From: Saxibacter everestensis
Lineage (GTDB): Bacteria; Actinomycetota; Actinomycetes; Actinomycetales; Brevibacteriaceae
Assembly (NCBI RefSeq): GCF_025787225.1
Contig: NZ_CP090958.1
Location: forward strand, 3,520,550-3,584,549
DNA: 64,000 nt
Reading direction: 5' to 3'
Shown: in pieces, positions 1 to 64,000 of the stretch
Layout of the letters: every line of letters begins with the position of its first letter
Position numbering within the stretch: the first letter of the stretch is position 1
Program-made: the position numbers and the translations under genes
The notes under the pieces: generated by a model
Database searches by the model: none
Told to the model about the DNA's origin: nothing
The model's input: the letters and a program-made list of their open reading frames with translations, nothing else

Positions 1-331
1 CGAAGAAATCCGCCTGGGTGATGTAGCTGCGGTCCTTCGCGTAGCGCCAGACGATCGGACCGATGAAGAACAGACCGATATAGCCGAGCGGGATGTACGG
101 AATGGCGTAGCTGGAGGCGGCACCCGCGGAGAAGGCGATGCCGGCAACACCGAGGAAGGTGAACGTGGTGAACGCTTCGCCCGCCTGCAGGAACCACATG
201 GTCAGCGTCCCGTAGTTCCGCTTACCGACGGTCCACTCGGCCAGGTCGGTATGCGGCTTGCTACGACCGCGGATGGCGACAACGGCAATGCCGACCATGC
301 CGATAATGGCGACCCAGAAGGTGAGGCTCAC
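1..331 (-). CDS. Sodium:solute symporter, N-terminal part (runs off the window)
   Basis: Only the first 110 codons are present; the gene continues past base 1. The reading begins with a hydrophobic helix (LTFWVAIIGMVGIAVVAIRG), then the short polar stretch DLAEWTVGKRNYGTL and a second helix region rich in Gly/Ala. This is the usual start of solute:sodium symporters (SSS family, PutP/PanF-like), where xxEWxxGxRxxG follows the first membrane span. The GTG start overlaps the stop of the DUF3311 gene as GTGA and has GGAGGA just upstream, so the two are translationally coupled. The substrate cannot be told; an organic acid is plausible from the nearby oxidases. Confidence 0.8.
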   Translation of the reverse strand, partial: MSLTFWVAIIGMVGIAVVAIRGRSKPHTDLAEWTVGKRNYGTLTMWFLQAGEAFTTFTFLGVAGIAFSAGAASSYAIPYIPLGYIGLFFIGPIVWRYAKDRSYITQADFF

Positions 332-576
332 TTGTCCTCCTCCGTTTCGAACGGACGCACCAGGCCGTATTCGACCGCGGCAAGTGCCGGCGTGAGCAAG
401 AGCACCCAGGCCGAGCACCAGACGATAAGCCGGGGCATCCCCAGCCAGAGGTCAGGTGTGTTGACGAACGGCAGCCATGCGGCGCTGAGCAGCGCCAGCG
501 CCGGAATGACGGGGACAGCGAGGAGCCAGCGGCGAGCGCCACCTTGCCTGACGGCCCGGATACTTGCGTCAATCAT
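328..576 (-). CDS. Small membrane protein, DUF3311-like symporter partner
   Basis: An 82-residue protein with two hydrophobic spans (about residues 16-35 and 45-65) and a charged tail ending FETEEDK. Small two-helix proteins of this kind (DUF3311) commonly sit directly upstream of SSS symporters and may help their assembly, though the function is not established. I chose the ATG at 576 (MIDASIRAV) because it gives the usual family length. An upstream ATG at 648 would add 24 unlikely Arg/Cys-rich residues. Its stop overlaps the symporter start by four bases. Confidence 0.7.
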   Translation of the reverse strand: MIDASIRAVRQGGARRWLLAVPVIPALALLSAAWLPFVNTPDLWLGMPRLIVWCSAWVLLLTPALAAVEYGLVRPFETEEDK

Positions 577-712
577 CGATTCGATCCTTCGCGCAGTGGT
601 CCAACGGATTCTGCGTAAGTGTGCGCAGGTGACGCAGGTCACCAGCAAGCAGGAGCTTCGTCAAACGGCCGTTTTGGCGGAATTCGCTAAGGATCCGGCG
701 AATTCCGACGGA

Positions 713-1669
713 TCAACCGAGCAGGCGGCCACTTCGTTTGGCGGCCTGCAGCACGATATCTGTTTCGATCGCCGTCACGTCATCGACCCAGGGCGCGGTA
801 GTCACCATCCGGTACAGGGCGGCCTCGTCCGGGGCGGTCACATTGGCAACGAACTGAAATTCGCCGGCCAGGGCCGCGGCATACCGTACCCACGGCGATG
901 CGATCAGTCCGCGCGCCAGGTGGTCTACCCGCGCCGGGTGCACCTTCACCCACAGCATTGCCTCCGTCGGCAAGCCCAGGCAGGCTGGGTCGACGACAAC
1001 CCGCAGCCGGACTCCCCCGTCGCGCAGCAGCCAATCCACCCGCCGCCGAGCGGTTGCCTCTGACGCCCCCGTCAGCCGGGCGAGCTCGGCGAACCCCACC
1101 CTGCCGTCAACCTGCAGGGCAGCCACAATCTTCTCGTCGAGCGCGGAGAACGGCCGCATCTTCGACCGCTCCTGTTCGGGCGGCAATCCCGGCAGTCCGT
1201 CCGAAAGACCCACTGCCTCCCGTTCGGTGAGAATTCCGGGGCGCCATTCCCGCACAGTGCGGTAGTACCGCAGAATGGGGTCGGTCCAGAACCTGGCAAC
1301 GCCGACAGTAGCGGGCAGTTCATCGAGCACCAGCCGGGACAGATCGCCCGAGGTAACCTCGAACTCTGCAACGCAATCGGCGCCGCCGGTCAGCGCATAG
1401 GAGAATATGCAATCCGGCCGGTTCGCCAGCGCGGTTGCCGCGATGCGCACCGTGCCTGGCGCACACTGTGCCCGAACCAGAGCGGTGGGATGGTTGCCCG
1501 GGAGCGCCGAGACGGCAATGACATTCGAGTCCAGCAGTGCAGACGCCCGGCGGTTGATGTTGCGCTCGGGTTCGCCGAGCACATCGGCCATTTTGCGCCA
1601 CGAACACCGTCCGTCGACCTGCAGGGCCGCGACGATCCGCTGATCTAGCGCATCCAGTTCCTGGATCAT
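713..1669 (-). CDS. Lrp/AsnC-family regulator with two tandem AsnC units
   Basis: This 318-residue protein is about twice the usual Lrp length. It begins with an AsnC helix-turn-helix (LDALDQRIVAALQVDGRCSW, residues about 6-60). After an effector-like half comes a second near-copy of the helix-turn-helix (FSALDEKIVAALQVDGRVGF, from about residue 173) and a second ligand-sensing domain. It is a probable amino-acid or metabolite-responsive transcription factor. The start ATG at 1669 follows an AGGGGAAAG ribosome site. It is divergent from the FAD oxidase at 1839 and lies upstream of the DUF3311/symporter pair on the same strand, so it may control either. Tandem AsnC proteins are known in actinobacteria. 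Confidence 0.85.
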   Translation of the reverse strand: MIQELDALDQRIVAALQVDGRCSWRKMADVLGEPERNINRRASALLDSNVIAVSALPGNHPTALVRAQCAPGTVRIAATALANRPDCIFSYALTGGADCVAEFEVTSGDLSRLVLDELPATVGVARFWTDPILRYYRTVREWRPGILTEREAVGLSDGLPGLPPEQERSKMRPFSALDEKIVAALQVDGRVGFAELARLTGASEATARRRVDWLLRDGGVRLRVVVDPACLGLPTEAMLWVKVHPARVDHLARGLIASPWVRYAAALAGEFQFVANVTAPDEAALYRMVTTAPWVDDVTAIETDIVLQAAKRSGRLLG

Positions 1670-1838
1670 CTTCTTTCCCCTAACTCCAGCCAGAGGCCTG
1701 CCACAACTCTAGCCATACCTGGCCCTTTAGCCTGACCTCTCGCAGCCCGATCAGGTAAACACCGCCGGCCGGGAGCTTCCGGTTCGACGCCGTTGACACG
1801 TTCTCCATCGCTCACGTAGCGTGCGCAGCATATATCCC

Positions 1839-3254
1839 ATGGCGAGGAAGGTGGGCACTGTGGCCCTTCGGCAGCCGGTGGTCGACCGGGGCAATGTCGA
1901 CATCGCCCCACTCGTGTCGGCGCTTCCGGCTTCGGCGGTGATCGTCGATCCGGACAAGATGGCTTCCTACCGATGGGATCGGGCAAACGACCCAGATGCC
2001 GGTTATCCACTCGCCGTCGTGCGCGTCGAAAGCGCGGAGGACGTGCAGACGGCGGTGCGGTTCGCCGTCAAACATCACCTTCCGGTGATTACCAGGGGCG
2101 CCGGATCCGGCCTCTCGGGCGGGTCGTCTGCGGTCGAAGGCTGCATCATGGTCTCGACCGAACGGATGAGGGCAATCCAGATCGACCGAACGACCCGCAC
2201 CGCGGTGGTCGAACCGGGCGCGCTCAACGCGGAGGTGAAGGCTGCCGCCGCCGAGCACGGCCTCTGGTATCCGCCCGATCCTTCGTCGTTCGAGATCTGC
2301 TCAATCGGGGGCAACGTCGCGACCAACGCCGGCGGGCTGTGTTGTGTGAAGTACGGCGTGACGTCCGACTACGTGCTGGGGATGACGGTCGTTCTTGCCG
2401 ACGGACGGATTGTGAAACTCGGCGGTCCGCGGCTCAAAGACGTCGCCGGCCTGTCGCTGACCAAGCTTTTCGTCGGGAGCGAGGGAACGCTGGGAATCAT
2501 CACCCAGATCATCCTGCGGTTGATCCCGGCGCAGCGTCCGGCGTCAACGCTGGTAGCTTCATTCCGCGCGCTCGACGACGCCACCGCGACAATACTGCAG
2601 ATCACCGAGGCGATGCGGCCCTCGATGCTTGAGTTCATGGACAAGGCCACGATCAACGCGGTCGAGGACGTCTCAAGGATGGACCTCGACCGGCAGGCCG
2701 AGGCGATGCTCGTCGTCCAGTCAGATGAGCCGGCAGGTTACGCCGCCGAGGAGATCGACCGAATCACCGAGATCTGCGCGCGGAACAACGCCTCGGATGT
2801 CTTCAGCACCGACGACCCGGAGGAAGGTAACGCATTCGTCACCGCCCGCCGGATGGCGATCCCTGCGGTCGAACGGAAGGGCTCGCTGCTGCTGGAGGAC
2901 GTCGGCGTTCCGGTGCCGGAACTCGGCGCCCTGGTGCGTGGAATCGCCGAGATCGCCGCCGGACATGGACTGACGATCGCCGTAATCGCGCATGCCGGCG
3001 ACGGCAACACCCACCCGCTCCTGGTTTTCGACCCGATGGACGCAGACGAGGCACGCCGGGCCCAACTCGCGTACGGCGAGGTGATGCGGCTGGCGATATC
3101 GCTTGGCGGCACAATCACCGGCGAGCACGGGGTCGGACGGCTCAAGAAGCCGTGGTTGCCCGAGTGCCTCGGCGATGACGCACTCGGCCTGAACCACGTG
3201 CTCAAGGCTGCCCTCGATCCCGATGGCGTTCTCAATCCGGGCGTGGGGTTTTAG
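1839..3254 (+). CDS. FAD-binding 2-hydroxyacid oxidase / D-lactate dehydrogenase-like
   Basis: A soluble flavoprotein of the FAD_binding_4 / GlcD-DLD family (about 471 residues). The N-terminal FAD domain has the PCMH signature region VITRGAGSGLSGGSS near residue 85, followed by VEPGALNAEV and PPDPSS. It ends with the glycolate-oxidase C-terminal motif around HAGDGNTHP and the typical tail GEHGVGRLKKPWL with LNPG. It is expected to oxidise D-lactate, glycolate or a related 2-hydroxyacid. ATG 1839 (MARKVGTV) is preferred over GTG 1821, but neither has a clear ribosome site. A convergent FMN-dependent hydroxyacid oxidase follows, suggesting paired handling of D and L isomers. Confidence 0.85.
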   Translation: MARKVGTVALRQPVVDRGNVDIAPLVSALPASAVIVDPDKMASYRWDRANDPDAGYPLAVVRVESAEDVQTAVRFAVKHHLPVITRGAGSGLSGGSSAVEGCIMVSTERMRAIQIDRTTRTAVVEPGALNAEVKAAAAEHGLWYPPDPSSFEICSIGGNVATNAGGLCCVKYGVTSDYVLGMTVVLADGRIVKLGGPRLKDVAGLSLTKLFVGSEGTLGIITQIILRLIPAQRPASTLVASFRALDDATATILQITEAMRPSMLEFMDKATINAVEDVSRMDLDRQAEAMLVVQSDEPAGYAAEEIDRITEICARNNASDVFSTDDPEEGNAFVTARRMAIPAVERKGSLLLEDVGVPVPELGALVRGIAEIAAGHGLTIAVIAHAGDGNTHPLLVFDPMDADEARRAQLAYGEVMRLAISLGGTITGEHGVGRLKKPWLPECLGDDALGLNHVLKAALDPDGVLNPGVGF

Positions 3255-3306
3255 CCGAAGAACCGCCGGCGGCCCGCTGACAACCGGCCGACCCGAGCAT
3301 CGATTC

Positions 3307-4530
3307 TCAGCGATCGGCGAACCGGCGGACAATTGAGGGTCCCTGCTCACGTAGCTCCTGAAGTGTCGTCACGCCGAGCAGCGCCATCGTCTGCTCCAGA
3401 TCCCGGCGCAGTAGCCCGATCACGTGGCTGACTCCGGCTCGCCCTCCGGCGATCAGGCCCCAGAGGTACGGCCGGCCGATCATGACCGCATCCGCGCCGA
3501 GTGCCAGCGCGATCGCGACATCCACGCCGGTGCGCACACCGGAATCCATCAGGATCGTGACGTCTTCGCCGACGGCCTTCCGCACGTCGGCGATCATGTC
3601 GACCGGCGGCACCAGTTGGTCGAGCTGCCGGCCGCCGTGGTTCGAAAGCTGCACGCCATCTGCGCCCAGGTCGACGCAGCGCTGCGCGTCATCCGGACTG
3701 ACCGGACCCTTGATCACCAGCTTGCCCGGCCAGAGCTCCCGGATCTTCCTGATGTCCGACCAGCTGACGCTGGGGTCGAACTGGTCGTTGATGTAGGCGG
3801 TGGAGCCGCCGCCAAACTCGGGCGCTGACTTCGCGATGTTGTCGAATCGCAGCGAGGGCTGGGTGACGACACCGGTCCAGTAACCCGGTTTGCGTCCAAT
3901 GTCGATCAGGCTGGAGAGCGTCAACTGCGGCGGTATGGTCAGGCCGTTTCGCCGGTCACGCACCCGGTTACCACCGACGGCGGAGTCGATGGCGATCTCG
4001 AGCACCCGGTATCCGCTGGCATCGGCTCGGGCGATCATGTCTTCCGTCGTCGACCGGTCCTTGAAGATGTAGAGCTGGAACCAGAGATTTCGCGGCGCAC
4101 AGGCAGTGGTCAGGTCCTCAAGCGTGGTGGTCGCCATCGTCGACAGCGCGTAGGGCAGATTCGCCGCGCCGGCCGCGGCGGCAACCGCCGGCTCACCGGC
4201 GGGGGCGAGCATCCGGGTGTAGCCGGTCGGCGCCAGGCCGATCGGAGCGTCGTATTGCTCGCCGAGCAGATCGACCGATGTGTCGACCTTCGAGACGTCG
4301 GATAGTGACCGCGGGACCAGGGAGTAGCGGCCAAAGGCTTCCACATTGGCGGCCAGGCTTCGTTCGGCTCCGGCTCCGCCCTGCAGATAATCGAAAATCG
4401 AGCGCGGAAGTTTGCGGCGGGCATACTTCTCCAGGTCAGCAACGGTGTGGCTCGCCAGCAGGCGACGTTTCGCCGGGTTGATCACCAGGTTTCGCTTACC
4501 CACCAGCGAGAGGATTTCCGCGACCTTCAC
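3307..4530 (-). CDS. FMN-dependent alpha-hydroxy-acid dehydrogenase (LldD-like)
   Basis: A 407-residue TIM-barrel flavoenzyme of the L-lactate dehydrogenase / glycolate oxidase family. Visible family blocks are RKLPRSIFDYLQGGAGAE near residue 40, APTGYTRMLAPAGE near 100, KLVIKGPVSPDDAQ with the FMN-contacting Lys near 272, and the active-site block QLSNHGGRQLD containing the catalytic His and substrate-binding Arg. Next come ILMDSGVRTGVDV and DAVMIGRPYLWGL. It probably oxidises L-lactate or a related acid, passing electrons to the respiratory chain or oxygen. The start is GTG 4530. It converges with the FAD-linked oxidase. Confidence 0.9.
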   Translation of the reverse strand: MKVAEILSLVGKRNLVINPAKRRLLASHTVADLEKYARRKLPRSIFDYLQGGAGAERSLAANVEAFGRYSLVPRSLSDVSKVDTSVDLLGEQYDAPIGLAPTGYTRMLAPAGEPAVAAAAGAANLPYALSTMATTTLEDLTTACAPRNLWFQLYIFKDRSTTEDMIARADASGYRVLEIAIDSAVGGNRVRDRRNGLTIPPQLTLSSLIDIGRKPGYWTGVVTQPSLRFDNIAKSAPEFGGGSTAYINDQFDPSVSWSDIRKIRELWPGKLVIKGPVSPDDAQRCVDLGADGVQLSNHGGRQLDQLVPPVDMIADVRKAVGEDVTILMDSGVRTGVDVAIALALGADAVMIGRPYLWGLIAGGRAGVSHVIGLLRRDLEQTMALLGVTTLQELREQGPSIVRRFADR

Positions 4531-4557
4531 TTCACTACCAACTTTCCGGTTCGACGT

Positions 4558-4923
4558 CTACCAACCTTCAGGCTTCACCACGTTCGGCGGCGCCTCGGCG
4601 AAGAGCGGAGCCACCTGCGCCTCGGTGTAGCCGGCGATTCCGCAGCCGACCTTGGTGAGCAGAAAAGTCAGCTCCGGATGGGCGGAGGCGAAGCGATTGA
4701 ATTCCGCTGCGTTACGACGGAAGAGTTCGAACCCCTCCATGGTCGAAATTCCGTAGCTTTGGCCCATCGGCCCGTGACCCTGGCCCCAGACGGCGCCGAA
4801 GCGCTGGTAGGCGAGTAACGCCGCGCCGGCGCCATGCTGGCCCGAGTCGTTGCTGCCGAACACGAAGATTTCGTCATCGGCCAGGTCTTCGATCCGCTCA
4901 GGTGTCACCCGTTGCTCGTCCAT
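4558..4923 (-). CDS. Conserved small protein, macrodomain-like 'FVFGSN' family
   Basis: A 121-residue protein with the blocks ERIEDLADDEIFVFGSNDSG, QHGAGAALLAYQRFGAVWGQ, GQSYGISTM and LLTKVGCGIAGYTEAQVAPLF. These match a widespread but uncharacterised family whose FGSN..G.HG.GAA pattern and central GCGIAGY loop recall ADP-ribose-binding macrodomains. The ligand is unknown. It starts at ATG 4923 and ends 27 bases upstream of the hydroxyacid oxidase start on the same strand, so it could be the first gene of a two-gene unit. Family assignment is firm; the macrodomain relation is an inference. Confidence 0.65.
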   Translation of the reverse strand: MDEQRVTPERIEDLADDEIFVFGSNDSGQHGAGAALLAYQRFGAVWGQGHGPMGQSYGISTMEGFELFRRNAAEFNRFASAHPELTFLLTKVGCGIAGYTEAQVAPLFAEAPPNVVKPEGW

Positions 4924-4967
4924 CTGCCAAGCCTAACCATCCCAGCCGATTGAGCGCAGTCCGCGTC

Positions 4968-5016
4968 CTTGCGCAGCGTCTGGGCGCACCTACTTGCGCA
5001 GCGTCTGGGCGCACCT
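4968..5016 (+). repeat. 24-bp tandem duplication
   Basis: Two identical copies of a 24-bp unit beginning CTTGCGCAGCGTC lie at 4968-4991 and 4993-5016, one base apart. They sit in the gap between the macrodomain-like gene and the FMN-reductase fusion. No coding function is apparent. Confidence 0.9.
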
Positions 5017-5117
5017 CCGCCGCAGATCGCGAGCTTCAGGCAGGATCGCGCGTGAGTACGCGCGCGTCCTGTCATGAGCTCCGCGTCCTGGCCGGTCGTG
5101 CCAAGCCAAGTGCGGCG

Positions 5118-6275
5118 TTACACCGCCTTGGTGAGGTAGACGGCATCGACGGCCGTACCCATCGGCGCTGGGTAGATTGCGTAGCCGGAGCGTCGATACA
5201 GGCCGATGTTGCGGTGGCTGTGCTGTCCGGTGAACAAGGCGATCGTCGACGTTCCGTCGGGTGCGTGGCGTTCGGAATGGGCCAGCAGCCACGATCCGAT
5301 GCCGTTGCCGGCCTGATCGGGCGCGACCATCAGCCGCCCGATCTCCCAGGTTGAATCCTGAGTCCTTGCGCGGACCGCTGCCACCAGTCGACCTTGTCGG
5401 CGTACGATCCACACCCGCCAAGTCGTCACCCACATCTTGATGTCTGTTAACGTCTCGCGGAGCGGCCACAGGTCCAGGGTGTTGTTGGCCAGCGCCTCCT
5501 GCACCCAGCAACACCGCTGCAGTACCAGTAGCTCCGCCAGGTCATGCTCGCCGGCGACCGAAAGGGCGAGGCCGTCGACGGGACCAGGAGTCACGCCGTC
5601 CTGGTTCGGAGTGACGCTGTTCGGGCTGTCGCTGTCCTCAGTGTCGCCGTCCTGAGTGTCGCTGTTCGGGCTGCCGCCTTTCTGAGTCGCACGCAACGGT
5701 CGCAGCGCCCTTGCAACGCTGCTGAGTTCCTCAAGAACGTTACGTGCGGCTTGATCCAGGCTGGTGCCCTTTTGGACCAGACCGTCCTGAATGCTGTCGG
5801 CAATACGCAGAGCCACGGTCGCGCCGATCGGCATCATCCTCAACGTGGTGACCACCTGCTTAGCCATTTGTACCGAGCGGGTACCGGCCGAGGTATTGCC
5901 GTAACTGACGAAGGCTACAGGCTTCCACGCCCACTCCCGATACAAGTAGTCGAGGGCATTCTTCAGCACCGCAGGCATTCCGTAGTTGTACTCCGGGGTG
6001 ATCACGACGAAGGCATCGGCACGGTCTACGAGACCGCTCCACGCTCGGGTGTGCTCCTTGGTGTACACCCCAGTAGACGGATGCTCGGGTTCGTCGAGAA
6101 ATGGCAACGCCACCTCCGCGAGGTCGGCGATCTCGACGGTGATGCCGGCCTGTTCGGCATCCACCTGTGTTGCCTGGATGAACCAATCCGCGACGGCAGG
6201 ACCCAGCCGTCCGGGTCGAGTGCTGGCCACGATGACGAGGAGACGGATCGGGTGATTTACAAGTTTCGTTGACAT
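5118..6275 (-). CDS. NADPH-dependent FMN reductase fused to a GNAT acetyltransferase
   Basis: A single 385-residue frame joins two enzymes. Residues 10-190 are a flavodoxin-like NADPH:FMN/quinone reductase, with the STRPGR phosphate loop near 19, PEYNYGMPAVLKNALDYL near 93-110 and the SYGNTSAGTRSVQ region. Residues about 240-380 are a GNAT acyltransferase with the acetyl-CoA motif APDQAGNGIGSWLL. A 40-residue acidic linker with repeated SPNS/DTQDGD/TPNQDG units joins them. The ATG at 6275 lies inside a 10-bp palindrome, and no ribosome site is seen, so the mRNA may be leaderless. It is divergent from a MarR gene that likely represses it. A joint role in detoxifying quinone- or nitro-type compounds is an inference. 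Confidence 0.85.
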   Translation of the reverse strand: MSTKLVNHPIRLLVIVASTRPGRLGPAVADWFIQATQVDAEQAGITVEIADLAEVALPFLDEPEHPSTGVYTKEHTRAWSGLVDRADAFVVITPEYNYGMPAVLKNALDYLYREWAWKPVAFVSYGNTSAGTRSVQMAKQVVTTLRMMPIGATVALRIADSIQDGLVQKGTSLDQAARNVLEELSSVARALRPLRATQKGGSPNSDTQDGDTEDSDSPNSVTPNQDGVTPGPVDGLALSVAGEHDLAELLVLQRCCWVQEALANNTLDLWPLRETLTDIKMWVTTWRVWIVRRQGRLVAAVRARTQDSTWEIGRLMVAPDQAGNGIGSWLLAHSERHAPDGTSTIALFTGQHSHRNIGLYRRSGYAIYPAPMGTAVDAVYLTKAV

Positions 6276-6312
6276 GTCATCAACTTAGAACAGCTTTCGA
6301 TGACATGTCAAC
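6268..6312. promoter_or_regulatory. Twin palindromic operators between the reductase fusion and marR
   Basis: Two perfect copies of TGACATGTCA lie at 6270-6279 and 6301-6310, centred 31 bp (about three helical turns) apart. Flanks extend the match in opposite orientation (CGTTGACATGTCATC versus its complement). The left copy contains the start codon of the reductase fusion; the right copy is 22 bases before the marR start. This is the classic layout for autoregulation by a MarR dimer. Confidence 0.8.
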
Positions 6313-6332
6313 GACCTAGTAGGATGATCTTC

Positions 6333-6782
6333 ATGGACACCAACTGGTTGAGCGAGGACGAAGAACAGGCGTGGCGCGCCTTCCGTCGATTGCTCACCGC
6401 CCTGCCGGCGAGATTGGGGCGGGACCTGGCAAACGACTCCGGCCTTTCCTCGGCCGACTACGAGGTGCTGAGCACATTGTCTGAAAAGCCAGATCACAGG
6501 TGGGAACTCAAGGATCTGGCGGACAAAATGGAATGGTCCCGAAGCAGACTGTCTCACCACGCCAGTCGAATGGAACACCGGGAGTTGATCGAGAAGGAGC
6601 CCGATGCTCAGGACGCTCGCGGCTGCGTGCTTCACCTGACCAGGCACGGCTTTAAAGTGCTGGAAGCGGCGGCTCATCACCATCTGCTCTCGGTGCGCAG
6701 CCGATTCCTCGACCACCTGAGCCCCGACGAGCTGATGGTGCTTGGCCGGGTCTCGGAGCGGATCGCCGACCTTCCAGATTGA
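6333..6782 (+). CDS. MarR-family transcriptional regulator
   Basis: A 149-residue winged-helix protein. It has the MarR pattern: an N-terminal dimerisation helix, LSSADYEVLSTLSEKPDHRW, the recognition helix MEWSRSRLSHHASRMEHREL, and the wing EPDAQDARGCVLHLTRHG with the conserved D.R. I chose ATG 6333 (MDTNWLSEDE) because AGGATG precedes it at the right distance; the in-frame ATG at 6300 would start inside the operator. It is divergent from the FMN reductase-GNAT fusion and probably senses a phenolic, quinone or oxidant ligand. Confidence 0.88.
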   Translation: MDTNWLSEDEEQAWRAFRRLLTALPARLGRDLANDSGLSSADYEVLSTLSEKPDHRWELKDLADKMEWSRSRLSHHASRMEHRELIEKEPDAQDARGCVLHLTRHGFKVLEAAAHHHLLSVRSRFLDHLSPDELMVLGRVSERIADLPD

Positions 6783-7017
6783 CGTCGATTGCTATCTACC
6801 AACGTCTAGCGCTATGCCAAGAACTAGGAATATCTTCCTAACCGGCAGCACACTCGGAAACATACGTTCCGCATAGCGTTTCTCGTTTGATGAGACGGCA
6901 GGCCGTATTCGGCGCGAATTTCGCGGTAATCGTTGACATATCGACGGTGACCCAGAACACTCAGAGGAAGTTCCCGTATCGTATCCCTGTATACCCGCCG
7001 CTCCCCGAGGTAATGTC

Positions 7018-8463
7018 ATGGCCGAATCACCGGCGCCCCAGTCAGCCAAACCCAGCCAAAGCTCGAACGCCTACGACGTCGCGCTCACCCCGGGACGGAC
7101 GCGCCTCGTCAACGTGATCGCGGCCGTCGGGGTTCTGCTATCGATCTACGCGGCCTTCGTGACCTCAGGTCCCACCTTGTGGGGTCTGTTGCCGATTGTG
7201 CTCTATGCCGTGCTGTGCCTGCTCGGTATGGACATCGTGATCGGTACGATCATCGCCCTGGTTTCGGGGCTGATCATTGCAAAGCTTCCGCCGCTCGGGA
7301 TAGGCACCCTGATGGGCGAATCACTTGCGGATCAAATCACCATGATCGGCCTGATCATCATTCTTGGCGCAGGGGTCGGCGAGGTGCTCAAACTCACCGG
7401 AGTTGCCGAGACAATCGTGCACGGGGTGATGCGGGTCTTTGGAAGCAAGAGCAAACTGGCAGTCATCCTCGGCGTCATGCTGGCTTGCCTGATTCTGGTC
7501 GCCAGCCTGGGTACGCTGGCCGGAGCGCTTGCAATCGCGGCGCCGATCCTGCTCCCAATCACGGCTCGCCTGGGGTTCACCCGGTCCGCGACAGCATCGA
7601 TGATGTTCATCGGCGGATGTGCCGGGCTGGCAATGGCTCCGTTCGCGGGGTCAAATGTCGCCATCATGGATGCCGCCGACGTCAGCTACCTTCAGTTCGT
7701 GCTGTTCGGCGCCGGGCCTTTGATGATCCTGTCGCTGGTCCTCGGTCTCGTCATCGTGCCTTGGATGCAACGCCGTACCGCCCGGCAAGGCGATTTCTAC
7801 ACCGAGGACGAGATCGGCACCGAATCCGCGGCACCGCCCAAGGGTGCCGGACGTACCACAGCCGTATTCCTCGGTCTGCTTATTATCACCGTTGTATATG
7901 CGACGATCGCAGCCGCGGACACAACCTTCCCGCTTCTGGCACTGCCGATCCTGGGGATCGTCACCGGACTCGCAGGCGGCATGTCTACCCGCAACATCGC
8001 GAACGCCATGTACCGGGGAGCCGCCAGCCTGGTCAGCATCTTCCTGTTGTTCTGGCTACTGGCCGCACTGTTTCAGGTCATCGACAAGCTGGCGCCTTTC
8101 GAAGTCATCCTGGAACTCGTCGGAGACAACCTGGCATCCGGTTCGCCCTTCCTGTTCACGATTGTGATCAGTCTGCTCGGCTGGGTCGGCATTCCCGGCG
8201 CGACGGCTGCGCAGGTGATCCTGTTGGACAAGGTCTTCGGCGACCTCGCGGGGACCATCGGAATCAGCGCAGGATCCTGGATCGTTGTCCTGCTCTTCGC
8301 TTCGAAGGCAGACACCTACGGGCCGTTCCCGAACGGCAATATGATCGGCGTCATGGGCCTCGCCCGCTCGTCGAACCTGAAAAACATGCTGATCACGGGA
8401 TGGCTGCTGCTCGTCCCAGCCTGCGTGATGTACCTGATCATCCTCTTCTTTGAAACGAGATAA
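7018..8463 (+). CDS. Ion-transporter-superfamily permease (GntP/NhaC-like)
   Basis: A 481-residue inner-membrane protein with about 11-12 hydrophobic spans and a polar Ser/Ala-rich N-tail. It shows the pseudo-symmetric hairpin signatures of the IT superfamily: SLGTLAGALAIAAPILLPI followed by GGCAGLAMAPFAGSNVAIM, and in the second half GWVGIPGATAAQVILLD followed by KADTYGPFPNGNMIG. The gene ends two bases before the D-aminoacylase start, so it most likely imports the acylated amino acid (or related anion) used by that enzyme. GAGG precedes ATG 7018. Exact family and substrate are uncertain. Confidence 0.75.
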   Translation: MAESPAPQSAKPSQSSNAYDVALTPGRTRLVNVIAAVGVLLSIYAAFVTSGPTLWGLLPIVLYAVLCLLGMDIVIGTIIALVSGLIIAKLPPLGIGTLMGESLADQITMIGLIIILGAGVGEVLKLTGVAETIVHGVMRVFGSKSKLAVILGVMLACLILVASLGTLAGALAIAAPILLPITARLGFTRSATASMMFIGGCAGLAMAPFAGSNVAIMDAADVSYLQFVLFGAGPLMILSLVLGLVIVPWMQRRTARQGDFYTEDEIGTESAAPPKGAGRTTAVFLGLLIITVVYATIAAADTTFPLLALPILGIVTGLAGGMSTRNIANAMYRGAASLVSIFLLFWLLAALFQVIDKLAPFEVILELVGDNLASGSPFLFTIVISLLGWVGIPGATAAQVILLDKVFGDLAGTIGISAGSWIVVLLFASKADTYGPFPNGNMIGVMGLARSSNLKNMLITGWLLLVPACVMYLIILFFETR

Positions 8464-8465
8464 CC

Positions 8466-10031
8466 GTGCAGAACTTCGACCTCGTGATCTCGAACGGCAC
8501 CGTTATTGACGGCACCGGAGCGGCCGGCCGTGTGGCCAATGTCGGCATCACCGGGGGCAGGATCACCGCCGTGACGCCGGAAGCAGTAACAGGAGAGATC
8601 GGCATCGATGCCGAGGGTAAAGTCGTGTGCCCTGGGTTCATCGACCTGCACTCCCATGCCGATTTTTCGCTTGAGGGCTGGCCGGAAGCCACCACGCAGC
8701 TGCATCAGGGCGTGACGACGCTACTGACCGGAAACTGCGGCTGGTCGCCGTTCCCGGTGGGCGAGATGGAACGGCTGCAACGTTGGACGTCGTTCCTGGG
8801 TCCCGAGATCAGCTGGGCCTGGCATGACACTGCTGGCTTCGCCGAAACCCAGAACGAGGCTCGTCCAGCGATCAATTCGATCCTCCAGGTCGGACATCAC
8901 GCGCTTCGGCTCGCCGTCATGGGCGAGGCGGAGCGGGCCCCGACGACCGAGGAACTGGACGGAATGTGCGAGCTGCTCCGGACCGCGGCATCCCAGGGCG
9001 CCCGTGGTTTCTCCACCGGGTTGATCTACGCTCCCGGAACCTATTCATCAGCCGCCGAGATCAGGACGCTTGTCCAGGTCGCGGCGGAATGCGATCTGCT
9101 CTACTCGACGCATATCCGCAACGAGTCGTTCAATCTGCTCGACTCGATCACCGAAGCGATCGAGGCAGCCGAGGCTGCCGGTGCGCGGCTGGAGATTTCA
9201 CACCTGAAAGCGGTGAGTAAGCCCAATTACGGCCGCACCGCCGATGCTCTCGCCCTGATCGACGCCGCTCGAGCGCGCGGCGTCGACGTGACGGCAGACG
9301 TCTATCCATACACGGCTTCGAGCACAACACTAACTACCCGGCTGCCGACATCCGCGCTCGATGGCGGGGTCGAAGCGTTTCTCGCCAGGTTGCGAATCCC
9401 GGATGAACGCTCGTCGATTCTGGCCGGCACCCGCGCCGCTTTCGCCCGGGACGGCATCGCTGACGGCGTCGTCATCTCAGCCTTGCCGCCCGGGCAGTAC
9501 GACTGGGCGCTCGGACTCTCGGTCGCCGAGATTGGGTCGCGGGAAGGAGTCGACGCCGCCGAGGCGACGCTTCGCATCCTGGAAGCGCATGAGGCTTCCG
9601 TCGCCATCGTGAGTCACGGCATGAGCGAAAACGATGTTCGGAACGTGCTCCGGCATCCGCAGGTGTCAGTCGCCAGCGACGGCTGGGTAATGAGACCAGA
9701 AGGCGAGGGGCAGCCCCACCCACGGAACTTCGGCACGTTCAGCCGGGTGCTCGGACACTACAGCCGAGACGAGAAGGTCCTCAGCCTCGAAGAGGCAATT
9801 CGGAAAATGACATCGCTACCGGCAAGCAGGCTGAAGCTGGCGGACCGGGGCGTCCTGGCCGAAAGCATGGTCGCCGACATCGCCGTCTTCGATCCCGAGG
9901 CGGTCTCCGACCCGTCGACCTTCCAGGACCCGTGGCAGCTGTCCACCGGGTTCTCCGAGGTACTCGTCGCCGGCCAGGCGGTGCTCCGGGATGGAAACCC
10001 CACCAAGGCTCGGCCCGGGATCGTTCTCTAA
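8466..10031 (+). CDS. N-acyl-D-amino-acid deacylase (D-aminoacylase)
   Basis: A 521-residue zinc amidohydrolase. It shows the N-terminal ISNGTVIDGTGAAG strand, the metal-binding HSHAD motif near residue 62, GNCGWSPFPVG with the D-aminoacylase Cys ligand, FSTGLIYAPGTYSS, THIRNES and ISHLKAV (both supplying metal-binding His), and late HGMSENDVRN and SDGWV containing the catalytic Asp. It hydrolyses N-acyl-D-amino acids to the free D-amino acid and a carboxylic acid, or a close variant (dihydroorotase-like N-acylglutamate). GTG 8466 starts two bases after the permease stop, forming a transport/hydrolysis operon. Confidence 0.85.
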   Translation: MQNFDLVISNGTVIDGTGAAGRVANVGITGGRITAVTPEAVTGEIGIDAEGKVVCPGFIDLHSHADFSLEGWPEATTQLHQGVTTLLTGNCGWSPFPVGEMERLQRWTSFLGPEISWAWHDTAGFAETQNEARPAINSILQVGHHALRLAVMGEAERAPTTEELDGMCELLRTAASQGARGFSTGLIYAPGTYSSAAEIRTLVQVAAECDLLYSTHIRNESFNLLDSITEAIEAAEAAGARLEISHLKAVSKPNYGRTADALALIDAARARGVDVTADVYPYTASSTTLTTRLPTSALDGGVEAFLARLRIPDERSSILAGTRAAFARDGIADGVVISALPPGQYDWALGLSVAEIGSREGVDAAEATLRILEAHEASVAIVSHGMSENDVRNVLRHPQVSVASDGWVMRPEGEGQPHPRNFGTFSRVLGHYSRDEKVLSLEEAIRKMTSLPASRLKLADRGVLAESMVADIAVFDPEAVSDPSTFQDPWQLSTGFSEVLVAGQAVLRDGNPTKARPGIVL

Positions 10032-10097
10032 GGCGGGCATTCCAGCGGCAGGTTGTCTCGGCATGTGCTCTGGCGCACCGGCCCTAGGTGCGGTGGC

Positions 10098-10137
10098 CGC
10101 GGCCGGCCCTAGGTGTACTGATCGGGGACGTTGGTTA
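10098..10137. repeat. Left arm of an imperfect inverted repeat bounding the 10.1-11.6 kb patch
   Basis: A 14-bp core (CCCTAGGTGTACTG, 10107-10120) recurs exactly in inverted orientation at 11592-11605. Matching continues imperfectly on both sides, including GTTGGTT on the inner side and GCCG outside. A 13-bp CCGGCCCTAGGTG direct repeat also lies at 10078-10090 and 10103-10115. Confidence 0.7.
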
Positions 10138-10232
10138 AGCGGTGGATGGGTGGCTGGTTCCCGATGGCGGTGTGTGGCCTGTGGTGAGCGAGCGCATACC
10201 GAGACCAAGCCTCCGGTTCGGTTGATTTGGAC

Positions 10233-10835
10233 TCAGTCGAGCTGGGCTCCAAAGGCGGCCGCCACATCTCGGGTGAGCTGGAGGCGTTGCTGCAGCTCGT
10301 CGAGGTCGGGCTCGCCCGGCCCGTGGATACTCACGCTGCCTGGCGCCAGCACCAGCCACATACGGGTCGCCGCCAGCGTCGGGCCCAGCGGGGCCAGGCG
10401 CTGTAGCGCCTCGGGGTCACCTCCGAAGTGCGACAGCTCGCCGCTCTTGACCAGCGGTCCGCCGCCGAGATCGCGGGGTACAGCCGTGGTGGCCATCCCG
10501 ATCTCGTCCTTGGCGACCGCTGCCATGCGCGGCAGGTTTTCTCGCGCGGCAGTCACGAGCACGTGCCACCGACCGTTGAAGGCGAAGCCGCCGATGTTCG
10601 GGGCGTCGGCTTCCCAGGACTGCGCGGTGAAGCCCTGCTGGGCCAGGTCGCCGACCACGAGGTTGCACACCTTCGGATGCAACTGCGGCGCTAGCACCTG
10701 CGATGGGTACTGGATCGTGGCATCGGGCGGGTCGGCGACGTACCAACCCTGCTCCCGAGCCCAGGCTGCGACCGGGCCGCGAGCCTCGCGACTGTGCTCC
10801 TCGCGTCGTTCCTTGAACTTGCCGAACACCGACAT
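10233..10835 (-). CDS. Hypothetical protein, 200 aa
   Basis: I do not recognise this protein. It starts MSVFGKFKERREEHSREARG (ATG 10835, with GAGGAG seven bases upstream) and looks like a soluble, folded alpha/beta protein with Trp- and Pro-rich segments. Examples are AWAREQGWYVADPP, NIGGFAFNGRWHVLVTAA, GPTLAATRMWLVLAPGSVSI and a C-terminal amphipathic helix DELQQRLQLTRDVAAAF. The last part may be a TPM/DUF3137-like surface, but I cannot assign it. It is the only intact gene in the patch between the inverted repeats, downstream of a truncated gene on the same strand, so it may be a surviving cargo gene of a decayed island. Confidence 0.6.
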   Translation of the reverse strand: MSVFGKFKERREEHSREARGPVAAWAREQGWYVADPPDATIQYPSQVLAPQLHPKVCNLVVGDLAQQGFTAQSWEADAPNIGGFAFNGRWHVLVTAARENLPRMAAVAKDEIGMATTAVPRDLGGGPLVKSGELSHFGGDPEALQRLAPLGPTLAATRMWLVLAPGSVSIHGPGEPDLDELQQRLQLTRDVAAAFGAQLD

Positions 10836-10953
10836 CCACTCCTCGGATCGGGTCAGGCATCCGAGCCTACGCCCCCGACACCGGCGTGGGAAGCGCCTGA
10901 CCCCGCGCCCGATCCTCCTGCCCGATCCTCGCGCCCGATCCCCGCGCCTGATC

Positions 10954-11256
10954 TCAGGGCTGGCCTGGCCTGCCGAGGAGCTGCGGATTCTCGGGGAATC
11001 CCGAGTTGCCATCGCCGGCCTCCCCGGGCTCGTCATCCTCGACGACATGTGCGGGCACGGAGTCTCGCGCCGCCTGCTGGATGTCCTCGCGCACCTCCTC
11101 CGCGATCTCGCTGATCTGGCGGCGCCACTCGAGCACGGCTCGGTCATGGGCATGCTTCACGCAGGTGGCGAGCCGACTGGGTGAGGTGGTCGGGACTCCC
11201 TCGGCGAAGTCGATCGAGGTCACCAGCGCCGTTGCGTCGAGGACCACGGTCACAAC
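10954..11256 (-). pseudogene. C-terminal remnant of an unrecognised gene
   Basis: On the minus strand the frame ending at 10954 reads as plausible protein for about 95 residues, starting near VVLDATALVTSIDFAEGV. It has a strong helix (RAVLEWRRQISEIAEEVRED) and an acidic low-complexity tail. No start codon or upstream body is present; the upstream bases run straight into the methyltransferase remnant on the other strand. This looks like the 3' end of a larger gene whose 5' part was deleted. Identity unknown. Confidence 0.45.
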
Positions 11257-11488
11257 CGGCGGCGGCTCATCGAAGCAGGCCCTGGTCATCGCTGACCGTG
11301 GAGAGATGAAGGTGCGCTGGCTGACGCCGGTCGAGTGCGCCCGCCTCATGGGTGCCGACAAGTTCAAGACGCGCGCGCGAACGGACAATCAGGAGCTCTT
11401 CGGGTTCGGCGACGCTGTGGTCGTCGACGTCATCGCCTGGATCGCCGACCACTACCTGCTTCCGCTACTTCGTCCCGCAGTGAAGTAG
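11243..11488 (+). pseudogene. C-terminal remnant of a DNA (cytosine-5) methyltransferase
   Basis: About 81 codons encode the last conserved part of a C5-cytosine methyltransferase. TTGGGSSKQALVIAD corresponds to the stretch after the target recognition domain, KVRWLTPVECARLMG is motif IX, and NQELFGFGDAVVVDVIAWI is motif X (N....GdAV). Motifs I (FxGxG), IV (PCQ) and the target recognition domain are absent from the flanking sequence, so the enzyme cannot be active. It abuts a minus-strand gene remnant at about 11240-11256, marking a deletion junction. Confidence 0.8.
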
Positions 11489-12040
11489 CTCCGTTTACAC
11501 TCGGACCTCAGCTCCACTCCACATTGGGAGGCCTTCTTCATCCCGTAAATTCAGACCGTGTCGTCGCACGAATTCAACCAACCTACCTAGGCAGTACACC
11601 TAGGGGCGGCGGCGCGGGGGCTCGTGGACGGGTGGCGCGTGCCATTCCGAGGGCGGACTCGGCATGTCGAGGCGTCTCTACGCATATATAGCGCAAATCC
11701 TAGGCAGCCGAATACGCTGCAATCGCCGTGCTCTCGCGTAGGTCGCGAGCCGTGTGCAGGAACCACGCCTGAATTCACCCGCGGTTTCGGCATAGGCTTC
11801 GCGTTCTAGGCGGCGGACCCGCATAGAGTTCGCGTTCTGCGCCCCGGGAGCCTTCGACAGGCCCAAGCCGACTTCCCTAAGGACACCGGTCGTCGAGGAC
11901 TGACTAACCCTGTATAGCTTCATCGCTAGCGACGTGGATACACCCCGATCGCAGACACGCCCAGTCATGCCGTCTGCCCGGAATCCGGCCTCAGGTGTGA
12001 AAGCCTGCAAGCGCAGCCCCACAACCGATTGAGGAGTGAC
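11489..12040. other. Gene-poor stretch after the methyltransferase remnant
   Basis: I see no convincing gene in these 550 bases. The stretch holds the right inverted-repeat arm (11575-11614), two CCTAGGCAG words at 11586 and 11699, and two TTCGCGTTCT words near 11798-11845. Its last bases contain GAGGAG, the ribosome site of the following gene. It is probably decayed accessory DNA plus that gene's promoter. Confidence 0.6.
11575..11614. repeat. Right arm of the imperfect inverted repeat
   Basis: CAGTACACCTAGGG at 11592-11605 is the exact reverse complement of 10107-10120, and neighbouring bases also match imperfectly (AACCAAC at 11576-11582 against GTTGGTT near 10130). Together the arms enclose the 200-aa gene and both gene remnants. 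Confidence 0.7.
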
Positions 12041-12610
12041 ATGGCCGAGAACAAGGGTGCCCACGTACTCGATCCGAACGAAACCGACCAGGACCGGACC
12101 CAGCTCCTGACCTCGTCTCGCCCGTCAACGGATGGCGAGACCCAGCGGCTTGACCGGTCGCCGCGTTCGACGTCAGCAGATCCGGAGAACGAGACGCTGT
12201 TCCGCCGGGACCGCGCAGAGACATTCCCACGGACGCATACCCCTGCGGATGACGATGGCAAGCCCGCCCGGACAAGCGGCAGCGCAGCCTTCGCCCTGAT
12301 TTTCGGTCTACTGGCTTTCGTCTCCGCCTTGACAGTCGTGCTGTCCCCGTTGGCCTTGATCCTGAGCATTTTCGGCCTCTTTCTCGGCATGGCAGGCTCG
12401 CGGGCGGCGCGATCCGTTCGGATCACCGGCAAGGCGCTCGCCGTGAGCGGCACGGTGCTTTCAGTCATCGCGCTGATTATTTCGGTCGCCGCGATCGCAG
12501 CCGGGATCATCTTCCTCAACAACGGTGATGCCGTCAGCGCGGCGGAGCAGTGGCTCGAACAGCTGCTGGCCGGTATCCCGAAGGACATCACAATTCCCAA
12601 ACCCTGGTAG
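12041..12610 (+). CDS. Small DUF4190-like membrane protein with disordered N-tail
   Basis: A 189-residue protein. Residues 1-80 are polar and disordered (Asp/Thr/Arg rich). Two close membrane spans follow (FALIFGLLAFVSALTVVLSP and LALILSIFGLFLGMAG), then a third (VLSVIALIISVAAIAAGII), and a short exposed tail ending PKDITIPKPW. The paired G-rich helices and the RITGKALAVSG turn resemble DUF4190-type actinobacterial membrane proteins of unknown role. I chose ATG 12041 (MAENKG) because GAGGAG lies five bases upstream. A terminator follows directly, so it is monocistronic. Confidence 0.7.
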   Translation: MAENKGAHVLDPNETDQDRTQLLTSSRPSTDGETQRLDRSPRSTSADPENETLFRRDRAETFPRTHTPADDDGKPARTSGSAAFALIFGLLAFVSALTVVLSPLALILSIFGLFLGMAGSRAARSVRITGKALAVSGTVLSVIALIISVAAIAAGIIFLNNGDAVSAAEQWLEQLLAGIPKDITIPKPW

Positions 12611-12627
12611 CAAGCTGAGCGACTAAG

Positions 12628-12659
12628 GGCCGTCGAGGCATGACTTCGACGGCCTTTTT
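12628..12659 (+). terminator. Rho-independent terminator
   Basis: A 9-bp perfect stem (GGCCGTCGA with TCGACGGCC) with a 9-base loop, followed by TTTTT, lies 18 bases after the stop of the gene at 12041. Confidence 0.9.
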
Positions 12660-13014
12660 GCTGTCCCCGCGCAGCAGCTGAAGCCCGGACGGAACACGGT
12701 TGAACACTGCCCGTCATGTCGCAGAACACCGACACTCATGTCTTAAGGACTTCGTAGACAGTAGACCGCACTTCGCGGCAGGCCCGCACGCCCTGCCCGC
12801 CCTCCAAAGCTGCCCGCAAGCCGCCCGTCAAAGCCCGCCAAGCCGCCCGGCACGCCCGCCCGGGACGCCCGCGTTCGCGGTTCCCCACAATTCCGCAGTC
12901 TTGGCTGCGGGCTACCACACCACAATCCGCATTCGAGTCTCTTCGCCTTGCGGCGGTCGTACGGTCTGGAAGTAACAGCTCAGCTAGCCAGCCCCGCACC
13001 GTTAGGAGGACACC
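12660..13014. other. Intergenic leader before the exopolysaccharide cluster
   Basis: No gene is supported here. Bases 12780-12870 are a C-rich, G-poor tract of degenerate GCCCGC/CCGCC units. A short inverted repeat CCGCAG-N6-CTGCGG lies at 12893-12910. The last 20 bases contain the strong ribosome site AGGAGG for the next gene. The cluster promoter is expected here, but I cannot pick a clear -35/-10 pair. Confidence 0.5.
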
Positions 13015-14505
13015 TTGAATTCCGGATTCTCCCGCGCAAACCCAGCTGCCCGCCAGACCGAAGAAACGCAAGAGATCCCGACACATCCAACGTTGATGCC
13101 GTCGACCGCGCACATCATCGACCAGCGAAAAGTGTTTCAGCACGACGACTGGCAGGCGATCGACAAGAACCCGCCGCAGGAAAAGAAGACTCACCGGTTG
13201 TGGTCATCGCAGCGCTTTGTGCTCTCACTCCTCGCCCTCGACCTCATCGTCGCCCTGTTCACGATTCTCGGCATAATCATCGGCTCGCGTGACAGCTCGC
13301 TGCTTACGGTCACGGAACTTGCCCTGTGCGTCATCGCATGGTTCATTTGCTCGGCGATCCTGGGCGGGCTCTCATCGCGCCGCGAGGAATCAACCAGCCG
13401 ATCAGTGAGTTTCCGCGCCGGATTCACCACATTGGCACTGTGCATCGTGGCCTCCGCGCTTCCCGGACTGGTCAGTCACCCGGCGCAGCTGTTCATTATG
13501 GTCGGCGCGCTGACCGCTGGAAGCGTGATCGGGCGTTCGATCTTCCGCCGCTACTCCTCACCGGTGGTCCTCGTCGTCGGGGGCGATGCCGAAGAGGCGC
13601 CGGTCGCCGCCGGCGTGCAGGCCCGTCGGCTCGAGGTGACACCCGAACTGCGGGCGGATTCCGCGGCCCTGATCGCCAAGATCCGCGAGACCGCACGGAG
13701 CTACGATGCCTGTTCGGTCGAACTCAACGGCCAGCTTGGGCTCTCCGCGGACCAACTGCAGGGGCTCAGCTGGGAACTGCGGGAACAGCAGGCCAGCCTC
13801 CGGTTCGCAATCGCGGGCGGGCCATTGCGGGCAAGCAGGGTCCACGCCGTGATGAGCGGCGATCATGCCGTGCTGGAAATCTCCGCCCCGCAGCAGCCCT
13901 GGGCGGTCAGGGCGGCCAAGCGAACTTTCGACATCGTAGGTTCGGCACTTCTCCTGCTGCTCTTCTCTCCGCTTCTGCTGATCCTGGCAGTTCTGGTCAA
14001 GGTCACCAGCAAAGGCCCGGTCTTCTACCGGCAGGAACGGATCGGCCGACATGGCAGACCGTTCAAAATGTGGAAGTTCCGTTCGATGGTCGACAATGCC
14101 GACGCCCAGCTGCACGCGCTGCTGGCTCAGCAGTCAAAGGGTGATCAGCCACTCTTCAAGGTCGATAACGACCCGCGAATCACCCGATTCGGCGCCGTGA
14201 TGCGCCGCTACTCGCTGGATGAGCTGCCGCAGCTCTTCAACGTACTTGGCGGAACCATGAGCCTGGTCGGGCCTCGACCGCAACGCCCGTCGGAGGTGGC
14301 GCTCTACAGTGGCGGCGCGGTCCACCGGCTCGGCGTGCTTCCCGGGATGACCGGGCTGTGGCAGGTCAGCGGCCGGTCACGGCTGACCTGGGAGGCTGCA
14401 CAACGTCTCGATATCGACTACGCGCACAACTGGTCGCTCGGCAAGGACCTGTGGATCCTGACCCGAACGGCCCGGGCTGTGCTCGGCGCGGACGGAGCCC
14501 AGTGA
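13015..14505 (+). CDS. Polyprenyl-phosphate sugar-1-phosphate transferase (exopolysaccharide initiation)
   Basis: A 496-residue membrane enzyme that moves a hexose- or amino-sugar-1-phosphate onto undecaprenyl phosphate to start repeat-unit synthesis. The N-terminal half has about four hydrophobic spans (residues 68-175) and a degenerate cytosolic domain. The C-terminal catalytic bacterial-sugar-transferase domain (301-496) shows AAKRTFDIVGSALL, KGPVFYRQERIGRHGRPF, KMWKFRSM, DELPQLFNVLGG, SLVGPRPQRPSEV and GLWQVSGRS. The start is TTG 13015, fixed by AGGAGG six bases upstream. Its stop overlaps the next ATG (TGATG). It opens a seven-gene cluster with overlapping start and stop codons. Confidence 0.92.
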   Translation: MNSGFSRANPAARQTEETQEIPTHPTLMPSTAHIIDQRKVFQHDDWQAIDKNPPQEKKTHRLWSSQRFVLSLLALDLIVALFTILGIIIGSRDSSLLTVTELALCVIAWFICSAILGGLSSRREESTSRSVSFRAGFTTLALCIVASALPGLVSHPAQLFIMVGALTAGSVIGRSIFRRYSSPVVLVVGGDAEEAPVAAGVQARRLEVTPELRADSAALIAKIRETARSYDACSVELNGQLGLSADQLQGLSWELREQQASLRFAIAGGPLRASRVHAVMSGDHAVLEISAPQQPWAVRAAKRTFDIVGSALLLLLFSPLLLILAVLVKVTSKGPVFYRQERIGRHGRPFKMWKFRSMVDNADAQLHALLAQQSKGDQPLFKVDNDPRITRFGAVMRRYSLDELPQLFNVLGGTMSLVGPRPQRPSEVALYSGGAVHRLGVLPGMTGLWQVSGRSRLTWEAAQRLDIDYAHNWSLGKDLWILTRTARAVLGADGAQ

Positions 14506-15809
14506 TGTCCGGCCCGGCCGCGCCATCAGGAGAACTTCGGGTCTGCCACCTGCTGCACAACAGCAATGTGGGCGGCGTCGAGGTAGCAGCAGACGCTCTC
14601 CGAGCCGAACCACCGCACGGGATGACGTACCGGGTGGCCACGCTGGCCCCAGCCCGGAACACCGCCCAAACGCCGGCCGGAAGAGTAGCCGGAAACACTG
14701 GTGCGACGACAAGCGGGGCGGTGCTGAACGCGCCGGATTGCGTGGGGCTCGGCCTGAACAATCCGCTGTCGGTGATTCCGATCCTGCGCTGGATTCGCCG
14801 AAGCAACCCGGACCTCGTGATCGCCTCGCTGTGGCGCTCCGTCCTCGTCGGGTCGGCGGCACGCATCCTCAGCCCCGGCAGGCCCTTCATCGTCTTCCTG
14901 CACAACACCCGGTTCAAGAACCGCCTCGACCGGCTGGCTCACCGGATCGGCCTCGCGCTCGCCGATGCCGTATTCTGCGATGCGGAGTCGACCCGACGCG
15001 CGATGACGAATGAACTCGCCGGCAAAGTGGTGCACATCGTGCCGCTGCTGGCCAGGCGCCCGCTGGCCGCAACCAGCACAGAGCCAACCAGCACAGCGTC
15101 GACCAGCCCGGGCCGGGTGGCTCAAGCCGAACCGGAGTCCGAAACACCGCAAAGATCCCTACAGCTCGTCTACTGGGGACGAATCACCCGGCAGAAGCGG
15201 ATCGACCGCGCACTGCGGGTACTCGCCGAACTCGCCGCAATCAGTGCCGTTCCCGTGCGACTGACCCTGATCGGACCGGACAACGGCGAGCGGCGGAACC
15301 TGGAACAGCTGGCTCGGTTCCTTGACGTCACAGAACTGGTGACCTGGCAGCCGGCCGCGGACTGGGAAACCTTGCGGACTTACGCACAGACCGCCGACTT
15401 CTTCATCCAGCTCAGTGAGTTCGAGGGCCTCGGCATGTCCGTCATAGAAGCAATGCAGCTGGGTCTGGTTCCGGTCGTGACGCCGGTCGGCCAGATCGCC
15501 GAATACACCGAGCACGACGCAAATGCCATCCATCACACCGCCGACCTGCTGACCGCCAGCCTGATCAATGCCACCTGGCAGGATCGGGATCACTACCGAC
15601 GGCTGTCCGAGGCCGCAGCCGAACACTGGCGGGATGCCCCAACGCTGCAGGATTCCTTCGCGAGCGCATGCCAGTCCGTCGCCGACCTGGGCAGCGGGGC
15701 CGGACAACGCACGGCAACCTCCGGACGACGAGTGGCAACCTCCAGCAACGGTTCCGAGCTGCACGGGACGACCAGCAGCCCGCAGGTTCCACCCCAGGCC
15801 GCGTCATGA
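14505..15809 (+). CDS. GT4-family glycosyltransferase
   Basis: A 434-residue GT-B enzyme that adds a sugar to the growing lipid-linked unit in the cytosol. The N-lobe begins LRVCHLLHNSNVGGVEVAAD, the usual GG nucleotide-clamp loop. The C-lobe begins LVYWGRITRQKRIDRAL and includes FFIQLSEFEGLGMSVIEAM, the EGLG..ExxA donor-binding motif. A Thr/Ser/Pro/Glu-rich insertion (about residues 188-215) separates the lobes, and a second low-complexity tail ends the protein. ATG 14505 shares one base with the preceding stop. The stop overlaps the next gene as ATGA. Confidence 0.88.
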   Translation: MSGPAAPSGELRVCHLLHNSNVGGVEVAADALRAEPPHGMTYRVATLAPARNTAQTPAGRVAGNTGATTSGAVLNAPDCVGLGLNNPLSVIPILRWIRRSNPDLVIASLWRSVLVGSAARILSPGRPFIVFLHNTRFKNRLDRLAHRIGLALADAVFCDAESTRRAMTNELAGKVVHIVPLLARRPLAATSTEPTSTASTSPGRVAQAEPESETPQRSLQLVYWGRITRQKRIDRALRVLAELAAISAVPVRLTLIGPDNGERRNLEQLARFLDVTELVTWQPAADWETLRTYAQTADFFIQLSEFEGLGMSVIEAMQLGLVPVVTPVGQIAEYTEHDANAIHHTADLLTASLINATWQDRDHYRRLSEAAAEHWRDAPTLQDSFASACQSVADLGSGAGQRTATSGRRVATSSNGSELHGTTSSPQVPPQAAS

Positions 15810-16975
15810 CGTCGACACTTTCCACCAGCCTCTCGGCCCGTCGGATCTACGGCTCCCCGGCCCAGATCATCACCGTTGCCTGCGCCGGCCTGGCCGCCAT
15901 GCTTTCGATAGTTTCCTACACCGTTCTTCCAGAACGCTTCCTACTCGATAACAGCCATATCGCCGAGGCGATTGTCAGTCCGCTGGCCGCCGAGGAGACG
16001 CCTTCGTTCCGGAATATTGCGGCGATCTACCGCAGCCTGGGCTTCGCGGAACAGCCGGCGCTGGCCGCCCTGGTTTCGCTCGTCCTGTTCACCGTGGCTG
16101 TCTTCGCCGCAACCAGATGGTCGCGGCTGGCGCAGTTCGGCGTGATCGGGCTGGCAGTTGTCGGCATCAGCTTCGTCCTGGCTGTCGCCTACCTAGCCCA
16201 GTACAGCAAGGAAGTGCTGACGCTGGTGATTGTGCTTGTGCTGCTCGTCATGCCGCGCAAGCCGTATGCCGATGCCATCCTGGCCCTGCTGATGGTTGGT
16301 TACGGGCTGTTCCTGCGCCCGTACTGGGTCATCATCGCCGGGATGTACCTGGTGTGGCGGATTTTGCTTCCCAGGCTCAAGAATCCGCTCCTGGTGATCG
16401 GTGCCGTAGCCGTCGGATACGCGCTGCTGGAGATCGCGTTCCGAACCGTCCTCTCGGTTGGCCTCACCTCCAACCGCGCGGAGATCAACGCCTCCCGCGT
16501 GGACGACGACGTGGCCTCGCTCATTGTCGATCCGCTGCCGACTGATGGCGCGCTGGCCGCCGTGAACGCGACCGCGCTGCTGCTGATGCTGCTGGTCCCG
16601 GTGACCCTGGTTGTCACCGGGAACCTGTTTCACGTGGTGTCGGCCGTGGTGATCGCATTCCTCTGGCTCACCGCGATCGTCGGCTATATCCGGCTCCGGC
16701 GCGAAGGAAACGCCACGACCCTGGCGGGTAGGCCGGATTTCGCAGGCGCACCCAACGGCACAGCGCCCAACGACACAGCGAGCAACGGCGCGTACCCGCC
16801 GGGAGCGCCCGCCACGATCCGGGCCGCCCGGGCCGCAGCCCTGCTGTTCGCCGTCGTTTTCGTGCAGGCAATCTTCGAGCCCGACTTCGGGTCATACCTC
16901 AAACACCTGACCCCGTTGCTCCCGCTATTCCTCACCCTTGTACCGCTCAAATCACGATCGGAGTCAAAGCCATGA
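15806..16975 (+). CDS. Polytopic membrane protein, probable repeat-unit polymerase (Wzy-like)
   Basis: A 389-residue integral membrane protein with about nine or ten hydrophobic spans and a polar periplasmic-type loop between residues 40 and 70. It has no enzyme motif, but its position between glycosyltransferases and the chain-length regulator fits a Wzy-type polymerase, whose sequences are poorly conserved. Before the last span it carries a Pro/Asn/Gly insertion (AGAPNGTAPNDTASNGAY) like those in its neighbours. ATG 15806 overlaps the preceding stop as ATGA, which decides the start. Function is inferred from context only. Confidence 0.65.
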   Translation: MTSTLSTSLSARRIYGSPAQIITVACAGLAAMLSIVSYTVLPERFLLDNSHIAEAIVSPLAAEETPSFRNIAAIYRSLGFAEQPALAALVSLVLFTVAVFAATRWSRLAQFGVIGLAVVGISFVLAVAYLAQYSKEVLTLVIVLVLLVMPRKPYADAILALLMVGYGLFLRPYWVIIAGMYLVWRILLPRLKNPLLVIGAVAVGYALLEIAFRTVLSVGLTSNRAEINASRVDDDVASLIVDPLPTDGALAAVNATALLLMLLVPVTLVVTGNLFHVVSAVVIAFLWLTAIVGYIRLRREGNATTLAGRPDFAGAPNGTAPNDTASNGAYPPGAPATIRAARAAALLFAVVFVQAIFEPDFGSYLKHLTPLLPLFLTLVPLKSRSESKP

Positions 16976-18477
16976 GAATCCTTCACGTGACCGATGCCAG
17001 CTCAGGCGGCGTTCTGACCTCCGTCACCACACTCGCCCGGCAGCAGGCCGAACACCCGGACCGGCATGAGGTCATTTTCGCCTTCGTGCCGCGCAGCGAT
17101 ACGCCCGCCAAGGAGCAGATCCAGCAACTAACCGGACCGCGGGTCAACGTCCAGCAGTGGTCGACGACGACAACGATTCGACGGCTGATCGACCTCGTGC
17201 ACGGTCTGTCGCGGACCCTTGCCCGGACCCAGTGCGATGTCGTTCACCTGCATTCCTCCCGGGCCGGATTCCTCGGCCGGTTCATCGCGGTTGCTGTCGG
17301 CGGGAGCGCCCGGGTTGTGTACAGCCCGCACGCTTTTGCTTTCGCGCAGGCCGGAATGCACCCGCACAAACGCGCCATATACCTCACGCTTGAGCGGATG
17401 GCGGTCCGCTGGGATTCCAAGTTGATCCTGGTTTCCGAGACCGAGCGGGACGTCGCCACCAAGTACCTGCCAGGCAGCCGCACCGCAGTACTGCCCAACG
17501 CCGTCAACACAGCGGAACTCCTCGGCTACAAGAAACCGTCGGCATCGCCGAGGATGTCGCAGCCGGCCGGCGCTCGCATTGGCACCGTGGCACATGCCGC
17601 CGTGGCGCAGCAAGGCACCAAGGCCGCGACCGGCAACCAGGTCCGGAGCCACGGCTCCCGCGAAGACCGGGCCGCGACCGACACCCTGGTTCGGCCGGAC
17701 AGCGCACGACCGAACGGTTCGCGGAACCAGGGCGGAACACCGAACGGCACCCGGCAGGATAGCGCCGGACCGAACGGCGCACGAGCCGACGGTTCGACAC
17801 CGAGCGGCGGCCAAGCCGGCGGTGTGACACCGAACGGCGCACAACAGACCGGGGGCCTGCCCGGCAAGGCAGCCACGGTTCGCACCATCGTGCACATCGG
17901 CCGAATCGCCGAACAGAAGGCACCGACGCTGTTCGGCTCCGTCATCCAGTTGCTGGATGAGCGGCTTGCCGAGGTTCCGGATCTCGCGGCTCGCGCCCTC
18001 TGGCTCGGCGAAGGTGATCGGAAGCTACTGGGGAGCAATGCCCGGTTCGTCGAGGTCAGCGGTTGGCTCGCTCCGGATGAGTTGCGCCATAAATTGGCGG
18101 CCGCCGATCTGGTGCTGTTCACCTCGAGAGGGGAAGGGATGCCACTCGCTCTCCTGGAAGCGCAGGCGATTGGACTGCCGATCGTGGCCTCAAAGGTTAC
18201 CGGCGTGACCGACATCGTCGATCATGGGCGCACCGGATTCCTCGCCGACACGGCGGAAGAACTCGCCGACCATGTCTTCACCCTGCTGCGCGATGACGAG
18301 CTTCGGGTCCAGATGGGCTTCGCCGCCTCGCACCGCAGCGCGGCTCATTTCGATCAACGCTCGCTCGCTCAGCGATCGCTTCAGGCGTACCTCTCACTCA
18401 ACCTGAGCGGGGCAGCCGACTCAATAAGCAGCATGGAACGCCATCCAACACACGGATCCATCGAGGAGACGAAATGA
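16972..18477 (+). CDS. GT4-family glycosyltransferase with a long repeat insertion
   Basis: A 501-residue GT-B glycosyltransferase, about 110 residues longer than usual. The N-lobe has MRILHVTDASSGGVLTSVTT, VVHLHSSRAGFLGRF and VSETERDVATKYL. The C-lobe has IVHIGRIAEQKAPTLF and the donor motif FTSRGEGMPLALLEAQAIG, with GRTGFLAD. Between them (about 190-302) lies a disordered segment with four PNG and one PSG units (RPNGS, TPNGT, GPNGA, TPSGG, TPNGA). The repeats fall in the interdomain linker, so catalysis should survive. ATG 16972 overlaps the upstream stop, and the gene ends in ATGA overlap with the Wzz gene. Confidence 0.88.
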   Translation: MRILHVTDASSGGVLTSVTTLARQQAEHPDRHEVIFAFVPRSDTPAKEQIQQLTGPRVNVQQWSTTTTIRRLIDLVHGLSRTLARTQCDVVHLHSSRAGFLGRFIAVAVGGSARVVYSPHAFAFAQAGMHPHKRAIYLTLERMAVRWDSKLILVSETERDVATKYLPGSRTAVLPNAVNTAELLGYKKPSASPRMSQPAGARIGTVAHAAVAQQGTKAATGNQVRSHGSREDRAATDTLVRPDSARPNGSRNQGGTPNGTRQDSAGPNGARADGSTPSGGQAGGVTPNGAQQTGGLPGKAATVRTIVHIGRIAEQKAPTLFGSVIQLLDERLAEVPDLAARALWLGEGDRKLLGSNARFVEVSGWLAPDELRHKLAAADLVLFTSRGEGMPLALLEAQAIGLPIVASKVTGVTDIVDHGRTGFLADTAEELADHVFTLLRDDELRVQMGFAASHRSAAHFDQRSLAQRSLQAYLSLNLSGAADSISSMERHPTHGSIEETK

Positions 18478-19808
18478 ACGTCCCGTTTGTCCTCACCGCA
18501 TTACGCCGCTACTGGTACGTGTTGATCGGATGCGTCATCATCGGAATGGCCGCGTCAGCCGCGGTCAGCTCGGCAATGCCGAAGAAGTACGAGGCCAGGA
18601 CGCAGCTCCTGTTGACTATCGACCTCCCGGAGAACGCCGAACCGTCGTCCGGAAATGCCTACGTCCGGGATCGGATCGCCACCTACAGTGAGTTCGTTGG
18701 CTCGGACATCGTGATCGATGCCGCGCGCAGCCGGCTCGGACTCGATGAGTCCACCCGGTTTCTGGCCAACCGGATAAAGGTCGCGGTGGAACCGGACACC
18801 GTGATTCTGACAATCACCGCGACCTGGAACTCACCGGAAGAGGCCGCGGAAGTAGTCAACGCCGTCGCACGCTCGTTCGCGGAACTGACCCCGCAGCTCG
18901 ACAACCAGGGCACCGGTGGCCCGGTGCTCAACGTCACTATCTTCGACCCGGCAACCGTGCCGACCCAGGCGGCTCCGCCCTTCCCGGTACCGATAGTCCT
19001 GCTCGGCGCAATCGGAGGACTCGCCATCGGTCTGCTGCTCACCCTCTTCTTCGAGCTGCGAAACCCATACGTGCGAAGTCTCCGGGAGTTCGCGGACTCT
19101 GCCGATTCCAAAGTGCTGGCAACGCTTGGCCCTCCCGGGCATCCAGACCTGATCCGGGCAGCACCGAAAGATCGGGAACGACCGAAGTCAGGACACGACG
19201 AGGCCGACGCCATCGGGCATTCCATCGCCGCCCTCTACACCCGGATCGGACTGAACACCGCCGAAACCTATCAGCGGGTCATCACGATCACCTCCGCAAA
19301 CCCAAGCCTCGGATCGGCGCCTACCGCGTGGGAACTGGCCCGCACCGCTTCGGCAAGTGGTCTGCACTGCGTGGTGGTTGCCGGCGATCCTTCCGCTCGT
19401 GCCTTCTTCGAGGACCGGATCGAGACCGAAGGCCTGGCTCCCGGACGAGCCGACCCCGAGTTGCTGCCTCCCGAGCTGCTTCCGCTGCCGAGCGGCGGAG
19501 TTCTGGGCCTCAGATCGCTACGGGCCGCACTCCGGGACCTCGCGGCGAACGCGGACGTCGTCCTGATTGCCGCGCCGCCCGTGCTCGATGACCCGAATGT
19601 GCATAGCTACCTGCAGATCAGCCACGGAGTCGTGCTCCTCGCCCCGAGCCGGCGCAGCCGCTATTCAACCATCCGGGCGTCGTCAGATCTCATCAGGGCA
19701 GCCGACGCTGAACTGCTCGGTGTGGTCGCCGTCTCAACGAAGGGCCCCATCATGAAAACTCCACGGCAACACAACGCAGTCCCGCTCTTCGCCAAGGCCG
19801 CGTCATGA
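18474..19808 (+). CDS. Wzz-like chain-length protein with a degenerate tyrosine-kinase domain
   Basis: A 444-residue protein built like an actinobacterial polysaccharide co-polymerase/BY-kinase. A Wzz domain lies between two spans (residues 13-33 and 173-194), with the typical PPFPVPIVLLGAIGGLAIG before the second. The cytosolic part (about 245-430) follows the CpsD/Wzc fold order, but its key loops are lost. The Walker A position reads TITSANPSLGSAPTAW without GK(S/T), Walker A' reads CVVVAGDPSA, and Walker B reads VVLIAAPPVLDD. It can probably set chain length but not phosphorylate tyrosine. Starts and stops overlap both neighbours by four bases. Confidence 0.85.
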   Translation: MNVPFVLTALRRYWYVLIGCVIIGMAASAAVSSAMPKKYEARTQLLLTIDLPENAEPSSGNAYVRDRIATYSEFVGSDIVIDAARSRLGLDESTRFLANRIKVAVEPDTVILTITATWNSPEEAAEVVNAVARSFAELTPQLDNQGTGGPVLNVTIFDPATVPTQAAPPFPVPIVLLGAIGGLAIGLLLTLFFELRNPYVRSLREFADSADSKVLATLGPPGHPDLIRAAPKDRERPKSGHDEADAIGHSIAALYTRIGLNTAETYQRVITITSANPSLGSAPTAWELARTASASGLHCVVVAGDPSARAFFEDRIETEGLAPGRADPELLPPELLPLPSGGVLGLRSLRAALRDLAANADVVLIAAPPVLDDPNVHSYLQISHGVVLLAPSRRSRYSTIRASSDLIRAADAELLGVVAVSTKGPIMKTPRQHNAVPLFAKAAS

Positions 19809-21634
19809 ACCGGCCATGGTTCGCAGCCGCCATCGAAAGGCGCGGCTTGCAAACGAACTCACCGGCGGTCAGGTTCGCTGTCCAGGGGTTGCTGGACGCT
19901 CTGGCCTGGCTGGCCGCGTGCCTGCTTGCGACCTTGATTGCAGTCGGGTACACGGCACCGTGGCCCAGCGTTTTCGTCTTCGCCCTGATGGCGATCGGGC
20001 TGCAGCTGTTGATCGGCGCAATGCTGTTCCTCTACCAGAACCGTTATCCGTACGGCGGCTTCGCTGAAACCCGCTTCGTGGCCATTTCCGCCGCACTGGT
20101 CGGGATCTGCCTGCAGGGCGTCGAGTTGATCAGCCGGCCAGGACTGGGGCAGTCGACGGTGATCATGGCCACGCTCGGCGCGGTCGTGCTGATGTCGGCA
20201 AGCCGGCATGCGGTTCGGATGTACCTGGACCGCTGGCGCCGGCCGGCCGGCGGCAGCCGGGTCGTTATCGTCGGAGCAGGTGAGGCGGGGGCGATTCTGA
20301 TTCGGCAGATGCTGCATACCCACGGCAGCACGTACCTGCCGGTCGCTCTGATCGACGACGACCATGCCAAGCGGAACCTGCAACTATCGGGAGTGCCAGT
20401 CAAGGGAACCTCGGCCCAGCTTTTCGATGTCGCCAAGGCAGTCGATGCCGAAGGGATAATAGTCGCGATTGCGGAGGCCGATTCCCGGCTGCTCCGGCTG
20501 CTCAGCGATCAGGTCGCCGGCACCGGCATCTGGATTCGAACACTGCCTCCTTTGGAGGAACTGGTCAATCGCCGAGTGGACGTCAGCAGCATCCGCGACC
20601 TCAACGTCGAGGACCTGATCGGCCGGCAGCCGGTGGAAACCGATATGGCCCGGATCCGGGAGCACGTTCAGGGCAAAACGGTGCTGGTCACCGGGGCGGG
20701 CGGATCAATCGGCAGCGAACTCTGCCGCCAGCTGCACCGGCTTTATCCGGCCGAGCTGATCATGCTGGACCGGGACGAGTCGGGCCTGCACGCCGTGCAG
20801 TTGTCGATTTACGGCCGTGCCCTCCTGGACTCCTCCGATGTCGTGCTCGCCGATATAAGGGACGCGGAGACGATGAAGCAGATCTTCGCCGACCGGCGGC
20901 CGGATGTTGTCTTTCATGCCGCCGCGCTCAAGCACCTGCCAATGCTCGAGCAGTACCCACTGGAAGGCTGGAAAACGAACGTGCACGGCAGCCTGAACGT
21001 GCTGCGGGCGGCAGCCAACGCCGGAGTGAGCACCTTCGTCAACATCTCAACCGACAAGGCGGCGAACCCGACCAGCGTGCTCGGTCAGACCAAACGGATC
21101 GCCGAGCAATTGACCAGCTCATTCGCCGAGTCGACCGGGCAGACGTACCTGTCGGTGCGGTTCGGCAACGTCCTCGGCTCGAGGGGGTCGGTGCTCTATT
21201 CATTCGAGCAGCAGCTGAAATCCGGTGGACCGCTGACCATAACCCACCCGGACGTCACCAGGTACTTCATGACGATTCCCGAGGCCTGCCAGCTGGTGCT
21301 GCAGGCGGCTGTCATCGGCGGCCGCTGTGAGGCACTCGTCCTGGATATGGGCGAAGCGGTGCGGATCGTCGACATCGCAGAACGCCTTATCGCGATGTCG
21401 CACAAACACTGCCAGATCGTCTTCACCGGATTACGTCCCGGCGAAAAGCTCGACGAAGACCTGTTCACCGAAGAGGAGATGGGCATGCGCACCTCGCACG
21501 AGAAGATCTCACATGTGACCGTTCCGCCGCTTCTGCCCGAAAGCCTGCCGGAAACCTCGGCAGTGCTGCCCGTGGTCAGGGATTTCCTGCTCGACGGCCG
21601 CCTGCTGCCGCGGGATGCGAGGGCAATCTCATGA
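19805..21634 (+). CDS. PglF/CapD-like UDP-sugar 4,6-dehydratase
   Basis: A 609-residue membrane-anchored nucleotide-sugar dehydratase. Four N-terminal spans (about 25-135) precede a CoA-binding-like Rossmann domain (VVIVGAGEAGAILIR, 153-167). The catalytic SDR domain begins VLVTGAGGSIGSEL (293-306). The PglF-type active site is NISTDKAANP (TDK at 416-418) with QTK at 428-430, in place of the normal YxxxK. The expected reaction is UDP-GlcNAc to the 4-keto-6-deoxy sugar. The next gene encodes the matching aminotransferase, so the pair should make a 4-amino-4,6-dideoxy sugar for the polysaccharide. Both ends overlap neighbours as ATGA. Confidence 0.92.
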   Translation: MNRPWFAAAIERRGLQTNSPAVRFAVQGLLDALAWLAACLLATLIAVGYTAPWPSVFVFALMAIGLQLLIGAMLFLYQNRYPYGGFAETRFVAISAALVGICLQGVELISRPGLGQSTVIMATLGAVVLMSASRHAVRMYLDRWRRPAGGSRVVIVGAGEAGAILIRQMLHTHGSTYLPVALIDDDHAKRNLQLSGVPVKGTSAQLFDVAKAVDAEGIIVAIAEADSRLLRLLSDQVAGTGIWIRTLPPLEELVNRRVDVSSIRDLNVEDLIGRQPVETDMARIREHVQGKTVLVTGAGGSIGSELCRQLHRLYPAELIMLDRDESGLHAVQLSIYGRALLDSSDVVLADIRDAETMKQIFADRRPDVVFHAAALKHLPMLEQYPLEGWKTNVHGSLNVLRAAANAGVSTFVNISTDKAANPTSVLGQTKRIAEQLTSSFAESTGQTYLSVRFGNVLGSRGSVLYSFEQQLKSGGPLTITHPDVTRYFMTIPEACQLVLQAAVIGGRCEALVLDMGEAVRIVDIAERLIAMSHKHCQIVFTGLRPGEKLDEDLFTEEEMGMRTSHEKISHVTVPPLLPESLPETSAVLPVVRDFLLDGRLLPRDARAIS

Positions 21635-22839
21635 ATTTCGCGATCAGCCTGTCGAAACCCCAGGTGGGCCCGGCCGAAGAAGCAGCCCTGCTGCGCGCAT
21701 TCCGCTCCGGCTGGGTGGCGCCGGCCGGACCTGAACTCGACCTGTTTGAGCAGGAGCTTGCCGTCGCAACCGGAAGGCAGCATGCGGTGGCGCTGAGTTC
21801 CGGCACGGCGGCTTTGCATTTGGCGTTGCTCTGCCACGATGTCGGTCCGGGGGATGTGGTCTTCTGTTCCACCATGACGTTCGCCGCAACCGCCAACGCC
21901 GTCGTTTATACCGGCGCGACTCCCTACTTCATTGACTGCGACGAGACCGGCAACATGGATCCGGAGCTCCTCGCGGCGGCCTTCGACACAGTGCGAGCCG
22001 AAGGGCGACGCGTAGCGGCGGTCGTGCCCGTTGACCTGCTGGGCAAAGTGGCGGATTACGACACGATCTGCCGGATCGCCGATCGGCATGGTGTTCCGGT
22101 CATTGCCGATTCGGCCGAGTCCCTTGGCGCGTCGCGGAACGGCCGTCCGGCTGGCTGCTTCGGCAACTGCGCGATCTTCTCGTTCAACGGCAACAAGATC
22201 ATCACGAGCTCCGGTGGCGGCGCACTTGTCTGTGACGACAAGACGATCGCCGACCGCGCACGCTACCTAGCCACCCAGGCTCGGCAACCGGTTAGTCACT
22301 ACGAACACGCCGACATCGGCTACAACTACCGGCTCTCGAACCTGTTGGCCGCCCTGGGCAGGGCGCAACTGGCCAGGCTGACCGAGTTCGCGGCACGACG
22401 ACGCGACATCCGCCGCCGCTACCGGCAGGTGTGCGAAGAGTTTCAGGGCATCGAGATCTTCGGCGGGGATGACGTCGGCGACAATTGCTGGCTCAGCGCG
22501 ATAATCGTGGACCCTGTGCTCGCGGGCTTCGATGTGGACGGGCTCGCGGCGACATTGCACGGCCTCGGCACCGAGACCCGCCCGCTGTGGAAGCCGATGC
22601 ACCTGCAGCCGGTTTTCGCTGATCCAGGTCCGATCAATCCAGCAGCCCAGCCACGTCGGCACCGGGCCGAGCCGCCGCGGTCAGCCAACAGCATGCTCAA
22701 CGGCACGTCGGAACACTACTTCCGCTGCGGCATCACCCTACCCAGCGGTTCGGGACTCTCCGACCGGGAGATCAGCACGGTGCTCCGGCAGCTCGTCGGC
22801 TACGCCCGGCAGCATGGCAAGGTGCACGCCATCGCCTAG
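21631..22839 (+). CDS. DegT/DnrJ/EryC1/StrS sugar aminotransferase (PglE-like)
   Basis: A 402-residue PLP enzyme that aminates the 4-keto sugar made by the preceding dehydratase. Visible signatures are ALSSGTAALHLAL (58), CSTMTFAATANAV (79), ADSAESLGASRNG (159) and the Schiff-base lysine in FSFNGNKIITSSGGGAL (Lys189). YNYRLSNLLAALGRAQL follows. Residues about 331-361 are a hydrophilic Pro/Arg/Asn insertion between LWKPMHLQPVF and the C-terminal CGITLPSGSGLSDREI block. It is the last gene of the plus-strand half. No acetyltransferase of the PglD type is present. Confidence 0.9.
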   Translation: MNFAISLSKPQVGPAEEAALLRAFRSGWVAPAGPELDLFEQELAVATGRQHAVALSSGTAALHLALLCHDVGPGDVVFCSTMTFAATANAVVYTGATPYFIDCDETGNMDPELLAAAFDTVRAEGRRVAAVVPVDLLGKVADYDTICRIADRHGVPVIADSAESLGASRNGRPAGCFGNCAIFSFNGNKIITSSGGGALVCDDKTIADRARYLATQARQPVSHYEHADIGYNYRLSNLLAALGRAQLARLTEFAARRRDIRRRYRQVCEEFQGIEIFGGDDVGDNCWLSAIIVDPVLAGFDVDGLAATLHGLGTETRPLWKPMHLQPVFADPGPINPAAQPRRHRAEPPRSANSMLNGTSEHYFRCGITLPSGSGLSDREISTVLRQLVGYARQHGKVHAIA

Positions 22840-22975
22840 CCGATGCGGTGCATAGTCGTCTCCGGTCGAGATTTGCAGCCGCTAGCTGCTCTAACCACCC
22901 TGAGATCGCTCACATCGTGAGATATTCGGGGTTACTGGCGGGTCAGCTTCTGCAAATGTCGGACAACCGCACGGC

Positions 22976-25657
22976 TCAGCCCGACCGAATCGGGTCGGCG
23001 TCCTGCGACATTAGGGCGGTCAGCTGCGAGCGCGAGTGCACGCCGAGCTTGCGATAGATGCTGGTCAGCCGAACCTCCACCGTGCGCACCGAGACGAAGA
23101 GCTCCGCGGCGATGTCCTTGTTCCGGGCACCGGCGGCCACCCGGCTGGCGACCAGCCGCTCGGCGTCCGTGAGACGGCTCAACATCGGGTGCTGGGCTCG
23201 CTGCGAAGCCGGCGTGCGGCCGCTGATCAGTTTCTCAATCTCCGCTGCCCAGCTGATGGCGCCGATCTCGTTATAGATCGAGATGGCTGCCAGGAAGTAA
23301 TCGCGGCTTTCGGCACTCCGGTCAAGCTGGCGCAGCCGACGGCCATAACAGGAAAATGTCCGTGCCCTCTCGAAATCGGAATCCTGCGGACCGAACCGGG
23401 CCAGCAGTTTCCGGAACAGCTGCAGCGAGTACTCACCCGTGGCCACCAGCGCGCGGCTGCGGTCCAGCACGAGAGTGCCCCACCGCGAAGGGTGCGTCGT
23501 GTTCCGTTCCTCGAAGTCGTCGAGCACCTCCGTCGCCTCACGACGCCGGTCCAGCGCCACCAGCGTCTCCACCAGGTCGCCCTCGAACTGCAGCTGGAGC
23601 GGATTCTGGAACATGATGCCAATGTCGCGAGCCCGGATCAGGTACCTCAGGGCTTCCGCGTAGTCGGCCCGCATCATCGCAAACCGGCCCTGATGCGCAC
23701 ACAGCTGCGCGGCTCCCGCCGGGTCCTGGCCACCATGGGTGAGATGGTGAGCGTCGGCAATTATCGAACGAGCCTTTTCCGAATCACCCTTGGCCTGCCA
23801 ATACCAGGCGTACAGCACCCGGCTGAACGTCCGGGAGATCTCCTGGGTACTGGGTCCGCTCATCGTTGCCTCGATGGCCTCCTCGGCACGGTGGTAGCTT
23901 CCGGCCCGGATCTCATTCTCGGCCTGCAGGAAGTTGCCAAGCTTTGCCCAGACCGAGGTCGCGGGATAGCGGGAGAACGCTATCGAGTACAGGTCACGCG
24001 CCTGGTGGTACCAGCCGGAATAGGTCAGGCAGCGGCCAAGAATCGCCAGCGAGGAGTCGTCGACGGTTGACAGGTCGTGCCGGCTCAGCTCGTCGTAGAG
24101 GTCACGGGCCCTGGCCGATTCGCCCTCAAGAGTTTCGACGAAGATTCGAACGATGCCGTGCAGCCGGAGGACGTCAGATGAAGCAGGTCGCAGGTACCTT
24201 TCGGCGCGCTTCAACAGGAACCTGCACGTTCCGGCGTCCCACTTCTCGGCGTGGTACTGCGCCAGGAGGGTGAGCAGATACGCCGCGATGTTTGGATCGC
24301 GATCGCCGTACTTCTCGACGACGCCGTAAACCAGACCGGGCGTAATCGTCTGCAGTTGGCTGTACTCCACCCGGACACGCAGCGATGCCAGTTGCAGCAG
24401 CACCGCGCCATCGTTGGTCATTCGCTGTGCATGCCGAACGTACTTCGACGTGTGGGCGAACTCGCCATGCTGGAGCATCGCCTCAGCGACATCGGCAAGC
24501 ACGGCGGCAAGGCGTTCATTGTCGGCACTCAGGGTCAGTGCGCGGTCAACGAACTCGACGGCCGGAACAATCTGGCCCTGCCCGATCAGGGCCAGGCCGG
24601 AACGCAGAAGGTCCTCCGGGGTACCGGAATCGCTCGTCACGAAGCTCTTGTGCCAGATCGCACCATGAGGGTCGACGCCGCGGCAACGTTCCCACATCGA
24701 CTGATGCAGCCGGAACCTGTCTTTCGCGGTGATGCTCCAGTAGACGCAGGAACGGACTATCGGCCGCCGAATGCCCACATAGTTCCCGGTCCGGGTGACC
24801 AGATCATTGGCGATCAACTCGCCAAGGCCCTCCCATTCGCCTTCGTAGGAAAGTTCCACCGCCCGGGAATGCACTAATTCTGCGGTCGACAACTCCGCCA
24901 GCACTTCCTTGCCCTGCTCACTCAGAGAGGCGACGCCGGGGCTGACTTGCTGGATGGTTCGCGGCCCGATTTTCAACGGATGCGATAGCGGATCGCGCCC
25001 AGAAAGCTGATGCGGCGGCAGCACGCCCAGAACTTCCTCGATGGCCAGCGGATGCCCGGATCCCGCGATGGCGATCGAATTAACCGTGGACTTGTCGGCC
25101 TGCGGGCCCGCCCAAGACTCGATCAGCTCGAGCGACGCATCCAGGCTCAGTTCCTGAAGTTCGATGACCGGCAGACCCGCGAATGGGCTGTCGAGCTTGA
25201 GTTCACTGACGGAACCAACGATCCGCAAGCCCGTGCCCTGGACCCGACGCGACAGGAAGCCGATGATTGTCTGACTGTCGGAGTCCATCAGGTCGAGGTC
25301 ATCGATCACGATGCACAACGCCGGGAAGGCAGCCTCCTGGATTCGCCTGAGGACAAGGGAAGCGACGGCGAAGTTGTCGGTGTTTTCCTCCACGGCAAGA
25401 TCCAGGTCATGGCTCAGATCCACGCCGCAGTCGTCTGCGATCGCCGCGAAAATGACTGACAGTCCGGAAAACGGCCAAGTGGACTCGGTGACGTTTACCC
25501 GCAGGTGCACAGTATTCGCCGACCGTCGTGCCGCCTCCTCGAGGAGCGCCGTCTTGCCGTAGCCGTGCCCGCCGACGACTATCAGCGAAGCTTCGCGCTG
25601 GTTGCTGGCGACAGCGGAAATCTGCTCTAGCTCACTTACGCGATTAACAAACGGCAA
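22976..25657 (-). CDS. Large LuxR-family ATPase regulator (LAL/MalT type)
   Basis: An 893-residue STAND-type regulator. The N-terminal AAA/NACHT-like domain has Walker A GGHGYGKT (29-36) and Walker B LCIVIDDLDLMD near 115. The middle is a long run of helical TPR-like repeats. The C-terminus has a LuxR helix-turn-helix, LTDAERLVASRVAAGARNKD then AAELFVSVRTVEVRLTSIY and YRKLGVHSRSQLTAL. It would switch on target promoters after ligand-driven ATP-dependent assembly. The start is TTG 25657 with AGGGGC upstream. It lies between the two halves of the polysaccharide locus and converges with the plus-strand half, so it is the best local candidate for its activator. Confidence 0.9.
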   Translation of the reverse strand: MPFVNRVSELEQISAVASNQREASLIVVGGHGYGKTALLEEAARRSANTVHLRVNVTESTWPFSGLSVIFAAIADDCGVDLSHDLDLAVEENTDNFAVASLVLRRIQEAAFPALCIVIDDLDLMDSDSQTIIGFLSRRVQGTGLRIVGSVSELKLDSPFAGLPVIELQELSLDASLELIESWAGPQADKSTVNSIAIAGSGHPLAIEEVLGVLPPHQLSGRDPLSHPLKIGPRTIQQVSPGVASLSEQGKEVLAELSTAELVHSRAVELSYEGEWEGLGELIANDLVTRTGNYVGIRRPIVRSCVYWSITAKDRFRLHQSMWERCRGVDPHGAIWHKSFVTSDSGTPEDLLRSGLALIGQGQIVPAVEFVDRALTLSADNERLAAVLADVAEAMLQHGEFAHTSKYVRHAQRMTNDGAVLLQLASLRVRVEYSQLQTITPGLVYGVVEKYGDRDPNIAAYLLTLLAQYHAEKWDAGTCRFLLKRAERYLRPASSDVLRLHGIVRIFVETLEGESARARDLYDELSRHDLSTVDDSSLAILGRCLTYSGWYHQARDLYSIAFSRYPATSVWAKLGNFLQAENEIRAGSYHRAEEAIEATMSGPSTQEISRTFSRVLYAWYWQAKGDSEKARSIIADAHHLTHGGQDPAGAAQLCAHQGRFAMMRADYAEALRYLIRARDIGIMFQNPLQLQFEGDLVETLVALDRRREATEVLDDFEERNTTHPSRWGTLVLDRSRALVATGEYSLQLFRKLLARFGPQDSDFERARTFSCYGRRLRQLDRSAESRDYFLAAISIYNEIGAISWAAEIEKLISGRTPASQRAQHPMLSRLTDAERLVASRVAAGARNKDIAAELFVSVRTVEVRLTSIYRKLGVHSRSQLTALMSQDADPIRSG

Positions 25658-25862
25658 CTGATGCCCCTAATAATCCTGCCTTAGCTAACCTGGGGTGGGA
25701 CCAAAGATAGATCGGCACGGCAAGTGTCCGTAGAAGAACCTTAGCCCCACCGGCCTTAACGGGCACCACGAATTGGCGAAAACAGCGGTTTCAGTACATT
25801 TGCCGTTGTCATTCTGCGGATTCCATGCGATTGCAGCGTAAAACAACTGAAGCAGCAGCTAG

Positions 25863-27461
25863 TCATCCTCCGATGCTGAGTCCGCCCAGAATCGACCCCA
25901 GGTTAAGCGAGTACTGGAAAAGCCGGGAACAGCTTTCCGCGTGCCAGACCCGAAGCCGCCGATTGAGATTACCGGCGAGTAACGGCCCGATCAGGTAGAG
26001 GCCCTCGGCGCATTCGAACTCCTCATTGACCGAGAATCCCCGCCGGGAGCCGGTCGGCACGCATACCCCGCTCGCCATCAGGCTTTGGATCAATGTCGAG
26101 GATGTCTCACCGAGGTCCTGGAATCCCGTGCAATTTATCACCGCCGCCAGTTGAGCGGGGTGCTGCTCCTTTTCATCCGAAATACTGCATTCAGCAAGCG
26201 GACGGCGATCACCCGGGGGTCGGTCGTCGCAGTACCAAAAACTGATACCGCCTTTGTCGCCGGCCGCTGCCCGAATGAACTTCCCGGCAATGAATTCGAT
26301 CCGGCCCTCCGAAATCAGTCTGGTCGCCAGTTCACTGTATTCCCCGCCGGCCCGGCGCTGGATTCTGCCGATCGCCTCGCCGTATGTGGTGACGAACTTC
26401 CGTTGCTCGGCCTGACTCAAGCCGTCCACCAGGGACATCAGCAGGGCCGAGATCGTCGCGACAGTATCACCCCGGGTGAATCCCTGCGATTTCGCCAGCG
26501 CCACATCCTGCTGCACGGCCTGGTAGATATCCCGCGCCCGATAGTCGGGCGCCAGTGTACGGATGTAGCGGGGTTCGAAGCCGCGTTCAGTGCTCTTGTT
26601 TCGAGCCTCAGTCCAGTGGTCCGGTGCGCCGCTAGGGGAAATGACGTAAACCGTGTCGAGCTCCTCCGCCAGAGTGCTGTTGCTGAACAGGTTGTACACC
26701 ACCTCCAGGGCGCTCGCGTTGGAACCCACCAGCAGCACGTTCCGCGGGACGGTCGCCGGCAACGACTGAAATGTCGTCAGCAGCCGACGCGTGGTTTCGT
26801 CGAGGCACGGGTCGTGGCTGTCGGCGATCAGGCAGGCTCCGGCAACCGAATCGGCCGGCGCCGCAAGTTGTCGTTTGGGCGGGCTTCCGACGGCGAGGAT
26901 CACCTTCGCCGTTTCAATCCGGAGTTCGGCGTCGTCGGCTGTCCGCGCCTGCACAAAGTACGAGTCGCGCAGCTTCTGCACTGAAAGTACCTCGGCGGTC
27001 AGCAGATCACAGCTGAGTAGTCCCCTCCCGCTCGCCTCGGCGATTGCCGACTTGGCCCTGTTGGCTAGGAAATCGCCGAAAACGTGGCGTGGGATATACA
27101 GGTTCTCCCAGTCGCCCGTCCGGATAGCGGCGGAGTTTTTGTCCAGCCATCGCTGGGCAAGGCAGCCACCGCGCAGGCGAAACTCATCGAAGACGTGGTC
27201 GCGATTGAGATCTAGCCAGCCGGTGAACCGTTCCAGCTCGCCGGGCGGCAGAAACTCCTTCAGCGGGCTGATGATGAGTGACCCGATTCCAGATCTCGAA
27301 CCGTAGGCGACTCCGGTCCAGAAATCCCCGCTCTTTTCCACTACCAGCACCCGCGACTCGCGGCACCGCACTCGTTGGCGCAGTGAATCGGCATAGTGGA
27401 TCAGGGTATAGGTGCTGGACACGCCGGAACCGACGAAAACCACGTCATAGCTGCGCTGCAC
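25863..27461 (-). CDS. FAD/NAD(P)-binding protein (NAD_binding_9-like)
   Basis: A 532-residue flavoprotein of the FAD-NAD(P)-binding type. It has an N-terminal Rossmann strand DVVFVGSGVSSTYTLIHYA (GxGxxS), VLVVEKSGDFWTGVAYGS, SPLKEFLP, PRHVFGDFLANRAK, a second nucleotide site NVLLVGSNASALEVVYNL and VINCTGFQDLGETSS near the end. Relatives resemble lysine/ornithine N-monooxygenases, but the reaction is unknown. The start is GTG 27461 with only a weak ribosome site. It stands alone between the LuxR regulator and the glycoside hydrolase operon. A role in making or tailoring a sugar or a secreted metabolite is only a guess. Confidence 0.7.
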   Translation of the reverse strand: MQRSYDVVFVGSGVSSTYTLIHYADSLRQRVRCRESRVLVVEKSGDFWTGVAYGSRSGIGSLIISPLKEFLPPGELERFTGWLDLNRDHVFDEFRLRGGCLAQRWLDKNSAAIRTGDWENLYIPRHVFGDFLANRAKSAIAEASGRGLLSCDLLTAEVLSVQKLRDSYFVQARTADDAELRIETAKVILAVGSPPKRQLAAPADSVAGACLIADSHDPCLDETTRRLLTTFQSLPATVPRNVLLVGSNASALEVVYNLFSNSTLAEELDTVYVISPSGAPDHWTEARNKSTERGFEPRYIRTLAPDYRARDIYQAVQQDVALAKSQGFTRGDTVATISALLMSLVDGLSQAEQRKFVTTYGEAIGRIQRRAGGEYSELATRLISEGRIEFIAGKFIRAAAGDKGGISFWYCDDRPPGDRRPLAECSISDEKEQHPAQLAAVINCTGFQDLGETSSTLIQSLMASGVCVPTGSRRGFSVNEEFECAEGLYLIGPLLAGNLNRRLRVWHAESCSRLFQYSLNLGSILGGLSIGG

Positions 27462-27565
27462 CAGGTCCGATACCGACGCTTGAGTGTAGATGCTGGTCTG
27501 ATTACTGAAAATCGTTCCACCGCCTTAATCGATGAGCCGGAGCTGACGTTTCAGGGTCCATCGGA

Positions 27566-28720
27566 TCAGTCCCGCATTGCGGCCATGATCCGGTCGAACC
27601 CGGCCTTCGGCGACCGGTCGATATGGATGACGCCGAACGCATTCAGGCCATCGGGGTCTTTGCCGTCCCGCCACTGATAGATCAGGATCGCCATCGGTTC
27701 AGCCTCCTTGAGCGCCTCTACCGCGGCGGCCACGTATCTTCCCTGGTCGGCTTCGCTCCAGCAACCCCGACAGGTCTGCAGCCCCACCTCCGCGACGATC
27801 ACCGGCTTGTCATAACGCTGACTGATCCGCTCGACGCGGCTGGTCAGACCCTCGATGTCGGTAGTATCGTCGGCCGGGTACACGTCGACGGCGATGACGT
27901 CCAAGGTGGCGGAGATGGCATCGAAGAATGTGTTCCAATCCGCCTCCATCGCGTCATCGACGGGCCAGCCGCTCGTGTTGGTGGTTACCAAGGTCTCTGG
28001 GCTGGCCTCCTTGATCGCCGTCCGTCCGATCTGCAACATCGCCTTCAGCTGCGCCAGATACTCCGGAGTCATCGACTTCAACTGCTGATCGGTGCGGAAG
28101 TGCGAGCCGTCGACCTCGTTGTAGAGCTGCCAGACCGATACCCTCGGTGCGTAGCGGCGAGCCAGCGTCGTCCAGTACTCACGCATCGAGGTTCGGTACG
28201 CCTCAGCGGTGCCAGCCGCGTTCTGCCCGTCCGCGGTGGTCAGAAAGACCCTCAGTCCCTTCTGCCGGGCATAGGCGATGGCTTCATCGAAGACCTTCAG
28301 CCTGGACTCGTCCCAGACGAGGTGGCCATCATCTCCGCTCACCCGGGCCACTTGCCAGCCGATGATCCCGAAGCGAATCCACTGCTGGCCGTGCTCCACC
28401 AGGGCATCCACGTCTCGCTTGAAGCTCTCGATGTCATCGGCGGCACCGGGTCTGCTGTCCAGGGAGCCGGTGAAACCAAAGCCGATTCCGCTATCCAGAG
28501 GCGGCAATGCGTCGTTCACCGCCGGCGAGGCGCTGCTGGCTTGCTCCGGAGGCTGGCCGGGAGCACGGACGATGGACGCGGAACCGGTGAGAACGATCGC
28601 GCCGACCACGGCGAGGCCGGCAACCAGGTTCCGGATCCGCCTGCTTCTATCCCGTCCTAAGACGGCAGGGAGTAGCCGGCGGCGCTGCCTGGGAGGTCTG
28701 GGGTTCAGATGTTTCGTCAT
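27566..28720 (-). CDS. Membrane-anchored clan GH-A glycoside hydrolase
   Basis: A 384-residue exported enzyme. A basic N-tail and one hydrophobic span (NLVAGLAVVGAIVLTGSASI, about 32-51) anchor or export it. The catalytic (beta/alpha)8 domain has WIRFGIIGWQ, KGLRVFLTTADG, the acid/base glutamate in VSVWQLYNEVDGSHF, VIAVDVYPAD, and the nucleophile glutamate in KPVIVAEVGLQTC. This is the arrangement of GH5/39/53-like families. Encoded last in the flippase/GT2 operon, it likely trims or releases the matching polysaccharide outside the cell. ATG 28720 overlaps the GT2 stop as ATGA, which fixes the start. Confidence 0.82.
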   Translation of the reverse strand: MTKHLNPRPPRQRRRLLPAVLGRDRSRRIRNLVAGLAVVGAIVLTGSASIVRAPGQPPEQASSASPAVNDALPPLDSGIGFGFTGSLDSRPGAADDIESFKRDVDALVEHGQQWIRFGIIGWQVARVSGDDGHLVWDESRLKVFDEAIAYARQKGLRVFLTTADGQNAAGTAEAYRTSMREYWTTLARRYAPRVSVWQLYNEVDGSHFRTDQQLKSMTPEYLAQLKAMLQIGRTAIKEASPETLVTTNTSGWPVDDAMEADWNTFFDAISATLDVIAVDVYPADDTTDIEGLTSRVERISQRYDKPVIVAEVGLQTCRGCWSEADQGRYVAAAVEALKEAEPMAILIYQWRDGKDPDGLNAFGVIHIDRSPKAGFDRIMAAMRD

Positions 28721-29778
28721 CGTGGGGCTCCCACTCGCGTCCGCTTCATCGGCTGCCGCGGAGCAGACGCGCGTTGTTTGTAGTAACGGAAAAGTCGGCA
28801 GTGGATGGTCGGGGCAACCTTTGCCAGGGCCAGCGATCCGACAAGCACCAGCCTGCCGCTCGCCATCAGCCAACCCAGATCCGACCAGCAGATCCGGACC
28901 CGTACCCAGCGCGTCACTTCCGCGGCCAGGCCGCCAGGGTCCGAATGCGCTGCTGCCTTGTGGACCAGAGGCCAGTAAACCTGCCGGTAGGTGAAGACGC
29001 GCCGCAGTTGACGCGCCGCCCTGGGTGAGAACACATCGTCGATCACGGGGTAGATGGATTTGTGCAGGTCCGTCAGGTCCCAGACGCTGGACCGAAGGCA
29101 TCCCGTTGCCGAGTCGGAGCGAAGTGTGTACCGGTACAGGGGCCGGTTCACGTATGCCACGCGCTGGCAGTTGCGGAGCAGCTGCGCCATCGCAATCATG
29201 TCCGCATATGCGTTTCCGGTTGTCTTTCCGGTCGGCCCTGCCACGCCATTCCAGATCCGCCGGGCGATCAGCTTGTTGGTCTGGAAGCCGACCAGGTCTC
29301 CGCGCAAGAATCGCCGAAGGGCGTCTGCGCCGGTGCCGACCGGTCGCCTCGGCATTCGCTGGGGTAGCAGCTTGTCCCGGCCCGTCTGATCATGAACCGC
29401 CTGGATGTGCGAGATGGCCATCTGAGCCTCGTGCCTGGTTGCCGCCGCATGCAGCAGTTCAAGCATTTCCGGTACGGCCACATCGTCCGCATCGACGAAC
29501 CACATCCATCCGCCACGCGCTCGCCGCACTCCGGTGTCCATGGCGGCGCCGTAACCGAGGTTCCGCTCCCGGCTGACGATCTGTACCCGCGCCCGTTCGC
29601 TCGACGTCCGGGCACTCAGTGCCTTCCGGATGGCCGCCAGTGAGCCGTCCGTCGAGGCGTCGTCGACAACAAGCAGTTCGAAGTCGGTGAACGTCTGGCT
29701 CAGGACCGAGTCGAGCGCCCGGCCGACGTAGGATTCGGCGTTATAGACCGGCATTACGATGCTGACTTGAGGATTCAT
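28717..29778 (-). CDS. GT2-family glycosyltransferase
   Basis: A 353-residue GT-A enzyme. The N-terminal donor domain has VSIVMPVYNAESYVGRALDS, DFELLVVDDASTDGS, and the metal-binding DxD region WMWFVDADDVAVPEML. The C-terminal third is helical and basic and resembles that of the next upstream GT2, so the two are probably paralogues (both contain SDSATGCL/SNSITGSL, then an RDTIWDL-type block). It adds a sugar to the repeat unit. Upstream ATG spacing is 39 bases from the preceding stop. It overlaps the glycoside hydrolase start. Confidence 0.9.
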   Translation of the reverse strand: MNPQVSIVMPVYNAESYVGRALDSVLSQTFTDFELLVVDDASTDGSLAAIRKALSARTSSERARVQIVSRERNLGYGAAMDTGVRRARGGWMWFVDADDVAVPEMLELLHAAATRHEAQMAISHIQAVHDQTGRDKLLPQRMPRRPVGTGADALRRFLRGDLVGFQTNKLIARRIWNGVAGPTGKTTGNAYADMIAMAQLLRNCQRVAYVNRPLYRYTLRSDSATGCLRSSVWDLTDLHKSIYPVIDDVFSPRAARQLRRVFTYRQVYWPLVHKAAAHSDPGGLAAEVTRWVRVRICWSDLGWLMASGRLVLVGSLALAKVAPTIHCRLFRYYKQRASAPRQPMKRTRVGAPR

Positions 29779-29817
29779 AGTGGTTCTCCACCGCCTTCGT
29801 CGGTTCCGTGTACTCCA

Positions 29818-30813
29818 CTAACCCCGGGCTTTGTAGCTCCGGTAAAGCCGCCGGTGCAGGCCTGGGGACAGTTTGACCAGGCCAAGCACCACCAAGACCA
29901 TCGGCTTGCGGCGGACAGCGAACCACAGCAAGTTCCGCCAGAGCACGTGCTGCCGGACCCAGCGGGTCACTTCGCGGCCCAGCGGGGTGACGCGTGGCTC
30001 GGCGGCTGCCTTGTTCGCCATTTGCCAGAGCGCCCCATGCCGGAGGCGGCGGCGCAGCTCGGCGGCCTCTCGCGGCTCGACCTGGGCGTCGACGTACGGA
30101 TAGAGCTGCGTCACGGCCACCGGAAGATCCCAGATTGTGTCGCGCAGCGAGCCGGTAATCGAGTTGGACCGGATGGAGTAGTTGTACAGCGGCTCGGTGA
30201 GGTAACTGATCCGCTTGCTCCGGCAATACGCCTGGGTCATCACGAGCACATCGGAAAATGTGTTGGCCGAGGCGATCTGCAGGTCCTCGAACAGGTTTCG
30301 CCTGATCAACGCGTGCTGCGATGAGACCAGCTCCCCGCGGGCGAATCGCCGGACCGTCTCGGTGCCGGTGCTGACCCCGGACGGCGGCGCCCATTGCCGA
30401 AGCAGTCCGGTCCGGCCGGTGTCTTCGTCCACCGTTCGCTGCTGCGGAATCACCACCTGCGAGTCAGAGGTCAGTGCCGAATCCAGCAGCGCCTCAAGAG
30501 TCTGTGGTTCGATCGTGTCGTCCGAATCGACAAAGAAGACCCAGTCGCCTGTGGCTGCGGCAACGGCGGTCTCGGTAACGCCGTCATACCCTCTATTCCG
30601 CTCATGCCGGAGCAGTCTTATCCGTTGCCGCTCAGCCGCCGTCCTCGCCTCAAGGGCAGCGGCGATCGCGGCACTTGAGTCATCGGTCGAACCGTCATCG
30701 ACGATCAGCAGTTCGTAGTCAACGATGGTCTGGCCAAGTACCGAATTGATCGCCCGGGCAACGTGCTCCGATCCGTTGTACACCGCCATCACGACGGACA
30801 CAGCTGGACTCAT
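29818..30813 (-). CDS. GT2-family glycosyltransferase
   Basis: A 331-residue GT-A glycosyltransferase. It opens with VSVVMAVYNGSEHVARAINS, has DYELLIVDDGSTDDS and the DxD motif DWVFFVDSDDTIEP, and then YDGVTETAVAAATG for the acceptor side. It shares the C-terminal helical block (TRWVRQHVLWRNLLW...YRSYKARG) with its downstream paralogue. I use ATG 30813 because it overlaps the flippase stop as ATGA and starts directly with the conserved beta strand; upstream in-frame codons lie inside the flippase gene. Confidence 0.9.
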   Translation of the reverse strand: MSPAVSVVMAVYNGSEHVARAINSVLGQTIVDYELLIVDDGSTDDSSAAIAAALEARTAAERQRIRLLRHERNRGYDGVTETAVAAATGDWVFFVDSDDTIEPQTLEALLDSALTSDSQVVIPQQRTVDEDTGRTGLLRQWAPPSGVSTGTETVRRFARGELVSSQHALIRRNLFEDLQIASANTFSDVLVMTQAYCRSKRISYLTEPLYNYSIRSNSITGSLRDTIWDLPVAVTQLYPYVDAQVEPREAAELRRRLRHGALWQMANKAAAEPRVTPLGREVTRWVRQHVLWRNLLWFAVRRKPMVLVVLGLVKLSPGLHRRLYRSYKARG

Positions 30814-32132
30814 TGTTCCTCCTTCAAGGTCACGGCACCGGCTCCACTTGGTCGAGCTACTGGCCTGCGCCGGCTTCTGCGATAGGCCACGGCAAGCATG
30901 ACGGCCAGGCAGGTCTCGGTCCCGACGACGGCGCCTGCGGCTCCGATCCCGCCGAACATCGCGCAGCCGATCGGCAGGATAACCAGGTGGATGACGGCCG
31001 AGAGCGCCATAACGCGGGACAATGTCCCAAACTCGTTGCGAGCGACCAACACCAGGGTGAAGGTTGCCGCGAATCCGGTGATGCATAGCGCCACACCCAA
31101 CCACCGGGCGACCGGAACGGCATCGTCGAAACCGGCACCCAGGTACCAGGGAATCAGCCAGTGCGCTGTGCCGATCATTGTCAGCCCCGCGACGACGTAA
31201 CATCCCGCGAGCGCGACCATGATAGTGCGGCGCAGAGCGGAGTCATCGTGGCTGTCGTCGGTCTCCGTCGCAGTCATCCGGGGCAGCATCGCCTCCTGCA
31301 CGCCACTCAGTACGCCACGGGCAGCGTTGGACATTCGCTCTGCCGTGCCGAAGTACGCCACCTGCTGCATCGAGGAAAGCGCGCCGAGCGCCACGGCATT
31401 GGCCGCACCGATCACCATTGTGGCGAGCGAACTCACGAACAACGGGCTGCTTTCCCTGAGGGTGTTCCTGACCAGGACCAGGGAGGGCCGGTGGATCTGG
31501 GCCAGGCCAAGTCTGCGCAGATGCAGCCAGCAGAGGGTTGCGGCTATCACCATCGGGGCGAATTGCCAGAACATCGCCAGAGCGGTGTCCGAAGCCGATC
31601 GCACCGTCAGCAGCAGCCCGACCAGAGCAAGGAGCCGGGACACCGCGGTGAGCACCGCGAAAGTTTTCATCCGGCCGAGCCCCTGCAGCAGCCAGCTGGG
31701 GAACACCGCCTCACCAATCACCAGGGCCACGCCGATCAGGTACAGCGGCCAGTCGGCGCGGAGCTGCGGAATCAGGAAGATCAACGGCACGAGTAGCACC
31801 GAGCAGGCCGCCAGCAAAAGCAGTTTCGCACAAATCGTCGCGCCGACTATGTTCGCGCGCTCGGTCGCCGAGCGGGCCACCGAGACTGCACGCAGGGCGC
31901 TCATCCCGAAGCCGAAGTCGACGACGTAGATCACGACCTGGATGATTGCCATCGCGAAAATCAACCGGCCCAGATCATGCGAGCCCAGCAGTCGGCTGAG
32001 GAACGGGATCGAGACAATGGGGTAAATGAACGCGCTCAGGTGTCCCAGCGCCACCGCACCGGCGTCACCAGTCAGTCGGCCGAGCCCCACCCTGCGGGTG
32101 AACCCGCGCATCCTCGCCAGTTTCAAGTACAT
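30810..32132 (-). CDS. Wzx-type polysaccharide flippase
   Basis: A 440-residue protein with about 12 membrane spans and few charged loops, of the MATE-like/MOP polysaccharide exporter family. Typical features are the N-terminal GHLSAFIYPIVSIPFLSRLL helix, the conserved first-loop DLGRLIFAMAI, and GYP-like segments in the middle with PLYLIGVALVIGEAVFPSWL. It flips the lipid-linked repeat unit across the membrane. It is the first gene of the minus-strand half. A 24-bp perfect palindrome lies about 125 bases upstream. The start may be ATG 32132 or ATG 32111. Confidence 0.88.
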   Translation of the reverse strand: MYLKLARMRGFTRRVGLGRLTGDAGAVALGHLSAFIYPIVSIPFLSRLLGSHDLGRLIFAMAIIQVVIYVVDFGFGMSALRAVSVARSATERANIVGATICAKLLLLAACSVLLVPLIFLIPQLRADWPLYLIGVALVIGEAVFPSWLLQGLGRMKTFAVLTAVSRLLALVGLLLTVRSASDTALAMFWQFAPMVIAATLCWLHLRRLGLAQIHRPSLVLVRNTLRESSPLFVSSLATMVIGAANAVALGALSSMQQVAYFGTAERMSNAARGVLSGVQEAMLPRMTATETDDSHDDSALRRTIMVALAGCYVVAGLTMIGTAHWLIPWYLGAGFDDAVPVARWLGVALCITGFAATFTLVLVARNEFGTLSRVMALSAVIHLVILPIGCAMFGGIGAAGAVVGTETCLAVMLAVAYRRSRRRPVARPSGAGAVTLKEEQ

Positions 32133-32256
32133 CCCACCATCCAGAAGAATGGCACGCGAGTTTGCTCAGGTTACGGCTAGGAGCCGCATCCGTTGCCGAG
32201 CCGACCGCAGAGGCCGCCAGCCGGATCGGGGACAAACAACACGTGGAGTGCAATGT

Positions 32257-32280
32257 GTGTGCCGCAGTACTGCGGCACAC
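32257..32280. promoter_or_regulatory. 24-bp perfect palindrome upstream of the flippase operon
   Basis: Each half is GTGTGCCGCAGT and its exact complement, with no spacer. It lies in the only non-coding gap upstream of the flippase/GT2/hydrolase operon and has no T-tract, so a protein-binding site is more likely than a terminator. Confidence 0.65.
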
Positions 32281-32335
32281 TGTGAGGCTATTCCTTTGAC
32301 GCCTTGCCTTGGCCCGGGTGCGGGAAAGTATGTGG

Positions 32336-32360
32336 ATTCCCGCGGCGCCGCCGCGGGAAT
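32336..32360. other. GC-rich hairpin after the lipid kinase gene
   Basis: Arms ATTCCCGCGGC and GCCGCGGGAAT pair over 11 bp around a GCC loop, 57 bases after the kinase stop (minus strand). No T-run follows, so it could be a factor-dependent terminator or an mRNA-end stabiliser. Confidence 0.55.
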
Positions 32361-32416
32361 CATGTGGACACGTGTTGTCAGGAGCTGGCTGAGCCGCTCG
32401 TTCCGTGCGAGCTGGG

Positions 32417-33310
32417 TCAGGCCAGCGAGGTGATGCCGAGATGGCAGATGCCGATATTCACCTCGGTGCCTGCGTCGACCTTTTGTAGTTCGCCGTCGAT
32501 CTGGATGTCCATCGCCGACGTGGTCACGAACGAATAGTCCCGGGCCCGGGTGCCTTCGGTCAGTCCGCGAGTGACCGCCTTGAGCGCCGTGAGCAGCAAA
32601 CGGACTTTCTGACGGTGCGGGAAGGTGATCACCTCGAAGATTCCGTCATCCGGTTCGCCGCTGTCGCTCAGACTGGCGTACTTGGCCATCCGCGGGATGT
32701 TGGCGAATATCAGGCTGTCCAACCGAATCTGCCGGTGGTCCTGCTGAATCGTGAACGGTTTGAGCTCGCCGAACGTCCGGAAAGCTGAGACGAGTTCCTT
32801 GATCGGGCCCTTGTTGCCGGCCTCGATGCCCTGTGCCATGGCGGGCGTCAGACCAAGTCCGATATACGAGTGCGCCCAACGCGTCACCTTCTTCTGACCC
32901 GTGCCCAGCGTCATCTTCAGGACGTCTAGCTTTTTGGTGCGCCCGGCCAGTATCGAATCGATAAGCGGCTGCTCCGACGTGCTTTCGTCGTGGTCGTTGG
33001 CGTTGCCAGCCCCAAGCACCGCGGCGACAGCACCGGGATTGTTCGCCTGCATGATGCCTTCGATCACCTCGTTGTAACCGCCGTCGCCACTGACCGACAC
33101 GATGAGTGGCCTATCCACCCAGCCCGAACAGTCCCTGGCGATATCCCGCGCATGCCCTGCCCGTTCCGTGGCGTGGAGTGACACCGGGATCCCGGGCAGC
33201 TGGCTACTCAGCTGTTCACTGAGTTTGCGGGCATGTTCCTCGGCGTCGCCGCTGCTTTTCGGGTTGAAGACGATGTCAATGTGTTCGAACGGCAGATCAG
33301 TGGCCATCAT
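32417..33310 (-). CDS. Diacylglycerol kinase-family lipid kinase
   Basis: A 297-residue DAGK catalytic-domain protein. It shows HIDIVFNPKSSGDAEEHARK at the start, the ATP-binding signature SVSGDGGYNEVIEGI (family GGDGTxNEV), LGAGNANDHD in place of the usual GTGNDFA, and a C-terminal beta-sandwich with DIQIDGELQ. It probably phosphorylates a membrane lipid (diacylglycerol or a related alcohol) on the cytosolic face. Start ATG 33310 (or 33307) is chosen because upstream in-frame residues look non-coding. It lies downstream of the stress-protein genes on the same strand. Confidence 0.85.
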   Translation of the reverse strand: MMATDLPFEHIDIVFNPKSSGDAEEHARKLSEQLSSQLPGIPVSLHATERAGHARDIARDCSGWVDRPLIVSVSGDGGYNEVIEGIMQANNPGAVAAVLGAGNANDHDESTSEQPLIDSILAGRTKKLDVLKMTLGTGQKKVTRWAHSYIGLGLTPAMAQGIEAGNKGPIKELVSAFRTFGELKPFTIQQDHRQIRLDSLIFANIPRMAKYASLSDSGEPDDGIFEVITFPHRQKVRLLLTALKAVTRGLTEGTRARDYSFVTTSAMDIQIDGELQKVDAGTEVNIGICHLGITSLA

Positions 33311-33379
33311 GGCGAGTTCTTTCTCGAAAGGAGTGGACGGTGCGGCCACAGATAGTCTCTGCGGCCACACCGGTCGAAA

Positions 33380-33652
33380 TTAGCGACGGCTGCTGCCGGC
33401 TCGTCCGCGGATGAGCCCCCAAACGATCAGAACGATCAGTGAGCCGGCGAGCGCCAGCAGCCAGGTTTGCAGCGACCAGAACTCCTCGAGTCCTACGCCG
33501 AAGATCGCCGACCCGAGGAAGCCGCCGAGAAGCGCCCCGACAACTCCGAGGATCAGCGTGGCTATCCAGCCGCCGCCCTGCTTCCCTGGCAGGACAAGCT
33601 TGGCCAGTGCTCCGATGATAAGGCCAAGGATCAGGAATCCGATGATACTCAT
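33380..33652 (-). CDS. GlsB/YeaQ/YmgE-family stress membrane protein
   Basis: A 90-residue protein with three hydrophobic spans and the family signature: IIGFLILGLIIGALAKLVLP, then PGKQGGGWIATLILGVVGAL, GGFLGSAIFG and a last span ending in basic residues (WGLIRGRAG). Such 'transglycosylase-associated' small proteins are induced in general or cell-envelope stress; the molecular role is unknown. It lies between the CsbD-like gene and the lipid kinase, all on the minus strand. Confidence 0.9.
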   Translation of the reverse strand: MSIIGFLILGLIIGALAKLVLPGKQGGGWIATLILGVVGALLGGFLGSAIFGVGLEEFWSLQTWLLALAGSLIVLIVWGLIRGRAGSSRR

Positions 33653-33722
33653 GTAGCTAGTTCTCCTTATGGCTATCGGCTTGCCCGATAGGTTTGGTTT
33701 GCATACGCGGAAGGTAGCGAAA

Positions 33723-33748
33723 GAGGGTGACGCCGTGGCGCCACCCTC
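33723..33748 (-). terminator. Terminator-like hairpin after the csbD-like gene
   Basis: GAGGGTG...CACCCTC forms a stem that is continuous only when read on the minus strand (one pair is G-U there and A-C on the other strand), followed by TTTCGC. This suits the end of the stress operon. Confidence 0.6.
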
Positions 33749-33772
33749 AAGCTCACAGGATCAGGCTCAGGC

Positions 33773-33997
33773 TCAGGGCAATGGCGCGTTCTTGTCCGGG
33801 TCGTCGCGGCGAACCGCGTCCCGCACGTTTCCGGCTGCATCCTTGACGTTGTCCCCGGCCTGCTTCGCTTTTGCGCCGGCCTGGTCGGTTTGCCCGTCAC
33901 GCTTGAGCTCGTCGTTGTTTGTTGCCTTGCCGGCTGATTCTTTTGCCTTGCCGGCGACTTCTTCTGCCTTGTGTTTTGCCTTGTCCATGAAGCTCAT
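33773..33997 (-). CDS. CsbD-family small stress protein
   Basis: A 74-residue, very hydrophilic protein rich in Lys, Ala, Asp and Gly. It has the CsbD repeat-like pattern: MDKAKHKAEEVAGKAKESAG, ATNNDELKRDGQTDQ, then KAKQAGDNVKDAAGNVRDAV. CsbD proteins are general-stress (SigB-type) proteins with largely disordered structure. ATG 33997 follows AAGGGA and lies 14 bases after the AmaP stop, so it is the last gene of the Asp23 operon. Confidence 0.85.
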   Translation of the reverse strand: MSFMDKAKHKAEEVAGKAKESAGKATNNDELKRDGQTDQAGAKAKQAGDNVKDAAGNVRDAVRRDDPDKNAPLP

Positions 33998-34011
33998 TGC
34001 TGTGTTCCCTT

Positions 34012-34617
34012 CTAGAGAGTGACTGATCTTGCGTTCTTTCGACCGGCATCGACATCGATATGGATGCTGAGCCGCCGCAGCGGCGCCTCCAATGCCGTCG
34101 AGAGATCCTTGGTGATGTCGGTGCGAATCCGGTGGATGATGTCCTGAATATCCGCGCGCTCCGCCGCCGTCATCTTCACGGTCAGTTCCGCAGTCGTCGA
34201 GGTGCCACGCAGAACTGTCGATGCCCTGGATACTCCGGGCAGTCCCTCGATCTGCTCCTCGACCACTGTGTTGATCACACTCGGTGAACAGTTCGTGATG
34301 CCGTGCGAGGCGTCCGTCTGCAAGCGATACGCCTTCGCCTCGTTCTTCCTGGGGATCTGGGCGATGATCCAGACCAGTCCCAGGATCACCAGAACCACAC
34401 CGGCTAGGGCGAGCAGCACCGCGGCGATAGGTGAATCGAAGACCGTCGTCAGATCGGCGCCGACTACCCGGTCCTGGCCGGCGGCGAGACCGCGGACGCC
34501 GATAATTGCGGCAGCCTGTCCGCTCGCGACCAGAAGCCACAGCGCGCCGGCAATCAGAACGAGGAAGCCGAGAATGGCCAGCCAGGTCCGGTTCAATGCG
34601 CCAACGGTTTGCCGCAT
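34012..34617 (-). CDS. amaP: Alkaline-shock membrane anchor protein (AmaP-like)
   Basis: A 201-residue protein with two membrane spans (about 12-32 and 65-87) and a cytosolic C-terminal domain. Its fold order resembles Asp23 (INTVVEEQIEGLPGVSRAST, AELTVKMTAAERADIQDIIH, LRRLSIHIDVD). AmaP-type proteins tether Asp23 to the membrane in Gram-positive bacteria. ATG 34617 follows AAAGGAGG and gives the usual length. It lies in the Asp23 operon with a second two-span paralogue (DUF6286-like) just upstream. Confidence 0.85.
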   Translation of the reverse strand: MRQTVGALNRTWLAILGFLVLIAGALWLLVASGQAAAIIGVRGLAAGQDRVVGADLTTVFDSPIAAVLLALAGVVLVILGLVWIIAQIPRKNEAKAYRLQTDASHGITNCSPSVINTVVEEQIEGLPGVSRASTVLRGTSTTAELTVKMTAAERADIQDIIHRIRTDITKDLSTALEAPLRRLSIHIDVDAGRKNARSVTL

Positions 34618-34645
34618 GACGAGCCTCCTTTCAGGTCTGTCGTGG

Positions 34646-35251
34646 TCATGACGCTGCCTTCGATCGAATCGTTGCCGTGACTCGCGGGACTGGATCGAGC
34701 CCAACCTCGGACAACCGACGGCTCACTTCGCTGACCACCTGCTCGTGCAACGCTCGCGTTTCGTAGAGCGGTGTTGAAATGGATAGCTGAACCCGCGATG
34801 TCGAGGCGCTTGCCGAAACAGCAGAGACGCCGTCGATCTGGTCCGCCTGGGTTGCCGCGAGCCGGGCAATTGCCTTGCGGGTGAGAACGAAGTCCTCAGC
34901 GCCGTTGGTGCTTCCGTCCGACGCCACGTCCGAGCCTCCGTCCGCAGGCTCCCTGTGCGTCACCCGAACCGTGTTGGGCTGACCGGGAATCAGCGCGGCA
35001 AGGATCAATACCAGCCCGAGCAGCGCGGCGGCCCCGCCGATTGCCCAGCCGACAGGGTCGGCCCAGCTGAGTTCCGCGAGCCAGTTCCGAGGTTCGCGAA
35101 GGAACACCGGCCACGACCCGTTGACGAGTTTTGCGATACTCATCCAGGCAAGGCCTGCGCCGGCCAGAATCATGATCACGCTGACGATGATTGCCGGTAT
35201 CGCGCGGCTCGGCCGACGGCGCAGCCTCTGGGTTTCTGCCGTTGTGCTCAT
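34646..35251 (-). CDS. DUF6286-like two-span protein of the Asp23 operon
   Basis: A 201-residue protein with a basic N-tail (ETQRLRRRPSRA), two spans (about 18-40 and 68-90) and a cytosolic domain. The domain has QADQIDGVSAVSASASTSRV, LHEQVVSEVSRRLSEVGLD and a final PRVTATIRSK strand. It mirrors AmaP in layout, suggesting a second Asp23 anchor; proteins of this kind (DUF6286) occur in actinobacterial Asp23 clusters. ATG 35251 overlaps the preceding Asp23 gene as ATGA. Function not proven. Confidence 0.75.
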   Translation of the reverse strand: MSTTAETQRLRRRPSRAIPAIIVSVIMILAGAGLAWMSIAKLVNGSWPVFLREPRNWLAELSWADPVGWAIGGAAALLGLVLILAALIPGQPNTVRVTHREPADGGSDVASDGSTNGAEDFVLTRKAIARLAATQADQIDGVSAVSASASTSRVQLSISTPLYETRALHEQVVSEVSRRLSEVGLDPVPRVTATIRSKAAS

Positions 35252-35643
35252 AGCAGCACCCTCGTTCCTGCGCCGCTGCCCTGCGGACGCAGCCACGAAA
35301 CCACGATGTCGACCTGGCGCACCTCGACCCCGGTCAGGGCGTGCACTCGTTCGCGGACCTGCTCCCGAACACGTTCCGTGGCACTTCGCAACGGAACCGG
35401 GTATCTGACCCCGATGTCGAGCGCAATGGTGGCGATATTGCCCGAAAGCTCTACATCCACCTTTGGCCGGGCATCGAAGTCCTGACGGGGCCCCATTCCG
35501 AGGAACCCCCGGCCAGGACTACCGACATCGGCGAGATCCGCGGCGGCCTGGCTTGCGACCTTCTCGATCACCTTTTCGGCAATAACGAGTTTTCCGCGCG
35601 AACCAGCCTCAGCCCGCGCCGGAGGAATTGCGGTGATGGACAC
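35248..35643 (-). CDS. Asp23/Gls24-family envelope stress protein
   Basis: A 131-residue Asp23 protein. The core reads KLVIAEKVIEKVASQAAADL, then VDVELSGNIATIALDIGVRY, PLRSATERVREQVRERVHAL and GVEVRQVDIVVSWL, the standard alternating helix/strand pattern. I prefer GTG 35643, which lies eight bases after GGAGG. The in-frame GTG at 35652 overlaps the GGAGG itself. It is expected to polymerise beneath the membrane with the paralogue at 35888. It overlaps the next gene's start by four bases. Confidence 0.88.
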   Translation of the reverse strand: MSITAIPPARAEAGSRGKLVIAEKVIEKVASQAAADLADVGSPGRGFLGMGPRQDFDARPKVDVELSGNIATIALDIGVRYPVPLRSATERVREQVRERVHALTGVEVRQVDIVVSWLRPQGSGAGTRVLL

Positions 35644-35648
35644 TGTGT

Positions 35649-35831
35649 TCACCTCCGGTCGGAGGATCTGCCGAGAATTGCCTGAAGGTCGATTTTGCCT
35701 TCTATTACCCGGCCGACAACGAGACCGACCGCGCCAAACAGGACGACGATGAGTAGTTCACCAAACCCGCCAAAAACGACGACCAGGCCTAATATGAGTC
35801 CGACGAACAGGCCGGTGCGCGCAGTCGACAT
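35649..35831 (-). CDS. DUF2273-like small membrane protein
   Basis: A 60-residue protein that is nearly all hydrophobic over residues 6-42 (two tight spans, GLFVGLILGLVVVFGGFGEL and LIVVLFGAVGLVVGRVIEGK), ending DLQAILGRSSDRR. Small proteins of this DUF2273 type typically sit next to Asp23 genes. It lies between the two Asp23 genes; the GAGGT before the next gene overlaps its 3' end. Confidence 0.8.
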   Translation of the reverse strand: MSTARTGLFVGLILGLVVVFGGFGELLIVVLFGAVGLVVGRVIEGKIDLQAILGRSSDRR

Positions 35832-35887
35832 GGGACTCTCCTTTCGTAAGTAGAGCCTTCACCGAAAGAGGTGAGGACGGGACGATC

Positions 35888-36379
35888 TCATTCGAGCCGA
35901 TCGGCTGGCTCCCTGTTTAGATCTTCGTCGTCCTCATCTGGCAGATGGACGTCGGTGACGTTCACATTGACCTCAATAACTTCGAGGCCGGTTGCGTGCT
36001 CAACCGACTGAACAACATTGCGCCGAATTGCCTGGCTCACCTCGACAATCGACGTGCCGTACTCGACAACGATGCTGACGTCGATTGCGGTCTGTCGCTC
36101 GCCCTTTTCAACCGATACTCCGCCGGCGACGTTTGTCTGCGAACCAGGGATACGCTCGGTCAGGTTGTTGAACGCCCGCCGCGCGGCTGTGCCCATTGCG
36201 AAGACGCCGGGCACCTCCCGGGTGGCCATGCCCGCCAGCTTTTGAACCACGCTTTCCGCGATGGTTGTGTCGCCCTGTTCGGTGTGCAGAGCATCGAGCT
36301 TTTTGGCCGGCTCGACCGGTGAGTTTTGCGTCTGCTCCTCCGGCGTTGAACGAACCGTATTGCTCTGGGTGTCGGCCAT
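35888..36379 (-). CDS. Asp23/Gls24-family envelope stress protein
   Basis: A 163-residue Asp23 protein with a polar N-tail (residues 1-35). The core reads TTIAESVVQKLAGMATREVP, GVFAMGTAARRAFNN, AGGVSVEKGERQTAIDVSIV and SIVEVSQAIRRNVVQSVEHA, ending EVIEVNVNVTDVHLPDED. It is the first gene of a six-gene operon: Asp23, DUF2273, Asp23, DUF6286-like, AmaP, CsbD. Together these probably form an envelope-stress scaffold under the cell membrane. The upstream gap ends at the DUF4235 terminator. Confidence 0.92.
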   Translation of the reverse strand: MADTQSNTVRSTPEEQTQNSPVEPAKKLDALHTEQGDTTIAESVVQKLAGMATREVPGVFAMGTAARRAFNNLTERIPGSQTNVAGGVSVEKGERQTAIDVSIVVEYGTSIVEVSQAIRRNVVQSVEHATGLEVIEVNVNVTDVHLPDEDDEDLNREPADRLE

Positions 36380-36485
36380 GAGAACTGCTCCTTTAGTGCG
36401 AGATTGAGTGCTGCTGACATAGGTAAAGACGCGCCCGCCGACAAAACGTCACGACAATCTCGAAACTTTTTTCGCGACTCGCAAA

Positions 36486-36514
36486 AGCTCCCGGCACTTT
36501 TAGTGCCGGGAGCT
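36486..36514 (-). terminator. Terminator of the DUF4235 gene
   Basis: A 12-bp perfect stem (AGCTCCCGGCAC with its complement) and a 5-base loop; on the minus strand it is followed by a short T-run (TTTT). It lies just after the DUF4235 stop and separates it from the Asp23 operon. Confidence 0.85.
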
Positions 36515-36532
36515 GATGGCGCGTGGTGCGAT

Positions 36533-36829
36533 TCAATCGCCGGGCCACTCACCGAACCATTTCTGGAAAGCCCGCGCGCCACCCCGGTCAACGAGCGCTT
36601 TTACCGTGCCAAATATGGCGCCCTGAATTGCCGCGGCGAGCAACACATCGCGGACCCGGTACTCAGACTCGAGAGCTTTTGGCGCATCCTCGTTATTGCC
36701 GGGAGCGGCCCGTTTCCACACTTGTTTGAAAACCTGGCCGGCCAGAATGCCGGCGATGACGCTGCTTACCAGACCGATGGGGCGGTACAGCAGCTTTGCG
36801 GATTTGCTACCGGATTCTTCCCGAACCAT
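36533..36829 (-). CDS. DUF4235 small membrane protein
   Basis: A 98-residue protein. It has a polar start (MVREESGSKSAKLLY), one hydrophobic span with small residues (PIGLVSSVIAGILAGQVFKQ), a charged loop ALESEYRVRDVLLAAAIQGA and a second amphipathic span IFGTVKALVDRGGARAF. It matches the DUF4235 actinobacterial family, of unknown function and often near stress or cell-wall genes. ATG 36829 follows AAGGGT, and upstream in-frame codons look non-coding. Confidence 0.8.
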   Translation of the reverse strand: MVREESGSKSAKLLYRPIGLVSSVIAGILAGQVFKQVWKRAAPGNNEDAPKALESEYRVRDVLLAAAIQGAIFGTVKALVDRGGARAFQKWFGEWPGD

Positions 36830-37022
36830 CGGTGAGACCCTTCTACGTGTGCTGGATGTGAATTGCGTTGAACCTGGCTCTGCAATGACCTCTGTCTTTC
36901 CCCGACATGCCATCTCGACCGTTGCCCTGGTCCGTCAGCGTCTGGTTCTAGTACCGTTCCCGCAAACGGGTCGGCTAAACACGTGGTTCACCATCCGGCA
37001 AGGACAGTCGCGGGCTCGTGAG

Positions 37023-38117
37023 CTATTTCTCCGAGGATGAGTCGCGCTCATCCGATGAGGAGCCACGGTCGGCCTGTTCACGCAGGCTGCGGCCCCGGGC
37101 GAGATCCTTTTCGTCTTTCTTGGCTGCCTTTTTGATCTGCCTGGTGTCTCGGGGCGGCAACTGAATACTCTCCTCGGCTGGAATACCGGCCTGCAGTTCG
37201 CGTCCCCGCTCGATTTCGGCATCGAACTCCGCACCGAACAGTAGCGCCAGATTAGTAATCCACAGCCACAGCAGGAAGACAATGACACCGCCGAGCGAAC
37301 CATACGTCTTGTTGTAATTGGAGAAGTTCGCCACGTAGAACGCGAACCCGGTCGAGGCAAGGATCCAGACGATTATCCCGACGACCGCTCCGACACTGAT
37401 CCAGCGGAACTTGGGCTGCCGCACATTCGGCGTTGCGTGATAGAGCAACGCGACGATGGCGATCACGACGATCAGCAGCACCGGCCATTTGACGATGTTC
37501 CACACCAGCAAGATTCCGCCGCCCAATCCCAGCGCGTCGCCGATCGCCTGCGCCACCGGGCCGGAGACCGCCAGCAGAATCCCGGCGATCGCGATCAGGA
37601 TGACGATAACGAGGGTGATAAGCAGCTGCACCGGTCGCAGCTTCCACACCGGGCGGCCCTCGTCCGTCTCGTAGATCCGGTTCATGGCCCGGCCGAACCC
37701 GCCAACGTATCCCGATGCCGACCAGAGAGCGCCCGCAATTCCCACGATGAGGGCAAGCCCCGCCGCCGGAGCGCTAGTCAGCGATTCCAGCGGGCCACGC
37801 ACTGTGTTGATGGTGTCGGCGGGCGCCAAGCCGGACAGCAGGCCCAGCACGGCATCGGTTGTTTGCTGCGCCTGCCCCACCACACCAAGCAGTGACACTA
37901 TCGCCAGCAGCGCGGGGAACAGGGAAAGCGTCGCGTAGTACGTCAGGCTCGCGGCAAGATCGAGACACTGATCCTTGGTGAATTCACGGAAAGTCTTACG
38001 AATTATGTAGGACCATGACGGTTTAGTCAGGTCCGTCGGTGCATCTGGTTTACGCGAGTCCTCAGGCGGTGGAGCATCGGTCTGGGAACCCGCCCGGCTT
38101 TCATCGGCGGTGCTCAC
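37023..38117 (-). CDS. YihY/virulence factor BrkB-family membrane protein
   Basis: A 364-residue integral membrane protein with about six spans. The family features are RKTFREFTKDQCLDLAASLT, YYATLSLFPALLAIVSLLGV, WSASGYVGGFGRAMNRIYE and GSLGGVIVFLLWLWITNLAL followed by LFGAEFDAEIERGRELQAG. Both ends are charged and disordered (tail rich in Lys, Asp and Ser). The role is unproven; it is not RNase BN despite old names. The start is GTG 38117, with AGAGGA upstream. It precedes the DUF4235 gene on the same strand. Confidence 0.9.
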   Translation of the reverse strand: MSTADESRAGSQTDAPPPEDSRKPDAPTDLTKPSWSYIIRKTFREFTKDQCLDLAASLTYYATLSLFPALLAIVSLLGVVGQAQQTTDAVLGLLSGLAPADTINTVRGPLESLTSAPAAGLALIVGIAGALWSASGYVGGFGRAMNRIYETDEGRPVWKLRPVQLLITLVIVILIAIAGILLAVSGPVAQAIGDALGLGGGILLVWNIVKWPVLLIVVIAIVALLYHATPNVRQPKFRWISVGAVVGIIVWILASTGFAFYVANFSNYNKTYGSLGGVIVFLLWLWITNLALLFGAEFDAEIERGRELQAGIPAEESIQLPPRDTRQIKKAAKKDEKDLARGRSLREQADRGSSSDERDSSSEK

Positions 38118-38317
38118 GGCTTGTCCTCTGCTTTGAGTTTTCGGCCACCTGCTCGACCTACCACAAGATAAACCACAATCCTTCGGCCCGCGCAAGACAT
38201 TCACACTTGATTCGCTGACTCAGGTTTACCTCGACCATTTGAGGGTATGGCTACCGGCGTCAATCACATCCACGAGACGGCCGGGTGACGCGCTCGGCTG
38301 GCAGGGAGCGATAGAAG

Positions 38318-38593
38318 ATGGCATCAAGCCCAAAACAGCCCGTGACCGACAACAGTCTGACGGTCCGCCAGCTCAGTCACTATCAGTTCAGCTGGGTAGC
38401 CGGCGATCCCGGAAAAGCGGGTACCTGGACGCTGCAGCTCGTTCTGGATCAGGGAGCCTGGGAAGAGGTCCTGACCATAAATGCCGATGACGCCGACAAT
38501 CTGCAGGACATCCTCTCCACTGCAGACACAGTGTTCTACGACGTCAAGCGGCGCACCCTGCTGTTCGGCACAACGCCGGCCGGCCACCACTGA
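38318..38593 (+). CDS. Small hypothetical protein (91 aa)
   Basis: A soluble 91-residue protein. It has several short strands: SHYQFSWVAGDPGKAGTWTL, QLVLDQGAWEEVLTINADDA, and DTVFYDVKRRTLLFG. The layout looks like a small beta-barrel or ligand-binding fold, but I know no family. ATG 38318 follows GGGAGC at a suitable distance. It is monocistronic, divergent from the YihY gene. An inverted repeat follows it, and the convergent GntR regulator lies beyond. Confidence 0.7.
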   Translation: MASSPKQPVTDNSLTVRQLSHYQFSWVAGDPGKAGTWTLQLVLDQGAWEEVLTINADDADNLQDILSTADTVFYDVKRRTLLFGTTPAGHH

Positions 38594-38620
38594 GTGGTTC
38601 CAGGCAGCCGGCAGGCTCAG

Positions 38621-38694
38621 GCGAAACGGTCCGGTATCTGCCCTAACACCCCGGTCATTGCATACGACCTGGGCAAGAAAGCGGACCGTTTCGC
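38621..38694. repeat. Inverted-repeat element, copy A (left of the inositol cluster)
   Basis: Arms GCGAAACGGTCCG (38621-38633) and CGGACCGTTTCGC (38682-38694) are perfect 13-bp complements 48 bases apart. It lies between two convergent genes. The same arms recur at 46495-46553 with an unrelated spacer. Confidence 0.8.
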
Positions 38695-38704
38695 GTGAGG
38701 GCCG

Positions 38705-39466
38705 CTACTTCGCCACGAGGGTAGTCTCGAAGCTGTACATATCGGGGCGGTAGCAGTGATGGCCGTACTCGACTGCATGCCCGGATGCATCGAATGCGAC
38801 CCGCTCCATCGTCAGCACCGGTCCGCCCCGATCTATATCGAGTAGTTCGCACTCGTCGCCGCGTGCACTGCGGGCACCGATCTTCTGCTGCGCAACGCGA
38901 ATGGCGACTCCCCGCGCGCGCAACAGCTGGTACAGGCCCTTCTGCTCCAACTGCTCCGTCGTGATGTTGCTGAACTCGATCGGCAGGTAGTTCGTGAGCA
39001 CGGCGACCGGCACCCCATCGGTGCTGCGACGCCTACGCAAGTGCACGACATCCGACCCGGCGTCGATGCCCAACCGCAGCGCAACCGCAGCGTCCGCCGG
39101 CGCCACCTCGTGGACCAGCACGTCCGTCCCCGGCGTGTGGTGAGTGCTCGTGAGGTCTTCGTAAAGGCTGGTCAACTCGACCGGCCGAGTGACCGCACCC
39201 TGAACCACCTGAGTGCCGATCCCGCGGCGACGCACCAACAATCCCTTGTCGACCAGTTCCTGAATCGCGCGGCGCACCGTAGGGCGGGAGAGACCCAGCC
39301 GGTGCCCGATCGCTATCTCGTTCTCAAGCCGGGCACCGGTTGGGATAGTTCCGGTTTGGATCGCACTCTCAAGCCGGTTGGCGACCTGGAAGTAAAGCGG
39401 CACCGGGCCGGTGCGGTCAAGATCGGCAAACAGCTCGTCGGGCCAGAACACCTCGCCTGCGGCCAT
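38705..39466 (-). CDS. GntR/HutC-family regulator of inositol catabolism
   Basis: A 253-residue GntR protein with a UTRA effector domain. The N-terminal wing-HTH has VPLYFQVANRLESAIQTGTI, EIAIGHRLGLSRPTVRRAIQ and KGLLVRRRGIGTQVV. The UTRA half includes VVHLRRRRSTDGVPVAVLTN, GGPVLTMERVAFDASGHAVE and YGHHCYRPDMYSFE. Start ATG 39466 is set by GGAGG five to six bases upstream. Placed divergent from iolC, it probably represses the iol operon until inositol or an intermediate binds. TGTCCCGACA and ATTGT-N4-ACAAT lie in the shared gap. Confidence 0.88.
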   Translation of the reverse strand: MAAGEVFWPDELFADLDRTGPVPLYFQVANRLESAIQTGTIPTGARLENEIAIGHRLGLSRPTVRRAIQELVDKGLLVRRRGIGTQVVQGAVTRPVELTSLYEDLTSTHHTPGTDVLVHEVAPADAAVALRLGIDAGSDVVHLRRRRSTDGVPVAVLTNYLPIEFSNITTEQLEQKGLYQLLRARGVAIRVAQQKIGARSARGDECELLDIDRGGPVLTMERVAFDASGHAVEYGHHCYRPDMYSFETTLVAK

Positions 39467-39494
39467 GCCGTCCTCCGATACGCGGTGATGAGTA

Positions 39495-39579
39495 TGTCCC
39501 GACAATCGTATGTCCTCCTTCAGTGGCCGACATGGCGAGAGCTCGACGCTTGTGTCGAAAGTGTTATTGTTAGGACAAT
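39495..39579. promoter_or_regulatory. Candidate GntR operators in the iol divergent region
   Basis: Two short inverted repeats lie between the GntR start and iolC: TGTCCCGACA at 39495-39504 and ATTGTTAGGACAAT at 39566-39579. The second is close to the likely iolC promoter. The pattern suits a dimeric GntR repressor, but no binding data are visible. Confidence 0.55.
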
Positions 39580-39626
39580 TGAAAACCAGGCGGCCGCCAG
39601 AACCAGAAAGGGTCGTTCGACGGAGT

Positions 39627-40586
39627 ATGACAGAGCAGTCTCTTCTTCTTGACGTTCTCGCGCTGGGCCGCCTGGGCGTCGACCTTTACCCGCTGCAGGA
39701 CGGCGTCGGCCTCGAGGACGTCTCGACCTTCGGCAAGTATCTCGGCGGCAGCGCAGCGAACGTCTCGGTCGCAGCTGCCCGCCACGGCCACCGCGTCGGG
39801 CTTGTTTCCCGCGTCGGAGACGATCCATTCGGCCGGTATCTGCTGAGGGAGCTCGGCCAGTTGGGAGTCGACAATCGCTTCGTGGCGACCGACCCGAGGT
39901 ACAAGACGCCGATCACCTTCTGCGAGATCTTCCCACCGGATGATTTCCCGCTGTACTTCTACCGCGAGCCCAAGGCGCCCGACCTGGAGATTTCGGAAGC
40001 CCAGATCGACGCCGAGGCAGTACGCACGGCGCGCATTCTCTGGTTCACGGTCACTGGCCTCAGCCAGGAGCCGAGCCGTGGAAGCCATCACGCCGCGCTC
40101 GCCGCCCGTGCGGGCGCAGCCGGTGACACAGTCATCGACCTCGACTACCGGCCGATGTTCTGGGCGACTCCCGCCGAGGCGGCAACGCAGATCGCCAAGG
40201 TACTGGAGCACGCAACGGTCGCCGTCGGTAACCGCGAGGAATGCGAGGTCGCGGTCGGGGAGGCCGAGCCGGAGCGCGCGGCCGACGCCATACTGGAGCG
40301 CGGCGTCCGGCTCGCGATCGTGAAGCAGGGGCCGAAAGGCGTGCTCGCCAAGACCGCAGACGAGACAGTTGAGGTGCCACAGCACTCAGTCGACGTCATC
40401 AACGGCCTGGGCGCCGGTGATGCCTTCGGCGGCGCATTGTGCCACGGCCTGCTGAACGGCTGGGATCTGGAACGCACGCTGCGTTTCGCGAACATAGCAG
40501 GAGCCATAGTGGCATCGCGGCGTGAATGTTCGACGGCGATGCCGACTTCGGCCGAAGTCGACGAACTCATCGGTTTGGGCGCTTGA
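39627..40586 (+). CDS. iolC: 5-dehydro-2-deoxygluconokinase (IolC)
   Basis: A 319-residue PfkB-family sugar kinase that phosphorylates 2-deoxy-5-keto-D-gluconate. It shows LALGRLGVDLYPLQDGVGLE, FGKYLGGSAANVSVAAARHG (the N-terminal GG signature), and the C-terminal PfkB motif NGLGAGDAFGGALCHGLLNG with the catalytic Asp. RYKTPITFCEIFPPDDFPLY is typical of IolC. Unlike the longer Bacillus/Proteobacterial two-domain IolC, it lacks a fused aldolase; that part is the next gene. ATG 39627 gives the right N-terminus. Confidence 0.92.
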   Translation: MTEQSLLLDVLALGRLGVDLYPLQDGVGLEDVSTFGKYLGGSAANVSVAAARHGHRVGLVSRVGDDPFGRYLLRELGQLGVDNRFVATDPRYKTPITFCEIFPPDDFPLYFYREPKAPDLEISEAQIDAEAVRTARILWFTVTGLSQEPSRGSHHAALAARAGAAGDTVIDLDYRPMFWATPAEAATQIAKVLEHATVAVGNREECEVAVGEAEPERAADAILERGVRLAIVKQGPKGVLAKTADETVEVPQHSVDVINGLGAGDAFGGALCHGLLNGWDLERTLRFANIAGAIVASRRECSTAMPTSAEVDELIGLGA

Positions 40587-40587
40587 G

Positions 40588-41505
40588 ATGACCACCGCCG
40601 GCACCCGGCCAGGAGCGCACCGCACCTTGGCGCCCGCAGACTTCGAACAACTCCGGACGCTTCGTGCGTCACGGCCCGAGGAGATCGCGAAGGCGCTCGC
40701 GACCCGGACTCGCCGCGAGATACTGCGGGGCGACGGGCGGCTGTTCATCATCGCGGCCGACCATCCCGCCCGCGGTGCCCTCGCTGTCGGATCGAACTCG
40801 ACGGCAATGGCCGACCGCTACGACCTGCTCGACCGACTCGCCGTCGCTTTGCGATGTCCTGGCGTCGACGGCGTGCTCGGCACGCCCGACATCATCGACG
40901 ACCTCGCCGCTCTCGGTCTGTTGAACGACAAGATCATCGTCGGCTCGATGAACCGCGGCGGCCTCCGCGGTGCGTCATTCGAGCTCGACGACCGTTACAC
41001 GGGATACGACGTCGACACCATGATCGCGTCTGGCATCGACTTCGCGAAGACACTCATCCGGGTGGGGCTCGATGACGCCGCGACCGCACCGACGTTGGAG
41101 GCGACGGCACGGGCAGTGACTGAGTCGGCCCGTGCCGGCCTGCCCATCATGCTCGAGCCGTTCATGAGTTACTGGCAGGGCGGGCGCATCGCCAACGATC
41201 TGTCGACCGACGCGGTCATCCAGTCTGTCGCGATCGCGTCCGGGCTCGGGGCATCAAGTGCCTACACCTGGATGAAGCTGCCCGTCGTCAAGAACATGGC
41301 GCGCGTCATGGCCGCGACGACGATGCCGACCCTCCTGCTCGGCGGCGATTCCGGTACCGAGCCCGACGAGACCTTCGCCTCCTGGGAGGACGCCCTGGCG
41401 CTTCCCGGCGTGCGCGGGCTTACCGTGGGACGCACGCTGCTGTATCCGCCGGACGACGATGTTGCGAGCGCCGTGAATACAGCGGCGAGGCTCGTACATT
41501 TCTAG
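40588..41505 (+). CDS. Cgl0159-family (beta/alpha)8 aldolase of inositol catabolism
   Basis: A 305-residue class I-type aldolase barrel. Visible segments are RLFIIAADHPARGALAVGS, KIIVGSMNRGGLRGASFELD, GIDFAKTLIRVGLDDAATAP, GLPIMLEPFMSYWQGGR, YTWMKLPVVKNMARVMAATT and TLLLGGDSGTEPDETFASWE. This is the family found in actinobacterial iol clusters (as in Corynebacterium) in place of IolJ. It likely cleaves 6-phospho-5-keto-2-deoxygluconate to dihydroxyacetone phosphate and malonic semialdehyde. ATG 40588 follows the iolC stop by one base. Confidence 0.85.
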   Translation: MTTAGTRPGAHRTLAPADFEQLRTLRASRPEEIAKALATRTRREILRGDGRLFIIAADHPARGALAVGSNSTAMADRYDLLDRLAVALRCPGVDGVLGTPDIIDDLAALGLLNDKIIVGSMNRGGLRGASFELDDRYTGYDVDTMIASGIDFAKTLIRVGLDDAATAPTLEATARAVTESARAGLPIMLEPFMSYWQGGRIANDLSTDAVIQSVAIASGLGASSAYTWMKLPVVKNMARVMAATTMPTLLLGGDSGTEPDETFASWEDALALPGVRGLTVGRTLLYPPDDDVASAVNTAARLVHF

Positions 41506-41543
41506 AACGTCCCAGTCCGAACTACCCCGAAGGAGGGACAGGA

Positions 41544-42463
41544 ATGACCCGCTGGTTCCACGAGCGTGGATCGCTCGCCCAGGACGGTTGGGAGAGCGTG
41601 ATTGACGGCTCGCTTCCCGGCTGGGAGCACACCGGCCTCCGGGTCGCCCGACTCGCCTCCGGTGACCAGGTGGCCCTGGACACGAACGGTGTCGAGCGGA
41701 TCATCGTGCCGCTTGCGGGCTCATTCACGGTGACGCACGCCGAGGCGGGCACCGAGATCGTCACCGAGCTCGCGGGCCGGGCCAGCGTTTTCGACGGCCC
41801 CACCGACGTGCTCTACCTCTCGGCGGCGGCGACAGCAAGGATAACGGGCACCGGCCGCGTCGCCGTGGCAACATCACCGACGTCCGACCTTCGTCCGACT
41901 CGCCACATTGCCGCCGCCGAGACGCCGGTGGAACTGCGCGGTGCCGGCACGTCCAGCCGTCAGGTGCACAACTTCGGCACGCCCGGCACGCTCGATGCCG
42001 CGCGACTCATCGTGTGCGAGGTAATCACGCCGCACGGCAACTGGTCGTCCTATCCGCCTCACAAACACGACGAACAGGTGCCCGGCCACGAGTCACAGCT
42101 CGAGGAGATCTACTATTTCGAGGCCGAGCCCACCCGCGGAGCGACAGCGCCCGACCCGGACGCCGCCTTCGGGATGTTCAGCACGTACTCGTCGCCCGCG
42201 GGTGACATCGACATACACGCGATGGTGCGCACCGGGGACGTCGCACTCGTGCCCTACGGTTTCCATGGACCAGCCGTTGCCGCACCCGGGTATGACCTCT
42301 ACTACCTCAACGTGATGGCAGGGCCCGGCGCGGAGCGGGCCTGGCTGATCAGCGACGACCCGGCGCACGGCTGGGTGCGCGACCTCTGGACCGACGAGGC
42401 GGTCGACCCGCGGCTGCCCTACGTCGGCTTAGAGGATGGCAGCGACCAGGAAGGTACCAGCCG

Positions 42464-42467
<4 letters not shown>
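41544..42467 (+). CDS. iolB: 5-deoxy-glucuronate isomerase (IolB)
   Basis: A 307-residue double-cupin metal enzyme converting 5-deoxy-glucuronate to 5-keto-2-deoxygluconate. It has the conserved end-on cupin metal motif YPPHKHDEQVPGHESQLEEI with YYFE, and DIHAMVRTGDVALVPYGFHG with YYLNVMAGP in the second half, typical of IolB. GAAGGAGG lies upstream of ATG 41544. The stop overlaps the iolD start as ATGA. Confidence 0.93.
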
Positions 42468-44377
<1,910 letters not shown>

Positions 44378-44463
44378 ACTGACAGATTCTCGGCCAGGTG
44401 ACAGGTTCTCGGCTGATTGAGAGATTCTCGGCCGGGTGACAGGTTCTCGGCCGATTGAGAGAT
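44378..44463 (+). repeat. 38-bp tandem repeat between iolD and iolE
   Basis: Two 38-bp copies (44378-44415, 44416-44453; 34 of 38 bases identical) and a partial third fill most of the gap. Each is itself two related half-units built around GA(C/G)AGATTCTCGGCC and TGACAGGTTCTCGGC. The last half-unit runs into the GAGAGATAAGGA that serves as ribosome site for the next gene. Confidence 0.9.
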
Positions 44464-44472
44464 AAGGACACC

Positions 44473-45414
44473 ATGACAGACACCGCCGTCAATCGCCCCG
44501 CCGCGGGCAAGCCGGGGCTGCGCATCGGTACTGCCCCCGACTCCTGGGGGGTGTGGTTCCCGGATGACCCGAAGCAGGTTCCGTGGCAGCGCTTTCTCGA
44601 CGAAGTCGTTGACGCAGGGTACTCGTGGATCGAACTCGGTCCCTACGGGTACTTGCCCACCGATCCGCATCAGCTGGAGGATGAGCTCGGCTCCCGGGGT
44701 CTCAAGCTATCGGCCGGCACAGTGTTCACCGGCTTCCACAAGGGTGAGGACCAGTGGCAGCGCGCGTGGGACCAGGCGCTCGCCGTCGCCGGCCTCGCCG
44801 CCAAGCTCGGCGCCGAGCACCTCGTGGTGATCCCCGACCTGTGGCGTAGCGACGCGACGAGCGAGGTGCTGGAGTCCCGCACCCTCACCGACGAGCAATG
44901 GGCGAAGCTAGCCGCCGGCCACGATCGGCTCGGCAAGGCACTACTGGAGGAGTTCGGCGTGAAGCAGCAGTTCCACTCCCACGCCGACAGCCACATCGGC
45001 ACCACCCGCGAGGTGCTGCGCTTTCTCGATGAGACCGACCCGCGATACACCAACCTCTGCCTGGACACCGGCCATTTCGCCTACTACGGCGGCGACAGCG
45101 TGAAGCTCATCGAACAGCGTCCGGAACGAATCGGGTACCTGCATCTCAAGCAGGTGGATCCCTCGCTGCTGTTCGACGTGCTGAAGAACGACGTGCCGTT
45201 CGCTACCGCAGTCGCACAGGGCATCATGATCGAGCCGCCGCACGGTGTGCCCGAGCTGGCACCCGTCATCGAGGAGACGGCGAAGATCGATACCGACATA
45301 TTCGCGATCATCGAGCAGGACATGTACGGCTGCGAACTGGACCGGCCCTTGCCGATCGCCCGCCGCACCCGCGAGCACATCTTCGGCTGCACGCACCTCG
45401 CACGCATCCGGTGA
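44473..45414 (+). CDS. iolE: 2-keto-myo-inositol dehydratase-like protein (IolE)
   Basis: A 313-residue TIM-barrel sugar-phosphate-isomerase/epimerase-type protein. It starts LRIGTAPDSWGVWFPDDPKQ, the IolE signature. It then shows WIELGPYGYLPTDP, KQQFHSHADSHIGTTREVLR, LCLDTGHFAYYGGDSV and YLHLKQVDPSL, carrying the metal-binding Glu/Asp/His set. It should dehydrate 2-keto-myo-inositol. I start at ATG 44473 (MTDTAVNRPAAG) with AAGGA upstream, rather than 44455 inside the repeat. Confidence 0.9.
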   Translation: MTDTAVNRPAAGKPGLRIGTAPDSWGVWFPDDPKQVPWQRFLDEVVDAGYSWIELGPYGYLPTDPHQLEDELGSRGLKLSAGTVFTGFHKGEDQWQRAWDQALAVAGLAAKLGAEHLVVIPDLWRSDATSEVLESRTLTDEQWAKLAAGHDRLGKALLEEFGVKQQFHSHADSHIGTTREVLRFLDETDPRYTNLCLDTGHFAYYGGDSVKLIEQRPERIGYLHLKQVDPSLLFDVLKNDVPFATAVAQGIMIEPPHGVPELAPVIEETAKIDTDIFAIIEQDMYGCELDRPLPIARRTREHIFGCTHLARIR

Positions 45415-45450
45415 CGGACAAGAACTCTAAAACGAACGGGAGAACGCAGG

Positions 45451-46467
45451 ATGAGTAACGAACTCCGGGTGGGTGTCGTCGGGGCCGGGGCCATGGGTGC
45501 CGACCACATTGCGCGCATCACCCACCGGACCAGCGGCGCCGCCGTCTCGGCCATCATCGAGCCCAACCCGGACCGCGCGGCAGCGGCGGCGGAGTCTGCG
45601 CCGGGCACCGCTACCTTCACCCGCATCGAGGACGCGATCGACGCCGGTACGGTCGATGCCGTGCTCGTCGCTACGCCTGGCCAGTTCCATTTCCCGGTGC
45701 TCGAGCCCGCGCTCGACGCACGGCTTCCGATCCTGTGCGAGAAGCCGCTGACCCAGGACTCCACATCGTCCTGGGCCGTGTTGGAGCAGGAACAGAAGCT
45801 CGATCGGCCTCACATCCAGGTCGGCTTTATGCGCCGCTTCGACCCGGAGTACCGAGCGCTCCGCGACGTGATCGCGGCGGGCGACGCGGGAGAACTGCTC
45901 ATGCTGCACTGCATACACCGGAACCCCTCGGTGCCGGAGAGCTATCTGCAGCGAATGCTGATCACCGATTCGGTCGTGCACGAGTTCGACGTGGTGCCCT
46001 GGCTGGCGGGCTCACCGATCAAGACGGTCGAGGTGAAGTTCCCGCGGCGCAACACTCTCGCTCCCGAAAGGCTGCGCGAGCCGATTCTTGTCCTGATGGA
46101 GCTCGAGAACGGCGTGCTTGTCGACGTGGAGATGAATGTCAGCGTGCAATTCGGCTACCAGGTCGCGGCGGAAGCGGTCTTCGAGAGCGGCATCGCCCAT
46201 ATCGGCCAGCCATCGGGCCTGCAGCTCTGGCAGGGCGGCCGGGTCTCAACCGCCGAGCACACCAGCTTCGTGACGCGTTTCGCCGACGCCTACGATGCCG
46301 AAGTGCAGCGCTGGGTCGACGCGGTGCGCGCCGGCACGCTCGTTGACGGTCCGAACGCGTGGGATGGCTATCTCGTCTCGCGCGCGTGCGAGGCTGGGAT
46401 CGCGGCCCTCGAGGGGGGCGGCATCCAATCGATCGATGCGCCGGCGCGACCGTCGTTCTATGCCTGA
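45451..46467 (+). CDS. iolG: Myo-inositol 2-dehydrogenase-like oxidoreductase (IolG)
   Basis: A 338-residue Gfo/Idh/MocA NAD-dependent oxidoreductase. It has the Rossmann start VGVVGAGAMGADHIARITHR, ILCEKPLTQD with the catalytic Lys of CEKPL, VGFMRRFDPEYRAL, SVVHEFDVVPWL with the HxxD catalytic His/Asp, and VEMNVSVQFGYQV. It probably oxidises myo-inositol at C2 to 2-keto-inositol, the first step. GGAGA precedes ATG 45451. As last iol gene it ends near copy B of the inverted repeat. Confidence 0.9.
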   Translation: MSNELRVGVVGAGAMGADHIARITHRTSGAAVSAIIEPNPDRAAAAAESAPGTATFTRIEDAIDAGTVDAVLVATPGQFHFPVLEPALDARLPILCEKPLTQDSTSSWAVLEQEQKLDRPHIQVGFMRRFDPEYRALRDVIAAGDAGELLMLHCIHRNPSVPESYLQRMLITDSVVHEFDVVPWLAGSPIKTVEVKFPRRNTLAPERLREPILVLMELENGVLVDVEMNVSVQFGYQVAAEAVFESGIAHIGQPSGLQLWQGGRVSTAEHTSFVTRFADAYDAEVQRWVDAVRAGTLVDGPNAWDGYLVSRACEAGIAALEGGGIQSIDAPARPSFYA

Positions 46468-46494
46468 AGCGAGGCCTGAGGCGGCGCATTCACC

Positions 46495-46553
46495 CGAAAC
46501 GGTCCACAATGCCGGCGCGGTATGCCTACTTAAGGAGATTGCGGACCGTTTCG
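46495..46553. repeat. Inverted-repeat element, copy B (right of the inositol cluster)
   Basis: Arms CGAAACGGTCC (46495-46505) and GGACCGTTTCG (46543-46553) match copy A at 38621-38694 exactly over the 11-bp core. The 37-base spacer differs. Like copy A it lies between convergent genes (iolG and the DUF418 gene). Confidence 0.8.
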
Positions 46554-46561
46554 CTTCCGGA

Positions 46562-47572
46562 CTAGGCGCTGGCGGGATTCCGAATCGGCACCAGCCGGCA
46601 CCAGGTGACGGTGCGCCACGCCCATTCCAGTGGTCCGTACCTGAAAAAGCGAAGCCAGATCGAGCTGAACGCCCACTGGACGACGATGATCACCGCCGCC
46701 GTGCCGAAATACGCGCCCCAGGGGTACGAGTTTCGGTAGTCGATGAATGTCGTGCTGAGCAAAACGAGCAGGGTCGCCGCGATGTAGTTGGTCAGCGCAA
46801 GCCGCCCAAGCGGAGCGAGGGCACGCGTAAGGAAGGCTGCTACCGGAGTGTGCATCAGCAGAGCAATCAACAGGCAGTAGGTGAGCGCGATTGCCAGCCC
46901 GGCAGCGCCGGCGAGGGTCTCATTGCCCAAGTTCTCCGCCGTGGCTTGGCCCAGGAACAGCGGTACCGAGATGGCAAGCGATATGACGGCGCAGGTCGCC
47001 GCGAGCCGCCGGTTCCCGGTTATCCGGCCGATCACGCCGTACCGCTGGATTGCCAGGCCGAGCAGGAAAAGTCCCGGAATACTGATCAGTCCGCCGCCCG
47101 CCACCACGCTTGCGATAAGCAAACCGGCACCGGCCAGCAGAATCCAGATCCTCGGCAGCCATGAGGCCGGGAGTAGAACGACGATGCCAACTATGGAATA
47201 GGGCAAGAGGGCTTCTCCCGGCTGGAGAAGATGATGAGCCACACCGAGGACGCCCAGCATCAGCAATCGACGTAGTAGCACAAGCCGCGGGGACACGCCC
47301 CGCCGCTTCGCCGAGTCCAGGATCATGGCGAATCCGACGCCGAAGAGCAGGGAGAAGATCGGGAAGAATCGTTCATCGACCAGCAGCCCAAGCCAACGGC
47401 TCGGCGCTTGCGGCTCGTACTCGGCCACATCGATACCCATCAACGTGATCTGGCCGATGTTCGCCAACAGGATTCCGCACAGGGCGAATCCGCGTAGGAC
47501 GTCGAGGGTAACGATGCGAGCTGGTGAAGTTGCGCCCGATGTTACCTCGGGCGTCTGGTGTGCAATAGTCAT
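46562..47572 (-). CDS. DUF418/DUF405-type polytopic membrane protein
   Basis: A 336-residue membrane protein with about eight to ten spans and the signature of the COG2311 group. It has IVTLDVLRGFALCGILLANI at the start, RFFPIFSLLFGVGFAMILDS, LLRRLLMLGVLGVAHHLL and a late LGRLALTNYIAATLLVLLST with WLRFFRYGPLEWAWRTVTW. Function is unknown; relatives are linked to acyl transfer or modification of the cell envelope. It stands alone and converges with iolG. Confidence 0.85.
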   Translation of the reverse strand: MTIAHQTPEVTSGATSPARIVTLDVLRGFALCGILLANIGQITLMGIDVAEYEPQAPSRWLGLLVDERFFPIFSLLFGVGFAMILDSAKRRGVSPRLVLLRRLLMLGVLGVAHHLLQPGEALLPYSIVGIVVLLPASWLPRIWILLAGAGLLIASVVAGGGLISIPGLFLLGLAIQRYGVIGRITGNRRLAATCAVISLAISVPLFLGQATAENLGNETLAGAAGLAIALTYCLLIALLMHTPVAAFLTRALAPLGRLALTNYIAATLLVLLSTTFIDYRNSYPWGAYFGTAAVIIVVQWAFSSIWLRFFRYGPLEWAWRTVTWCRLVPIRNPASA

Positions 47573-47629
47573 GAGTCCTTACCCGACAAGAGCCTGGGTG
47601 CGTGTGCGTCTCTCCGGCATTTCGGAGTA

Positions 47630-48127
47630 CTACTTGTAGACGGTGGGCTGGTCTTCGATCTCGACGACGTTCAGCTCAGGGACGAAGGCCCGAATCGTGT
47701 CGCCATCGATGGCGATCGACCAGTCGTCACAGGCGACCGTGGCCTTCGTCTCGGTGCCAGGTTCCCACCAGTCAGCCTTCAGCGTGGCGTGGTCGAGCGA
47801 ATCGTCGACCTGTTTCGGCGCGTCATCCTTGGCAAGCTCGGTGCAGCTTTCCGGAAGTGCCTTCGGGTCGCCGGTCAGGACGATGATGCGTTCATTGCCG
47901 GTGGTCCGCTTGACTTGCTTGATCTGCTTCGCGTCGTCAGGCACCCAGGCGGGAAGAGCCTTGGCCTGTTTTCCCTCGGCGCCGGTTTCGAACTCATACG
48001 ACTTGGTGTGTCCGTTGCCGCGCTCCTGCAGTGAGTCGGCGACATCGCATCCTGTGAGCGATGCGCCCGCGGCGGCGATGATCAGTGTGAGTGGTAGGGC
48101 CTTCATGAGCGTGCTGCGTGTGTTCAT
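47630..48127 (-). CDS. Secreted lipoprotein of unknown function
   Basis: A 165-residue protein with a classic lipoprotein signal: basic start MNTRSTLMKALP, hydrophobic core LTLIIAAAGAS and lipobox LTGC (Cys about residue 27). The mature part is soluble, with helices and strands such as IKQVKRTTGNERIIVLTGDP, CTELAKDDAPKQVDDSLDHA and WSIAIDGDTIRAFVPELNVV, and two cysteines that could pair. I know no family. It is monocistronic on the minus strand. Confidence 0.8.
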   Translation of the reverse strand: MNTRSTLMKALPLTLIIAAAGASLTGCDVADSLQERGNGHTKSYEFETGAEGKQAKALPAWVPDDAKQIKQVKRTTGNERIIVLTGDPKALPESCTELAKDDAPKQVDDSLDHATLKADWWEPGTETKATVACDDWSIAIDGDTIRAFVPELNVVEIEDQPTVYK

Positions 48128-48317
48128 ACAACTAACGCTATTTCGGTGCGCGCCGGCGGTGATCAGCCCACGAACTGATTGCCGTCAGACCTCAGTACCA
48201 ACTCGCAAAGGCCCCCACCCCTCTTTGGGCGGACCGACTAGGTGTCGTCGGCCGACCGTGCGAGTAGCGCCGATGATGGCGACCTGTGGCGACTCGGCGG
48301 CCGGGACTCGGCTACGT

Positions 48318-48848
48318 CTACCGGGCCTGCCCGAGGGCTTGCCGCGACCGATGACGCCTGACAGCGTCGCGGTTGGCGCATGGGTTGGAGCAGTACCGCT
48401 GGGACCCGGGACGAGAGAAATCGGCAAACACCTTGCGGCAGGTCAGGTCGGCGCAGCGGCTGAGCCGTTGTATTCCACGGTTGACGAAGTGCAGGGCGGT
48501 GCCGGCGCTGATGAAGGCGGTGATGACGCGGGGGCTCGGCAGCTCCAGCGAACGAAAGTGCAGATGCCAACCGTCCCCGGCGTGGTTCGTGATGCTTGGT
48601 GTCTGGGTATGCAGCGCGAGCAGGGCGTTGAGCGTATTGGCTCTGCCCTCAGGCTCGGCGATATCTGCAAGTGTTGCCCACTCGTCGATGAATTCCCTGA
48701 CATAGGAAACGCCATCTATCGAATCGTTGGGCAGCAACAGACCCGCTTCCTGACAGTACGACCTGATCTTCGACATCGACGTCGGTGCCGCGTTCGCCAG
48801 AACAACGCCGAGTTTGACGGCTCCTTCGCCGTAAGGGTTTACATGCAT
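48318..48848 (-). CDS. CGNR zinc-finger (ABATE-domain) transcriptional regulator
   Basis: A 176-residue regulator. The N-terminal ligand-binding (ABATE-like) half includes GEGAVKLGVVLANAAPTS and SYVREFIDEWATLADI. The C-terminal CGNR zinc finger reads CADLTCRKVFADFSRPGSQR followed by YCSNPCANRDAVRRHRSR, with four cysteines placed C-x4-C then C-x3-C. ATG 48848 is used because upstream in-frame residues look unconserved. It usually controls a divergent transporter or hydrolase gene; here none is intact. Confidence 0.88.
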   Translation of the reverse strand: MHVNPYGEGAVKLGVVLANAAPTSMSKIRSYCQEAGLLLPNDSIDGVSYVREFIDEWATLADIAEPEGRANTLNALLALHTQTPSITNHAGDGWHLHFRSLELPSPRVITAFISAGTALHFVNRGIQRLSRCADLTCRKVFADFSRPGSQRYCSNPCANRDAVRRHRSRQALGQAR

Positions 48849-49237
48849 AAGGGCATTACACCACCGTGGTGGCATGGACGCAATCAACGTATGGACCGTG
48901 GTCTCCACCCATCAGACAACCGACGGAACTATTAGCTACGCGAAAAATCACGATGGCGAGTGGGTTGTGCTGCAGGACCGGGGCGAGACGGGCATCATCG
49001 GCACCACCGGGAATAGCTGCCACTTGCCGAATGCGGTAGATGGATGCGATAGCCCAAACCTGAGGGTTGAGCCGATGGACAGGTCATCTGCAGACAGATA
49101 CCCGTGCTGATCGTTGAGTGAATGGACTGTCCCGGCATCCGGCCCGTCAATCTTTGGGTTTCAACACCCGAGCCGAAAAACTAAACCGACGACTAGTCAA
49201 CAATGTTGCGTTAGCTACCTGAAACCAGGGATACCTT
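48849..49237. other. Gap beside the CGNR gene, possible degraded gene
   Basis: An ATG at 48874 opens a 78-codon plus-strand frame. Its first 50 residues look protein-like (NVWTVVSTHQTTDGTISYAK), but the end does not. It may be a truncated remnant of a CGNR target gene, since it starts only 25 bases from the CGNR start. The rest, 49111-49237, shows nothing. Confidence 0.35.
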
Positions 49238-50272
49238 TCAACTGCTGTGAGCCCGCCAGCAGTCCGCGGCAGCGGCGCGGGCGTCATCGCTCACCTCGCC
49301 CCAGAGCCGAAAGCGGCTCAGGCCACCGTCGGGGTAAACGTCGAGCCGGACATGTGTAGCTTCCATGGATTGCTCAGCCAAGAAGCGCTGGCGGGTGTCT
49401 GGTAGTACGGCACGCTTGGCAAGCACGTCCGTCCAGACGGCACTGTCGAGATCACCGTCGCTAACGTCGGCTGCCGAAACCCGAGCCCAACCTGGGGCGT
49501 TGCCAACGAAGTATTGAGTGTCGACTTCGAGGTGGCGGATGGTGCCGCGATGGCCGAGAGCGAAAACCGCGAAGTCGTTGCCATCCTCGCGACGTCGGGC
49601 GTTTTCCCAGCCGTCGCCCATGTTTTGGGCTCGTCCGGGCATTATGACCTGCGCCGGGGACGAATAAAAGGCGTCAGAGGTGCGCACAAGGCGTCCTCCG
49701 TTCTCAGCAGCTATCAGGTCGACGGTGCCGCTGAGAAACCGAGGGTCGGCCACGACTTCGCCGTGGACGCGGAGACGGGCAACGCCGCCGTCCGGATAGA
49801 TCGACAGCCGCACGTGACTCCACCAGCGTTGGTCGGAGACCTGGAAGTAGTTTTTACTGTCGCCCACCGAGGTCGATTTGGCCACCAGCGTCGACCACTT
49901 TGCCGTCGCAAGCTCTTCCGCGGACAGGTAGGCATCCGAGGCGAGAGCCTCGATTGAGATAAAAGGCGGGTAGTTGCCCCGGAACCATGCAGTGTCGACG
50001 ACGACCCCGCGGATTACGCCTGGTGTGCCTAAACGTACGATCGCCCAGTCGTTGCCCGGTTGCCGTCTACGGCGGGTTTCCCACCCGTCGTAGACCTTGC
50101 CCTTGTGACCGAAGTCGGCTTGATCAAACGATGGTGCCCAAGGGTTAATGAGGTTCTCCCGCTGGGCGAAGAGTTCGTCGTTTGCGCTGACAACGCTGGC
50201 GCCGAGCTGGCGGGATGCCAGGTCAGTCAGCAAGGTGAACGCGGGGGCGCTCTCATCTACGTAGTGACTCAT
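49238..50272 (-). CDS. alc: Allantoicase
   Basis: A 344-residue allantoicase that splits allantoate into ureidoglycolate and urea. It consists of two homologous jelly-roll halves, each with the sequence order DGWE(T/N)xRRR...GNDxAxxxLG...VxxDTxxFxGN. These are visible as VYDGWETRRRRQPGNDWAIV plus VVDTAWFRGNYPP, and GDGWENARRREDGNDFAVFA plus VDTQYFVGNAPGW. Each is followed by HVRL(S/D)(I/V)YPDGG(V/L). ATG 50272 follows AAGGAC. It is the last gene of the urate operon. Confidence 0.93.
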   Translation of the reverse strand: MSHYVDESAPAFTLLTDLASRQLGASVVSANDELFAQRENLINPWAPSFDQADFGHKGKVYDGWETRRRRQPGNDWAIVRLGTPGVIRGVVVDTAWFRGNYPPFISIEALASDAYLSAEELATAKWSTLVAKSTSVGDSKNYFQVSDQRWWSHVRLSIYPDGGVARLRVHGEVVADPRFLSGTVDLIAAENGGRLVRTSDAFYSSPAQVIMPGRAQNMGDGWENARRREDGNDFAVFALGHRGTIRHLEVDTQYFVGNAPGWARVSAADVSDGDLDSAVWTDVLAKRAVLPDTRQRFLAEQSMEATHVRLDVYPDGGLSRFRLWGEVSDDARAAAADCWRAHSS

Positions 50273-50550
50273 GTGTGTCCTTGTCGCTTGGACGTCCGGT
50301 TGGGGACGTCGGTGATGTCCCTGATCGCTGGCTGACCGACGCAAGATGCCGCTCGCTCGGTGCCGGGTATATGGGAGGTTGTAGGTGTTGTCGTGCAGGA
50401 GGGTCGGGCGAACGTACCAGCGCTCTTCGGGACTGGCACTGACGATGGGCTTGCTTCCCGGCAGTCGCGCCCTTGCTCTGCAGCCGTACGACTCCAGGTG
50501 CGGCGGCCCCGAGGAATCGGCGTTGACGACACTTTCTTGTCGTCTCACTA

Positions 50551-51981
50551 TCAGGTGTCGGCCGTGGAGTCATCGCCTCTGCTGGTTGTTTCAGCTGTTA
50601 CCTCCTTACATCGTTGCTGGGCAGGGGGCGTGGGAGTGCTTGCGGCATGGAACTTGCCGTCCGAGGCGGTGGGCATGAGATGCCCCTCGACCACGAGCGG
50701 GGTTCCTCGACGCCAGCTCCGGGCGATTTTGCCGGTGAATGTGCGACCGGTGTAGGGGCTTATCTGGTGCTGGTATTGCAGGGCCTCCACGGAGAGTTCA
50801 AATTTGTCACTCAGCCTGACCAGAACGAGGTCAGCGTCAGCACCCACGCGGAGGCCCGCTTTAGCCGGAAATCCGAAGCGCTCGGCTGGGGCCGAAGCGA
50901 GGAGCCTAGCTATGGTGGGAAGGCTAAGATCTCGCCCATGCATTCCCTCGGTAAGCATGACGGGTAAGAGTGACTGGCATCCCGCGATGCCACCCCAAGA
51001 TTCGGCAAAGGGCACTTCGAGTTTCTCCGCCGGGCCTGCTGGAGAGTGATCGGAGCCCACCATGGTGATGATGCCCTCGGTTACTGCTGACCAGAGCGCC
51101 TCGCGGTTGTCCTGGTCGCGTATCGGTGGAGCGCATTTGGCCAGCGCGCCGAGGCGCTCGACGTCTTCCGCGGTGAAGGTCAAATAGTGCGGGCAGGTTT
51201 CCGCGCTGACATCCACTCCGCGCCTCCGCGCCTCGGCGACCAGTGCAGCGCCCTCCCCAGTGGAGAGGTGAACGACGTGGAGGCGGGCCCCGGTAGCCTC
51301 GGCCATCTCGATTGCTCGCCGGACGGCTTTCGTCTCCGTGCTGGCGGGACGGGCGCCAAGATAACCCCGGACCTGTTCTGTCAACGTGCCGTCGATTGTG
51401 TTCTCGTGTGGTCCCGGATGCGTCTCAGCGTGCACAAGAACAGGCCGCCCGAGTCGCGCGCATGTGAGCATTCCGTTATAAAGTTCATCCTCCGTTACCC
51501 CGGGAAATTCGTCTAGTCCGGTGTCGCACATGAAGGCTTTGAATCCGGCGACACCGAGATCGGACAGCTCTTCCAGGTGAGCCAGGTTGCCACCGTGTAA
51601 TCCGCCGAAGAGCCCGAAGTCGACGAGACTGCGACCGCGCGCGGCAGCGAGTTTGGCTTCGAAGGAGGCGCGATCGACCGTGGGGGGTAACGAGTTGAAG
51701 GGCATGTCCAGTACTGTCGTCGTGCCGCCCATGGCGGCGGCGGCGCTTCCGGTGGGCCATCCCTCCCAGTGGGCACGGCCGGGGTCGTTGAAGTGCACAT
51801 GGCAGTCAAAGACGCCCGGGAGCAGGTGTTGTCCCTCACCGTCGATCTCCTCGCCAGCGCCCGTAAGTTCGGGTCCGATGGCGGCAATGATGCCGTCCTC
51901 GACCTGTAGGTCTGCCAGTTCCACGAAACCTGGGTGTACAACCTGTGCCCGCCGGATAGTAAAGGTTCTCCCCACCATCAT
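50551..51981 (-). CDS. allB: Allantoinase
   Basis: A 476-residue cyclic amidohydrolase that opens allantoin to allantoate. It has the HxH metal motif FDCHVHFNDPGRAHWEGW (His61, His63), GTTTVLDMPFNSLPPT, and the carboxylated lysine in GVAGFKAFMCDTG (Lys148). HAETHPGPHE, LHVVHLSTGEG and TMVGSDHSPAGP with the catalytic Asp follow. The C-tail of about 30 residues is disordered. ATG 51981 overlaps the UraD-UraH stop as ATGA. A 278-base gap without clear signals separates it from alc. Confidence 0.94.
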   Translation of the reverse strand: MMVGRTFTIRRAQVVHPGFVELADLQVEDGIIAAIGPELTGAGEEIDGEGQHLLPGVFDCHVHFNDPGRAHWEGWPTGSAAAAMGGTTTVLDMPFNSLPPTVDRASFEAKLAAARGRSLVDFGLFGGLHGGNLAHLEELSDLGVAGFKAFMCDTGLDEFPGVTEDELYNGMLTCARLGRPVLVHAETHPGPHENTIDGTLTEQVRGYLGARPASTETKAVRRAIEMAEATGARLHVVHLSTGEGAALVAEARRRGVDVSAETCPHYLTFTAEDVERLGALAKCAPPIRDQDNREALWSAVTEGIITMVGSDHSPAGPAEKLEVPFAESWGGIAGCQSLLPVMLTEGMHGRDLSLPTIARLLASAPAERFGFPAKAGLRVGADADLVLVRLSDKFELSVEALQYQHQISPYTGRTFTGKIARSWRRGTPLVVEGHLMPTASDGKFHAASTPTPPAQQRCKEVTAETTSRGDDSTADT

Positions 51982-52895
51982 GAGCCCCGGTAAGTGGTGT
52001 AGCCCCAGTTGGAGACGATCAGCGGCACGTGGTAGTGCTGATCGGGTTCGTCCACGATCACCCGGATCGGGACGTCGCCGAGGTAGCGGCCTCCCGATGA
52101 GCCAGCACAGCCGGAGAAGTACTCGCCAACTCTGAATACGATCTCGTATTCCCCTGGAATGAAGTCGGCCCCTGAGAGGAGGGCGCTCTCTGATCGCCCG
52201 TCGCTATTGGTGCGGCCGCTCGCCACCGGGCACCGGCGATCATGACGGACGTAGGCGACGTCGTACCCCATCCCGGCGCCTGGCGTCCCGTAGGCGGTAT
52301 CAAGCACGTGAGTGGTCAGGTACCCGGGTCCGCCCGGCTTCTCACTGACCCGACTGATAATGCGGTGCCGAGCGATCTTCTTGATTTCGGCTACACCAGT
52401 CTGCACCTCCTTGGCAGTCTGACGGTCCACGCGGCGGTTGAGTTCGGCGATGATCGACGCGGTGTTGGGGTGCTCGCGCACGCAAACCACCCCTGGGAAA
52501 CCGTGCCGCTGGGTGTAGCGTTGAGCGATCTCGTTGAGCTCGCCCTTGAGCGAGCCGTCGAGCATGGCCAGGCCCGCGCCCTCCTGCTCGCGAGCCGACT
52601 CGACTGTGAGGGATCCTTCGTTGAGGTCCGGCCGGGCCAGCTCTGGATGTTCTCCCAGGAGCGCCCGCTGGTCCTTCTCGGACGCATCGTCCAGCACCAT
52701 CGCAGAGGCTATATACATGTCTGCACGGGAGGCGAACGGCCGCAACGTGGCCACCGCCGCCATGATCCATGGCGCGTGCTCGTAGATGTCGCCGAAGAAG
52801 TGGACAAAGTCCTCCTCGGCCAGCGTGTTGATCTCATCGACCGACAGTGACACAGGATGCTCGGAGTCTGTGTCGGCCAGCAGGGTTTCAGGCAC
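51978..52895 (-). CDS. OHCU decarboxylase (UraD) - 5-hydroxyisourate hydrolase (UraH) fusion
   Basis: A 305-residue two-domain enzyme of urate breakdown. Residues 1-165 are UraD (FFGDIYEHAPWIMAAVATL with the catalytic His, LARPDLNEGSLTVESAREQE, RHGFPGVVCVREH). Residues about 190-305 are the transthyretin-like UraH (LTTHVLDTAYGTPGAGMGYD, and the YRGS tail with FRVGEYFSGCAG). It converts 5-hydroxyisourate through OHCU to S-allantoin, keeping the unstable intermediates together. I choose GTG 52895 (MPETLLADT) because GGGGAGG precedes it; it overlaps the uricase stop by eight bases. Confidence 0.92.
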   Translation of the reverse strand: MPETLLADTDSEHPVSLSVDEINTLAEEDFVHFFGDIYEHAPWIMAAVATLRPFASRADMYIASAMVLDDASEKDQRALLGEHPELARPDLNEGSLTVESAREQEGAGLAMLDGSLKGELNEIAQRYTQRHGFPGVVCVREHPNTASIIAELNRRVDRQTAKEVQTGVAEIKKIARHRIISRVSEKPGGPGYLTTHVLDTAYGTPGAGMGYDVAYVRHDRRCPVASGRTNSDGRSESALLSGADFIPGEYEIVFRVGEYFSGCAGSSGGRYLGDVPIRVIVDEPDQHYHVPLIVSNWGYTTYRGS

Positions 52896-53790
52896 GGACA
52901 ACCTCCCCTTGCAGCAGGCCGGAAGGTTCTGCGGTCGCGTGGTAGACCCGCTTCTCATTGCTGCGGCCAAACCGCGTCATGTCATACTCAACGTGGTGTT
53001 GGTTGGGCAGCGAGATGTGGATTTTTGAAATCACGTCGTACTTCTTGAGGACGGCTCGTCCCATGAGATAGATGTCATTTTGCGCCCCCGGGCTGTAGTG
53101 ATCACCAAACGTGTGAAGTAGCTGCTCACGCACGCCCGTCCACGTCGCGTCGAAGTCAACCTCCGAGCTCTGGGAGTAAGTCCACTCCGCGGTTGCTGTG
53201 GTTGCCAGGATCCTGTCGCTTGTTTCTGCCAAAGTCGTCAGATCGTTTTTCAGGTAGTTCTCCCACCCCGACTGGGTTGTCTTGAGCACCTGCAGGTCGG
53301 TGATGCCGGCGTTGATCTGAAACGTCTCTCCATCCCCTGAAACGGAGGCAGTCCGCAGGCCAGCGGCCCTCACGAAGGCGTGGTCGTGTCCATCGGTTCC
53401 CTCAGGGATTCGGTCCCATAGTTTCTCGGTGATTGAAACTGTGGCCCGATCCGTCAGAGGGCCTGTCGCGCAGTAGTGGCGCACAAGGTCCTTGCCGAAT
53501 TCCTCAATGCTGGATTCAAAGCCTTGGTCTGCGATGTAATAGACGCTATTGCGGATCGTGTCGGTAGACATCCAGTCAGTGTTGTCGCCATAAAGGTATC
53601 CCTGTCGGATCCGGCCCTCTAAGAGGACGTCCACGCGGACATCACTAATGCGATGACGACTACCGTCGCGGTGGACACGCACCAACCTCACGTCCGACTT
53701 GCCATAGTCCATGTGACCCATGTCGAACGATCGAGCCTCATCTGGCCTTGCGTCAGGCTGTGGCGCCTCCGCTGTTTCAAATATAGCCAT
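52888..53790 (-). CDS. Urate oxidase (uricase)
   Basis: A 300-residue cofactor-free uricase oxidising urate to 5-hydroxyisourate. Visible features are the catalytic lysine in HMDYGKSDVRLVRV (Lys31), the GDNTDW threonine (Thr71) of the tunnel, KLWDRIPEGTDGHDHAFVRA, TDLQVLKTTQSGWENYL and NQHHVEYDMTRFGRSN near the C-terminus. The two halves repeat a T-fold. It lies between permease and UraD-UraH; the spacing to the permease stop is 45 bases. Confidence 0.93.
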   Translation of the reverse strand: MAIFETAEAPQPDARPDEARSFDMGHMDYGKSDVRLVRVHRDGSRHRISDVRVDVLLEGRIRQGYLYGDNTDWMSTDTIRNSVYYIADQGFESSIEEFGKDLVRHYCATGPLTDRATVSITEKLWDRIPEGTDGHDHAFVRAAGLRTASVSGDGETFQINAGITDLQVLKTTQSGWENYLKNDLTTLAETSDRILATTATAEWTYSQSSEVDFDATWTGVREQLLHTFGDHYSPGAQNDIYLMGRAVLKKYDVISKIHISLPNQHHVEYDMTRFGRSNEKRVYHATAEPSGLLQGEVVRA

Positions 53791-53835
53791 GTCGATATCT
53801 CCTAATATGTGTTGTTCTGTCGGACGAGGGTCTCG

Positions 53836-55239
53836 TCAATTGGTCTTCCCTTGAGCCTCGACGGCGGCCTCTACACCCGCGGCCGTGATCGACGGATCCT
53901 TACGCTTGCCCCACGACCATTCGTTAAAGAAGAGGTTGAGCAAGATGGCCAGTACCGCTGCGGCGGTTATACCCGAGTGCAGAACGACCGCGAGCCAGCC
54001 GGGTGCGCTGCTCCAGAAATCGGGAGCGAGTTGGGGGATAATGCCCACTCCCACGGTGACGGCAACGATCACGAGGTTCAGGTTGCCATCAAAGCGGACG
54101 GTGGCAAGACTCCGGATGCCGCTGGCCGCAACCGTGCCGAAGAGTACGATGCCAGCACCACCGAGCACCGGATAAGGGATGGCGGCCACGACGCGGCCCA
54201 CGATCGGCAGCAACCCAAGGAGCAGCATCACGCCTCCGCCGGCTGCCACGGCATACCGACTCCTAATGCCGGTTAGCGCAACGAGACCGACGTTCTGAGC
54301 GAAAGCGCCGAGTGGGAACGTGCCGAAGATCGGTGCAACGGTCGTTGAAATCATGTCAGCCCGGAGGCCAGCGGTGATTCGTTTCGCGTCCACCTTGGCG
54401 CCAATGATCTCGCCGACAGTAATGATCCCTGCGGTTGCAGTCTCGATCATGATGATGAGGCAGACGATGAACATTGACACAATGGCGCCGAAGCTGAACT
54501 CCGGTGCCCCGAATGGCATCAGTCCCGGAACGGCGAAGACCGGCCCATCGCCAACGGTACTAAAGTCAGCCTGTCCCATCACGGCAGCCAGAGCGGTGCC
54601 GATGATAATGCCGAGAAGGATGGACAACCGCGAGATGGCTCCCTGAAAAAGCCTGCTCAGTAGCATGATGACTACGAAGGTGAAGCCTGCCAGCCCGAGA
54701 TTCGACATGCTGCCGAAGTTCTCCGCACCTACTCCACCCTGAATCCAGGTAAGAGCGATGGGCAAGAGCGAGATACCGATAACGATGATGATCGACCCGG
54801 TGACGACCGGCGGAAAAAACCGGATCACCGCACCAAAGAGAGGCGCCACCAAAAATGCTGCAGCCCCAGCAACAATGATGGCCCCAAAGAGGGTTGGCAG
54901 TCCCTGATCTGAAACGATCACCACCATCGTCGACACACTGATGAAGGAGATCCCCTGAACGACAGGAAGGCGCGAGCCGAACTTCCACACCCCTAACGTC
55001 TGGAGCATCGTCGATGCTCCAGAAACGAAGAGGCCCGCAGTGAGCAAAAGTGCGATCTCGCCGGCCGATAGGCCGGCTGCCGTACCGACGATGATCGGAG
55101 GGGCGATAACACCCCCGTACATAGCGAGGATGTGCTGAGTGCCGTATGCGAGCGTCTGCCAGAAGGGGTACTTCTCATCCTCGGGCGCTACGGGACTCGC
55201 GCCAGCTGCTTTTGGACGCCGAAAGATAAATCTTCTCAT
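53836..55239 (-). CDS. NCS2-family urate/xanthine permease
   Basis: A 467-residue membrane protein with about 14 spans. The NCS2 signatures are FWQTLAYGTQHILAMYGG with the QH motif, FGAPEFSFGAIVSMFIVCLI, the conserved Glu in IMIETATAGIITVGEI, and the NxG-type segment FGTFPLGAFAQNVGLVALTG. It imports urate or another oxidised purine for the operon. A promoter and GTGGAAA-N4-TTTCCAC operator lie directly upstream, so it is the first gene of the urate operon. Confidence 0.92.
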   Translation of the reverse strand: MRRFIFRRPKAAGASPVAPEDEKYPFWQTLAYGTQHILAMYGGVIAPPIIVGTAAGLSAGEIALLLTAGLFVSGASTMLQTLGVWKFGSRLPVVQGISFISVSTMVVIVSDQGLPTLFGAIIVAGAAAFLVAPLFGAVIRFFPPVVTGSIIIVIGISLLPIALTWIQGGVGAENFGSMSNLGLAGFTFVVIMLLSRLFQGAISRLSILLGIIIGTALAAVMGQADFSTVGDGPVFAVPGLMPFGAPEFSFGAIVSMFIVCLIIMIETATAGIITVGEIIGAKVDAKRITAGLRADMISTTVAPIFGTFPLGAFAQNVGLVALTGIRSRYAVAAGGGVMLLLGLLPIVGRVVAAIPYPVLGGAGIVLFGTVAASGIRSLATVRFDGNLNLVIVAVTVGVGIIPQLAPDFWSSAPGWLAVVLHSGITAAAVLAILLNLFFNEWSWGKRKDPSITAAGVEAAVEAQGKTN

Positions 55240-55320
55240 CGCTGAATGCCTCTCTCACGTAAGGCCGGTGCCCCCCTTAGATCGGGGCCCTCGACAACAA
55301 GCTCAGAGTGATTTTGCATC

Positions 55321-55338
55321 GTGGAAATTGTTTTCCAC
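55321..55338. promoter_or_regulatory. Candidate operator of the urate operon
   Basis: A perfect inverted repeat GTGGAAA-TTGT-TTTCCAC lies just downstream of the likely -10 of the permease promoter, where a bound repressor would block transcription. It resembles the TGGAA-type boxes bound by allantoin/urate regulators in other bacteria; the binder here is not known. Confidence 0.7.
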
Positions 55339-55347
55339 ACGAGTCAA

Positions 55348-55374
55348 TCTATAGCGACTTATAAGTGATGTCAA
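55348..55374 (-). promoter_or_regulatory. Promoter of the urate operon
   Basis: On the minus strand, TTGACA (55374-55369) and TATAGA (55353-55348) are separated by 15 bases, slightly short but with a consensus -35. They lie upstream of the permease and overlap the palindrome ACTTATAAGT. Confidence 0.6.
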
Positions 55375-55387
55375 CCACATTATAAGT
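55357..55387. promoter_or_regulatory. TTATAAGT pair overlapping the urate promoter
   Basis: ACTTATAAGT (55357-55366) is a perfect palindrome, and TTATAAGT recurs at 55380-55387, 21 bases (two helical turns) further on. This AT-rich pair is a second candidate protein-binding site, perhaps for the neighbouring XRE-cupin regulator. Confidence 0.5.
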
Positions 55388-55463
55388 ACCAGCTATCAAG
55401 ATGCGCGAGCGCTTCGGCCGAATTCAGCGACGATTGGGCCTTACCCTTGAGACGGCGGACCCA

Positions 55464-56093
55464 TTACTCCGCCGGTGTCGAGTGCTGACTTCTCCTGGGG
55501 CCGTGGGACGATGTACTGATCACGAACAGAACCCGGGCTGGCTCCTCGCCGACAAGGGCCCATCGGTCATAGATCCCCGCAGGAAGATGAACGAAGTCGC
55601 CCGCTTCTAGGACGAACCGCGAACCTTCTTTGATCTGAACGACGATTCCCCCCTCCAGTACAAAGAGACCACTCTCCCCCGCGGTCTGATACCAGTCCTC
55701 AATATGCTCCTCCGGAGTGATGGTGTACTCGAGAACGGTCAGCGGAAGTGCATCAGCCAGCAGCAGTGCCCGTATCCCGGCGGTACCCGAGCTCTCGCTA
55801 ATCGGCAATCGTCGCCCTTCACCCGCTCGTACGACGCTTACCTCAGGCTTAGGCGCTGGCAATAGATCACCAGGGGCGATACCCAGCGCTTGCGCAAGGC
55901 GGTACACCGACGTCATAGACGGTGTGCTGATACCCCGCTCGACCTGGCTGAGGAACGGCTGGCTCATACTGGCCCTCGATGCGAGCTCTCGCATGGACAT
56001 TCCAGCTGCCCGCCGTCGCCAGGCAACCTCCCGGCCGATCAATGCACCGGGATCCGGTTCCACTGCCTCGCTCACCACTCTTTTCCACCCCAT
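55464..56093 (-). CDS. XRE-family regulator with C-terminal cupin sensor
   Basis: A 209-residue regulator. The N-terminal HTH_3 domain has AWRRRAAGMSMRELASRASM then QPFLSQVERGISTPSMTSVY and RLAQALGIAPGDLL. The C-terminal cupin reads SGLFVLEGGIVVQIKEGSRF, LEAGDFVHLPAGIYDRWAL with a metal or small-ligand pocket. Such proteins often control amine or purine catabolism. It lies directly upstream of the urate operon on the same strand, so it is the likely local regulator. The start could be ATG 56093 or an upstream ATG at 56114/56117; no clear ribosome site decides this. Confidence 0.85.
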   Translation of the reverse strand: MGWKRVVSEAVEPDPGALIGREVAWRRRAAGMSMRELASRASMSQPFLSQVERGISTPSMTSVYRLAQALGIAPGDLLPAPKPEVSVVRAGEGRRLPISESSGTAGIRALLLADALPLTVLEYTITPEEHIEDWYQTAGESGLFVLEGGIVVQIKEGSRFVLEAGDFVHLPAGIYDRWALVGEEPARVLFVISTSSHGPRRSQHSTPAE

Positions 56094-56644
56094 CACTACG
56101 AGATCGAGCACCATCATGCTCGATGAGAACACAACCAGACAGGACGATCCTGCCCGCGGAGCACCTCTATCTAATCCTTGGACATCTTCCCATTCGCTTC
56201 CCCAACCTTCTTCCCTTCCGAAACAGTCTGAGGAATACAATTGCTCCCGACGCAGGACGCCTCCACACTCGCCGTTCCGGCAAGCGGCCAAATAGGCGGT
56301 TGACAACTAAAGCTTCTGCAACGGGCGAGCGACATTCGAGGAGTCAGGCACTGCAACGCCGTCGCTGACGAACTCATAGGACTATCCTCGCGCATTGTCC
56401 TACAACACTGGACTGACATCATGATGGCTTCCTGTTCTCACCCGCAAACGATCGAACGGGCCTTGATATGAGCCTTTGGCACGGTTCCAGCTGCCTAGCT
56501 GCTGTCCCTGCGTCGATTGCGTTACCGGGTCGGGCCTTGACGCGAGCGAGCGACAAATGCAGCAGCTAACTGGCCGGTAACCTTCGACATCTCACCATGC
56601 GAGCGTAAATCCGGCCTCGGCGCGTCCTAGCGGCAGCATTTGTC

Positions 56645-56693
56645 GGCGAAGTCCGCGGGCAACAGGCGAAGTCCGCGGGCAACAAGCGAAGTC
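56645..56693 (+). repeat. 20-bp tandem repeat
   Basis: Two exact copies of a 20-bp unit starting GGCGAAGTCCGCGGGC lie at 56645-56664 and 56665-56684, followed by a partial third (AGCGAAGTC). Confidence 0.85.
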
Positions 56694-56712
56694 GGGCCCG
56701 GCCCGGCACACG

Positions 56713-56749
56713 AAAAACTCCCCACCGACTTAAAGCCGATGAGGAGTTT
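56713..56749 (-). terminator. Terminator of tRNA-Leu
   Basis: Read on the minus strand, a 15-bp stem with three G-U pairs and a TTTAA loop is followed by a T-run. On the plus strand the same positions would be A-C mismatches, so it acts for the minus-strand tRNA. Confidence 0.85.
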
Positions 56750-56788
56750 CGTTTACCCGCTCAAGGTAGATAGCAACCTACCCTGTTG

Positions 56789-56872
56789 TGCGCGAGGGGG
56801 GACTTGAACCCCCACGCCCTTTCGAGCACTGGCACCTGAAGCCAGCGCGTCTGCCAATTCCGCCACTCGCGC
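56789..56872 (-). tRNA. tRNA-Leu (anticodon CAG)
   Basis: An 84-base class II tRNA. The acceptor stem is GCGCGAG paired with CTCGCGC, with discriminator A. The D-arm follows, then an anticodon stem CTGGC/GCCAG with loop reading TTCAGGT (anticodon CAG, decoding CUG). A long variable arm follows (TGCTCGAAAGGGCGT), and the T-arm is GGGGG-TTCAAGT-CCCCC. CCA is not encoded. Its place next to fhaA is conserved in actinobacteria. Confidence 0.97.
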
Positions 56873-57213
56873 GAGCAGATTGAACATTAGCATCTTTCGG
56901 GGTGGAGTAGAAAATCGGCGCATCACCGTGCGGTCTTAGGTCACATCGGCCCTGACGAGCGAAGCAATACAAGCAGCAGCAAAGCTGCGTTTAGGGCCTC
57001 GCCTGCCGTGATCCACGCCTCATCCGCGACCACAATTTCGCCCGATTCTGGCGGTCGCTGCGGGATTTCTCAGCCTTGCCAAGTAGGGTTTGAAGTTGAT
57101 AGTAGAACTTTCATCCATGAGACTGAAGTTCCGCAGACACAGTCTGGTCGCTGATTGCTGCCGTAAAAGCGTGCAGCACGACCACGGCTATCCGCTTGGG
57201 AAGGAGGCGAACC
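56873..57213. other. Leader region of the fhaA operon
   Basis: This 340-base gap lies between tRNA-Leu and fhaA, which are divergent. It should hold both promoters. No gene is supported; the last bases give the strong ribosome site AAGGAGG. A clear -35/-10 pair cannot be assigned by eye. Confidence 0.6.
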
Positions 57214-58116
57214 ATGGGCGTACTAGATCGCTTTGAGAAGGGCATCGAGCGTGCAGTCAATGGCGCCTTTGCCAAAGCCTTCCGTTCCGAAGTTCAGCCT
57301 GTCGAGCTCGCCGGTGCCCTTCGCCGCGAGACCGATTCCCGAGCGGCCGTCGTCTCCCGGGGCAGGACGCTGACCGCCAACTCTTTCACGATCGAACTTT
57401 CCCAGAACGACTTCGACCGGTTCCAGGATCTATCCGACGCGCTTTCCGGCGAACTCCGACAGGTCGTGGGCGAGCACGCCGCAAGCCAGGGCTACAGTTT
57501 CGTCGGCCCGGTCACCGTGCACTTCGAAGAGGTCGGCGACCTCGACACCGGCATGTACCGGGTGCGCTCGACAACTCAGCGCCCCGATGGTTCCTCCGCG
57601 GCCCAGCCCGCCAATCGCGGCGGCTACGATCCGCAATCCCGATCGCACCCGATCATTCCGGATCCACACGGACAGCAAAGCCACTCCGGCGCAGCAGCCG
57701 CCGGGGCGGGCGCTTATGCCGCCGGCCGGCAACGTCCCGGCAACCCGGTGCGCCGCGGCGTCACACCCCCTGGCACCGGATACCCGGGTGGCACCCCGGC
57801 TCCTGCCACGACACATCAGGCGACGCCACAGGCTGCCGTCGACATTGACGGCGTTCAGCACCCGCTGACCAAATCAATCACCGTTTTTGGCCGCTCCGGC
57901 ACCGACGCCGACATCGTGCTGGACGACCCGGGAGTTTCCCGCAGGCATTTCGAGATTCGGCTCGAAGGCACACATGCCACCGCCGTCGACCTCGGTTCAA
58001 CCAACGGCACATTCATCCATGGCCAGCGGATCACCAAGGTCGCACTGACCGAAGGAACCGTGGTCAGCGCCGGCCGCACCGATGTCGTCTTCACTCTCAA
58101 CGGCACTGCGAAGCCA
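57214..58116 (+). CDS. fhaA: FHA-domain protein FhaA (DUF3662)
   Basis: A 300-residue cytosolic adaptor. The N-terminal DUF3662 domain (1-125) starts MGVLDRFEKGIERAVNGAFA and contains PVELAGALRRETDS. A Pro/Gly/Ala linker (130-205) leads to a C-terminal FHA domain with VFGRSGTDADIVLDDPGVSR, RRHFEIRLEGTHATAVDL and GSTNGTFIHGQRI, the phosphothreonine-binding GRS/SRRH/NGT loops. In mycobacteria FhaA binds phosphorylated MviN to control peptidoglycan export. ATG 57214 follows AAGGAGG. First gene of the signalling operon. The stop is near 58122. Confidence 0.92.
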
Positions 58117-58126
58117 ACGTAAAACT

Positions 58127-58633
58127 ATGGGCGAACTGACCGTAACCGCACTCCGCTTGGGACTTCTTGTCCTGATGTGGGTATTCGTGCTGTCCGTAGC
58201 CGCGGTGCTCCGCCGGGACCTCTTCTCCGCACGAGCCCCCCGCAAACCACGCCCGTCGGCCGAGGCACCGGCAGAGGCGCCCGCACCGCGGAGTCCGCAG
58301 CCGGCACCACCCGCAGCTGCCGCTCCGCCGCACCGCCAATTGCCGCCCAACACGCTAGTCGTCACGGAGGGCTCGCTCAAGGGCGCCGTCGTGGCACTCG
58401 GAACCGTTCCGATCCTGATCGGCCGGGCACCCGAGTGCACCCTCGTTCTCAGCGACGATTTCTCCTCGTCGCGCCATGCCCGGATTTACCCGCAGCACGG
58501 TCAATGGTTCCTTGAGGACCTCGGCTCGACCAACGGCACGACGCTGAACAATACGCCGGTCACGCACAATGTGCCGGTCGCTCCCGGCGTGCCTATCAGG
58601 ATCGGCCAGACCGTCCTGGAGCTTAGGTCTTGA
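58127..58633 (+). CDS. fhaB: FHA-domain membrane protein FhaB
   Basis: A 168-residue protein. One N-terminal span (LGLLVLMWVFVLSVAAVL) is followed by a basic patch and a Pro/Ala-rich linker. The C-terminal FHA domain has PILIGRAPECTLVLSDDFSS, SRHARIYPQHGQWFLEDLGS and STNGTTLNNTPV. FhaB is a phosphothreonine reader for the Pkn kinases, linked to RodA/FtsW-type cell-wall control. ATG 58127 lies close behind fhaA. The stop overlaps the pstP start as TTGA. Confidence 0.92.
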   Translation: MGELTVTALRLGLLVLMWVFVLSVAAVLRRDLFSARAPRKPRPSAEAPAEAPAPRSPQPAPPAAAAPPHRQLPPNTLVVTEGSLKGAVVALGTVPILIGRAPECTLVLSDDFSSSRHARIYPQHGQWFLEDLGSTNGTTLNNTPVTHNVPVAPGVPIRIGQTVLELRS

Positions 58634-60063
58634 GTCCAGAGCAGCAGAATTCGCCGCCACCGGCCCTGAAGTTCGTGGCGCGCTCCCACACGGGTTCGGT
58701 GCGCTCCAACAATCAGGATTCCGGTTACGCCGGCCCAAATCTACTGCTGGTCGCGGACGGCATGGGTGGCCATGCCGGCGGTGATGTCGCCAGCGCGGTC
58801 ACCGTCGCGGAACTTGAACACCTCGACTCCGACGATCACGGCCTTGAGGCACTGGAACACCTTCGGCTGGCCATCCTGGACGCGAACGACCGACTCTCCG
58901 AGCGGGTCGCGGCCCAGCCCGAACTTGCCGGCATGGGCACCACGGTGACGGCGTTGCTTCGCGCGGATGGACGATTCGCGCTGGCGCACATCGGCGATTC
59001 GCGCGCCTACGTGCTGCGCGACGGCGAACTGGCCCAGGTCACCCACGATCACACCTTCGTACAGCTGTTGGTCGACGAGGGACGGATCACACCGGAAGAG
59101 GCAGAACGGCATCCACAACGGTCGGTCGTGATGCGCGTGCTCGGCGATGTCGGATCCTCGCCCGAACTCGACCTGTCTATCCGGGAGGCAAAAGTCGGCG
59201 ACCGCTGGCTGCTGTGCTCGGACGGTCTTTCCGGATTCACCTCGGACGCAAACATCGAAAACGCACTGCATGAGATCGCGGATCTCGGCGCGTGCGCGGA
59301 CCGCCTGGTGGACCTGGCACTGGAAGGCGGCGGCGCGGACAACGTCACCGTCATCCTGGCCGACGTGGTCGCCGATGCAAACGATGCCACCGAGCGGCAC
59401 GAACTTGTTGGTTCAGTGCGGATCAACCCCTCGTACTCCCACCGGGTGCACACCGGCGAGGTACCAGAGACCAAGGCCGCGGCCGGAGCGATCTCCGATC
59501 TCCCGGTCGAGCTCTCTGCCGAAGACGACAGCAGTCATCCCGCCGACGACAAGGACGGCCGGGAATCCGGGTCCGGGAAGGCCGGTCGGCGGGGCAAGAA
59601 GCCGCATGATGACGACGTCGACGATGACGATCTGGCCGACTGGGACGACGAGCATCCGCGCCGTCGACGCTGGTTGCCGCCGCTTGTGATCGGCATCGTG
59701 GTCGCGCTTGCCATCGCGGTTGGCTGGGGTTCCTACGCTTACACCCAAAGCCAGTACTTCGTCGGCAGCCATCAGGGCAAGGTCGCCATCTACCAGGGCG
59801 TCTCCCAGGACCTGGGCCCGATCCGGCTCAGCCACCTGTACGAGGAGCAGGAGGTTTCAGTCACCTCGTTGCCGACGTACTCGCAGCAGCGCGTTTCGCA
59901 GACGATTCCCGCCGATTCGCTCGACGCCGCCCGGCAGGTAGTCGAAAGCCTGAAGAACAATTCCGACAATCCACCGGCACCCGGCCTCGAGGGCCCGACC
60001 GCCACCCCGACAGCGTCGATGACGCCAGGGGAGAGGCCAACCGGGGGGGTGAGGAAACCGTGA
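58630..60063 (+). CDS. pstP: Ser/Thr phosphatase PstP (PP2C family)
   Basis: A 477-residue PPM-type phosphatase that reverses PknA/PknB phosphorylation. The catalytic domain (14-250) has the metal motif LLVADGMGGHAGGDVAS (Asp43), GMGTTVTALL, IGDSRAYVLRDG, SDGLSGFTSD and GGADNVTVI. A 95-residue acidic linker leads to one span (PLVIGIVVALAIAVGWGSYA, 351-370) and an extracellular tail of about 100 residues. The start is TTG 58630, overlapping the fhaB stop by four bases. Confidence 0.95.
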   Translation: MSPEQQNSPPPALKFVARSHTGSVRSNNQDSGYAGPNLLLVADGMGGHAGGDVASAVTVAELEHLDSDDHGLEALEHLRLAILDANDRLSERVAAQPELAGMGTTVTALLRADGRFALAHIGDSRAYVLRDGELAQVTHDHTFVQLLVDEGRITPEEAERHPQRSVVMRVLGDVGSSPELDLSIREAKVGDRWLLCSDGLSGFTSDANIENALHEIADLGACADRLVDLALEGGGADNVTVILADVVADANDATERHELVGSVRINPSYSHRVHTGEVPETKAAAGAISDLPVELSAEDDSSHPADDKDGRESGSGKAGRRGKKPHDDDVDDDDLADWDDEHPRRRRWLPPLVIGIVVALAIAVGWGSYAYTQSQYFVGSHQGKVAIYQGVSQDLGPIRLSHLYEEQEVSVTSLPTYSQQRVSQTIPADSLDAARQVVESLKNNSDNPPAPGLEGPTATPTASMTPGERPTGGVRKP

Positions 60064-61712
60064 TGTCGTCACTAACGAAGAAGCGCAGCACCGCCCGCGA
60101 CCGGGCAAATGAGGCCAGGGCGGATCGCGATTCGCGACCCCGCGGTCCTAAGACCCGCCGCGGCGTCGAGCTCCTGCTCACCTGCATGGCTCTGATCATT
60201 TCGGTCGGGGCTTACGCGCTGGTCGGCATCGGCACCGAAGGCACCGTGCCGGCAAACGTGAGCTACTACGGCGGTTGGCTGATACTGCTCGCCGTCCTGC
60301 TGCATATCGCCGTGCGCTGGAAGGCAAAGTACGCAGATCCAGTCATAGTGCCAATCGCAATCATGCTCAACGGCATCGGCATTGCGATGATTTTCAGGAT
60401 CGACATCGCCAAGGAGCGGTTCGGTTTCGAGGCCACCGCGGCAAAGCAACTGATCTGGATGACGCTCGGCATCGCCGTCGCGATCGGCATCGTGATGTTC
60501 TTGCGCGATCATCGGATGCTTCGCCGCTACACATTCACCTCAGGCCTTGCCGCCATCGTCTTCTTGTTGCTGCCGCTCATTCCCGGCCTTGGTAAGACGA
60601 TCAACGGCGCCAGGATCTGGATCGGCGTCGGCCCGCTCTCGTTCCAGCCGGGTGAGATCGCGAAGATTCTGCTCGCCATCTTCTTTGCCGGCTACCTGGT
60701 CAGCTACCGGGACACCCTGTCACTCGCCGGGCCGAAGTTCCTCGGCCTGCAACTGCCCCGCGCCCGGGACATGGGGCCGATCATGATCGCGTGGCTCGCC
60801 AGCGTCGGCGTGCTCGTTTTCCAGCGCGACCTGGGCACCTCCCTGTTGTTCTTCGGATTGTTCGTCGCGATGCTGTACGTGGCCACCGAACGCAAGAGCT
60901 GGATCATCATCGGCCTGCTGCTGTTCGCCGGCGGTGCGGTGCTTGCCTCTCAACTGTTCACCCACGTCGGGCAGCGGATCGACGGCTGGTTGAACGCTCT
61001 CGATCCCGAGCAGTACAACAAGGAGTTCGGCGGCAGCTACCAGTTGGTCCAGGGCCTGTTCGGCATGGCTCACGGCGGACTCACCGGAACCGGGCTCGGC
61101 CTCGGCCGTCCGGACATCGTGCCGTTCGCCGACTCGGACTTCATCATTCCGTCCCTTGGCGAAGAGCTCGGCCTGGTGGGCCTTTTCGCCATCCTGATGC
61201 TCTACGTTGTGTTCGTCGAACGCGGTTTGCGGATCGCCCTCGGCGTTCGTGACGGTTTCGGCAAGCTGCTCGCGGCAGGCATCTGCTTCACGATCGGCCT
61301 GCAGTGCTTCATTGTGGTCGGCGGCGTCACCCGGCTGATCCCGCTCACCGGTCTGACCACGCCGTTCCTCGCCGCCGGCGGATCGTCGCTGTTGGCCAAC
61401 TGGATCATCGTCGGCCTGCTGCTGAGGATCTCGGACAACGCTCGCCGTCCAGCGGCGGAGTTCGAGACCGGTGTGCTGCGAGTCATCCCGGATGAGGAAC
61501 GCCGTGCCGCGGCAAACCTGGAGGACGATACCGCGCTGAACGACGGCGACACCGATCCCAGGCGCCGCGAGGAATTCAGCGATGCGGAACTGGCCGGCTA
61601 CCAGCACAAGGCAGCACGTTCGCAGGGCGGCCGCACACAGGGTGTGGCCAGGCCGAATCGTCGGGGCGGCAGCTCCGACGATCTACCAACGTCAGGCGGT
61701 GAACGTCCTTGA
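60063..61712 (+). CDS. rodA: Peptidoglycan polymerase RodA (SEDS family)
   Basis: A 549-residue SEDS glycosyltransferase with about 12 spans. Visible motifs are GARIWIGVGPLSFQPGEIAK, FQRDLGTSLLFFGLFVAML, GGSYQLVQGLFGMAHGGLTG with the conserved Asp/Gly region, and FADSDFIIPSLGEELGLVG. TRLIPLTGLTTPFLAAGGSS follows, the usual SEDS terminal block. Both termini are longer than in rod-type proteins and are basic or disordered. It polymerises lipid II with PbpA. ATG 60063 shares one base with the pstP stop; GTG 60060 is an alternative. Confidence 0.95.
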   Translation: MSSLTKKRSTARDRANEARADRDSRPRGPKTRRGVELLLTCMALIISVGAYALVGIGTEGTVPANVSYYGGWLILLAVLLHIAVRWKAKYADPVIVPIAIMLNGIGIAMIFRIDIAKERFGFEATAAKQLIWMTLGIAVAIGIVMFLRDHRMLRRYTFTSGLAAIVFLLLPLIPGLGKTINGARIWIGVGPLSFQPGEIAKILLAIFFAGYLVSYRDTLSLAGPKFLGLQLPRARDMGPIMIAWLASVGVLVFQRDLGTSLLFFGLFVAMLYVATERKSWIIIGLLLFAGGAVLASQLFTHVGQRIDGWLNALDPEQYNKEFGGSYQLVQGLFGMAHGGLTGTGLGLGRPDIVPFADSDFIIPSLGEELGLVGLFAILMLYVVFVERGLRIALGVRDGFGKLLAAGICFTIGLQCFIVVGGVTRLIPLTGLTTPFLAAGGSSLLANWIIVGLLLRISDNARRPAAEFETGVLRVIPDEERRAAANLEDDTALNDGDTDPRRREEFSDAELAGYQHKAARSQGGRTQGVARPNRRGGSSDDLPTSGGERP

Positions 61713-63178
61713 ATAAGCCATTACGTCATCTCGCCGTGGTGACGTTCGTCCTGTTTACCCTGCTGCTGGCGTCGACGACGTACACCCAGTTCATCACCGC
61801 TGACGACCTGCGCAGCAACTCATTCAATTCCCGCACCCTCTACGAGGAGCTGGGACGGGACCGCGGACCGATCCTGGTCGATGGCGAGCCAATCGTGCAG
61901 TCCGTCGCCAGCGACGACAACTACAAGTACCTGCGCACCTATGGCGGCAAGGGCATCGACCCCGAGATGTACTCGGCGATCACCGGGTACTACTCGATCC
62001 TGCAGGGGGCGACCGGCCTGGAAAAGGCCGAGAACGACTTGCTGGCCGGCACCGACGACGCGCTGTTCTACCAAACGATGTCAGACCTGTTCACCGGCGA
62101 ACAGCCGGCTGGCGCGGCGGTCGAACTGACCATCAACGCCAAGGCGCAGAAAGCGGCCTGGGACGCCCTCGGCGGTCAGAAGGGCGCAGCGGTCGCCATT
62201 GATCCTTCGACCGGGCAGATCCTGGCAATGGTCTCCAAGCCCGGCTTCGATCCGAACAAGATCGCGACCCATAACGGCGAGGACTCCAAGGCTGCCTACG
62301 AGGCGCTGAGCACCGACGAGGACAAGCCGTACTTCAACCGCGCCATCGCCGGCAACCTGTATCCGCCGGGTTCGACATTCAAGCTTGTCACCGCTGCCAC
62401 CGCGCTGGAGTCAGGTGACTTCAACACGAATTCCGAGCTGAACGGGTCCGCCGCCCTGGACCTGCCGCAAACGACCTCGGTGATCCGGAACTCCAACAAA
62501 CGGGCCTGCGGGCCCAACGATAAGGTCTCGATGATGCAGGCACTCACTATCTCCTGCAACACCGCGTTCGCCCAGCTCGGCATGGACGTCGGCGCGGACA
62601 AGCTCCGCGAGCAGGCACAGAAGTTCGGCTTCGAGACAGATCTGGACATTCCGTTGAACGTCTCGGAAAGCACTTTTCCTGATGATCCCAATGCCCCGCA
62701 GACGGCGCAGAGCGCGATCGGCCAGTTCGATGTGCGTGCCACGCCATTGCAGATCGCGATGGTGTCCGCGGCAATCGCCAACAATGGCACCCTGATGAAG
62801 CCGAACCTGGTCAAGCAGGTGACTACCCAGAAGTCACTGAGCGTGATCGAGAAGCCGAGCGCCTCGGAGCTGTCCAAGCCGATTTCCGAGGACACGGCCG
62901 CCCAGCTCACCGAGATGATGCAGTCCGTGGTGAATTCCGGCACCGGACGCAGCGCGAAGATTCCCGGTATCGATGTCGCCGGCAAGACCGGCACCTCGCA
63001 GAACGTGGAGGGGGCTGCACCGCACGCCTGGTTCACGTCGTTCGCTCCGGCGAATGACCCAAAGGTCGCGGTGGCGGTCGTCGTCGAAAGTGGCGGTAAT
63101 GCCGGGAGCGACGCATCCGGAGCCCAGGTCGCCGGTCCAGTGGCCACAGCAATTACCAAGGCGGTGTTGAACAAATGA
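61709..63178 (+). CDS. pbpA: Penicillin-binding protein PbpA (class B transpeptidase)
   Basis: A 489-residue bitopic transpeptidase. A short N-tail and one span ([17 protein letters not shown], residues 10-26) are followed by a non-catalytic domain, then the penicillin-binding domain. Its active-site motifs are STFK (222-225), SCN (282-284) and KTGT (426-429). It cross-links peptidoglycan made by RodA. The start is TTG 61709, overlapping the rodA stop as TTGA. The stop overlaps pknA as ATGA. Confidence 0.95.
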
Positions 63179-64000
63179 GGCCAGCAAGTGGCGTAGTACT
63201 GGGCAACCGGTACAAGCTGACCGAAAGAATCGCCGTCGGCGGCATGGGCGAGGTGTGGAAGGGCGACGACGTCGTTCTTTCTCGAGTCGTCGCCGCCAAG
63301 ATCCTCAAAGAGGAATACACCGGCGACCCGAGCTTCCTCGAGCGTTTCCGCGCCGAAGCCCGCAATATGGGCGCCCTGTCGAACCCCGGGATCGCGGGCG
63401 TCTACGACTATGGCGAAGAGGACAATTCGCCGTACCTCGTGATGGAGTACGTGCCCGGCGAGCCGCTGTCCGCCATCCTCGATCGCGACCCGCAGCTAAG
63501 CGTCGACCGCACGCTGGATTACGTCTCGCAGGCTGCTCTCGCCTTGCACGCTGCCCATCAGGCCGGAGTCGTGCATCGCGACGTGAAGCCCGGAAACATC
63601 CTGATTACGCCGGATGAGCGGGTGAAGATCACCGACTTCGGCATTGCCCGGGTCACCGATCAGGTTCCGCTGACGAAGACCGGACAGGTGATGGGAACCG
63701 CGCAGTACCTGGCGCCGGAACAGGCCACCGGCAAGCCGGCGGCACCGTCATCGGACATCTATGCCCTCGGTGTCATCGCCTACGAGGCGCTAGTCGGGGA
63801 ACGTCCGTTCACCGGCGACAGCCAGGTCGCCATCGCGATGGCCCAGGTCAACGAAGCCCATCCGCCGCTGCCCGACTCCGTTCCGGAGCCGGTGCGACGC
63901 CTGGTGGACTGCCTGCTGGCCAAGAAGCCCACCGACCGTCCGCAAGAGGCCAGGAGTCTGGCCGCCGCCGCTGATGCGCTGCGACGAAACGATGTCGCCG
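63175..64000 (+). CDS. pknA: Ser/Thr protein kinase PknA (5' part; continues beyond window)
   Basis: The first 275 codons of a Hanks-type kinase are present. The glycine loop is [11 protein letters not shown] (20-30), the ATP-anchoring lysine Lys42 (VVAAKIL), the catalytic loop [12 protein letters not shown] (Asp136), DFGIA (154-158), an activation loop with [17 protein letters not shown] (Thr residues near 168-175) and APE at 180-182. It phosphorylates FHA and cell-wall partners, opposing PstP. ATG 63175 overlaps the pbpA stop. PknB is expected next, outside the window. Confidence 0.95.

Follow-up and report, generated by a model that had tools for sequence, protein, structure and literature searches.

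Most members of the IS481 family of insertion sequences (IS) generate 6-bp target duplications, as stated in the accessible part of one survey (PMC10045372), and IS5564, together with Tn5564, is tabulated under this family in the portion consulted of another paper (PMC8304765). ISArsp12 is described, in the section of the source available, as an IS481-family element with the tip TGTACTGACCGGACACGTTG, a CCTAGA duplication and two passenger genes (PMC6305408), and its plasmid was also analysed directly in this work (locus L126). For TnRErm46, the excerpt of the report used here gives NCTAGN repeats and a target site that supplies the stop codon of the transposase (PMC6794481).

The locus presented here lies in the window, i.e., the whole 64-kb stretch of DNA that was analysed, and spans positions 10114–11598 (1485 bp), with a 6-bp target duplication on both sides. 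As far as the consulted section on ISArsp12 goes, the two elements share the tip TGTACTG, the NCTAGN duplication and the presence of other genes between the left end (LE) and the transposase, but ISArsp12 has a whole transposase, whole passengers and another LE type, whereas the element in the window retains a transposase remnant and an LE of the passenger-free type. TnRErm46/ISRe46 (IS481 family) is similar, according to the same excerpt (PMC6794481), in the NCTAGN duplication, the target-derived TAG stop and the position of the cargo towards the LE side; it differs as an active resistance transposon of 6.9 kb whose inverted repeats and cargo are not those of the window element. Three complete elements, L092 (in genome G069), L124 (Curtobacterium plasmid) and L127 (Arthrobacter sp. 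Rue61a plasmid), have the LE leader, the right end (RE), the TGTACTG tips and the 6-bp NCTAGN duplication in common with the window; each of them contains a transposase gene without additional DNA, in contrast to the window element, which has lost nearly all of its transposase and encloses 1321 bp of foreign sequence. The locus can with good confidence be regarded as what is left of a single, gutted IS481-family insertion from a CTAG-targeting, passenger-free lineage of about 1.1 kb. As a genomic fossil it is well preserved but ordinary, a decayed representative of an already known IS type. The following features were distinguished:

10108–10113, no strand: target duplication CCTAGG, left copy (from the sequence; in relatives, NCTAGN follows the RE)
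10114–10187, minus strand: RE of the IS with approximately the last 25 transposase codons (68/79 positions identical to L092)
10233–10835, minus strand: complete ORF of 200 aa (weak relatives only)
10954 to ~11251, minus strand: YbaB/EbfC-like gene, 3′ part (45% over 53 aa against L044; right border taken from the methyltransferase side)
~11252–11488, plus strand: C5 DNA methyltransferase, last 78 codons, 5′ part missing (PF00145)
11509–11598, minus strand: LE of the IS with its leader (87% over 98 bp against G069/L092, E = 7.7e-28)
11599–11604, no strand: target duplication CCTAGG, right copy (from the sequence; hexamer identical to 10108–10113)

Terminal repeats and target duplication

The first-pass annotation had pointed to a 14-bp core occurring twice in inverted orientation, with further imperfect matching around it, and both observations were reproduced. 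The 14-mer CCCTAGGTGTACTG was present exactly at 10107–10120 (plus strand) and, inverted, at 11592–11605 (minus strand), and the arms extended to 39 nt with 79% complementarity. With up to two mismatches allowed, the window contained 2 matches against a shuffle mean of 0.10, and a count of 2 was reached in 1 of 100 shuffles. The exact 14-mer had no further copies elsewhere in the 4.05-Mb genome, so that the scattering of the arms over random, unrelated places, which the annotation had named as an argument against its reading, was not observed. The 14-mer is composed of 7 bp of the IS tip (TGTACTG), 6 bp of the target duplication (CCTAGG) and 1 outer base. The data support the repeats as true element ends bearing a target duplication. 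Both arms carry terminal inverted repeats of the form TGT...ACA, like known CTAG-targeting members of the IS481 family, and both CCTAGG copies have the form of the 6-bp NCTAGN duplication of this group. The left copy additionally supplies the TAG stop of the transposase remnant. The agreement of the two target copies amounts to 6 bp, and an extra CCTAGG is located 25 bp outside, at 10083; altogether, CCTAGG occurs 5 times in the 64-kb window, 4 of these within or beside the element. A 13-bp direct repeat, CCGGCCCTAGGTG, at 10078–10090 and 10103–10115 (spacing 25 nt) overlaps the left target copy. A search of 58 other genomes with either intergenic flank gave no match covering it, and one IS match entered the left flank by about 15 nt; neither an empty site nor an intact allele was thus encountered in these genomes.

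L092 is a complete IS of 1117 bp, flanked on both sides by GCTAGC, the transposase frame of which matched NF033577 with E = 7.6e-102. Because its LE matches the right arm and its RE matches the left arm, the two arms are identified from these alignments as the LE (right arm) and the RE (left arm) of a single CTAG-targeting IS481-family insertion sequence with the transposase on the minus strand. Identity to the LE of L092 reached 85/98 positions; this count and the 68/79 for the RE were derived from ungapped alignment scores and include a few positions of the target hexamer. The LE-matching place in G069 sits about 1 kb from the C-terminus of the transposase. Read on the minus strand, the left arm encodes HHRPHTAIGNQPPIHRLTNVPDQYT followed by the TAG stop, most likely the C-terminus of an IS481-family transposase, and the remnant of about 25 codons corresponds to residues 309–333 of the L092 frame (84%). 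No complete transposase gene, as an autonomous IS would carry, was found in the element. Initially, the arms were read as two right ends in opposite orientation, as TNLPRQYT-stop is another possible reading of the right arm; this was dropped when the right arm aligned beyond the tip with the LE of an IS in L016 and then matched the LE and leader of the complete L092. A match of TGTGGAGTGG in L098, considered as a leader, was also rejected, since it sits within a reading frame.

The same ends might, with some plausibility, have come from two IS copies in direct orientation that once flanked a cargo as a composite element, of which the outer LE and the outer RE remain. The outer duplication and the LE...RE order fit such a history, and deletions on the inner sides would yield the present structure, but one LE and one RE are all that was seen, with no remnant of a second copy.

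Relatives of the element and the lineage of its left end

When the other 59 family genomes were searched with the transposase tail of the left arm, 28 matches turned up, spread over 16 of them. Of the ten loci inspected first, nine show CAGTACA and then NCTAGN at the RE by pattern, and the tenth (L006) shows the same by eye. The hexamers of these nine relatives vary and none of them is CCTAGG; the equal hexamers on both sides of the window element therefore do not reflect a fixed preference. From the 28 matches, 13 stretches were taken for the lineage comparison, and two (L104 and L108) were dropped as they had no exact RE, which left 11 elements. The LE was found in all 11, with the flanking hexamers agreeing at 6/6 positions in 10 and at 4/6 in L109. 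Nine of these elements, 1771–3000 bp long, had other genes between the LE and the transposase, whereas two, 1094 and 1117 bp long, were passenger-free. In this sample of the bacterial family, passenger-carrying, CTAG-targeting IS481 elements are frequent, a point of use to curators of mobile elements. Reading of the translations in the 12-kb family stretches with the nine passenger elements (L098–L107) suggested that three genomes have an ABC transporter pair there and that several regulators are also among the passengers.

The LE of the window was compared with these ends beyond the tip. The resulting sub-tip score was 50 for L092 and 6–12 for the nine passenger elements, with shuffle maxima of up to 17. 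The short LE type does not map perfectly onto the passenger-free elements, since L109, though passenger-free, scored 11, within the range of shuffles. Seven of 25 plasmid records were examined, and five of the seven held an element with an LE and a matching hexamer, while L121, whose LE had no matching hexamer, and L122, in which no LE was found, were dropped. The short plasmid elements L124 and L127 (1108 and 1118 bp) scored 27 and 44, respectively, and the three long ones 7–10.

In the order-wide sample, the LE of L092 was matched in 27 of 396 genomes, that of the window included. Among the 35 matches outside the genome of the window, 24 were examined, the remaining 11 being matches to the inner part of the query only (5) or matches without a locus (6). 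A forward transposase was detected at 12 of the 24 loci, and its match started 119–174 nt from the tip in 11 of them and at 258 nt in L139; in L128, L134 and L147, the transposase was matched in part only. The other loci comprised six RE ends and six without a transposase, three of the latter offering less than 300 nt to inspect. At L137 (G408:C13:49250-49364), an LE with the tip and ACTAGG was followed by 1358 nt without a transposase match, and this may be another gutted copy.

The spacing of the LE and the lineage scores indicate that the most likely ancestor of the element in the window is a passenger-free IS, the interior of which was replaced. They also lower the standing of a transposon of the ISArsp12/TnRErm46 type, which would have carried its passengers between the LE and the transposase on arrival and later lost most of the transposase. 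This history is somewhat improbable, even though the window has the same order (LE, then other genes, the end of the transposase and the RE), nine of the 11 family elements with an LE carry genes at this place and 10 of the 11 show the 6/6 duplication. The LE and leader of the window are of the passenger-free type, with the scores against the nine passenger elements lying within those of shuffles as opposed to 50 for L092, and the long plasmid elements do not differ from those nine in this respect.

Gene pieces in the interior

From the RE inwards, homology to the IS extends as far as 10187, and from the LE inwards as far as 11509. In between, approximately 953 bp of the IS have been replaced by 1321 bp of other DNA, with a G+C content of 68%; the corresponding values are 52% for the LE, 61% for the RE and 63.5% for the window. 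At least two unrelated gene clusters contributed to this interior, and their pieces meet at ~11251|11252. Counted from the RE, it contains the 200-aa ORF (minus strand), the 3′ part of the YbaB/EbfC-like gene (minus strand) and the end of the C5 methyltransferase gene (plus strand). The annotation had named a 200-aa gene, a minus-strand gene of which the 3′ end is left and a C5 methyltransferase likewise present by its 3′ end, and all three were recovered; its view that the locus had been reduced by deletion is also upheld, as two gene fragments meet at one point and the transposase is almost gone.

Among the interior genes, only the 200-aa ORF could still yield a whole protein. The protein had no Pfam or NCBIfam match and no relatives in plasmids or in any of the 59 further family genomes, and the 89 pattern matches in the named genome collection included no true relative. 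Weak relatives (25–33% identity) were detected in 3 of the 393 other genomes of the class sample. In one of them (L044), a YbaB-like gene lies directly upstream of the 200-aa relative on the same strand, and the arrangement in the window is the same. The YbaB-like protein of L044 scored 24.3 bits against PF02575, just below the cut-off of 25.5, and its cluster also encodes a second YbaB-like protein exactly at the Pfam cut-off and a WXG100/PPE-like protein below the cut-offs. The 200-aa ORF and the YbaB-like piece, judged by these similarities, resemble a YbaB/WXG100-type cluster. The YbaB-like piece had no match in the loci of the other two relatives (L045 and L046) and no relatives in plasmids. 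Short 13-nt tandem units (CCCGATCCTCGCG-like) are present at 10901–10952, in the gap that separates the YbaB-like piece from the 200-aa ORF. No Rfam match at the gathering score was obtained over 9900–13000.

The methyltransferase piece matched PF00145 (E = 4.4e-5) at profile positions 269–320 of 324 and shares 84% identity with the end of a 406-aa enzyme from an Aeromicrobium MAG (L028), the contig of which also carries a TraG-type gene. Compared with 13 relatives, the methyltransferase DNA is homologous from 11252 onwards in seven, from 11251 in one and from later positions in five. The YbaB match starts at 11250 when the query is cut there, and a longer query stretched it by 15 residues at lower quality. 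We take this additional stretch to be a chance alignment, because the DNA past 11251 is clearly methyltransferase on the other strand; as the alignment can be stretched in this way, it is the methyltransferase side that defines the border at 11251. A single deletion is the probable cause of the fusion of the two genes.

In 8 of 13 loci (L028 counted), a relative of a GIY-YIG-type gene is located within about 0.8 kb downstream of the methyltransferase; the L028 protein itself scored 22.2 bits against a cut-off of 22.6. No relative of this gene was found in the 64-kb window, and the complete methyltransferase expected of a restriction-modification system is reduced to its last 78 codons. The own genome contains one other PF00145 match (profile positions 1–163) and gave no match to PF13011, for which the controls were equally silent. 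The annotation had taken the locus for a restriction-modification island with the arms as its own terminal repeats. The island is only partly right: the methyltransferase end is indeed present inside, but it is the only one of the three interior genes related to restriction-modification, and the ends belong to an IS. That the arms are the terminal repeats of such an island is very improbable, as they match IS481 ends, the GIY-YIG gene has no relative in the window and the exact tip-plus-CTAG pattern was absent from 19 loci with methyltransferase or 200-aa relatives (L028–L046). The locus is instead an IS with readable ends and a target duplication, nearly all of the interior of which has been replaced, and this corrects a tempting call. 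Hardly any weight can be given to two unrelated IS ends lying in opposite orientation by chance, for which the TNLPRQYT-stop reading of the right arm would speak, since 98 bp of the right arm align with the LE leader of L092, which is non-coding, and the outer hexamers are equal.

Proposed course of events and mobility

Starting from a passenger-free IS, the transposase would have bound the TGTACTG tips, inserted the IS into an NCTAGN site and duplicated this site, and the duplicated CTAG would have given the transposase its TAG stop. Foreign DNA may later have been placed between the ends, most simply by an incoming replicon recombining with the IS or in a two-IS composite. Subsequent deletions would have removed the inner parts of the IS, the 5′ half of each truncated gene (YbaB-like and methyltransferase) and the DNA between them, the order of these later steps being a proposal.

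The element cannot now move itself. The search of its own genome with the IS481 model gave nine matches, one of them above the cut-off; none of the four whose translations were read ends in QYT, and the transposase tail of the window had no second match in this genome. The ends look intact, and the element may be movable in trans by a related transposase. It can be speculated, as a rather unlikely generalization, that passenger-free, CTAG-targeting IS481 copies serve as docking sites into which plasmids or conjugative elements recombine; deletions would then trim the guest, and the intact LE and RE would leave a non-autonomous cargo unit movable in trans. If true, this route would be one origin of passenger-bearing IS481 transposons.

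A dispersed repeat without an Rfam match is located just outside the element, at 11725–11845. The pattern of its core, TGTGCAGGAACCACGCCTGAAT (11753–11774), was found in four copies in the genome, two per strand, with neighbouring bases also alike, and the reversed control pattern gave 0.
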